DNA from: Aureispira sp.
GTDB lineage: Bacteria; Bacteroidota; Bacteroidia; Chitinophagales; Saprospiraceae
DNA: 36,345 nt
Assembly: GCA_024222455.1 (NCBI GenBank)
Contig: JAAEPD010000466.1
Coordinates: 1-36,345, forward strand
Direction: 5' to 3'
Positions 1 to 36,345 of this stretch are shown piece after piece (position 1 is the stretch's first letter; each line of letters starts with the position of its first letter). The notes under the pieces are model-generated. The model ran no database searches. It was given only the letters and a program-made list of their open reading frames with translations, and was not told the origin of the DNA. Made by a program: the position numbers and the translations under genes.

Positions 1-56
1 AGAATCACAACGATTCTAAGCAAAGTGATAACTCGAATAATATTTCTTTAGAATAG
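1..56 (+). CDS. 3' end of an upstream gene (partial)
   Basis: One frame stays open from base 3 to a TAG at 54-56 and encodes a polar tail rich in Asn, Ser and Asp that ends in Ser-Leu-Glu. A weak hairpin follows directly, as expected at a gene end. Only about 17 codons are visible, so no function can be given, and the reading could be chance. Confidence 0.4.
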   Translation, partial: NHNDSKQSDNSNNISLE

Positions 57-61
57 TCAGG

Positions 62-82
62 GGACTTATAGTCCTAATTTTT
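62..82 (+). terminator. Weak hairpin terminator and second hairpin
   Basis: GGAC/GTCC pairs around a TTATA loop (62-74), followed by TAATTTTT. A second hairpin, CTACCAG (86-92) with CTGGTAG (100-106), lies just after it. Together they plausibly end the upstream transcript. The rest of the 57-250 gap holds a possible -7 element, TATTTTTG, at 130-137 for the receptor gene; I see nothing else there. Confidence 0.4.
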
Positions 83-250
83 AACCTACCAGACTTCAGC
101 TGGTAGTATTTCAGTTATAACAAAGTATATATTTTTGAGTTTAGCTAGTCAAAATTAAAGGCCAAGTGTAAATATTAGAATAATCACTATTTAAATATCA
201 AGAAGCTTGCTATCTTCACAGGATTATTACTACCTATAAAACACAAAACT

Positions 251-2635
251 ATGAAACTAATTAGAGAACTGCTATGGGCATTTTGTGCCTATTTCTTTGG
301 GCTAAGCGCCCTTATAGCACAAGATTTAACCACCCAAACAGTAAGCGGAAAAGTCTTAGATAAAGAAACAAAGCAGCCCTTGATAGGAGTCACTATCACA
401 GTGAAAAATTCTGAACCATTGTTGGGCGCTTCTAGTGATATAAATGGAGAATTTAAACTAGAAAATGTGCCCGTAGGGCGACAAGTAATTGAAGCACAGT
501 ATGTTGGTTATGCTACCTATATGACCGATAATTTGATAATAAATTCTGCAAAAGAAACCTATTTAGAGATTGAAATGTCAGAGAAGGTAGAAACTACTGG
601 GGAAGTAGTAGTGACAGCTTCTAGTTCTAGTGCAGGAGGGAGTCAACCTCTGAATGAGCTTTCTGTAGTAAGTACTCGGTCTTTTTCGGTAGAAGAAACG
701 CAACGTTATGCAGCCAGTATCAACGATCCAGGGCGTATGGCAATGGCTTTTCCTGGTGTGCAATCTAATCAAGATAGCGAGAATGATATTGTTATTAGAG
801 GGAACTCTTCTGTAGGCCTTTTGTGGCGTTTGGAAGGCTTAGATATCCCTAATCCTAATCATTTTGCACGTTCTGCTACTTCTGGTGGTGGTTTGACAGT
901 ATTTAGTTCCGCACTTTTGGGCAACTCTGACTTTTCTACAGGAGCCTTTGCTGCTGAGTATGGCAACGCTTTTTCGGGAGTGTTTGATATGCGTTTTCGC
1001 AAAGGAAATTTAACCAATAGAGAATACACTGCTAAAGTAGGTCTTATAGGACTTGATTTTGCAACGGAGGGGCCTATCAAAAAGGGCAGAAGTTCTTATT
1101 TGGTCAATTATCGTTATTCTACTTTAGGTTTGCTCAATTTAGCAGGACTGTATGTAGTACGTGAAAATGTAGGAAACAACTTCCAGGATTTATCTTTCAA
1201 TCTATATTTTTCTTCTCCTGACAATAGAAATCAATTTACGGTATTTGGTGTAGGAGGGATGAGTACAGAAGAGTGGCTTACCAAGCCAGATACTGCAGAT
1301 TGGATTACCTCTTTGGATTATGTAAGCGATAAAAACGGTTCTAATTTAGGTATACTAGGGATGACTTATACTCGATTGCTTAATGAAAAGTCTTACCTGA
1401 AAGTTGTTGCAGGAGGAGTGCTTAATCACACTGAACAGTTACAAGTAGAGCCAGATATTAGCGATCAATCTATTCGAGATACTCTTCAAGATTTTGATTA
1501 CAAAACCTTACGATCTAGCTTAGCATTGACTTATAGCTATAAGTTTAATAGCAAATTTAGAATAAAATCAGGTTTGACTGGTCAAGCAATTACCTATTGG
1601 TTAAATTATGACGAATATGTGAACAGTACTGTCGGTTTGCATACCTTTTTGGATGAGCGCGGGACTACCTTTCAAGCACAAGCTTATGCTCAAGGAAGCT
1701 ATAAACCATTGGATAAGTTGACCATCAATTTTGGTTTTCATGCCTTGTATTTAGCTCAAAATCATAGCTATAGCATAGAGCCAAGAGCTGCTATTCGCTA
1801 TCAAGCAACCAAGTCTACTGTATTAAGTTTGGCTTATGGTCTACATGGGCGTGTATTGCCTATTGGTACTTATATGTTGCGTTTGCCTAATGCAACAGGT
1901 ACGAGTGAACAACTGAATAAGGATTTGGGTGTAGCAAAATCTCACCATGCTGTATTGTCTTTGCAACAAATGATAGGTAAGAGTTTGAGGGTAACTTCTG
2001 AGTTCTATTATCAATATCAATTTGGTGTGCCAGTTGGTGTAGATAGCGCCACTACTTATTGGTTCTTTAATGAGCGAGATAACTATGGTACTCGACAAAT
2101 GGTTTCTGAAGGATATGGACAGAATTATGGATTGGATCTTTCTGTAGAAAAATTCTTTGGAAAAAGCTTCTTCCTGCTTTGTTCAGGTTCTGTATTCTGG
2201 TCTCAATACAAAACCTCTAAAGATGGTAAATGGAGAAGTACTCGTACTGATAACCGTTACAATATTAGCTTGATGGGAGGCTATGAATATACCTTCAAAA
2301 AAGGCGGTGTGTTGCAGTTTGGTTTGAAATCCTTTATAGTGGGAGGTTTGCGTTATACGCCTATAGATGAATCTGCGTCTAGGGTAGTAGGTGGTTTGGT
2401 TCCTATCAATGAGTTGGCATTTACAGAAGAATTTCCAATTTATTTCCGTTTGGATGCTCGTATTGCTTATCGCAAGGATCACAAAAAACTTTCTTACACG
2501 ATTGCATTGGACTTACAAAATGCTACTAATATGAAGAATATTAAGGAGAAACTCTATGATAGACAGGCAGCTGCATTAATCAATCGATACCATTCTGGAA
2601 TTTTACCAGTAGTGAGCTTTCAGATCGATTTTTAG
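251..2635 (+). CDS. TonB-dependent receptor (carboxypeptidase-regulatory-like domain, plug, barrel)
   Basis: Outer-membrane receptor for active uptake of an unknown ligand, powered by TonB-ExbBD. The 794 residues start with a signal peptide (about 1-24, hydrophobic core, ending LIAQ). A carboxypeptidase-regulatory-like beta-sandwich follows (about 29-112, with VSGKVLD, PLIGVTI, DINGEF and GYA). Next comes a plug-like region (about 140-250, with IRGNSS and EYGNAFSG), then a long run of alternating strands. The final residues, SFQIDF, end in Phe, the usual C-terminal signal for barrel insertion. No SusD partner, sigma/anti-sigma pair or substrate enzyme lies nearby, so it does not look like a glycan-utilisation locus. 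It appears to be a single-gene unit; the next gene has its own promoter-like sequence. Confidence 0.9.
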   Translation: MKLIRELLWAFCAYFFGLSALIAQDLTTQTVSGKVLDKETKQPLIGVTITVKNSEPLLGASSDINGEFKLENVPVGRQVIEAQYVGYATYMTDNLIINSAKETYLEIEMSEKVETTGEVVVTASSSSAGGSQPLNELSVVSTRSFSVEETQRYAASINDPGRMAMAFPGVQSNQDSENDIVIRGNSSVGLLWRLEGLDIPNPNHFARSATSGGGLTVFSSALLGNSDFSTGAFAAEYGNAFSGVFDMRFRKGNLTNREYTAKVGLIGLDFATEGPIKKGRSSYLVNYRYSTLGLLNLAGLYVVRENVGNNFQDLSFNLYFSSPDNRNQFTVFGVGGMSTEEWLTKPDTADWITSLDYVSDKNGSNLGILGMTYTRLLNEKSYLKVVAGGVLNHTEQLQVEPDISDQSIRDTLQDFDYKTLRSSLALTYSYKFNSKFRIKSGLTGQAITYWLNYDEYVNSTVGLHTFLDERGTTFQAQAYAQGSYKPLDKLTINFGFHALYLAQNHSYSIEPRAAIRYQATKSTVLSLAYGLHGRVLPIGTYMLRLPNATGTSEQLNKDLGVAKSHHAVLSLQQMIGKSLRVTSEFYYQYQFGVPVGVDSATTYWFFNERDNYGTRQMVSEGYGQNYGLDLSVEKFFGKSFFLLCSGSVFWSQYKTSKDGKWRSTRTDNRYNISLMGGYEYTFKKGGVLQFGLKSFIVGGLRYTPIDESASRVVGGLVPINELAFTEEFPIYFRLDARIAYRKDHKKLSYTIALDLQNATNMKNIKEKLYDRQAAALINRYHSGILPVVSFQIDF

Positions 2636-2674
2636 ATTTTTGAGCCTAGGTTTACGTTCTGTAATGGATTATTT

Positions 2675-2682
2675 TATCTTTG
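2675..2682 (+). promoter_or_regulatory. Bacteroidota-type -7 element (TATCTTTG)
   Basis: TATCTTTG matches TAnnTTTG, the -7 consensus of Bacteroidota housekeeping promoters. It lies about 100 bases before the carboxyltransferase start. No clear TTG -33 element sits at the expected distance. Confidence 0.45.
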
Positions 2683-2782
2683 CGCAGAAGATTATTTAGA
2701 TTATGATATAAGAACATATTTAAACATCTTTTTAGGAAGACACTTTAAGTTCATTCAACATTAAAATAAAGAATTATAAGAT

Positions 2783-4411
2783 ATGCTGGATTTAGAATTT
2801 AATAAAAACGAAGATTCGAATAAACTAGAGGTATCAAAACTACGATATGCTCTAGAAAAAGTAGCACAAGGTGGCGGCAAAAAACGTATAGATAAGCAAC
2901 ATGCCAAAGGTAAACTGACTGCTCGTGAACGCATTGACTATTTGATAGATACAGATAGTGAATTCTTAGAATTAGGTGCTTTTGCTGGACATGAAATGTA
3001 CGAAGAGTATGGTGGTTGTCCTGCTGGTGGTGTAGTTGGTGGTATTGGTTATGTAGAAGGCCGTCAGTGTATGATTGTAGCGAATGATGCTACTGTGAAA
3101 GCTGGTGCTTGGTTCCCAATAACTGGTAAGAAAAACTTACGATTCCAAGAGATTGCAATGGAAAATCGCTTACCTATTATCTACTTGGTAGATTCTGCAG
3201 GTGTGTTTTTGCCAATGCAAGACGAAATCTTTGCAGATAAGGAGCATTTCGGGCGCATTTTTAGAAATAATGCCCAAATGTCTAGCATGGGAATCCCTCA
3301 GATAGCTGCTATCATGGGAAGCTGTGTTGCTGGAGGTGCTTACCTTCCTATTATGTCTGATGAAGCATTGATCGTAGATGGAACAGGTTCTATCTTCTTA
3401 GCTGGGCCTTATTTGGTGAAAGCTGCGATAGGTGAAAATGTGGATAAAGAAACTTTGGGGGGTGCAACTACTCAAACTGAAATATCTGGTGTAACGGATT
3501 ATAAAATGCCAGATGACAAAAGTTGCTTAGATACTATCAAGAAATTGGTAGATAAAATTGGCGATTTTGATAAGGCTGGGTTTAGCAGAACAGAACCTAA
3601 ATTACCTTTAGGTAAGCAAGAAGATATTTATGGTCTTTTGCCTGCTGAGCGTACTAAGCCATATGACACTATGGAAATCTTGAAGCGTTTGGTCGATGAT
3701 TCTGAATTGACAGAGTACAAAAAAGGCTATGGACAAACGATTACTTGTGCTTATGCTCGCATAGATGGTTGGGCTGTAGGTATTGTAGCCAATAACCGCC
3801 AAGTAGTTAAGTCTAAAAAAGGTGAAATGCAATTTGGTGGAGTTATTTATTCTGACTCTGCAGATAAGGCAGCTCGTTTTATCATGAATTGTAACCAAAA
3901 GAAAATTCCATTAGTATTTTTGCATGATGTAACTGGCTTTATGGTTGGTTCTCGCTCTGAGCATGGAGGAATAATCAAGGATGGCGCTAAAATGGTATCA
4001 GCAGTATCTAACTCTACTGTACCTAAGTTTTCTATCGTAATGGGTAACTCTTATGGTGCTGGAAACTATGCTATGTGTGGTAAGGCTTATGATCCTAGAC
4101 TGATTGTAGCTTGGCCTTCTGCTAAGATAGCTGTAATGGGTGGTTCTCAAGCTGCTAAGGTATTGTTACAAATACAAACAGCATCTAAAAAAGCTAGAGG
4201 AGAGGAAGTTTCAGAAGCAGAAGAGGCTGCTTTATTGAAAAAAATAACTGATCGTTATGATAAACAAACTACTCCATACTATGCTGCTGCACGGTTGTGG
4301 GTAGATGCTATTATAGATCCTTTAGAAACACGTAAAGTGATTTCGATGGGGATAGAGGCTGCTAATAATGCCCCTGTAGCTAAGTTTAATCCTGGTGTAA
4401 TCCAGACTTAG
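2783..4411 (+). CDS. Acyl-CoA carboxylase carboxyltransferase (beta) subunit, methylcrotonyl-CoA carboxylase-like
   Basis: Biotin-dependent carboxyltransferase that moves carboxylate from carboxybiotin to an acyl-CoA. The 542 residues fit the usual 510-550 and form a two-crotonase-fold protein. Visible family blocks are IYLVDSAG and FGRIFRNNAQMS, the oxyanion-hole stretch GSCVAGGAY (about 179-187), and the C-terminal half with GNSYGAGNYAMCG. The VDS-G-FLP-Q and GGAYLPIMSDE wording looks most like the methylcrotonyl-CoA (leucine catabolism) branch, but propionyl-, geranyl- or glutaconyl-type relatives cannot be excluded by eye. The biotin carboxylase/biotin carrier partner is not in the window, so the holoenzyme is encoded elsewhere. 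An 11-bp-stem terminator follows. Confidence 0.88.
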   Translation: MLDLEFNKNEDSNKLEVSKLRYALEKVAQGGGKKRIDKQHAKGKLTARERIDYLIDTDSEFLELGAFAGHEMYEEYGGCPAGGVVGGIGYVEGRQCMIVANDATVKAGAWFPITGKKNLRFQEIAMENRLPIIYLVDSAGVFLPMQDEIFADKEHFGRIFRNNAQMSSMGIPQIAAIMGSCVAGGAYLPIMSDEALIVDGTGSIFLAGPYLVKAAIGENVDKETLGGATTQTEISGVTDYKMPDDKSCLDTIKKLVDKIGDFDKAGFSRTEPKLPLGKQEDIYGLLPAERTKPYDTMEILKRLVDDSELTEYKKGYGQTITCAYARIDGWAVGIVANNRQVVKSKKGEMQFGGVIYSDSADKAARFIMNCNQKKIPLVFLHDVTGFMVGSRSEHGGIIKDGAKMVSAVSNSTVPKFSIVMGNSYGAGNYAMCGKAYDPRLIVAWPSAKIAVMGGSQAAKVLLQIQTASKKARGEEVSEAEEAALLKKITDRYDKQTTPYYAAARLWVDAIIDPLETRKVISMGIEAANNAPVAKFNPGVIQT

Positions 4412-4429
4412 AAGTTTAGCTCCCTATTG

Positions 4430-4463
4430 CTAAGAGCTAATAGTTTTGACTGTTAGCTCTTAG
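4430..4463 (+). terminator. Strong hairpin terminator after the carboxyltransferase gene
   Basis: CTAAGAGCTAA (4430-4440) pairs perfectly with TTAGCTCTTAG (4453-4463) around a 12-base loop. The downstream T-tract is poor (TCTATTTATA), but the 11-bp stem sits 19 bases after the stop. Confidence 0.6.
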
Positions 4464-4528
4464 TCTATTTATATAGAAGACGAAGTGTAATCCCTAATTG
4501 AAAAAGCATAATTGATTTAGTTGAGTAT

Positions 4529-5383
4529 ATGAGTTCGCAAAAATTATCCACCAACGCATTTAAGAATTTCTTTCTAAATGATAAGAATATTTTGGCATTG
4601 ATTACCCTCAATGCTTTAGTGATCTTTTTGCAAGGGTTTCGCCCAGATGAAATAGGGGAACAGGTACGTGATATTTTGGTGATGTCTGATGACTTAATTT
4701 CTATACTATTCTTTGTGGAGGTTGTTGTCAAGGGGACACATTATGGATTTAAGCAATATTTGAAATCAACTTGGAATAAGTTTGATGTATTGCTCATCTT
4801 TTTATCGTTGCCTCCTATTATTATACGCTTTTTCCCAATAGAGGCTGTTAATGTAAGTTTCTTGTTGGTATTTAGAGTATTTAGGGTGTTTAAGTTCTTC
4901 CGATTTATACAATTCTTCCCTCAAGTAGAGCATATTTTCCGTTCGGTGCAAGAAGCGCTCAAGGCTTCTTTTATGGTCTTAGTTGGGTTTTTAGTATTTG
5001 TATTTATTATGGCTATTTTGTCTTGTTTCTTCTATCAAGACACCTCTCCAGACTTGTTTGGCAATCCTATTAAATCTTATTATACCATATTCCAAATCTT
5101 TACGGTAGAGGGTTGGAATGCTATACCTGATATTGTCTGTAAGAATGCAGAGTTAGGGAATGTAGCTTCCTTCTTTACGAAGATGTATTTTATGGTCTTG
5201 TTAATTTTAGGAGGTATTTTTGGATTGTCTATTGTGAACTCGATTTTTGTAGATGCAATGGTTAGTGACAATAATGATGAATTAGAAGAGCAAGTAACTC
5301 ATATCGAAAAAGAGGTGGTTGACCTTAAAACTAAGGTAGATCGCATTTTGGAGCTTTTGGAAGACAAAACAAGGGATAGTTAA
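4529..5383 (+). CDS. Voltage-gated cation channel, NavBac-like, with an EGW selectivity filter
   Basis: Six-helix voltage-gated channel of the bacterial sodium channel type, expected to form a homotetramer in the inner membrane. S4 carries charges every third residue (R116, R119, K122, R125). S5 spans about 147-168, the pore loop about 186-202 and S6 about 217-243. The filter reads T192-V-E-G-W-N197. Classical NaChBac/NavAb filters read TLESW; a Gly after Glu is typical of eukaryotic calcium channel repeats and, as I recall, of the described Ca2+-selective CavMr. A C-terminal heptad coiled coil (about 250-279) is the usual tetramerisation module. It starts a tightly spaced run of four genes (gaps 18, 12 and 9 bases). 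Ion preference is inference. Confidence 0.88.
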   Translation: MSSQKLSTNAFKNFFLNDKNILALITLNALVIFLQGFRPDEIGEQVRDILVMSDDLISILFFVEVVVKGTHYGFKQYLKSTWNKFDVLLIFLSLPPIIIRFFPIEAVNVSFLLVFRVFRVFKFFRFIQFFPQVEHIFRSVQEALKASFMVLVGFLVFVFIMAILSCFFYQDTSPDLFGNPIKSYYTIFQIFTVEGWNAIPDIVCKNAELGNVASFFTKMYFMVLLILGGIFGLSIVNSIFVDAMVSDNNDELEEQVTHIEKEVVDLKTKVDRILELLEDKTRDS

Positions 5384-5401
5384 TCATTAAATAATGATGT
5401 T

Positions 5402-5743
5402 ATGATTAATTACAATAATAAAAAATTTAGACCTATAGCTAATACCGAAAATGGAGAGACCTCAGCAGAAACTATTTTTGAGTATAAACAAGAAGGGAAT
5501 ATCTTAACTTCGAGCTACAAAGGAGGAGATATTCTTAAAGGCCATTTGATTGGTTTAGTAGATGATGATGGATGCATCCAAATGACTTATCATCAGATTA
5601 ATAAAAATAAAGAGATTATGACTGGTGTCTGCCGTTCTACTCCTGAGTTGTTGGAGAATGGCAAAATAAGGCTCCATGAAGTATGGCAATGGACTTCTGG
5701 TGATCACTCTAAAGGCAATTCAATTATCGAAGAGATTGATTAA
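5402..5743 (+). CDS. Small conserved lipocalin-like protein (often mislabelled n-acetylglutamate synthase)
   Basis: 113 residues, no signal peptide or membrane segment, predicted mostly beta. It belongs to a family I recognise from Bacteroidota and Firmicutes by blocks such as FEYKQEGNILTSSYKGG, MTYHQIN and RLHEVWQW-SGD-SKG. Databases often carry the name n-acetylglutamate synthase for it, but there is no GNAT acetyltransferase motif and the length is wrong, so I do not accept that function. It lies 18 bases after the channel gene and 12 before the SRPBCC gene, probably in the same transcript. Confidence 0.8.
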   Translation: MINYNNKKFRPIANTENGETSAETIFEYKQEGNILTSSYKGGDILKGHLIGLVDDDGCIQMTYHQINKNKEIMTGVCRSTPELLENGKIRLHEVWQWTSGDHSKGNSIIEEID

Positions 5744-5755
5744 TACAATGGTAGG

Positions 5756-6184
5756 ATGGAAGAAAATTATTCTAAAGAGTTCTTTATAACTAAAGATTCT
5801 AATATTGTACATCAAGCTATTTCGGAAGAAACTAATAAATGGTGGACGAGTAAGATAGATGAAAAAGAGGATGTTCTTCATCTTAAATTTGGAGACACTT
5901 ATAAGGTCATAAAAAGAAAAGAGCTAATTGCTCCTACTATAGTATTAGAATGGGAAGTCTTAGATGCATTTATTGCACATGATGCTATCTCAAAAAAGGG
6001 AGAATGGAAGGGTACCAAAATTAAATGGGAAATTAAAAAAGCTGAGAAAGGATGTATAGTCTCCTTTTCTCATCAAGGTTTAATCCCTGATTTTGAATGC
6101 TATGAGATGTGTGTAAAGGGATGGGGTTTTTATTTAGATAGTCTAATCCAATATTTAGAAACAGGGGTCGGAAACCCATTTTAA
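5756..6184 (+). CDS. SRPBCC / AHSA1-type START-like domain protein
   Basis: 142-residue single-domain protein. The pattern fits the helix-grip ligand-binding fold: an early helix with WWTSKI (about 29-34), central strands including IVLEWEVLDA, a GTKIKWEIKKAEKGCIVSFSHQG strand pair, and a long C-terminal helix starting CVKGWGFYLDSLIQYLETG. The WW and final GW-F-LDSL features are common in AHSA1-like proteins annotated as activators of Hsp90 ATPase homologues or as ligand-binding proteins. No ligand can be read from sequence. It sits 9 bases before the nucleoside phosphorylase. Confidence 0.8.
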   Translation: MEENYSKEFFITKDSNIVHQAISEETNKWWTSKIDEKEDVLHLKFGDTYKVIKRKELIAPTIVLEWEVLDAFIAHDAISKKGEWKGTKIKWEIKKAEKGCIVSFSHQGLIPDFECYEMCVKGWGFYLDSLIQYLETGVGNPF

Positions 6185-6193
6185 TCAAAAACT

Positions 6194-7078
6194 ATGGAAC
6201 GTATAATTTCGGATGCAGAACTTATCCTAAATCCAGATAAGAGTATTTATCACTTAAATCTAAAGCCTGAGCATATTGCTCCAACAGTGATAACAGTAGG
6301 TGATCCTAACCGAGTAGCTAAGGTGTCTAAATATTTTGATGAAATAGAGTTTGAAACGAGCAAAAGAGAGTTTGTAACACATACTGGTAGAATTGGTGAT
6401 AAGCGATTGACAGTGATTTCTACAGGTATAGGTACTGATAATATAGATATTGTATTGACAGAGTTGGATGCTTTGGTTAATATAGATTTTGATACTCGAC
6501 AAGCTAAAACAGAACATACTTCTTTAGATATTATCCGTATTGGTACTTCTGGAGGATTGGGGGAATCTATTCCTTTGGAGAGTTTTGTAGTGTCTGAATA
6601 TGCTGTAGGTATAGATGGTTTGATGTTGTTTTATCAAGACAATAAATCTAAAGAAGAAGCTGCTTTATTAAAGGATTTGTCTAGCTATTTACAAGACCGA
6701 GATTTTGCTTTTCCTATACCATTATATGTAGCTAAAAGTGGGGCAGATTTATCTGAAAAATTTAGTGGGGATGAGTGGTTGAGAGGTATTACGATAACGG
6801 CTCCAGGATTTTATGCGCCTCAAAATCGTTATTTGCGTGCTTTGCCTACTATAGATGATATGTTTTCTGTGTTGGATGATTTTTCTTATCAAGGAATGCC
6901 TATTTCTAATTTAGAGATGGAAACTTCTGGGATATACGGTTTGGCCAATACTTTGGGGCATCAAGCACTTTCTCTGAATGGAATACTAGCCAATAGAGCA
7001 ACAGGTGGTTTTGTGAAAGATCCTTATAAGTTGGAAGAGTCTCTTATTAAAAAGGCTTTGGAGATTATTGTTGCTTAA
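6194..7078 (+). CDS. Nucleoside phosphorylase (uridine phosphorylase-like)
   Basis: Cytoplasmic enzyme splitting a nucleoside with phosphate to base and ribose-1-phosphate. The 294 residues are close to the family length. The N-terminal GDPNRV (phosphate site), the central IGTSGGL, and NLEMETSGIYGLA near the C-terminus (Glu-Met-Glu, ribose binding) are hallmarks of the PNP/UDP phosphorylase family; the EMETSGIY wording favours uridine-type enzymes. Base preference cannot be fixed by eye. It is the last gene of the tight channel run (9-base gap upstream). The co-transcription looks conserved in style, but no pathway link is obvious. Confidence 0.87.
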   Translation: MERIISDAELILNPDKSIYHLNLKPEHIAPTVITVGDPNRVAKVSKYFDEIEFETSKREFVTHTGRIGDKRLTVISTGIGTDNIDIVLTELDALVNIDFDTRQAKTEHTSLDIIRIGTSGGLGESIPLESFVVSEYAVGIDGLMLFYQDNKSKEEAALLKDLSSYLQDRDFAFPIPLYVAKSGADLSEKFSGDEWLRGITITAPGFYAPQNRYLRALPTIDDMFSVLDDFSYQGMPISNLEMETSGIYGLANTLGHQALSLNGILANRATGGFVKDPYKLEESLIKKALEIIVA

Positions 7079-7136
7079 TATTTTTAGGTAACTTAAAGTG
7101 TAGTAAGTATATATCTTGCTTTAAAACGATATAATT

Positions 7137-7601
7137 ATGAGATACTTTTGGATGTTTTTGTTGCTAGTTGCTTTAGGCAATTTGTCTTGGGCTCAATCTG
7201 GAGAGACCCTTAAGCTTGCCGAATTGAGAAAGGATAAGATTGAAGTGTTGGCTAGCCCTGAACAATTGAAAAAGGTATCTACTACCATGATCTCGAGTAT
7301 TGCAGCTCCTAAAGATTATAAAATTACTTACCTCGATGCAGATAGAAAGATCTACTATCTATTTGGAAATGCTCTACGTGATGGCAAAGAAGTAACTTTT
7401 GCTATTGCTTTGGAAGAAAAGGGAGGTGAATTGTGGTTTGAACGAATCAATAAAAGTTGGTTTGTGTGCAAAAACTCAGGTTGTACAAGTTGTGAATTTA
7501 CAACTGCCATAGATGGAACTATCCGAAGATGTGCTTGTCCTGATGAGGGCGCAGATCTTAATGCTTGTCGTGTGATCACTGGGATAAAAACTAACGAGTA
7601 A
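7137..7601 (+). CDS. Small secreted protein with a Cys-rich C-terminus
   Basis: 154 residues with a clear signal peptide (1-20, ending SWAQ), so periplasmic or exported. The C-terminal third (about 112-147) carries six cysteines spaced C-x5-C-x2-C, then C-x-C and a last C, suggesting disulfides or metal binding. I do not recognise the family. It lies 58 bases after the phosphorylase and 21 before comEC, and may share the comEC transcript. Confidence 0.75.
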   Translation: MRYFWMFLLLVALGNLSWAQSGETLKLAELRKDKIEVLASPEQLKKVSTTMISSIAAPKDYKITYLDADRKIYYLFGNALRDGKEVTFAIALEEKGGELWFERINKSWFVCKNSGCTSCEFTTAIDGTIRRCACPDEGADLNACRVITGIKTNE

Positions 7602-7622
7602 ATTATATAATAAAATATTGCT

Positions 7623-9725
7623 ATGTCTTGGCAACAGGCCCCTTTTATACGACTTTTACTGCCGTTGATACTAGGAGTGCTGCTGTCTTTGTATGTCAAT
7701 AATGCTCTTATTTGGGTTGTTTTAGGTATTATCATAATAGGTTTGCCTATTGTGGTGTTTTGGGGTTTAGGGACTCGACAAAAAATACAACAACTTCGCT
7801 TTGGAGCTATTGTACTCAATTTATTCCTAGTTGCCTTTGGTTATGGATTGACCTATTTGCACAATGAGCTCAACCAACCTGCACATTTTGAACAACACAT
7901 TACTACAGAATCTAATTTTTTTATTGCTACCATAAAGGCTCCTCCTAAGTTGTCGGCTAAATCGTTGCGCACTATTTTAGATGTAGAATACATCCATGAT
8001 AGTACAGGTGTCGTTAAATCTAGTGTAGGGCAGTTATTGTGTTATATTAAGCTAGACACAGCTAGTGTAGGCTTAGAGCTTGGCGATCGACTCTTGTGTC
8101 ATGGACGTATAGAATTGATGAAAGGCCCTCGAAATCCTCATGCTTTTAACGCTAAACAGTATTATTCTTACCAAAACATACATTATCAAACTTATTTAGC
8201 TAGCCAACATTGGGAACATGTTGGTCAACAAGAAAGTTGGAATAGTTGGATAGAGAATGCTCGAAATTATCTTCTGGAAACCTTGAAGAAGCATATTCCC
8301 ACACCGAATGAATATGCTGTGGCTGCAGCCTTGATACTTGGTGCTAAAGGCGATTTAGATAAGGAAGTTAAAAATGCTTATGCCGAAACGGGGGCTACCC
8401 ATGTATTGGCTGTATCGGGCTTGCATGTTGGGATTATTTCTGTGTTATTTGCTTGGATTTTAGGTTTAATTCCTATTCGTAAAAAATGGTGGATTTATGT
8501 TAGAACGGCTATACAGTTGCTACTGATTTGGCTGTTTGCTTTACTCACAGGGGCTTCACCTTCTGTATTGAGAGCAAGTACCATGTTCTCTTTTTTGGTA
8601 GTTGGGCAAGCTCTGAATCGAAATTCTAGTATTTATAATACGTTGGCTGCATCGGCCTTTTTATTGATCTGTTTGAATCCTTATATTATTATGAATATTG
8701 GGTTTCAGCTGTCTTATATAGCGGTGTTGGGCATTGTTTATTTACAACCTAAAATCTATAGGAAATGGTATATTTCTAATAAATGGGGAGATAAGGCTTG
8801 GTCTTTACTCTCTGTTTCTTTGGCTGCACAAATAGCTACTTTGCCCATAGGGCTGTACTATTTCCATCAGTTTCCAGTCTATTTTTGGTTGTCTGGATTT
8901 GTTGTGATACCCGCTGCTACCATGATTTTGAGCTTAGGATTGGCCTTGTTAGTCTTTAGTTGGGTACCTGTTGTCGGGACTGGAATTGCTTATCTACTTA
9001 ATTGGGTTTTATGGTTGATGAATGCTGCTGTATTTGGAATACAGGTTTTGCCTGCTGCTGTGTGGACTGGCTTTTGGTTGGAATCATGGGAAATGATTCT
9101 GTGGTATTTAGTGTTGGCTTCAGGACTTTGGGCGCTTTATGCTAAACGCTTGAAAATATTGTATTTGCCAGCCTGTTTAGTTTTGCTGATAGTGGGGGTG
9201 AGGGCATTGGATTTGTGGAAATTGGAACAACAAGAATCAGTTTGGATTTATCATAGTCCTAAAGGTTCTTTGATAGATGTAATTAATAATAGAGAAGCTA
9301 TTTCTATAGCTGATTCTACCTTACTCAAGACACAGTTATATTACACTCATCAAGCTAATTTATGGGCTAATAAAATTAGAAATCATTCTTATCTTAAAAC
9401 TTATATTGGAGAAGAAAATAGTTCTTTTTTATGGTTGAATAAGGATGTTCTGCAGGTGAGCGATAAACGATTTTTGTTGTACAATTCTAATTTGCTAAAT
9501 AAGCAAACACACCAACCTTTGACTGTTGATTATGTTGTGGTTCATCAAAACCCTAAACTGAAACATGTAGAAGAATTGTATAATGTATGTGCTTTTGATA
9601 CCTTAATTTTTGATGCTACCAATCCTTACTGGGCAATCAATAAATGGAAAACTCAATGTGAAAACTTAGGGATTGGATATATAGATATTAGAGAGACAGG
9701 AGCTAAGCAAATTTTGTTGGACTAA
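7623..9725 (+). CDS. comEC: ComEC/Rec2-family DNA uptake channel, without beta-lactamase tail
   Basis: Inner-membrane channel for single-stranded DNA entry during natural transformation. The 700 residues show N-terminal membrane segments, a DUF4131/OB-like soluble region (about 60-190), and the polytopic Competence domain with its signature HVLAVSGLHVGI (about 259-270) and further helices to about 520. The C-terminal 170 residues are soluble but show no HxHxDH metallo-beta-lactamase motif; Bacteroidota ComEC often lack an active one, and VVVHQNPKLKHVEELY may be a degenerate remnant. It ends in a 4-base overlap with the convergent minus-strand gene. Confidence 0.9.
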   Translation: MSWQQAPFIRLLLPLILGVLLSLYVNNALIWVVLGIIIIGLPIVVFWGLGTRQKIQQLRFGAIVLNLFLVAFGYGLTYLHNELNQPAHFEQHITTESNFFIATIKAPPKLSAKSLRTILDVEYIHDSTGVVKSSVGQLLCYIKLDTASVGLELGDRLLCHGRIELMKGPRNPHAFNAKQYYSYQNIHYQTYLASQHWEHVGQQESWNSWIENARNYLLETLKKHIPTPNEYAVAAALILGAKGDLDKEVKNAYAETGATHVLAVSGLHVGIISVLFAWILGLIPIRKKWWIYVRTAIQLLLIWLFALLTGASPSVLRASTMFSFLVVGQALNRNSSIYNTLAASAFLLICLNPYIIMNIGFQLSYIAVLGIVYLQPKIYRKWYISNKWGDKAWSLLSVSLAAQIATLPIGLYYFHQFPVYFWLSGFVVIPAATMILSLGLALLVFSWVPVVGTGIAYLLNWVLWLMNAAVFGIQVLPAAVWTGFWLESWEMILWYLVLASGLWALYAKRLKILYLPACLVLLIVGVRALDLWKLEQQESVWIYHSPKGSLIDVINNREAISIADSTLLKTQLYYTHQANLWANKIRNHSYLKTYIGEENSSFLWLNKDVLQVSDKRFLLYNSNLLNKQTHQPLTVDYVVVHQNPKLKHVEELYNVCAFDTLIFDATNPYWAINKWKTQCENLGIGYIDIRETGAKQILLD

Positions 9726-10405
9726 GCTTGTATTTGCTGCACTTTTTTAGCTAGAGCCAGGAACTCTTGTATTGTTTTTATCCAATTTTGTCTATCCTCA
9801 TCACTCTCCAGTTTGAATGAACTGGAAAAGGTTAAAACTCCTTCTTTATCTAAGTATAGACCGAAACCTATTCCTTCTTTATCCAAAAGCATTTCTTCAG
9901 TACTTGTTTTAGAGAAGTATTTAGAAACAAAGGATTGGAATTCTGGTTGGGAGGCTAATTGCTTACAAAAAGATTCTTTGTTGGAGATTAGTAGATATTT
10001 TTTGTCAAAATCCTCATTGCCTGTAGGAACTATTTGTTCCTCTTTGGAGTCTATAACTTGTGCCATAAAACCATTGCGACGAAACTTGAATATAGTATTG
10101 GACGATGCTGGTATTTTAAAATCGATATTGGTGCCTACTTTTCTGTGTTTGGTGCTTCCATATTCTTTCATGTAGGTAACAAAGGGGATGTTATCTAGGT
10201 TGCCCTCTATTTTATAGTATTTAGCCAAAATCCAGTTTATGGTATTCAAGTTGCCATCAGGACGAATAAGCTCCATATTGAGTTTTTTTGCAAGAAGAGG
10301 CCATTGCTCATCAAGCATAGATATAGACCGATTGTGCTTAGATAATATGAAAAAGATAAGAATAAGAATTGCTATAGGCATAGCTATCTGAAAAAATAGG
10401 GCCAT
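9722..10405 (-). CDS. Membrane-anchored protein of unknown function
   Basis: 227 residues with one N-terminal membrane helix (about 4-22) followed by a soluble mixed alpha/beta domain. I recognise no family or catalytic motif. The soluble part contains VTYMKEYGSTKHRKVGT and a later FGLYLDKEGVLTFSS. Its stop overlaps the comEC stop by 4 bases on the opposite strand, leaving no room for a terminator. It lies 17 bases after the next minus-strand gene and is probably co-transcribed with it. Confidence 0.7.
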   Translation of the reverse strand: MALFFQIAMPIAILILIFFILSKHNRSISMLDEQWPLLAKKLNMELIRPDGNLNTINWILAKYYKIEGNLDNIPFVTYMKEYGSTKHRKVGTNIDFKIPASSNTIFKFRRNGFMAQVIDSKEEQIVPTGNEDFDKKYLLISNKESFCKQLASQPEFQSFVSKYFSKTSTEEMLLDKEGIGFGLYLDKEGVLTFSSSFKLESDEDRQNWIKTIQEFLALAKKVQQIQA

Positions 10406-10422
10406 TTAGGGTTTGGGTTTGA

Positions 10423-10815
10423 TTATTTAATCATGATTCCTTTACAGTCTAAAATAGGAACAGAGGTAAATAGTTCTTCATGGATACTACCTCTTACAAA
10501 AACATATTTTTTGTCAAACATGAAGTTGTCATACTGAAAACTAACCCAATATTCGTGGGCAATATGAAATAGCTTAGTTTGTATGGGTTCTATTTTTACA
10601 GCAGTTTCGGGCAAAACCCCTTCATAATAATAACGTAAACAAGTTGTCTCTACTTTTTTGTTGTCCACCTCTCCATAACCTTTAGAGTTGACTAGTACAT
10701 TTCGGATAGGAGCTTCCTTGAGATTGATCAAAAAAACATCCCAGAGGTCTTCATCTTTGGGGACTATAGCAATAGCAATATTTTCAACTTTTCGGATTGG
10801 AATATCTTTCTTCAT
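10423..10815 (-). CDS. Conserved small cytoplasmic protein of unknown function
   Basis: About 130 residues without signal or membrane segments. I place the start at the ATG at 10813-10815 (MKKDIPIRKVE), because the longer reading starts at TTG (10831-10833) and its extra six residues look like leader. The wording (KVENIAIAI, DVFLINLKE, VLVNSKGYGEVD, then FHIAHEYWVSF and DKKYVFVRG) matches a small Bacteroidota family that some databases label phenylalanyl-tRNA synthetase alpha subunit. It has no class II synthetase motif, so that name is not credible. It is the first gene of a two-gene minus unit. Confidence 0.72.
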   Translation of the reverse strand: MKKDIPIRKVENIAIAIVPKDEDLWDVFLINLKEAPIRNVLVNSKGYGEVDNKKVETTCLRYYYEGVLPETAVKIEPIQTKLFHIAHEYWVSFQYDNFMFDKKYVFVRGSIHEELFTSVPILDCKGIMIK

Positions 10816-11175
10816 ATTCTTGGATTGTCGCAAATTCTATACTAAAGAGCTTTGGTGCTTAGATTGTTTTTTAAATTAAGAAAATCTTACTATTTTAAGT
10901 CTTGATTTTTAGAAGGAAATAATTTAATCTGCTAGAATAGAAATAACTAGCTATTTTATATTAGAGAACAAATATAATTGGCTTGTGTTTAGAGAACAAA
11001 AAAAATCTGTTTTTTTTCACTCGTTTACTCATATGACCTATTCATTGGTTAAAACGACCCATTGGTAAGTTCTTATATAAAAAGGTAAAAAAAACTAGTT
11101 ACTTTTAGATACTTTGAGAGTATTGTTTTTGAGAGTTTCTTTTTTAGAAAGGTCCTGAACCACCAAATAGTTATT
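10816..11175. other. Divergent intergenic region with a CATTGGT direct repeat
   Basis: Very AT-rich 360 bases between a minus-strand and a plus-strand gene. It holds A- and T-tracts near 10999-11019 and two direct copies of CATTGGT (11043-11049 and 11060-11066) 17 bases apart, a layout possible for an operator. On the minus strand, TATAGAATTTGC just before the 10815 start resembles a -7 element. No gene or RNA structure is evident. Confidence 0.35.
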
Positions 11176-12456
11176 ATGCAAAATAGAAGAAAATTTTTGG
11201 GTTCCTTGATTGGGATAGGGAGTGCTATGTCCTTACAAGGAATGGCAAAAGAAGGGTTAGCCCAAGATATAAAGGATAGTATCTTGTCCTTACATCAACT
11301 AAATGTAGAAGATGCTGTAAAACAAGAATATTTATGGAAACGTGTTCAGCGAGCTTATGCTAAATCAAGTATTCTTAATCTTAATAATGGAGGGGTTTCT
11401 CCTCAACCTTTTGTTGTACAAGAAGCAGAGGCTCGCTATAAAGAGATTATTAATGAGGCCCCTTCCTATTATATGTGGCGTGTATATGCTAAAGAACGGG
11501 AGGGAATACGTAGAGCTTTGGCAAGACTAGCTGGTTGCCTGACTGATGAAATTGCGATTACTCGAAATACAACAGAGAGCATCAATACAGTTATGTTGGG
11601 CTTAGACTGGAAAAAGGGAGATGAGGTCATCCTGACTCGTCAAGATTATTCTACTGTGAAAATAGGTTGGGAGCAATTGGCTAAACGCAAAAAGGTAAAA
11701 CTGATTTGGGTGGACTTGCCATTGCCAATAGAAGACGAAGATGAGATTGTGAAACTGTATACAGAGCAATTTTCAAAGCGGACTAAGGCCATTAATATTA
11801 CTCAAATAATCAATTGGACTGGACAGATTTTGCCAGTCAGCGCCATTCGGAAGATTTGTGATGCTGCTCGAGAAAAAGGAATTTTTACAATAGTAGATGG
11901 TGCACATGCATTGGCTCAAATTAACTTCAGAGTATCTGATTTAGGTTGTGATGCTTTTGCTAGTAGTTTGCATAAATGGCTTTGCGCTCCTTTTGGTACT
12001 GGTATTTTGTATATCAAAAAAGATCGGATAAAGGACGTTTGGCCTCAATATCCTTCTAAAGATCCTGAAGGGGACAATATTCGAAAATTTGAACATTTAG
12101 GAACAGTTCCTTTGTCTGCTATATTGGCTATAAGCCAAGCAATACATTTTCATAATGATATTGGAATAGAACTCAAAGAGTCTAGACTACGCTACCTAAA
12201 AGATTATTGGTGTAATGCTTTGAAAGATAAGGTACAGTTGCATACATCTATGAAGCCTGAATATGCTTGTGCTATTGGACTGTTTTCTGTAGAAGGAGTA
12301 TCTACTTCTAAAATTTTAGAGTATTTGACTAAAAACAGAATTCATGCTACTAATTCTACTGTTGTAGATTTGAAAGGTGTAAGAATCTCGCCTAATGTGT
12401 ATACTACAATTGCAGAATTGGATAGAATGCTAGATGTAGTTAAAGAAGTGTTGTAA
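11176..12456 (+). CDS. Class V PLP-dependent aminotransferase with a twin-arginine leader
   Basis: PLP enzyme of the class V (cysteine desulfurase / isopenicillin N epimerase-like) family, 426 residues. The PLP pocket is visible: NTTESIN (about 131-137), D241-G-A-H244 after the IVDGAHA strand, and the Schiff-base lysine K267 in SSLHKW. The N-terminus starts MQNRRKFLGSL, a twin-arginine motif (R4-R5-K-F-L) followed by a hydrophobic stretch and an AQ cleavage-like site near 29-30, so Tat export of a folded, cofactor-loaded enzyme is likely. The substrate is unknown; desulfurase, epimerase and lyase activities are all possible. It is monocistronic, with 106 bases before the small-gene cassette. 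Confidence 0.85.
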   Translation: MQNRRKFLGSLIGIGSAMSLQGMAKEGLAQDIKDSILSLHQLNVEDAVKQEYLWKRVQRAYAKSSILNLNNGGVSPQPFVVQEAEARYKEIINEAPSYYMWRVYAKEREGIRRALARLAGCLTDEIAITRNTTESINTVMLGLDWKKGDEVILTRQDYSTVKIGWEQLAKRKKVKLIWVDLPLPIEDEDEIVKLYTEQFSKRTKAINITQIINWTGQILPVSAIRKICDAAREKGIFTIVDGAHALAQINFRVSDLGCDAFASSLHKWLCAPFGTGILYIKKDRIKDVWPQYPSKDPEGDNIRKFEHLGTVPLSAILAISQAIHFHNDIGIELKESRLRYLKDYWCNALKDKVQLHTSMKPEYACAIGLFSVEGVSTSKILEYLTKNRIHATNSTVVDLKGVRISPNVYTTIAELDRMLDVVKEVL

Positions 12457-12562
12457 AGAAATTTTTTGAAAAATCTAGTTTTTCGGAACTTTTGTTTGAT
12501 ATTTCTATGTTTTAAATATATAATTTGGATTTAATGTATTTTGAACAATAAAAAATGGGACT

Positions 12563-12838
12563 ATGGCTTTTGGTGGGAAAATGTGTGATAGCCTTAAGAA
12601 TAATAAGGCATTAAGACTTAACCATAAAGCTTTTAGCAAACAAAAAAAAGATAATTCGAGTTATGGAGACATGACTCCTTTAAAATTTAAAAAAGGGTCT
12701 CCTGAAAAATTGAGAGCATTAGCTGTCCAAATCAAAAGGGAAGAGATGAGAGGTAGAATAGCTAGTATTTTTGGAGGTTTATTAGCTATTGCATTGCTTA
12801 TTGCTTTTTATTATTTAGGGTTTGTAAAAGTTTTTTAA
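12563..12838 (+). CDS. Small basic membrane protein, copy 1
   Basis: 91 residues: a basic, soluble N-terminal two thirds (DSLKNNK, RLNHKAFSKQK, YGDMTPLKFKK, KREEMR) and one C-terminal membrane helix (about 68-87) ending YYLGFVKVF. The lysine-rich region presumably stays in the cytoplasm. Small Bacteroidota proteins starting with a DSLKNN-like motif and ending in a tail anchor are familiar to me but have no known role. It is a paralogue of the gene at 13073; the DSLKNNK, LNHKAFSKQK, YGDMTPLKFKK, KREEMR and IAFYYLGFVK blocks are identical in both. It has its own terminator. Confidence 0.82.
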   Translation: MAFGGKMCDSLKNNKALRLNHKAFSKQKKDNSSYGDMTPLKFKKGSPEKLRALAVQIKREEMRGRIASIFGGLLAIALLIAFYYLGFVKVF

Positions 12839-12863
12839 GTATATGTGTATAATATAAAGGAAA

Positions 12864-12899
12864 GCCCACTCAATATCAGTTTTGAGTGGGCGTTTTTTT
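12864..12899 (+). terminator. Rho-independent terminator, cassette copy 1
   Basis: GCCCACTCAA (12864-12873) pairs with TTGAGTGGGC (12882-12891) and is followed by GTTTTTTT. A strong 10-bp stem 25 bases after the stop codon. Confidence 0.9.
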
Positions 12900-13013
12900 A
12901 TGTTGATAGTTTAGAACTTTCTTTATTATCCAACCATGTTAGTAAAAACTAAGTGCTTTCAGGGCAGAGTTGTTAATTTATTCTAGTTTTGCGGAACTTT
13001 TGTTTGTTATTTT

Positions 13014-13021
13014 TATGTTTG
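13014..13021 (+). promoter_or_regulatory. Possible -7 element in cassette copy 2 (TATGTTTG)
   Basis: TATGTTTG matches TAnnTTTG; copy 1 has TATGTTTT at the same place (12506-12513). Both copies also keep a later TATAATTTGGA that could serve instead, and an upstream GGAACTTTTGTTTG. I cannot decide which is the -7 element. Confidence 0.4.
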
Positions 13022-13072
13022 TAATATATAATTTGGAATTAATACATTATAAACAATTTAAAAAATAGAAAG

Positions 13073-13354
13073 ATGGCTGGTGGTGGAAGTATGAAGGGAA
13101 TGAATGATAGTCTTAAAAACAATAAAGGTTTAAGATTGAATCATAAAGCCTTTAGCAAGCAAAAAGAGAATTTGGGTTATGGAGATATGACACCTTTAAA
13201 ATTTAAGAAGGCATCTCAAGAGAGATTAGATGAGTTAGCTATGAATGTGAAACGTGAAGAAATGAGAGATAAAGTAGCGAATATTGTTGGCGTTTTATTG
13301 GTGATTACATTGGTTATAGCTTTTTATTATTTAGGTTTTGTGAAAACGTTTTAA
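13073..13354 (+). CDS. Small basic membrane protein, copy 2
   Basis: 93-residue paralogue of the preceding small gene with a Gly-rich start (MAGGGSMKGMN), the same DSLKNNK motif, basic middle region and C-terminal membrane helix (about 70-90) ending YYLGFVKTF. Differences cluster in the first ten residues, the linker after FSKQK, and the helix interior (IVGVLLVITLV against IFGGLLAIALL), while charged motifs are kept. That pattern suggests both copies are under selection. Start codon: ATG 13073-13075; an internal in-frame ATG at 13091 would still keep DSLKNNK. Confidence 0.82.
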   Translation: MAGGGSMKGMNDSLKNNKGLRLNHKAFSKQKENLGYGDMTPLKFKKASQERLDELAMNVKREEMRDKVANIVGVLLVITLVIAFYYLGFVKTF

Positions 13355-13378
13355 ACATATATTCTTAAAAAAAGATAA

Positions 13379-13412
13379 GCCCACTCAGGATTTGATCTTG
13401 AGTGGGCCTTTT
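13379..13412. terminator. Bidirectional terminator, cassette copy 2 and T9SS gene
   Basis: GCCCACTCA (13379-13387) pairs with TGAGTGGGC (13399-13407), with an inner GAT/ATC extension. CTTTTTT follows on the plus strand and an A-rich tract (13367-13373) precedes it, giving a T-tract on the minus strand. It therefore serves the small gene and the convergent large gene at 13444. Confidence 0.88.
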
Positions 13413-13443
13413 TTGTGGTTTATCTTAGCTTTTGATCTAAAAA

Positions 13444-16365
13444 TTAATCGGTTACTATAATTTTACCACTATCAATGACTTTGTCATCACCTTCTATACG
13501 GTAATAATATAGACCTTGCACCAATTGATTGCGTTGCAATTGAAACTGATTGCTGTTACTTTTTATTTGGCTGACTTGTCTGCCCATAGCATCATAGAGA
13601 TAGAATGTAATTGCTTTAGTCGAGTTGTATCCTTCTATTTCTATAGTGGCAACAGATGAGAATGGATTAGGATAAATCTTGGTTTGTATTTTTTTACTAT
13701 TCAAAGTTGGATTGTCTGTAATGATATTAACCTGTACAAAATTATCTCCTACTTGATGAGTAGTTGTATTTGTTATGACTGGAGCATTAAAATCAAAATA
13801 GATGGCAGCACTGTTTTCTATAATTGATCCTAATGGATTATTGGTTTTTTGTTGAATGCTAAACCGAATGAATCCATGAGATGCAGGCTCATTGGCATTA
13901 CTATCTACTAACATAATGTTAAGGAAACTAAATTCTACAATTTGATCTGTTTCTCCAAAAACTCTCCAAGTATATGCATGGCTACTTGTAGTTGGGTGCA
14001 AGGTGTTTATATCTAAGAAAGGAGAAATAGTATCTCTAATAACTACAAAAAATGCGGTGTCTGTACCTGTGTTTTGGAAGCGAATATGGTAATCCAAATC
14101 TGTAGTTGGATATATATAATGTTGAGCTCCGTAACCTTTTGGGAAACCACGCTTATCGTTAGGGTCAAAAGAACCTATGTTTTCTATACAATCCATGTCT
14201 ACAAATGGAGAGCCATCAAAGTTTGGAAATTGTATAACAAACCCAGGGTTTATAGAATCTTGGCAACCTTCTATGGCAACAGTAACTAAGGAATCGCTAA
14301 GAATTTCAGGGATACCTATAGCTTGTTGAGCTTCTATTCTATAGGTCTTTTTTGCAGTAGCCAAAATTCTAACTTCTTGAACCTCAGAGTTGTTGAGTAT
14401 AAATGAACCTGGGCGAACAAGTACATTGTCTTCATAGACAATATATTGTGCAACACCTGCCATGTTGGAACCAGAATTGGATAGATAGAATACAACACTA
14501 TCGCCTTCGCAATCAGCCTCAACATTTATGAATGGGCCAGACCAAGGAGCTGCCAAGCAAGATGAATCTGGATAAATATGTGCCTCTGAACAATGTGTTT
14601 GTCCCAATACTGTAGAATCACAATCTACAGTAACTGGAACTGTAAATGAATTACACTCAGCTACAGCAACAGTTCCAATATTAAACCTATAGCTAACACT
14701 ATCTATCATAGTCCAAGGCATAGAGATTCCTGCTGTGTCTACTATCAAGTAAGGATCAAATTCTACATCAATATAAGCACTAGGAGCATCTAAAGTGCCA
14801 TTGTTACAATATTGTACATAATAATTGCTAGTAAAGCATCGACGTAATAAAGGTGTGGCCAAAGTGACTTCTAACAATGGACAATAAGCTAAAGCATATT
14901 GAGCAAAGGAAGTGTCTGTAGTTGTTCCATAAGTAGGAATATTTAATTGAATACTATCATTTCCACAACTGTTTGACTGCTCATATAGATTAGGGCTAGG
15001 TCTGCTGAGTACTAGTTCATAGCTGCCTGTATCTACTCGCATCATATAATAACCATTACTATCTGTAGATGCAAAAAAAGTTTTTGCTCCATCAGCTTTT
15101 ACAGTCCAACCTTTAAATTTGCGCTCAGTGCTACTAGGTGTACAGTTCGAATCAAAATCATCATAGACATATCCTTGAATTATGTTGTTATAGATGTATC
15201 CCAAAGAATCTGTTTTGATTAAATACATATTCTCTCGGCTGTATGAATTAGAGATATGTGCACCTCCAATTGCAAACCCCCCATCAGCAGTTTGCTGAAC
15301 ACTATAGCTTTTCCAATTCTGCGTTTGATCGCCAGCAAATCCTCGTTCCCATTGTAGGTTGCCCAATCCATCTATTTTCATTAATAGAATAGGGGAGTTG
15401 CCCGTAATTCCTACAACTCTATTGCCTGAAACAATGAAGCCACCATCAGCAGTTAAGTCTAAATCTGTGGCAAGTTCATCCATGGATCCAGCTATTCCAT
15501 ACCTATGTTCCCATTGTAAAAGACCTGTAACATCTGTTTTGAATAAGTAGAGATCTGTTTCTCCTGTAGCTAAAGCGTCATTGGAGGCAACTACAAAACC
15601 ACCATCTGAAGTTTCTTTGACTTTTCCAATATATTCTGGATGGCTTACATTATTTCCATAAGTTTTTTGCCATGTAGAATCTCCTTGACTATCGAGCATC
15701 CAAAGGAAGGCTTTAGCATCTGTATTTCGACCATAAGTGATATAATTGCCTGTGCTAGTTTGGTCGATAGAAATAGGTAATCGTTCTATGCCTATGCCTG
15801 CATTAGGATATTTTTTGACCCATTCTGTATCACCTATAGAATCTGTCTTAATGAAAACAAGGGTGTCTTGTATGCTATTATTATCATAATAACCAACAGA
15901 AATATGTCCACCATCGCTAGTTAGTTCTCCATCAATAGGAATAGTATTGTCAGTAAACTCTTTGTACCAAACTTGGTTGCCATGAACATCTAGTTTTTGT
16001 AGGTAAGAGGCATATTTGAATTGAGCATTTCGCAATCTACCATAAACCAAGTAGCCACCATTAGTGATTTCTACATCATAAGCCCAAGACATATTTCCTG
16101 TTAGATTGTAGGTCTTAGCCCATTGAGTAATGCCATGGTCATCTACTTTTACTATGCGACTTCTACCTGCAGCAGAGTTTTGAGCAGTAACCCCAACTAA
16201 GATATAACCACCATCTGGAGTTTGACGAAGAGCATCTATACCATCTCCATTTGGAGCATTGGGCGAAGGGTAAATAATTTCCCATCCAGTTTGGGCATGT
16301 AAAGGATGATTGATACTAAATAAGAAGCAAAAAATTAGAAAACTAAGAAGTTTTGATATTTGCAT
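13444..16365 (-). CDS. Large secreted protein with propeller-like repeats and a T9SS type A sorting tail
   Basis: 973 residues. Signal peptide 1-25 (ending LHAQ). About seven repeats of roughly 50-60 residues follow (to about 395), each with a core like TxDGGFxxxG (DGGYILVG, NGGYLVYG, DGGHISVG, DGGFVVAS, DGGFIVSG, DGGFAIGG), resembling beta-propeller or delta-60 repeats. Next is an SdrD-B/Cna-B-like module (about 400-460, GYVYDDFDSNC), two beta-sandwich regions, and the SFDPNDKRGFPKG block with YHIRFQNTGTDTA and YFDFNAPV typical of the DUF7619 region in T9SS cargo. The C-terminus has IYPNPFSS, the KAITFYLYDAMGRQV strand and QGLYYYRI-G, a complete type A tail, so it is exported through T9SS and probably surface-attached or released. 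Partners are unknown. Confidence 0.88.
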   Translation of the reverse strand: MQISKLLSFLIFCFLFSINHPLHAQTGWEIIYPSPNAPNGDGIDALRQTPDGGYILVGVTAQNSAAGRSRIVKVDDHGITQWAKTYNLTGNMSWAYDVEITNGGYLVYGRLRNAQFKYASYLQKLDVHGNQVWYKEFTDNTIPIDGELTSDGGHISVGYYDNNSIQDTLVFIKTDSIGDTEWVKKYPNAGIGIERLPISIDQTSTGNYITYGRNTDAKAFLWMLDSQGDSTWQKTYGNNVSHPEYIGKVKETSDGGFVVASNDALATGETDLYLFKTDVTGLLQWEHRYGIAGSMDELATDLDLTADGGFIVSGNRVVGITGNSPILLMKIDGLGNLQWERGFAGDQTQNWKSYSVQQTADGGFAIGGAHISNSYSRENMYLIKTDSLGYIYNNIIQGYVYDDFDSNCTPSSTERKFKGWTVKADGAKTFFASTDSNGYYMMRVDTGSYELVLSRPSPNLYEQSNSCGNDSIQLNIPTYGTTTDTSFAQYALAYCPLLEVTLATPLLRRCFTSNYYVQYCNNGTLDAPSAYIDVEFDPYLIVDTAGISMPWTMIDSVSYRFNIGTVAVAECNSFTVPVTVDCDSTVLGQTHCSEAHIYPDSSCLAAPWSGPFINVEADCEGDSVVFYLSNSGSNMAGVAQYIVYEDNVLVRPGSFILNNSEVQEVRILATAKKTYRIEAQQAIGIPEILSDSLVTVAIEGCQDSINPGFVIQFPNFDGSPFVDMDCIENIGSFDPNDKRGFPKGYGAQHYIYPTTDLDYHIRFQNTGTDTAFFVVIRDTISPFLDINTLHPTTSSHAYTWRVFGETDQIVEFSFLNIMLVDSNANEPASHGFIRFSIQQKTNNPLGSIIENSAAIYFDFNAPVITNTTTHQVGDNFVQVNIITDNPTLNSKKIQTKIYPNPFSSVATIEIEGYNSTKAITFYLYDAMGRQVSQIKSNSNQFQLQRNQLVQGLYYYRIEGDDKVIDSGKIIVTD

Positions 16366-16373
16366 GTTTAGTC
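16366..16373 (-). promoter_or_regulatory. GACTAAAC leader motif before the T9SS gene
   Basis: On the minus strand GACTAAAC directly abuts the ATG. Longer copies (GACTAAACAAAC) occur in the leaders of the genes starting at 19760 and 26462, both encoding secreted proteins. Confidence 0.35.
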
Positions 16374-16456
16374 TGTTTATGTAGTGTATTAAGAGGTTTT
16401 AAATTACGACTCTACAAATATCTTAAAGAATTAGCAAGTGAACAAAAACAATTATA

Positions 16457-16464
16457 TATATTTG
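16457..16464 (+). promoter_or_regulatory. Bacteroidota-type -7 element (TATATTTG)
   Basis: A perfect TAnnTTTG match 25 bases before the ATG of the 468-codon gene, implying a short leader. No convincing -33 TTG. Confidence 0.5.
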
Positions 16465-16489
16465 TCTGCTATAAAATGTAGGTTTTGAT

Positions 16490-17896
16490 ATGTATAATAC
16501 TAAGTTAGGTCGACTGTTTAGGAGTTTGGATAAGAAAGAGCTTAAGCAATTTAAGTTATGGGTTGTATCTCCTGCACATAATAAACATCAAGATGTTTTA
16601 AAGTTTTTTGAATACCTGTGGTCTAGGCGTTATGTAAGTGTTTTGACTTTCCGGAAAAGTAGAGTGTTTAAACATCTTTATCCAGATAGAACTTATGATG
16701 ATTTGAGAATGCGGCATATTATGTCTTTGGGATTAGAATCGTTGCTAAATTTTGTCCGATATAATTTGCAGGTAAAAGAATCCATTCTTCCAAATGTTTC
16801 TTTGGCTAAAGACTTGCATGCTCGAAAATTAGATAAATTAGCTCAACAGTATTTGAAAAAAGCGACAAATGACCTTCAGGAGCAACCTTATCGTTCAGGA
16901 AATTATTATTTGGAATCCTTTCATTTAGAGGCCGAAGAGATGGAGCAAATTGGTACTCAGCACAGAATAGGAACCAATAACTTGCAGCAAATTAGTAATT
17001 CCTTGAGCCATTTTTTTATGGTGAATACCTTGCGTTATGCTTGTGTGCATTTGTCTCATCAAAATCTTAGAAAATCTGACTGTAAGATAGTCTTGTTAGG
17101 AGCTGTGTTGGATGAAATAGAAAAAGGGGATTATAGCGATAATCCTGCTGTTATGGTTTATTATTATACCTATAAGGCGCTTGAAGAACCAGAGACGGAG
17201 TCTTATTTTGGCGACTTGAAGCGCTATTTATTGAATAATGCCAACTGTTTTTCCCTAAAAGAGTATAAGAACCTTTTTTTGCAGGCTCTTAACTATTGTA
17301 TCAAGCGTTTGAATATTGGTGGAGAAACTTATATCCGAGAGGCATTTGAACTGTATAGGGATGGATTGGATAAAGAGGTGTTGTTTGATGGAGAAATATT
17401 GAGCTCATTTGCCTACAAAAATATAGTTGCATTGGGGTTGAGATTGGGTGAATTTGATTGGGTGACTCAGTTTATCCCAGAATATGCAAATTATTTAGAT
17501 GGGGAAAATAGGGACTCTTATGTTCATTACAATACAGCTCGGTTGCACTTTGCACAGGGAGATTATAAAACTTCTCTTTCTTTGTTGGCGCAAACAGAAT
17601 ATGATGACGTATTCATGAATATGGATGCAAAAGTGATGCAGCTAAAGATTTATTATGAGGAGAAAGAGTATGAAGTTTTAGATTCTTTATTGCAGAGTTT
17701 TACAGTGTTTTTGCAACGCAAAAACATAATAGGGTACCATAAAGAACATTATAAAAATGTGATCTTTTTTATTAAAAAACTATTGCTACTGCATCGAAAT
17801 GACCAAGAGGCAAAAACATTGTTGAAGCAACAAATAGAAGAGACAAAGCCTTTGGGAGAAAAGCCCTGGCTCCTCAAACAACTAAAATCTGTTTAA
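16490..17896 (+). CDS. Helical-repeat (TPR-like) cytoplasmic protein of unknown function
   Basis: 468 residues, no signal or membrane segment, almost entirely helical, with amphipathic helix pairs resembling TPR/alpha-solenoid repeats. The C-terminal half (about 330-450) has the clearest units, for example NTARLHFAQGDYKTSLSLLAQ and KIYYEEKEYEVLDSLLQS. The N-terminal start (a LFRSLDKKELKQFK-like helix, then SP-H-K and YDD-RMRHIMS) is a signature I know from a family of uncharacterised proteins in Saprospiraceae-like genomes. A scaffold or regulator role is plausible but unproven. It converges on the vWA gene with only 7 bases between stops and no hairpin. Confidence 0.78.
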   Translation: MYNTKLGRLFRSLDKKELKQFKLWVVSPAHNKHQDVLKFFEYLWSRRYVSVLTFRKSRVFKHLYPDRTYDDLRMRHIMSLGLESLLNFVRYNLQVKESILPNVSLAKDLHARKLDKLAQQYLKKATNDLQEQPYRSGNYYLESFHLEAEEMEQIGTQHRIGTNNLQQISNSLSHFFMVNTLRYACVHLSHQNLRKSDCKIVLLGAVLDEIEKGDYSDNPAVMVYYYTYKALEEPETESYFGDLKRYLLNNANCFSLKEYKNLFLQALNYCIKRLNIGGETYIREAFELYRDGLDKEVLFDGEILSSFAYKNIVALGLRLGEFDWVTQFIPEYANYLDGENRDSYVHYNTARLHFAQGDYKTSLSLLAQTEYDDVFMNMDAKVMQLKIYYEEKEYEVLDSLLQSFTVFLQRKNIIGYHKEHYKNVIFFIKKLLLLHRNDQEAKTLLKQQIEETKPLGEKPWLLKQLKSV

Positions 17897-17903
17897 AGTT
17901 TGT

Positions 17904-19760
17904 TTATTTTTGTCTCAAAAACTGCTTGTTTCTAAGGATGTAAGTATTGCCATCAATATAAATTTTATCACCATTCTTTTTCTTACTCAAGTCCCAAATG
18001 TCTTGTTTGAGGGTGTGTATAGAACCACCAGTTCTATGGGCAATAGTTAGGTATTGCTCGTTGATCTCAGCCTTATGTCCAGCATAGAAATTATTAGGAT
18101 CTTCAGCTCCACAAAGTACGATTCGGATAGGAATGTTGACTTGATCAAGCAAAGCCATATCTCTAACAGCACTATAACAATCCACTATCAGCACCAGTTC
18201 TTTAGTTCCTTTTTCTTTAGCCCCGACTAATGCAGCTTCTATATCATTTTCGGGTGGTTCTCCGCCACCCAAACCATTTTTCATGCCTATTTGCATCGTT
18301 TCTATAAGTTTGGGCATATCACCCCAGCTTCCTTTACATGTGTAAATTCCACCTGTAGAGCCTACTTTTTTTGCACTAGCCATTTTGCTATCACCATCAT
18401 TAAAGAATACATAGAAAGTTTGTTCTCCATGCCTTAGGTTGAGTGCATGCCAAATCAAAACTTCCTCCATATAAGGACTCATACTCTGAGTGATATCTGT
18501 AACAATGACTTTGCCTTTCCATTTTTCTTTGAGCCTAAATAGGGTAGAGAGTACAGGTTTTTTGTTTTTTTTTAAGAAATTTGGATCATGTTTTATAGAG
18601 CGCTTGCAAATTTCAGCTTTAGCTTCTATCTCTTTACGTATTCTAAATGTTTTTCTTTTGAAAGAGATTGGATGATCATTCTTTGCTATGTCTTCTATCT
18701 CTTTTTCAATTTGCTCTGTTTTTGCATTTTTTATAGAGTCTAAAAGACGTTCCAATTCTTTTTCTTGAGCTTTTGCAATAGAGTCACGAGCAGCAGAAAT
18801 CTCTTCTTGGATTCGTTGTCGCTCATCCCATTCTGTTGTGGTCATAGACTGGTAATGAATATCATGCTCTACTATACTAAATCCGGGATCTAATTTCACC
18901 TCCAGTTGTTGGAAATGATCATTGAATGAAGTGCTAAGTGTGTATCGTGCATTGAGCGGGACTAAAAGTTGAGCAATCCCATATTTATTAGTTGTGCATT
19001 CAAGTGTCTCTCTTGTTTCTATGTTTTGTGCTACAAAAACTTCATTGGCTTGGGGTTTACCTTCCAAGTCTCTAAAATGGAAGTTAAGTAAACCTTTGCC
19101 CATCATAGGAAATATGTCTTTGCCAGGAATACGTTCAAATAATATTTTTTCTTCCCAAAAAGCGTACATACGTTTAGGTATACTAAACTTGCAATAATTG
19201 GGAGCATTCTTGAAGCTAACACTATAACTGGCCCCAATAGATAGGGCTAGTTCTCCGATTCCAGACTTATTGGTTGTGCAAAAGTGTTTTTTATTGGTGC
19301 TTAGATTTGTGATCGTTAGCTTTTCTCTTTTGTTGAATGCAGATCCATCCGATTTTAATAAAAGAATTTTTGCAGGAATGTCAACTAGTTCATAGCCCTT
19401 GTTTGTTGGAGGAAGATAGGGAACTGGTACTTCTCTGCGTTGATATGGCAAAGCAGGTACTTCTATTGTGGCATAATTTCTCCAACCTTTAAAATGTAGG
19501 TTATAAATATCTCCAACAGGCAACAAGATTGCAGCCTTGCCTTCGCTGTTTGTTGTTAAAGGGAAAGTTTCCTTAGTGCTTTGGCTACTGATTCCAAAAC
19601 TTTGTTTTACGATAGGTTCTAGTGTAGTAGGATGATGTAAGACAAAAGTTATAACTGCCTTTTCTTCAGTTGGCATTAGTTTTGGTTGTGCATAGATGCA
19701 AGTGCCCAATAATAATAAAAATATTGTGTAAATAATGTTATAATGTTGGGTTGTGTTCAT
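17904..19760 (-). CDS. Secreted von Willebrand factor A protein with three Cna-B-like N-terminal modules
   Basis: 618 residues. Signal peptide 1-24 (ending YAQ). Three related beta modules follow, each with a Thr-Thr-Asn-x-x-Gly core (TTN at 69-71, 162-164 and 256-258) and a following hydrophobic strand, resembling carboxypeptidase-regulatory or Cna-B folds. Residues 308-362 form a charged coiled coil rich in E, K and R. The vWA domain covers about 416-590 with a MIDAS-like D422-I-T-Q-S426 (DxTxS rather than DxSxS), an ENDIEAAL block, and D527 in LIVDCYS. This suggests metal-dependent adhesion or a scaffold in the periplasm or on the surface. Monocistronic; its leader carries GACTAAACAAAC. 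Confidence 0.82.
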   Translation of the reverse strand: MNTTQHYNIIYTIFLLLLGTCIYAQPKLMPTEEKAVITFVLHHPTTLEPIVKQSFGISSQSTKETFPLTTNSEGKAAILLPVGDIYNLHFKGWRNYATIEVPALPYQRREVPVPYLPPTNKGYELVDIPAKILLLKSDGSAFNKREKLTITNLSTNKKHFCTTNKSGIGELALSIGASYSVSFKNAPNYCKFSIPKRMYAFWEEKILFERIPGKDIFPMMGKGLLNFHFRDLEGKPQANEVFVAQNIETRETLECTTNKYGIAQLLVPLNARYTLSTSFNDHFQQLEVKLDPGFSIVEHDIHYQSMTTTEWDERQRIQEEISAARDSIAKAQEKELERLLDSIKNAKTEQIEKEIEDIAKNDHPISFKRKTFRIRKEIEAKAEICKRSIKHDPNFLKKNKKPVLSTLFRLKEKWKGKVIVTDITQSMSPYMEEVLIWHALNLRHGEQTFYVFFNDGDSKMASAKKVGSTGGIYTCKGSWGDMPKLIETMQIGMKNGLGGGEPPENDIEAALVGAKEKGTKELVLIVDCYSAVRDMALLDQVNIPIRIVLCGAEDPNNFYAGHKAEINEQYLTIAHRTGGSIHTLKQDIWDLSKKKNGDKIYIDGNTYILRNKQFLRQK

Positions 19761-19771
19761 GGACGACTTAT

Positions 19772-19828
19772 GTTTGTTTAGTCAAGTTGATAGTTTAGGG
19801 GCACATAAATTTGTAAACGACAAATCTA
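19772..19828 (-). promoter_or_regulatory. Promoter and leader of the vWA gene
   Basis: On the minus strand TAGATTTG (19821-19828) matches TAnnTTTG, and GACTAAACAAAC (19772-19783) lies 11 bases before the ATG. The same 12-mer occurs before the gene starting at 26462. The remaining divergent region to 20146 (about 320 bases) is AT-rich with short inverted A/T repeats near 19965-20000 and no gene. Confidence 0.45.
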
Positions 19829-20146
19829 TAGTGAATAGTTTCCATATATAATATAAGATATTTGTTATATACAGAACAACTAAATCATTAGGTTTAATGC
19901 AATAACCTTAAAAGATATTGCGTTATTAACGTGAAATTTTGCATTTTGTGAACAGAAAAGCCATTTTTTTTGAAATTCAAAAACTAAGTTTTCAAAAATT
20001 TTATGGTTAAACAAATTTGTATGTTATAAACAAAAGTAGTATTTTGACGTACAATAAGGAGAGATGAGGAGAATTATTGAAGTGACAGTTGTAGCAAAAA
20101 GAAAACATCCTAACTTAACAAAAACAACCATTAACACTTAATAAAA

Positions 20147-20572
20147 ATGAAATTAACGCTCTATATATTATTAAGTAGCTTATTTGCCTTCCAAGCAGTA
20201 GGTCAAGATAACTCGACAGCCTCTGTAAATACCTCTAACAAACAATTAAACACAGAAAATAATACTGATGACATCGATTGGGCTAATTTTGAGTTAGAAC
20301 TAACTGATGTAAATGATGAATGGACTTTCCATACAGATCAAGATTTGAGATTATTGTATATAGATTTTGAAGCATTGGGTGGCAAAATGAGTCATTTGGT
20401 GATCAAAAGCAACAATAATACTATTCTAATGGAAGAAGATCATTTATTTGACTTACCTGCGAACACTATATATGAAGTAAATTTGCAAAAGTTAGAAAAA
20501 GGTAGTTATTTTGTAGAGTTGCATACATTTACTGATGATGTGATAAAAGAAGAGATTCAACTACAAAAATAG
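20147..20572 (+). CDS. Small secreted beta-rich protein, sorting-tail-like
   Basis: 141 residues: signal peptide 1-20 (ending AVGQ), a polar Asn/Thr/Ser linker, then one beta-sandwich-like domain (about 48-141). Its end (LEKGSYFVELHTFTDD, then KEEIQLQK) has the rhythm of a T9SS type A tail (L-x-x-G-x-Y-x-V ... K-x-x-x-x-K), but the YPNP entry motif is absent. It may be a stand-alone relative of that fold. Its stop lies 6 bases before the HU/SPOR gene, so the two are co-transcribed. Confidence 0.72.
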   Translation: MKLTLYILLSSLFAFQAVGQDNSTASVNTSNKQLNTENNTDDIDWANFELELTDVNDEWTFHTDQDLRLLYIDFEALGGKMSHLVIKSNNNTILMEEDHLFDLPANTIYEVNLQKLEKGSYFVELHTFTDDVIKEEIQLQK

Positions 20573-20578
20573 ACAACC

Positions 20579-21676
20579 TTGAACTTAGCAAAACATATAG
20601 AAGACTTATTGTATATCAACGATTGTGTTATCGTGCCTAAAATAGGTGGGTTTATAACACAATATCAGTCTTCCTCAATCGATTTTATAGAGAATCAAAT
20701 ACATCCTCCACAAAAGAGCGTTACATTCAATCCTAAATTGATTAACAATGATGGATTGTTGGTTAATTATATTGCTCAAAAAGAGCATATTTCTTACCCT
20801 ATAGCAGCAAAAAAAGTAGAAGCTTTTGCTGATCATTTAGAAAATACATTATTGCAGAAATCATTCATTTACCTAGAAAATGTGGGTAAGTTGTTTTTTA
20901 ATGAGGATGCAAAAATTGAATTCATACCAGATCCAACCAATTTTTTTAGAGATTCTTATGCATTGACAGTTGTAGATTGTTATCCAATACTACGCTCTAA
21001 AGAATATTTGAAAAAACAAGCTGCTGCTACAGCTTTAGTTTCTCGTTCGAGAGGCTCATTGGTTGCAACTTTAGTAAATAATAAAACTCGTGTAGCCGCT
21101 GCCTCTGTAGCGTTACTAGTGGTTATGACTTTGCCATTCCTGTTTGGTCACCTTTGGCAAAACAATGGCACTTCTTCTAATAATGTGCAAAACGCATCAG
21201 TTTTACCATCTTTATCTAGCCAAACGCCAGCAGATGATGTTTCTGATAAGGAGGATAGAACACCTTTGCCAAATATAGCAGAGCTTAATGCTACTACAAT
21301 AGATGACTCTGAGTCTAAGGAAGATGAACCTGTTGTAGAAGAGAAGAAAGAAGAAACTCCAGTTGAGGTAGCTGAAGAAGTAAAAACAGAAGAGGCTAAA
21401 GCAATCACAGATAAGAACGATCCTTTAGTGAGTAATGATGACTATAAGGATACTAAAACTTATATTATCATTGTTGGAGCTTTTAGCAATAAAGGATATG
21501 CTAATAGAATGATTACTCGATTAGAGAAAGCAGGCTATTTCCCAGACCACACCATGACTCCAAGTGGAATGCATCGTATTGGTGTACAAATCACTTGTGC
21601 TAACAACGAGTTAAGTGATCAATTAGGTGATATTCGTTCTGAGTTTAATAAGAAAGCTTGGGTTTTAACGAATTAG
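20579..21676 (+). CDS. HU (CCDC81-type) domain plus SPOR domain membrane protein
   Basis: 365 residues. An N-terminal HU/CCDC81-like DNA-binding-fold region (about 1-135; IVPKIGGFITQY, then NPKLINNDGLLVNYIA and LENVGKLFF) lies on the cytoplasmic side. One membrane helix follows (about 172-190), an acidic Glu/Val/Pro linker (about 195-285), and a C-terminal SPOR domain (about 290-365; YIIIVGAFSNKGYANRM) that would bind denuded peptidoglycan at division sites. Known family: Bacteroidota HU-SPOR proteins. Start is a TTG at 20579-20581: the in-frame codon two positions upstream is the stop of the preceding gene, so no earlier start exists. It overlaps the convergent gene by 12 bases. Confidence 0.87.
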   Translation: MNLAKHIEDLLYINDCVIVPKIGGFITQYQSSSIDFIENQIHPPQKSVTFNPKLINNDGLLVNYIAQKEHISYPIAAKKVEAFADHLENTLLQKSFIYLENVGKLFFNEDAKIEFIPDPTNFFRDSYALTVVDCYPILRSKEYLKKQAAATALVSRSRGSLVATLVNNKTRVAAASVALLVVMTLPFLFGHLWQNNGTSSNNVQNASVLPSLSSQTPADDVSDKEDRTPLPNIAELNATTIDDSESKEDEPVVEEKKEETPVEVAEEVKTEEAKAITDKNDPLVSNDDYKDTKTYIIIVGAFSNKGYANRMITRLEKAGYFPDHTMTPSGMHRIGVQITCANNELSDQLGDIRSEFNKKAWVLTN

Positions 21677-22384
21677 GGTTTTATCCTCTCGCCAGCCACC
21701 AAATAACAAGGCAATTATCAATATCAAACAATCAGCTATAGGTTTTACTATAGTGAGAACTAATGCAATTATGCTACCTAAAAGCCATGCCCAAATAGGA
21801 GGTCTTTTAGGAGAATTCGAGTTTTTGATAACCAACTTAGGTGCTTGTTGGAATAGATAACTACTATCGTCTGCATTTCTATAATGATGGAAGTTTTCCC
21901 CAAAAATAGATTCATGGTCATAAGCAGGAATTTCCATTTCATGATAGCGATAAGCTTGATAACCAACCTCTTTTCGGTTTACCCCTTTTTTTAAGAAAGT
22001 TTGTACCCATTTTGCAAAATACCAACCTAAATAATAGCGTATAAAGCGTCTGAAAAAACCTAAACCCCAACCCTTTTTATTCATACTGGCCATATCCTCA
22101 TATTGTAAGACATGAAATGCTTCATGAACTAAGGTACACGTACTTATAAATGTATTGGGCTTGTAGGATTTGAAATATATATTGATATATTTTCCGCTAT
22201 AACTGTGTGGTAAAGCAGTCGCTATTGCAAAACTTTTTAGCATATACCAAGGCATATTTCTATAATAACGCACATATTCCCAGTCAACAGTAGGATACAT
22301 TTTTTGTAGTAGTTCCTGTTCTTTCTGATCGAGCTTTAGGCGCTGAGGGAAGATACCTTTGTATAATTTTTGGGCAAATTGCAA
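21665..22384 (-). CDS. HExxH zincin-like protein with C-terminal membrane segments
   Basis: 239 residues. A zinc-protease-like H87-E88-A-F-H91 follows a strand (TFISTCTLVHEAFHVLQYEDM), and a later EMEIPAYDHE could supply the third ligand. The geometry resembles small DUF4157-like metalloprotease domains found across bacterial effectors. The C-terminal region (about 193-232) has one or two membrane segments. No signal peptide is visible, so the motif probably faces the cytoplasm. Activity is unproven. It lies 31 bases after the K+ channel gene, probably in the same operon, and its 3' end overlaps the HU/SPOR gene by 12 bases. Confidence 0.75.
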   Translation of the reverse strand: MQFAQKLYKGIFPQRLKLDQKEQELLQKMYPTVDWEYVRYYRNMPWYMLKSFAIATALPHSYSGKYINIYFKSYKPNTFISTCTLVHEAFHVLQYEDMASMNKKGWGLGFFRRFIRYYLGWYFAKWVQTFLKKGVNRKEVGYQAYRYHEMEIPAYDHESIFGENFHHYRNADDSSYLFQQAPKLVIKNSNSPKRPPIWAWLLGSIIALVLTIVKPIADCLILIIALLFGGWREDKTLIR

Positions 22385-22415
22385 TGGATAGTATTAATTG
22401 AACTTAGAAAAAAAA

Positions 22416-23483
22416 TTAAGAAATTACTAATGTTTCAAAAGCTTGAAGTTGATTCATGTCACCCAAGATAACTAAACTCATTCCTTTGTTTATCTGAACT
22501 TCAGGTCCAGGGTTAACGCTATAATGACCATCTTTGTGTCGAACACCTATTATATTAACACCTGTGTGTTGTCTAAAGTTAAGATCTCGAATACTCTTAC
22601 CTTTGAATTTGTCTTTGATATGAGAATATTCTACCTCCTTAAAATTGATAGCAACATCACCCATATTAGAGATTATATTAAAAAACTCAACTACATTAGG
22701 TTGGTGTATAAGCGTAGCCATATAAAACCCTCCAATTACCTCAGAAAGAACTACATAGTCTGCACCTGCACGCAACAGTTTTTTTTCTGCATTATGATCA
22801 GATGCTCTAGTTATAATACGCAAGCGAGGGTTGAGTTGTCGAGCCGTTAATACTGTATATACATTAAAGGCATCTTCTCCATAAGTGACTACAATAGCTT
22901 TAGCGTGTTCTATCCCTGCCTCTAGCAAGACTTGGTCATGTGTAGCATCACCTTCTAGAAATAGAAACTGCAAATCTCGTAAATCTTGAATGAGTGTAGG
23001 GTTTGGTTCTATTACTAAAAATGGAAGATCACTCTTTCGTAGTTCTTCTGATATCTGACGTCCATGACGTCCAAATCCACAAACAATAGTATGGTTTCTA
23101 AGTTGTTGTACTTTTTGATACACTTTGTAATCTTTTAAAAAAAGTCTTAATTCTCCTTCTATAATAAAGGTAGAAATAACTGAAATGGCATAAGCGAATA
23201 TACCTAAATTGAATATAATAAGAAAGGAGGCGAACATTTGGCCTACTTCTGACAAGGGTTTTACCTCTCCATAACCAACCGTAGATAAGGTAATAATGGT
23301 CATGTAAATGGCTTCTTGGACAGTATAGTCATCAATAGTTACAAAACCTACAATACCAATACAAATAGTGATAAGCAACAAAAAAACAGCTGTCAGAATA
23401 TTCTGAAGGTATTTGTTTACTCGTTTAAATCGCCGTTTTCGACTAATGTTTTGGTGATTAGGGTGTATAGAGTTGGGTAGCAT
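22416..23483 (-). CDS. Two-helix potassium channel with RCK (TrkA-N/TrkA-C) domain
   Basis: Inner-membrane K+ channel of the MthK/TrkA-gated type. Of 355 residues, helix 1 spans about 27-49 and helix 2 about 84-108, with the filter S67-T-V-G-Y-G72 between them. The RCK Rossmann fold starts at about 131 (G136-F-G138-R-H-G141) and carries the acidic nucleotide-binding end of strand 2 (VIEPNP). A TrkA-C-like region covers about 270-355. The four-subunit channel would be gated by a nucleotide or Ca2+; the ligand is not readable. It lies 54 bases after the MORN gene and 31 before the HExxH gene. Confidence 0.93.
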   Translation of the reverse strand: MLPNSIHPNHQNISRKRRFKRVNKYLQNILTAVFLLLITICIGIVGFVTIDDYTVQEAIYMTIITLSTVGYGEVKPLSEVGQMFASFLIIFNLGIFAYAISVISTFIIEGELRLFLKDYKVYQKVQQLRNHTIVCGFGRHGRQISEELRKSDLPFLVIEPNPTLIQDLRDLQFLFLEGDATHDQVLLEAGIEHAKAIVVTYGEDAFNVYTVLTARQLNPRLRIITRASDHNAEKKLLRAGADYVVLSEVIGGFYMATLIHQPNVVEFFNIISNMGDVAINFKEVEYSHIKDKFKGKSIRDLNFRQHTGVNIIGVRHKDGHYSVNPGPEVQINKGMSLVILGDMNQLQAFETLVIS

Positions 23484-23537
23484 TTATGGCAAGTATATGA
23501 TCAGTTTAATTTTTTTAAATAACAGTGAATAGGTTTT

Positions 23538-24371
23538 CTAACCAAGAAACCTTCCATTGTCCCAGTCCCCATCATCTACACGACCATTTGCATATGCAAA
23601 CACACCATAACCATTAAATTTATTAGATATAAAATTGCCTATGTATTTATCTCCATTTGCATAATAATAAGTGCCGTAACCAGTTCGCAAATCCTTGATC
23701 CAATCTCCCTCGTAGTGATCTCCAATAGAGAAAGTATAGACGCCATAGCCATTTTTTAGACCATCAGTCCAGTTACCTATGTATATATCACCCTTGCTGA
23801 AGTGATAAGTTCCTTGACCATGTATCTTACCGTTGAGCCAATATCCTTCATATTTGTCGCCACTAGGCCATTTCAGAATACCATAACCTGTACGTTTACC
23901 TTTTTTCCATTCACCAAGATAGATACTCTTGTTAGAATGGTAGTAATATTTGCCTACTCCATGTCTTAATCCGTCTTCATTGCTAGGGCCTAGGTATTTA
24001 TCTTGATTGTCATAATTGACTACATGGCTACTATCAACCTTCTTATCAAAGCTATCAAAATCAAGTGCTTGAATTTGATATTCTGCAGGGTTTTCGGTAG
24101 TCGAAGCTTCTCGTTGTTCTATTTCTCTATCTAAAGATTCTGCCGAAACAGCACCTGGTACATCAGGTTGTTGTTCAGGAGGTGTCTTCTTTTTGTCGTT
24201 TTTTGCTTTTTTTGCAAGCTCCTTTACTTTTTTGAGTACATCATTAGAGTAGTTATTATCTTCAGAAGGAGGTGGACTATAGGTAGACTTTTGGTAGATT
24301 TTTCTTTTCATTTCCCACCAACGGTAACCCAAAGCGCCTGCTAAAATAATAATTAGCCATGTCCACCACAT
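23538..24371 (-). CDS. Membrane-anchored MORN-repeat protein
   Basis: 277 residues: an N-terminal membrane helix (1-16), a charged low-complexity linker (about 20-125, Lys/Glu/Pro/Asp rich), then six full 23-residue MORN repeats and a partial seventh (about 127-277), each with the Y-x-G-x-W ... G-Y/H/Q-G pattern. MORN repeats act as scaffolds and may bind phospholipid or partner proteins. One repeat (YIGNF) has Phe for Trp. First gene of the minus-strand run MORN, K+ channel, HExxH protein, which suggests a membrane-associated complex, though this is inference. Confidence 0.88.
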   Translation of the reverse strand: MWWTWLIIILAGALGYRWWEMKRKIYQKSTYSPPPSEDNNYSNDVLKKVKELAKKAKNDKKKTPPEQQPDVPGAVSAESLDREIEQREASTTENPAEYQIQALDFDSFDKKVDSSHVVNYDNQDKYLGPSNEDGLRHGVGKYYYHSNKSIYLGEWKKGKRTGYGILKWPSGDKYEGYWLNGKIHGQGTYHFSKGDIYIGNWTDGLKNGYGVYTFSIGDHYEGDWIKDLRTGYGTYYYANGDKYIGNFISNKFNGYGVFAYANGRVDDGDWDNGRFLG

Positions 24372-24496
24372 AGTAATGATCTGTTTTATGAATGTATAAT
24401 AATATCTTTTAAATAAAAATAACTATACACAATATAACGAACTGTGTATAGTTACTGAAATCTTTAGACGACTACTTTTGCTAATATAGAAGCTAA

Positions 24497-25669
24497 TTAC
24501 TTTTTGTCAGCATTTGCTCTACGTGTAAACATAGGCCCAGAATTTAAGAAGTTACCATTGTCATCATATCTATTGATAATTGGCTTGAATCCAACATAGC
24601 AAATGTTCAATTGTTTAGTTGCATCATCCCATATCCAATCTTGCATAAGACGTATGTTTTGAACATCTTTTCCAGCAAACTTATTGTGAACTACCTGTAT
24701 GATTTCGTCAAAAGTTTTAGGATCAAAGGTGATAATAGTATCTACAGATGCTCCTAGTGTATTGATTTCTTCAACTGTCATTTTCTCATTCCCATCATGG
24801 TCAAATACATGCGCAACATGAACCTTGTCAGCATTTCCACGCAAATCTTCCATCATTATATTCATGGTCTCTGCAAGTGTTTTATCTGATTTAGTAACTT
24901 TTGCTTCACCTAAAGAGCAACGGCGGTGTAAACGTTTCGCCCATGTAATATTTTCTGCGCTTAGCGATGGAGTTGTTGTCATAAAATTAGGCTTTATCCA
25001 AAAAAGAGCTTCACTACTTATATAATCACCTTTACTGTCTAATTGGCAAACCATTGGAGCAAGAGCCATTGGAACAGTCTTAAATGTTATGGCCTTTTTA
25101 TCGTAGTAAACTAGTTCTTTTACCCTAAAGAACTTAACATCAGAAGGGTCTAGCTCACTAACTACTACTTGTAGTAATTCCTCTTGAGTCTTAGGATCGA
25201 AGGTTATGATAGTGTCTATGCTATTAATCTGTTTTTTTGCATCTTCTACAGAATAAGGTTGACTGAGTTGAGCATCTTGATAACACTTGAGGGACTCTAT
25301 GTTTTTGATGAATTTATAAACTAAGTTATGGTCATCATTAGAGGATGCATTGAGGTCAGTAACCTGTTGTTTTAGAACTTTGAACTCATTTCTAGTCACA
25401 AAACCAGCACTATCCATAATTGCTTTTTCTCTTGCTTGTGCTGACCATTTGTAGTAATTAGGAGCATAATCAACCATAATTTCTCCCATCCAAATGATAT
25501 TATTATCATTTTTTAACTCAGCTAAAGTAGGAGCTGTTTCACTTTTTAGGGTAGTAGTAGTAGAGGTATTGGTATTCTCATTAGAATTATTACCTGTTTT
25601 ATTTTCTTCAGTGCAACTAGATAATAGGAGAATAAATAGCCCAAGGCTAAACAAATTAAGCGTTTTCAT
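24497..25669 (-). CDS. Lipoprotein with two tandem GldN-like domains
   Basis: 390 residues from ATG 25667-25669; the longer start at 25711 would put 14 residues before a normal lipoprotein signal, so I prefer the shorter one. The signal ends LLLSSC (Cys 19). After a Asn/Thr-rich linker come two related modules, about 50-226 and 245-386. Each contains the nearly identical string VDTIITFDPKT or IDTIITFDPKT, then a strand with ELVYYDKKA or DWIWDDATKQ and a closing LAPMV or FKPII block. This wording matches GldN, a T9SS/gliding component of the periplasm and outer membrane. The protein would be an outer-membrane lipoprotein with a duplicated GldN unit. Normal GldN has one unit, so the function may differ. 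No other gld gene is visible. Confidence 0.78.
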   Translation of the reverse strand: MKTLNLFSLGLFILLLSSCTEENKTGNNSNENTNTSTTTTLKSETAPTLAELKNDNNIIWMGEIMVDYAPNYYKWSAQAREKAIMDSAGFVTRNEFKVLKQQVTDLNASSNDDHNLVYKFIKNIESLKCYQDAQLSQPYSVEDAKKQINSIDTIITFDPKTQEELLQVVVSELDPSDVKFFRVKELVYYDKKAITFKTVPMALAPMVCQLDSKGDYISSEALFWIKPNFMTTTPSLSAENITWAKRLHRRCSLGEAKVTKSDKTLAETMNIMMEDLRGNADKVHVAHVFDHDGNEKMTVEEINTLGASVDTIITFDPKTFDEIIQVVHNKFAGKDVQNIRLMQDWIWDDATKQLNICYVGFKPIINRYDDNGNFLNSGPMFTRRANADKK

Positions 25670-25757
25670 AGTCAATGGTGTTTTGAGTGTTAGACAAAAA
25701 TGTCTTATCAAAATTTATATTGACTAATTTTAAAAAGGTTAGCACTAGTCTCCAAAA

Positions 25758-26462
25758 TTAACAGCCTTCTGTTTTTATATATTGAGCAGCTCTGTCATAA
25801 AAAACACCGTCTTTAGCACTGCCAGATAGTAGCAAAAAATACCCTGTAACTGGGCCATAATCTGTGCTCATCAAAAAATCTAGTTTGTCATCTCCATCCA
25901 AATCTCCAACCCAGTCTGCATAAGGGTAAAATCCACTACATTCTTTAGAAATACTCAATAGAGGTTTGCTGTTAGAATCCATTTTGTCTACCTTGGGGGA
26001 TAATAATACTAAGTAGTTTTTTATACAAATTTTCCCATTTTCATCATTGGGCTCCCCAAATCCAGCAGCCATCAACCATTCACTATTAGGCATACGACGA
26101 GCGACACCAGGATAAAGCATTTGATCTAAGATAGCAGCATGTTTGATCTCTTGGGCTTCGAGAGTAGGAGAGCTAACAATGAATATTGGATTACGCTCTT
26201 GAGATACACTAACCATAACAACATCGCCTGATTCAGTTTTTTCCACAGGGCTTATACTGACTTCTGTAGGTTCTAATGTGCATTTGCCATCATCACAAAA
26301 AACAGCATGCCATACACGCTTTTTTAAATACTTCTGAACAGCTGTAACATCTTTTGCATAGGCTTTTCCTGCAAAAGCAATCATCACATCCGAATCCTCT
26401 GTTGTTTGAGGGCTAAAACTCCACAGTAGGCAAGCAAAACACAGTAAGAATAAATATCGCAT
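25758..26462 (-). CDS. Secreted protein with an FG-GAP-like Asp-rich segment
   Basis: 234 residues with signal peptide 1-18 (MRYLFLLCFACLLWSF). The C-terminal half contains WVGDLDGDDKLDFLMSTDYG, an Asp-rich calcium-loop motif of the FG-GAP/EF-hand-like repeat type (single copy), plus an AAGFGEPNDENG segment. The overall fold is unrecognised. It lies about 88 bases upstream of the GldN-like gene on the same strand. Its leader carries GACTAAACAAAC (26478-26489). Confidence 0.68.
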   Translation of the reverse strand: MRYLFLLCFACLLWSFSPQTTEDSDVMIAFAGKAYAKDVTAVQKYLKKRVWHAVFCDDGKCTLEPTEVSISPVEKTESGDVVMVSVSQERNPIFIVSSPTLEAQEIKHAAILDQMLYPGVARRMPNSEWLMAAGFGEPNDENGKICIKNYLVLLSPKVDKMDSNSKPLLSISKECSGFYPYADWVGDLDGDDKLDFLMSTDYGPVTGYFLLLSGSAKDGVFYDRAAQYIKTEGC

Positions 26463-26531
26463 AAAAATTAAATTATAGTTTGTTTAGTCGTTTTTCTCCC
26501 TAAAAATAAAGATTCCATATCATGAAAACGA

Positions 26532-26560
26532 TTGAGTACTGAAAAAATTGCTATCTTTTG
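26532..26560 (+). promoter_or_regulatory. Promoter of the tRNA-like cluster
   Basis: TTG (26532-26534), 17 bases, then TATCTTTTG (26552-26560), close to the Bacteroidota TTG / TAnnTTTG pair. The first tRNA-like gene starts only 6 bases later, so the transcript start would nearly coincide with the tRNA 5' end. Confidence 0.5.
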
Positions 26561-26565
26561 AGTTC

Positions 26566-26641
26566 GCAAGGGATAGCTCAAACTTGGAAGAGCGCTTGAT
26601 CGGCATTCATGAGGATGTGGGTTCGAGTCCCACTCCCTTGC
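26566..26641 (+). tRNA. tRNA-like gene with anticodon position reading GGC (Ala?), atypical
   Basis: A cloverleaf folds: acceptor CAAGGGA/TCCCTTG plus an extra outer G-C pair (26566 with 26641), D arm GCTC/GAGC, T arm GTGGG-TTCGAGT-CCCAC. The anticodon arm is imperfect (CTTGA with TCATG, one U-U mismatch) and the 7-base loop TCGGCAT has C instead of U at position 33. Anticodon would be GGC. The outer G:C pair resembles tRNA-His, which contradicts an Ala reading. No CCA is encoded. It may be a divergent or decaying tRNA. Confidence 0.55.
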
Positions 26642-26645
26642 CTAT

Positions 26646-26718
26646 AGAGCGATAGTTCAACTGGAAGAACACCTAGTGGCCAACTAGGAGGATGTGGGTT
26701 CGAATCCTGTCTCGCTCT
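26646..26718 (+). tRNA. tRNA-like gene with anticodon position reading GCC (Gly?), atypical
   Basis: Acceptor AGAGCGA/TCGCTCT, D arm GTTC/GAAC, a perfect 5-bp anticodon stem CCTAG/CTAGG and T arm GTGGG-TTCGAAT-CCTGT (mostly wobble pairs). The loop TGGCCAA has G at position 33 and would read GCC. One extra base separates the T arm from the acceptor. It shares the D loop (TGGAAGA) and variable/T region (AGGATGTGGGTTCGA) with its neighbours. No encoded CCA. Confidence 0.5.
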
Positions 26719-26738
26719 TCTATCAAAATAATGGTAAT

Positions 26739-27017
26739 ATGAATAATGATTTATTAGACGATGGTAATATCCCTAAAGCACCACCCAAACCGAATAAAAT
26801 CCTATCAAGAGGATTATTACTCTTGGGCTTGGGGATATTAGCTTATAAAATCAATTCGTCCGAAACAGAATTGGTGCGTTGGAGTTATCTGTTTGTACCT
26901 TTGTTAGTAGCAGGTTGGGCTGCAGCTATAACAACACCCCAAAAAGCAATTTTGATAGGCATTGTTACTGTAGCTATAGTATTTGTCTTTTATCAAACCT
27001 TGTGGAGTGCTCTTTAG
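26739..27017 (+). CDS. Tiny membrane protein embedded between tRNA genes
   Basis: 92 residues from ATG 26739-26741; an earlier in-frame ATG (26694) lies inside the tRNA-like gene and would give an implausible N-terminus. The protein has a charged, Pro-rich N-terminus and three hydrophobic segments (about 26-38, 47-63 and 69-90). No family recognised. It starts 20 bases after one tRNA-like gene and ends 7 bases before the next, so one transcript would carry all of them. Confidence 0.6.
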   Translation: MNNDLLDDGNIPKAPPKPNKILSRGLLLLGLGILAYKINSSETELVRWSYLFVPLLVAGWAAAITTPQKAILIGIVTVAIVFVFYQTLWSAL

Positions 27018-27024
27018 ATATAAT

Positions 27025-27098
27025 AGGGCGGTAGTTCAATCTGGAAGAATACCTGACTGTCACTCAGGAGGATGTAGGTTCGAGTCCTATCCCGCCCT
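27025..27098 (+). tRNA. tRNA-Asp(GUC)-like gene
   Basis: Acceptor AGGGCGG/CCGCCCT, D arm GTTC/GAAT, anticodon stem CCTGA/TCAGG, loop CTGTCAC with a normal U33 and anticodon GTC (Asp), and T arm GTAGG-TTCGAGT-CCTAT. As in the neighbour, one base is extra between T arm and acceptor. Compared with standard tRNA-Asp the D loop is unusual (TGGAAGA) but the anticodon arm is normal. No encoded CCA. The most convincing tRNA of the three. Confidence 0.75.
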
Positions 27099-27455
27099 GC
27101 CTTTTTATAAAAGAAAACCAGCAACCGTGGGCATGGTTACTGGCCTAAAAAACGCATGGAATATCACTACTCTTTCTATGTACTAGACATACTGTAGACT
27201 TACTTTATAGAATATTCCATGCTAAGTGAATGAAGTCTACATCAATGTTATTATAGTGTGTTTTATAGTGTTGTGTAATCTATCTCCGTTTCTTATAATA
27301 CAAATATAGACCATCGATTAGATTCCCACAAAAACGAATCTAAGTTTCTTTCCTTAGCAAAACCATAATTTGTGATGTTTGTTTTGCCTATTAATTGTTG
27401 ATGTACAGGGATATAGATGTTATGTTGATTTCCTTAGGAAATATATAAAAAAAAA
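27099..27455. other. Structured intergenic region after the tRNA genes
   Basis: No gene over this stretch; a short open frame across the Asp tRNA-like gene is a shadow. It holds a hairpin CCAGCAACC/GGTTACTGG (27118-27143) and two interleaved inverted repeats: GCATGGAATAT (27154-27164) with ATATTCCATGC (27212-27222), and TGTAGACTT (27193-27201) with AAGTCTACA (27233-27241). The second repeat starts inside the loop of the first and ends outside it. From 27245 on it is plain AT-rich sequence. Confidence 0.5.
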
Positions 27456-27483
27456 GCACATATCTTTATATGAAGATATGTGC
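27447..27483 (-). terminator. Terminator of the M19-like dipeptidase gene
   Basis: GCACATATCTT (27456-27466) pairs with AAGATATGTGC (27473-27483). On the minus strand it is followed by a run of T (A-tract 27447-27455). The dipeptidase stop is 23 bases away. Confidence 0.88.
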
Positions 27484-27506
27484 TAAAGTCTTTTTTAGTA
27501 TGAAAT

Positions 27507-29150
27507 CTATGCTATAATAGCCTCTAAAGGCACAGGTACTTTATTAGGATAATGTTTTAAGACAAAGTTGTAAGCATTGCCAAAACAAATCTTCTGAACA
27601 GCCACTTCAGGTGTTAATTCACTATCGAAGCATTGCACACAAGCAGGAGGATTTTCGCTACCAGCATCTTGCTTGATTATACGTAGCAAATCAACAGTGA
27701 ATTTGCCCCAGTCTAAGGTTGTTTTATACGAAGTTACAGGGTCGATATAACCATCAAAATCAGAACCAATACCAAGAATATCCCAAGCACGTTTCTTGTC
27801 TTCACTACTCAAGTTAGGATCATTACAAATAACATTAAGTACAGCTTTGAGATTATCCCAAATACCACGAATACTATTGAGCATTTCTACTTTTTCTTCT
27901 TTTCTATTGGCTGATACCCCCAAAATACGCTGGTCGAACTCCACTCCAAATAACCCACCTGTTTTGTAGATCATTTTTATATCTTCATCGCAGAAATTGA
28001 TGCTCCAAGGGTAGAAGGTTCCATCCTCTGTTTTTATTCGGTCAGTGTCATTCTCCAAATCTAGACCATCAATAAGATCTTGTAAGGTTTTCTTGCCTGA
28101 ATACCCACAATGACTTGCAATGACAGGGATTATGTTACCTTTTTCTAAACATGGATCGATTATTTCTTCATAATATGTTTTTCGAGCACGAGCACTCATA
28201 TGTTTGATATCGATCAAGATGCGGTAAGGGTCTTTTTCTAGCGTTTCATTATTATCATCCAAAGACAACAGTTTACGGATAACTGTTTTTCCCATATCAC
28301 TAAACCCTTCGTTCATGAACTGATCTTGATTGAGCAAGACTTTTGCAAAAACAGGTAAACTGCTTGCATGTCCACAAAGTTTATTGTCAAAATGGTGAGC
28401 AAAGGTGATGAAAAACAGTGGATGATCCCATTCATTTTTGATATAATCAACACGCTCTATTAGGTCTTCTGTCTTTTCAAAATGATCTGTACCCAAAGCA
28501 TGTGCACCTTCTAGGGTTAGAATCATCGTGATTACATCCTTTTTGCCATCTAAAGCTTCCTTAAGTTCTTTTTGATTTTTAGGAATCCAATAAGAACCAT
28601 TAGCATTCAAAATATTTTTGAAACGATTACGTCTACGAGCTTTGTTTTCAAAAAGCTTGCGAATAGATGGTGTAAACAGTTCATTAGTTACGTCTTCCTG
28701 GTTTTTGCTAATCAGGAATTTATATTCATCTTGCAAGGATTCCCAATATTTATACTTGGGAGATTTGATGTAGTTGATTGTCCTTTGTGGGATACGCATA
28801 ACCAAGCCTTGTAGCAAACTACGAATAGGTAGTTTGTGATGCGTAGCAATACGCATGACTCTTTTTAGAGCTTGGCGGTTGCCCTTACTTGTTTTTTTGT
28901 TGCCCATGAAAAACTCACGTTCAATAGGGTATAGAGAGTTGAAAACTAAGCGAACATTGCTATTCCAAAGCATAGCAAAATCGCACTGACTAAATCCTGC
29001 AGCACGTTTAGAACGCTTCATTCTAGACATATTAGAAGAAATAATAGTCCAAGGGTTAAATTTTCCTTGTTTTTCTAGGCGCTCTCTTTTTTGAGATAGC
29101 CACATGTAAGTGCGCATGTGGGGGTGACAATGCAAATCTGCAAAACGCAT
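27507..29150 (-). CDS. Membrane dipeptidase-like metallopeptidase (family M19), long form
   Basis: 547 residues, about 150 longer than typical M19 dipeptidases, cytoplasmic (no signal peptide). Metal-site candidates follow the family order: H7-C-H9 at the N-terminus (M19 enzymes usually have HxD), E214 in TLEGAHAL (bridging Glu), H317 in IDIKHMS, H347 in IASHCGYSG, and GIGSDFDG (about 461-468, with D464 and D466). The extra length lies mainly between residues 20 and 190, a basic, Arg/Lys-rich helical stretch that standard M19 lacks. Expected activity is hydrolysis of dipeptides or of a related amide, but the HxH and insertion make the substrate uncertain. Confidence 0.83.
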   Translation of the reverse strand: MRFADLHCHPHMRTYMWLSQKRERLEKQGKFNPWTIISSNMSRMKRSKRAAGFSQCDFAMLWNSNVRLVFNSLYPIEREFFMGNKKTSKGNRQALKRVMRIATHHKLPIRSLLQGLVMRIPQRTINYIKSPKYKYWESLQDEYKFLISKNQEDVTNELFTPSIRKLFENKARRRNRFKNILNANGSYWIPKNQKELKEALDGKKDVITMILTLEGAHALGTDHFEKTEDLIERVDYIKNEWDHPLFFITFAHHFDNKLCGHASSLPVFAKVLLNQDQFMNEGFSDMGKTVIRKLLSLDDNNETLEKDPYRILIDIKHMSARARKTYYEEIIDPCLEKGNIIPVIASHCGYSGKKTLQDLIDGLDLENDTDRIKTEDGTFYPWSINFCDEDIKMIYKTGGLFGVEFDQRILGVSANRKEEKVEMLNSIRGIWDNLKAVLNVICNDPNLSSEDKKRAWDILGIGSDFDGYIDPVTSYKTTLDWGKFTVDLLRIIKQDAGSENPPACVQCFDSELTPEVAVQKICFGNAYNFVLKHYPNKVPVPLEAIIA

Positions 29151-29354
29151 ATTTGTTATAGATTTAATAGATTATGAAAAATAGGTAGATAGTATAGTGG
29201 GGGTTCTAAAAATAGTCTTTAAAAATACTACAAATTAAATAGTTATTCAAATAATTATAGAACTTCTAAACAACTCAGGGGAACTTTATCTAGCTTAAAT
29301 ACATTCGATCTGTATTAATAGACTATTATAATAGAAAACATAAAAACTAAAACC

Positions 29355-29918
29355 ATGAAAAATATATTTTTTACAGCAGATCAACACTTTGGGCATAAAA
29401 AGATTTTGGAATATGCCAATCGACCATTTTCGACAATAGATGAAATGGACGAAGAACTCATTAAGCGTTGGAACCAAAAAGTAAGCCCAGAAGATGAGGT
29501 TTATCATCTAGGAGATGTAGGTTTGTGTTCTTCTGGCAAGCTCCGAAAAATCCTAAATCGCCTAAATGGAAAAATCTATCTAATAAAAGGTAATCACGAA
29601 AAATCAGCGGAAGCCTGTCATACTAGATTTGAATGGGTAAAGGATTATCACGAGTTGGTGGTAGAAGATCCAGATGCGGCTAGAGGTACTCAATTATTAG
29701 TTCTATTCCATTATGCAATGCGTGTTTGGAATGCAGGCCATTGGGGGACTTACCATCTGTATGGGCACTCCCACGGAAGCTTGCCAGATGACCCTAACAG
29801 CAGAAGTTTTGATGTAGGTGTAGATTGTCATGATTATGCACCTGTCTCTTATGAAGAGGTCAAAGCTATTATGAATAAAAAGACTTGGACTCCACCATTT
29901 GCAAAGCGGAGTTTATAA
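29355..29918 (+). CDS. Calcineurin-like metallophosphoesterase
   Basis: 187-residue two-metal phosphoesterase. All ligands are visible: D9-Q-H11 (DQHFGH), G53-D54, G79-N-H81-E, H119, and G137-H-S-H140. It has no signal peptide and is cytoplasmic. The family also covers small phosphodiesterases such as the YfcE and MPP types; the substrate cannot be read. Divergent from the dipeptidase gene (204-base gap) and followed 25 bases later by a small conserved gene, possibly co-transcribed. Confidence 0.9.
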   Translation: MKNIFFTADQHFGHKKILEYANRPFSTIDEMDEELIKRWNQKVSPEDEVYHLGDVGLCSSGKLRKILNRLNGKIYLIKGNHEKSAEACHTRFEWVKDYHELVVEDPDAARGTQLLVLFHYAMRVWNAGHWGTYHLYGHSHGSLPDDPNSRSFDVGVDCHDYAPVSYEEVKAIMNKKTWTPPFAKRSL

Positions 29919-29943
29919 GCGACGTCTATAAAAAAATAGAATC

Positions 29944-30354
29944 ATGTATCAAAAATTATACAGACCAGTTGGAGTAAAAGAGCTTCAATTGATATTAGAC
30001 ACTGGCGGAAAAGCTTTTCCGCTAAGATTAGATTGGCAACCCATCTTTTATCCTGTAACCAATTTTGATTATGCAGCAGAAATCGCTAAAAAGTGGAATA
30101 CAAAAGATGAAGCTTCTGACTATGCTGGTTTTGTTACAGTTTTTGAACTACCACAAGACTATACTCAAACATTTGAATTGCAAAATGTAGGAGGCACTCA
30201 TCACCATGAGTATTGGGTTCCATCTGAGCAATTAGAAGAGTTTAATGCTCAGTTCAAAGATGGAATTTGGATTTTAGCTGACTATTATGGACAACAATAC
30301 AATAGTACTATTCATAAGACAGCAGGATTCAAAGATCGTTTGAGAGTATTATAG
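29944..30354 (+). CDS. Small conserved protein annotated elsewhere as ADP-ribosylation/crystallin J1
   Basis: 136 residues, no signal. Recognised by YRPVG, KAFP-RL-WQPIFYPV, AAEIAKKWNT, GFVTVFELP, and NVGGTHHHEYWVP-EQL-EFN. Databases often call this family ADP-ribosylation/crystallin J1, but it lacks the ADP-ribosylglycohydrolase Asp motifs, so I give no enzyme role. Downstream of the phosphoesterase by 25 bases. Confidence 0.78.
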   Translation: MYQKLYRPVGVKELQLILDTGGKAFPLRLDWQPIFYPVTNFDYAAEIAKKWNTKDEASDYAGFVTVFELPQDYTQTFELQNVGGTHHHEYWVPSEQLEEFNAQFKDGIWILADYYGQQYNSTIHKTAGFKDRLRVL

Positions 30355-30462
30355 TTTTTATGAAAAATTCAGAGTTGTTTAAGATTTAAATTTGAGATAG
30401 AGCTTTTAATAGTCTTTTAAATTTATTCTTGAGCAACTTTTTGGATGAATAAGCCAAAATAA

Positions 30463-31110
30463 ATGTTTAGCAATATCAAAATAATATCGAGAAGTAATAA
30501 TTTAGAAGAGTTGCCAAATATGAACTGGACTCCCAAAACTAGAATAGCATGTATTTGCAATTTAGAACTTGGGTTAGGTGAGCAAATAACTTTCTATGGG
30601 GCTCAAGCACCATTGCTTGAACAACTGATAGACATATATAAAGCTTTAGAACAACTAGGAGCCGTTTCTAAAAGGTTTAGGCTTAATGAATATGAGTTTT
30701 TAATTAATCAATGTTTGGGGCGAACTGAAATAGAAGTAAGTAGAATGAATTGGAATAAATCAGTTTCTGTTTTGCTAAAAAAGACAGATTTCTATGCTAG
30801 ACCTCATATTGAAAAATTCAAATTAAATGTTCTGAATCAATTGTTTTATAGTACTAATGAAAGTATCAGAAAACATTATGGACAACTCTTATTAGGAGAC
30901 TATAACAAATTAGATGACTTTCCTATTGGGACAAAGATTGAAACTGTAATAACCAAGAATGTAAAAACATTTAGGAGGGGTTTTGTTGTAGGGCAAGGAT
31001 ACTCTAAAAACTGGGCTTCTTTTTTTTATATAATTTTGACAGAGGGTAAAATATATAACAAACGATACCGAAAGGAAGATTTATTGAATACCGAAAATAG
31101 AAGTGACTAG
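30463..31110 (+). CDS. Uncharacterised protein
   Basis: 215 residues, no signal or membrane helix. The N-terminal half is helical (EQLIDIYKALEQLGAVSKRF). The C-terminal part is beta-rich (GTKIETVITKNVKTFRRGFVVGQGYSKNWASFFYII) with a possible domain of SH3-like strands. No family recognised. Separated from the previous gene by 108 bases; a strong bidirectional terminator follows. Confidence 0.6.
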   Translation: MFSNIKIISRSNNLEELPNMNWTPKTRIACICNLELGLGEQITFYGAQAPLLEQLIDIYKALEQLGAVSKRFRLNEYEFLINQCLGRTEIEVSRMNWNKSVSVLLKKTDFYARPHIEKFKLNVLNQLFYSTNESIRKHYGQLLLGDYNKLDDFPIGTKIETVITKNVKTFRRGFVVGQGYSKNWASFFYIILTEGKIYNKRYRKEDLLNTENRSD

Positions 31111-31120
31111 TAAAACAAAA

Positions 31121-31155
31121 AAGCGCAGCAATTCATAAGAGTTGCTGCGCTTTTT
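31121..31155. terminator. Bidirectional terminator
   Basis: GCGCAGCAA (31123-31131) pairs with TTGCTGCGC (31142-31150), with TTTTT after and an A-rich tract before, so it stops the plus-strand gene and the convergent glmM gene. Confidence 0.93.
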
Positions 31156-31175
31156 ATATATCGTATAAGAAATAC

Positions 31176-32558
31176 TTACATTTTTAAGATTTCGCTCATA
31201 TCCATCTTAATCTTCTTTGCAAGATTCTCTGCAGTAGTAATCGAATTACTTTCTGTATAGATACGAATAATCGGTTCTGTATTAGAGCGACGCAGGTGAA
31301 TCCAATTGTCATCCAACTGAATCTTAAGGCCGTCAATTGTATTTTGAGGATAATTTTTATATTTATCCTTTAGGCTATTCAGTAGTAAATCAATATTGAT
31401 TTCAGGAGTCAACTTAACCTTATCTTTTATGATAATATAGTTTGGATATTGACCACGCAATTTAGAAACGCTAGTACCTTCAGCTGTTAGATGCGAAAGG
31501 AATAGTGCTATACCAACCAAAGCATCACGACCATAGTGCAAGGTAGGGTAAATGATTCCTCCATTTCCTTCACCACCAATTACAGCATTGGTATCTTTCA
31601 TTTTTGTCACAACATTCACTTCACCTACTGCTGAAGCTTCATATTGGCAACCATGCTTTTCAGTTACTTTGCGTAAGGCTTGAGTAGATGAAAGATTTGA
31701 TACTGTATTGCCAGGAGTATGTTTCAATACATAATCAGCAATAGCTACTAAGGTATACTCTTCACCAAACATGCTACCATCTTCGCAAACAAATGCTAGA
31801 CGATCAACATCCGGATCAACCACAATTCCTAAGTCAGCACCTTGAGCATCTACTTCTTCTGCAAGTTGACTCAAATGTTCTGGAAGAGGTTCTGGATTAT
31901 GTGCAAATTTACCGTTCACTGCATCATTGATTGCGATTACCTTACAGCCCAATTGCTCTAACAAAGGTACTACAGATATAGCTCCTGTAGAATTAATGCA
32001 ATCTACTACTACAGTAAACTCTTTTTGGCGGATAGCATCAGCATCTACTAGTTTTAGTCCCAAAATCATATCAATATGTTTTTGGATATAACCTACAGCC
32101 TTAGAGTAAGCACCTAATTTATCAATAGAGGCATATTCAACCTCATTACTTTCTATGAATTGGAGGATGGCTTGACCATCTTCACCTGAAATAAACTCAC
32201 CTTTGGCATTTAAAAACTTTAAAGCATTCCATTGTTTAGGGTTGTGACTAGCTGTGATAATAATACCACCACCTGCACCTTCCTGTGCTACAGCTACTTC
32301 TACAGTAGGTGTAGTCGAAAGACCTAAATCAATGACACGGATGCCCATCATACGCAAGGTGTTCACGACAATATTGCTAACAATATCACCAGATATTCGA
32401 GCATCTCGACCAACCACAACTATTGGGTTGTTTGCTGTCTGGATTACCCAATGAGCATAAGCAGCAGTACTTTCTACTAGGTCTTGTGCAGTTAGATTCT
32501 CGCCTGTTTTTCCACCTATTGTACCTCTAGTGCCAGATATGGATTTTATGAGTGCCAA
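31176..32558 (-). CDS. glmM: Phosphoglucosamine mutase (GlmM type)
   Basis: Converts glucosamine-6-phosphate to glucosamine-1-phosphate for peptidoglycan and LPS precursors. The 460 residues start MALIKSISGTRGTIGGK, the Bacteroidota style. The catalytic phosphoserine loop is TASHNP (S104). The metal site reads DPDVDRL, the sugar-binding loop GGEGNGG, and the phosphate-binding loop RRSNTEP near the C-terminus. All four family motifs are intact. A phosphoglucomutase/phosphomannomutase role cannot be fully excluded by sequence. The minus-strand promoter contains TATTTTTG (32645-32652). Confidence 0.9.
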   Translation of the reverse strand: MALIKSISGTRGTIGGKTGENLTAQDLVESTAAYAHWVIQTANNPIVVVGRDARISGDIVSNIVVNTLRMMGIRVIDLGLSTTPTVEVAVAQEGAGGGIIITASHNPKQWNALKFLNAKGEFISGEDGQAILQFIESNEVEYASIDKLGAYSKAVGYIQKHIDMILGLKLVDADAIRQKEFTVVVDCINSTGAISVVPLLEQLGCKVIAINDAVNGKFAHNPEPLPEHLSQLAEEVDAQGADLGIVVDPDVDRLAFVCEDGSMFGEEYTLVAIADYVLKHTPGNTVSNLSSTQALRKVTEKHGCQYEASAVGEVNVVTKMKDTNAVIGGEGNGGIIYPTLHYGRDALVGIALFLSHLTAEGTSVSKLRGQYPNYIIIKDKVKLTPEINIDLLLNSLKDKYKNYPQNTIDGLKIQLDDNWIHLRRSNTEPIIRIYTESNSITTAENLAKKIKMDMSEILKM

Positions 32559-32644
32559 TATTTTGTAGATTTGTATAAGTTATAAAATTAGCTTCTTAAT
32601 AGTTTTCGATATATATCTATTCGACTAATATTGAATACAAGGAA

Positions 32645-32652
32645 CAAAAATA
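32645..32652 (-). promoter_or_regulatory. -7 element for glmM (TATTTTTG on the minus strand)
   Basis: A perfect TAnnTTTG match about 87 bases before the glmM start. No clear -33 TTG at the expected distance. Confidence 0.4.
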
Positions 32653-32780
32653 GTTTTTTTTTTAATTTTTAACTCTTATCGAGCGCTTTTTATATTTTTA
32701 TGTGCCCAATGCTTAACGCTTTAAAAAAATATACGTTTAATAAGAAGCACTGGATTTTTGATTTTAGAAAAACAATAAGG

Positions 32781-33554
32781 ATGAATAGATTGCTTTTGGG
32801 CTTATTAATAGCTCTTACTTTTGGAATGTTTTGGACTAGCTGTGATCGAGAGATTGAGGAATATCCAGATGTAGAATATGCTTATTTTCCATTAGAAACA
32901 GGGAAGTATATAACTTATCAGGTAGATTCTGTTAACTATGATGAGTTTAACTGTACAGTGGATACTACAAGCATTCAGCTCAAAGAGGAGATAACTACTA
33001 CTGATGTAGATGGAGAAGGTAATACCTATTATAGAACTGAACGTTACTATCGCAATAGTAGCAATGATGAGTGGCAATTCTCAAATGTATGGGTGAGTCA
33101 AGTTGTCGATTATCAGGCGCATAGAGTAGAGGATAATCAACGCTATATTAAATTAGTTTTTCCTGTGGTAGATCAGAAACAGTGGGATGGAATAATCTAT
33201 ATTCGTAGAGATACACTAGTTGCTGTCAAGGGAGGTGCAATCGACTTTTATAAGGATTGGGACGAGTTTAAATATACTAGTGTAGATGAGCAGGAAATAA
33301 TCAATGGGAAAGTGTATGAAGAGGTGTTGACAGTGGAGCAAGTTGATAAAATTAATAATATTGAACGTCGTTATTCTATCGAAAAATACGCAAAAGGAAT
33401 TGGATTAATCTCTAAAGAAATGTGGATTTTAGATACTCAGTGCCGCAATAATTGTAAAGGTACAGGTAATCTAGCTACCTGCATCAATACTCCTTGGGAG
33501 TATAAGGCAGAGCGTGGCTTTATATTGAAGCAGACTATTTTGAGCCATAATTAG
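32781..33554 (+). CDS. Putative outer-membrane lipoprotein
   Basis: 257 residues from ATG 32781-32783; the upstream in-frame ATG at 32700 adds 27 residues before a lipoprotein signal (MNRLLLGLLIALTFGMFWTSC), so the shorter start is preferred. Cys at about 21 (WTSC) is the likely lipidation site. The rest is beta-rich and acidic (YFPLETGKYITYQVDS), resembling Bacteroidota proteins of unknown role. Followed by a short membrane protein 17 bases later. Confidence 0.72.
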   Translation: MNRLLLGLLIALTFGMFWTSCDREIEEYPDVEYAYFPLETGKYITYQVDSVNYDEFNCTVDTTSIQLKEEITTTDVDGEGNTYYRTERYYRNSSNDEWQFSNVWVSQVVDYQAHRVEDNQRYIKLVFPVVDQKQWDGIIYIRRDTLVAVKGGAIDFYKDWDEFKYTSVDEQEIINGKVYEEVLTVEQVDKINNIERRYSIEKYAKGIGLISKEMWILDTQCRNNCKGTGNLATCINTPWEYKAERGFILKQTILSHN

Positions 33555-33571
33555 AATAGAGTTATAATTTT

Positions 33572-34105
33572 ATGGAAGGAGATGATGTCTATAGGAGAGA
33601 TTCTAAGTCAATATTGCCTTCATTGTTATGGGGAATAATAACTTTATCGTTTTTCTATACACTTATCTTTTTAGCTAGTTTATGGATTTTAGATCTTAAT
33701 CTTATTTACCTTTTAATAAAGGTACCCTTCATTTTACTAGTTTTTTTGTTTATAAATATAGCATTTTTAGTTGGACCACTTTTTTTGGAACGAGCAGAAA
33801 ATATAGATGAGATTAAAATTAAGAATGGATATTTGTATATGAAATCAAAAACTACATTTAAGATATATAGCTATGATGAGCTAAAAATAGTAGAAGGTAG
33901 ATTTGATATTCAGATTAATGATTATTCTATTAATAAGATGAATTGGAAATCTTCATGGCAAACAATTTTGAGGAGTTTAGAGGATGGTGGTTTGCCTGTT
34001 TATAATGCTAATTTTATTAGGGAGTTGATTGGAGCTTTTTTTGGAGCAGAGTTTAACTACAAAGTTAGAGTCCCAAAGGAAAATAGAGATTTACTAGACA
34101 ATTGA
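33572..34105 (+). CDS. Small membrane protein with a soluble C-terminal domain
   Basis: 177 residues with two membrane helices (about 15-38 and 45-70) and a soluble C-terminal region of about 100 residues with a PH- or bPH-like strand pattern (IDEIKIKNGYLYMKSK). No catalytic motif. Lies 17 bases after the lipoprotein and may be co-transcribed. Confidence 0.65.
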   Translation: MEGDDVYRRDSKSILPSLLWGIITLSFFYTLIFLASLWILDLNLIYLLIKVPFILLVFLFINIAFLVGPLFLERAENIDEIKIKNGYLYMKSKTTFKIYSYDELKIVEGRFDIQINDYSINKMNWKSSWQTILRSLEDGGLPVYNANFIRELIGAFFGAEFNYKVRVPKENRDLLDN

Positions 34106-34172
34106 TCAAAATCACCTTCCTATACTAAGCTAAGTCCTTTTTTAGAAAAAGCAGATTGTTTATTTTCCAACT

Positions 34173-36212
34173 ATGGAAAAATTTATACTCACAATCGCTC
34201 TACTGATGGCTGCAATGAGCATCAGTGCAACTACATTCACCGTTACTTCTACAGCAGATAGTGGCCCCAATACCCTCCGACAAGCTATCCTGAATGCAAA
34301 TGCTACACCAGGTTTTGATATTATAGCCTTTAATATTGCAGGCAATCATGTGCATCGTATACAACCTGCTTCACAGTTGCCTAATTTGCTAGACCCATCA
34401 GGGGTTATGATTGATGGCTATACGCAACCAGGAGCTAGTGAAGGGGCTAATCCACCATCTACAACTGTCTTAAAAATAGAATTGAATGGATCACAAGCCT
34501 TATATACACACGGTTTGTGGCTGCAATCTTCAAATAATGTAATTAGAGGGCTGATTATAAATGAATTTGATGGCAATGGAATTTTGCTAGAAGCCATCCC
34601 TTTTGGGACTAATTTTAACCATATTTATGGGAATTTTATAGGGACTGATTCTTTAGGAACTACAGCAGTAGGTAATGGCCAAGATTTCTTAGTCCTTTGG
34701 GCGGGAGTGATGATTACACCACCTTCACCACCATTTGGCAATGTTATTTCACATTCTAACATAATAGAACGCAATTTGATTTCGGGCAATTATGCAGAAG
34801 GAGTGAGCATCGTTTCTAGCCCTCCTGGAGACGTTTATAACAACACAGTCAGAGCTAATTATATAGGTACAGATATTACAGGCAGTCTAGCTTTGGGCAA
34901 CATTAATACAGGTATTTATTTGGGCGAAGCCACACACGATAATCTGATTGATAGTAATGTTATTTCGGGCAATGGAACACAAGGTGTTAGTATGACAGGA
35001 ATGCTTTGGCAAGGCTCTACACATCGAGTTGTTCATCACAATATAGTTACCTTTAATCGAATTGGGGTAGCTGCTAATGGAACGTCTCCTTTACCTAATA
35101 TGTTGGATGGAGTTTCTCTAGGCGATTATGATACAATTACCTATGGACATGCTCAAGACAATTGGATACATGCCAATATAATAGCCAACAATGGAGCAAA
35201 TGGAGTAGAAGTTACCCGTTTAACAATTGGTCCAATCTCACAGTCTTACACTTATGGCAATAAAATAACCTCCAATAGTATTTATAAAAATGCAGGTTTA
35301 GGAATAGATATAGAAGATGATGGAGTCAATCCTAATGACCCTGCTGATCAAGATGCTGGAGCCAACGATCGATTTAATTTTCCAACCATTCTAACAGCGA
35401 CCTCTATTGCTGGGCAAACAACAGTTGCAGGGACTGTAGAAGTAGGACCGCCAGGAGCTCCACACTCTTTTTTATTTGTAGAGCTATTTAAAGTAGATCA
35501 AGATCCAACAAATCATGGAGAGGGCAAGACATATTTAGGAAGAGTACATTTAAATCCTTTTAAGAATACATGGACTGTTACTGTAACTGGTTTACAGGTT
35601 GGGGATTGGATAACAACAACGTTAACAGATTCTAGTACTTCTAATACCTCTGAGTTTAGTCAAAACTTTTGGTTGAAACCTAGTGCAGTTACAGCAACAC
35701 TTAATCAACAAAATGTGTCTTGTTTTGGATATGTAGATGGAAGTGCCACTGTAACCCCTTCAGGAGGTACAGGGATTTATTTTTATCAGTGGTCTACAGG
35801 CGAAACAACTGCTACTGCCATCAATATGGCTGCAGGTCCTTATCATGTTATTGTTACAGATAATGCAGGAAATGGTACAGTGGTTTTTGTCAACATAACA
35901 GAACCTCCAATTTTGCAAGTGCAAACATTCCCTACTGATCCAAGCTGTCCAGTATGTATAGATGGGGCTATAATGGCTCAACCTCAAGGAACAACACTAA
36001 ATTGTCAGTATCAGTGGAATACAGGTGCTACAACTCAGAGTATAACAGGATTGGCTGTAGGTGTTTATTGTGTGACAACAACTGATATTAATGGATGTTG
36101 GACAGTTAATTGCGACACGCTGAAATCTGTGGTTGTTGGAATCGAAAATATTGTGAATAAAGGATACAAGCTTTACCCCAATCCTGCGAATCATTATATT
36201 AAACTAACGTGA
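34173..36212 (+). CDS. T9SS-type parallel beta-helix protein with SprB-like repeats, sorting tail truncated
   Basis: 679 residues as read. Signal peptide 1-20 (ending SISA), then a CSLREA-like start (FTVTSTADSGPNTLRQAILNAN), then a right-handed parallel beta-helix (about 90-390, with repeated Asn-rich turns such as NVISGNG, NLISGNY and NSIYKNAG). A beta-sandwich (about 405-500) and two SprB-like repeats follow (about 505-650; VSCFGYVDGSATV, QWSTGETTA, QYQWNTGATTQSI). The tail entry YKLYPNPANHYIKLT starts a type A sorting domain, but the frame stops after about 15 residues where roughly 70 more are expected, and no other frame continues it. The gene is probably broken. Confidence 0.85.
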   Translation: MEKFILTIALLMAAMSISATTFTVTSTADSGPNTLRQAILNANATPGFDIIAFNIAGNHVHRIQPASQLPNLLDPSGVMIDGYTQPGASEGANPPSTTVLKIELNGSQALYTHGLWLQSSNNVIRGLIINEFDGNGILLEAIPFGTNFNHIYGNFIGTDSLGTTAVGNGQDFLVLWAGVMITPPSPPFGNVISHSNIIERNLISGNYAEGVSIVSSPPGDVYNNTVRANYIGTDITGSLALGNINTGIYLGEATHDNLIDSNVISGNGTQGVSMTGMLWQGSTHRVVHHNIVTFNRIGVAANGTSPLPNMLDGVSLGDYDTITYGHAQDNWIHANIIANNGANGVEVTRLTIGPISQSYTYGNKITSNSIYKNAGLGIDIEDDGVNPNDPADQDAGANDRFNFPTILTATSIAGQTTVAGTVEVGPPGAPHSFLFVELFKVDQDPTNHGEGKTYLGRVHLNPFKNTWTVTVTGLQVGDWITTTLTDSSTSNTSEFSQNFWLKPSAVTATLNQQNVSCFGYVDGSATVTPSGGTGIYFYQWSTGETTATAINMAAGPYHVIVTDNAGNGTVVFVNITEPPILQVQTFPTDPSCPVCIDGAIMAQPQGTTLNCQYQWNTGATTQSITGLAVGVYCVTTTDINGCWTVNCDTLKSVVVGIENIVNKGYKLYPNPANHYIKLT

Positions 36213-36345
36213 ACTAAGGATTAGAACAAGGAATAAAAGATTGATTTGTAAAGTTTTGTAAATTTGATTTGTAGAAAAAATCTAAAAACAGTCAAACCAA
36301 TCTTTATGAATGTTCAATTTACAGAAAATAAGCTAATAAAATTAT
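36205..36345 (+). mobile_element. Likely left end of an insertion sequence with the start of its transposase
   Basis: The sorting tail of the preceding gene ends abruptly here. After about 95 AT-rich bases a new frame begins at ATG 36306 (MNVQFTENKLIKL), which resembles the N-terminus of IS982-like DDE transposases (ENKL-E-I-F). Only 13 codons are visible, and terminal inverted repeat and target duplication cannot be checked, so this is a tentative call. Confidence 0.35.

What the first reader, a model, noticed from the sequence alone, without database searches (positions are those of the whole stretch)
26566..27098. Cluster of three related, atypical tRNA-like genes
All three share an unusual D loop (TGGAAGA) and variable/T region (AGGATGTnGGTTCGA), so they derive from one ancestor, yet read as GGC, GCC and GTC. 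Two break the near-universal U33 rule (C33 and G33), the first has an outer G:C pair like tRNA-His and a mismatch in its anticodon stem, and two have an extra base before the acceptor 3' strand. They may be non-decoding tRNA-like RNAs, decaying copies or an expanding family with altered anticodons.
Basis: partly seen in the sequence, partly recalled or inferred. Interest (0 to 1): 0.6.

Follow-up and report, generated by a model that had tools for sequence, protein, structure and literature searches.

The report
Three odd tRNA-like genes, possibly decoys
A Bacteroidota genome carries three intact but odd tRNA-like genes that may not take part in ordinary protein synthesis; similar genes in other bacteria sit near RNA-repair genes and differ in their anticodon loops, which suggests bait for enzymes that cut tRNAs.

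Summary
Three tRNA genes lie at 26566-27099, with C33, G33 and U33, a shared D loop and variable region, and an extra C on the 3' acceptor side in two. They look intact: 63 of 64 stem pairs hold, and the Gly-like and Asp-like genes differ by 11 stem changes with no pair broken. Other Ala-GGC, Gly-GCC and Asp-GTC genes exist in the genome, so the trio is redundant. Two close genomes there differ at 4 of 21 anticodon-loop bases and 0 of 202 others (p = 6e-5); ordinary tRNAs between genera show the reverse, 1 of 77 against 64 of 767. The window's genome also has the rare Rnl2 ligase (5 of 395 genomes) and RlaP (33 of 395), but not beside the trio. I read the trio as non-decoding tRNA-like RNAs, most likely decoys for anticodon nucleases. 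The link to the repair-island genes is suggestive only; expression is untested.

The parts
26566..26642 (+). tRNA-like gene 1 (Ala-GGC by ARAGORN): 8-pair outer stem with G:C at the end, C33, one U-U mismatch in the anticodon stem
   Evidence: ARAGORN and Rfam; pair inventory
26600..26606 (+). anticodon loop TCGGCAT of gene 1 (C33)
26646..26719 (+). tRNA-like gene 2 (Gly-GCC): 7-pair acceptor, extra C at 26711, G33, three G-U pairs in the T stem
26677..26683 (+). anticodon loop TGGCCAA of gene 2 (G33)
26739..27017 (+). 92-residue open frame between genes 2 and 3, no Pfam family found; similar frames in 2 other of 248 family genomes, without tRNA genes near
27025..27099 (+). tRNA-like gene 3 (Asp-GTC): 7-pair acceptor, extra C at 27091, U33 kept
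27057..27063 (+). anticodon loop CTGTCAC of gene 3, the same as in the Asp gene on C127 (L055)

Best explanation
The three genes most likely make non-decoding tRNA-like RNAs that act as bait for anticodon nucleases. Shown: tRNA-shaped genes with intact stems, unusual anticodon loops (C33, G33) and an 8-base strand between T stem and position 73 where tRNAs normally have 7, in a genome that also holds an Rnl2 RNA ligase and RlaP genes. Inferred: the extra base and the missing U33 keep the RNAs out of translation, nucleases cut or bind their loops in place of the working tRNAs, and the cut bait is repaired or lost at no cost. The model comes from look-alike genes in Tenacibaculum sp. M341 and relatives, which lie among RNA-repair genes and change mainly in the anticodon loop.
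For: Stems: 63 of 64 pairs standard; Gly-like against Asp-like: 11 stem substitutions, 4 pairs changed on both sides, 3 on one side, 0 broken of 21, reached by 0 of 20000 random placements. Redundant anticodons. The contig C261 relative has encoded CCA, an 8+5 pair stack in the predicted fold and a strong hairpin followed by a T run just downstream. The signature search over genome contigs gave 4 places, one of them Tenacibaculum sp. M341, whose gene also has C33 and an 8-pair stem, features not in the query. In five genomes these genes flank one SDR gene; Rnl2, RlaP, RtcB lie near. G333 against G554: 4 loop changes in 21 sites, 0 in 202 (p 6e-5), while the SDR gene is 95.6% identical; ordinary tRNAs: loop 1 of 77, rest 64 of 767. 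Own genome: Rnl2 (5 of 395), RlaP (33 of 395).
Against: The trio is not beside any repair gene: no island protein matches the window at E 1e-5, own Rnl2 stands alone, and the two RlaP contig stretches hold no tRNA. Homology with the Tenacibaculum genes is weak: window Gly and Asp are nearest to each other, then to other tRNAs; only the C261 gene has the M341 gene as nearest. The signature also occurs in ordinary 7-pair tRNAs of 3 viral contigs. Loop excess is absent in tl2 over four genomes (0.14 against 0.17), and the G333-G554 test was chosen after seeing the data. G663 shows no Rnl2 and G696 (short contig) no ligase; tl1 of G696 has a broken acceptor. The Asp-like gene keeps U33. No promoter or terminator evidence at the trio, and its predicted folds are not clean cloverleaves.
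Confidence: 0.35

Rival explanations
1. Recently dead or dying extra tRNA genes, left by a duplication or a lost mobile element; the C33, G33, U-U mismatch and extra bases are decay.
For: Lower Rfam scores than 11 other own tRNA genes; redundant anticodons; no conserved neighbours in the two relatives with the same small open frame; same DNA not found in 99 other family genomes beyond tRNA-like matches; in G696 a related gene does look broken.
Against: 63 of 64 pairs hold; 11 stem changes between two copies without a broken pair. No phage genes among the window proteins scanned with Pfam, and phage and plasmid records give only single-tRNA matches, no record covering 80%.
Confidence: 0.3
2. 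Ordinary but divergent extra tRNAs that still decode, with tolerated departures at position 33 and at the stem junction.
For: ARAGORN and Rfam accept all three. The Asp-like gene keeps U33, C38, GUC and G73, and the Gly-like one C35, C36 and U73, which are identity elements as I recall them (for the bases).
Against: Two of three lack U33, against 1 of the other 103 own tRNAs. One extra base between T stem and acceptor in two of three. The Ala-like gene has no G-U at its third pair in either register, a recalled requirement for AlaRS. Other genes with the same anticodons exist.
Confidence: 0.25
3. Aminoacyl donors for a non-ribosomal pathway (wall, lipid or peptide ligases).
For: Non-decoding tRNAs of this kind are known (recalled). 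The Asp-like and Gly-like genes keep likely identity bases.
Against: No such enzyme among the window proteins scanned with Pfam; three different isotypes would be needed.
Confidence: 0.06

Closest known systems
tRNA-like genes of the Tenacibaculum sp. M341 locus (L107) and its counterparts in G333, G554, G663, G696 (described here)
   Same: D-loop GGAAGA and variable GGATGT in the M341 gene; 8-pair outer stem; non-U33 in several; two or three genes interleaved with protein genes
   Different: They sit by an SDR gene and, in four of five genomes, RNA-repair genes; the window trio does not. tl3 has a 7-pair stem.
Phage tRNAs with anticodon-loop changes that evade anticodon nucleases (PMC10264068, passages seen)
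   Same: Changes placed in the anticodon loop of a tRNA body
   Different: Those are taken to replace cut host tRNAs and to decode; here two of three lack U33 and no phage setting was found
YrlA / Y RNA with tRNA-like domain in RNA-repair operons (PMC7790460, passages seen)
   Same: A tRNA-like RNA tied to RNA repair; that paper raises the idea of a competitive inhibitor of the nuclease
   Different: Not the Rfam YrlA family: 23.5 bits against a cut-off of 69, and an ordinary tRNA-Lys pair scores higher, 34.7
tRNA-Sec (8+5 stack) and tRNA-His (G-1:C73)
   Same: Extended acceptor-T stack; outer G:C pair in gene 1
   Different: No long variable arm, no UCA or GUG anticodon; Rfam reports tRNA, not tRNA-Sec

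Membership tests
Decoding tRNA | cloverleaf accepted by tRNA models | tested here: met
Decoding tRNA | U33 | tested here: not met
   C33 and G33 in genes 1 and 2, met in gene 3
Decoding tRNA | 7+5 pair acceptor-T stack without extra base | tested here: not met
   extra C in genes 2 and 3; gene 1 can be read as 7 pairs with G-1:C73 or as 8 pairs
Decoding tRNA | aminoacylated and used by ribosomes | not testable with these tools
   needs tRNA sequencing and acid northern blots
tRNA-Sec | long variable arm and UCA anticodon | tested here: not met
   5-base variable region, GGC/GCC/GTC
tRNA-His | G-1:C73 with GUG anticodon | tested here: not met
   gene 1 has G-1:C73, shared in the own genome only with three His genes of 106, but reads GGC
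YrlA Y RNA | Rfam RF02553 score over cut-off | tested here: not met
   23.5 against 69; control 34.7 in an ordinary Lys pair
Phage counter-defence tRNA | lies in a phage or prophage | tested here: not met
   no phage family among the window proteins given to Pfam; no similar phage record beyond single tRNAs
Repair-island tRNA-likes (this report) | beside RNA-repair genes | tested here: not met
   no island protein in the window
Repair-island tRNA-likes (this report) | orthologs differ mainly in the anticodon loop | not testable with these tools
   the own genus has one genome, so the trio has no orthologs to compare

The most novel reading that the evidence does not exclude
Bacteroidota carry a class of host-encoded, non-decoding tRNA-like RNAs whose bodies are kept while their anticodon loops are diversified, as bait matched to a changing set of anticodon nucleases and backed by an RNA-repair kit (Rnl2, RlaP, RtcB); the window trio and the C261 gene are members that have moved away from the island.
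Probability: 0.28. Interest if true: 0.85.

Novelty: new variant of a known kind. Interest (0 to 1): 0.52.

Why it matters
Phage tRNAs are thought to dodge anticodon nucleases. If cells themselves keep tRNA bodies with variable anticodon loops beside their RNA-repair genes, that is a host-side counterpart which could be tested directly, and it would warn against counting every tRNA-shaped gene as part of the decoding set. I found no description of this in the seven paper searches I made, which cover open-licence papers only.

Tried and rejected
YrlA membership was rejected. Phage or plasmid origin by similarity was not supported. An Endomicrobium hit of the signature search looked like an 8-pair gene but reads as an ordinary tRNA-Ala with G3-U70; two other hits (L106, L108) gave no ARAGORN gene. 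Synteny through the small open frame led nowhere. The three other Rnl2 loci found in the class (G964, G1010, G851) hold no tRNA gene. Model R1 does not separate the trio cleanly from other tRNAs; it was built from the sequences it then ranks. A first pattern found nothing because I had set the spacing wrong.

Association of tRNA genes with RlaP loci: I fetched 17 loci from 17 of the 32 other genomes with RlaP, my own choice and not at random. At least one ARAGORN tRNA: 6 of 17 against 3 of 20 control stretches (p 0.15); at least five: 4 of 17 against 0 of 20 (p 0.036). Suggestive only. Several loci are shorter than 20 kb.

Control that I first used for loop conservation, 38 of 38 tRNA-Asp genes with the same loop, is biased: those loci were found with a query that contained the loop CTGTCAC. 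I rest on the comparison instead, whose loci were not found with such a query; there the tRNAs come from different genera and are few.

Full report
What is there. The window is contig C466, whole, of a 7.76 Mb assembly in 683 contigs. It is a Bacteroidota by its proteins: GldN, SprB repeat and type IX secretion tails. ARAGORN and Rfam find three tRNA genes, all on the plus strand: 26566-26642, 26646-26719 and 27025-27099, with a 92-residue open frame between the second and third.

Structure. Read by hand, each gene has the four stems of a tRNA; 63 of 64 pairs are standard, the exception being the U-U in gene 1. Genes 2 and 3 have 7 acceptor pairs and one extra C between the T stem and the acceptor 3' strand. 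Gene 1 can be read as 8 pairs, or as 7 with a G-1:C73 pair; in the own genome only three tRNA-His genes share that pair, of 106 tRNAs. In one search, 7 of 106 own tRNAs were flagged as fitting better with one extra 3' base: genes 2 and 3, the C261 gene, one truncated-looking gene on C25, and three others (a Lys, an Asn and an Arg gene) that I think can also be read with 7 pairs. Predicted minimum-energy folds give a complete cloverleaf for the C261 gene and the two M341 genes, but not for the trio, whose outer stems form while inner arms are rearranged; z-scores are -2.9, -2.0 and -1.0.

Relation of the three. Without the anticodon loop, Gly-Asp scores 47.5, Asp-Ala 41.5 and Ala-Gly 35.5; of 3365 other own-genome pairs with different anticodons, 3, 18 and 173 reach these scores. 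The Gly-Asp pair differs by 11 stem substitutions with no broken pair (4 pairs changed on both sides); 20000 random placements never did that and broke 7.5 pairs on average. So the genes were under structural selection for most of their divergence. The genome has other Ala-GGC, Gly-GCC and Asp-GTC genes.

Others like them. In the own genome, a fourth gene on contig C261 (Arg-CCG by ARAGORN) shares the D loop and GGATGT, has encoded CCA and an 8-pair outer stem, and is followed by a hairpin and a T run. The trio's full signature was found exactly only at its own three sites among 395 phylum genomes; 100 genomes have a site within 2 mismatches, and of the sites listed only those in G333 and G554, besides the window's, carry TGGAAGA. 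In genome contigs a looser form hit 4 stretches: one in Tenacibaculum sp. M341, one ordinary tRNA-Ala, two without an ARAGORN gene. In viral contigs it hit 3, in tRNA-Trp, tRNA-Trp and tRNA-Arg genes with normal 7-pair stems. So the signature alone does not define a family.

The Tenacibaculum locus. In M341, G333 and G554, three tRNA-like genes (tl3, tl1, tl2) flank one SDR gene in the same order; G663 has tl1 and tl2, G696 has tl3 and a tl1 with an imperfect acceptor. Nearby are an Rnl2 ligase and a RING_SCO0854-like gene, below that family's cut-off, in M341; Rnl2, two RlaP, RtcB and an RF-1-domain gene in G333, with Rnl2, RlaP and RtcB matches in G554; a DUF434 gene and a distant RtcB match in G663; only the RING-like gene in the short G696 contig. 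Of 116 genomes drawn from G333's genus, only G333, G663 and G696 gave the long match; the other matches listed are tRNA-sized or shorter. G554 was not in that draw.

Loops. tl1 loops are CCAGCAA, CTGTCAC, CAATCTC, CTACCAC and CTGTCAC; tl2 CTGCCAA, ATGCTAA, ATGCCAA, ATGCCAA; tl3 CAGCAAT, CCGGCTA, CCGGCTA, CAGCAAA. Mean divergence loop against rest: tl1 0.40 and 0.16, tl3 0.45 and 0.11, tl2 0.14 and 0.17, so tl2 shows no excess. Between G333 and G554 the genes differ at 4 of 21 loop sites and at 0 of 202 others, p = 6e-5, with the SDR gene at 95.6% nucleotide identity; this pair was picked after the difference had been seen. Ordinary tRNAs of three genomes from three genera differ at 1 of 77 loop sites and 64 of 767 others. 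An earlier control, 38 of 38 equal Asp loops, is biased by the query and I do not rely on it.

Repair genes in the own genome. Rnl2 is rare, 5 of 395 class genomes, and the own genome and G333 are two of the five. RlaP is in 33 of 395, own genome included with two matches. In the own assembly none of these lies beside the trio, and the fetched Rnl2 and RlaP stretches hold no ARAGORN tRNA. The other three Rnl2 loci hold none either.

Reading. I commit to non-decoding tRNA-like RNAs that act as decoys for anticodon nucleases, at 0.35. Shown: intact tRNA-shaped genes with odd loops and an extra base; loop-centred change in look-alikes near RNA-repair genes; repair genes in the same genome. Inferred: shared descent with those look-alikes, exclusion from translation, cleavage as bait. 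Rivals are recent decay (0.3) and ordinary extra tRNAs (0.25). Identity elements, the U33 rule and the Levitt pair are recalled.

Papers. PMC7790460, PMC7824862 and PMC10264068 were seen as passages. PMC7790460 raises the idea that the tRNA-like YrlA could be a competitive inhibitor of an anticodon nuclease. PMC7824862 describes RlaP and RNA ligases beside phage tRNAs and a TROVE protein with a tRNA-like partner. PMC10264068 argues that phage tRNAs carry loop changes that make them insensitive. Other papers were seen as search listings only.

Noticed in passing
L107:6549-6675 and 5413-5543 (minus); L240:6859-6978; L236:13518-13629 (minus): tRNA genes with inserts of a few dozen bases in the anticodon arm at RNA-repair loci; in M341 and G956 the gene lies upstream of a RING_SCO0854-like gene, and GGTCAA-N-ACTTACTT occurs in the G956 insert and near the M341 genes.
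   Followed up: partly
L186:5291-5346 and 6486-6555; L185:14798-14851 (minus): Further tRNA-like pieces in the repair island, one upstream of Rnl2 that seems to lack an arm.
   Followed up: no
own contig C364 (L033): 25 ARAGORN tRNA genes, some Lys, Glu and His with long variable arms, next to two TROVE/Ro60 genes; a similar array in G247 (L146) has no TROVE gene that I recognised in its listed frames.
   Followed up: partly
own contig C25 (L031, L032): 30 kb with 25 divergent tRNAs, most with encoded CCA, an RtcB match, a NAPRTase-family gene, a phosphoribosyltransferase gene and a macro-domain gene; phage-like in my judgement.
   Followed up: partly
   Followed up: partly
own contig C104:13136-14113 (L110): Rnl2-type RNA ligase standing alone, no tRNA within the 19 kb fetched.
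   Followed up: yes
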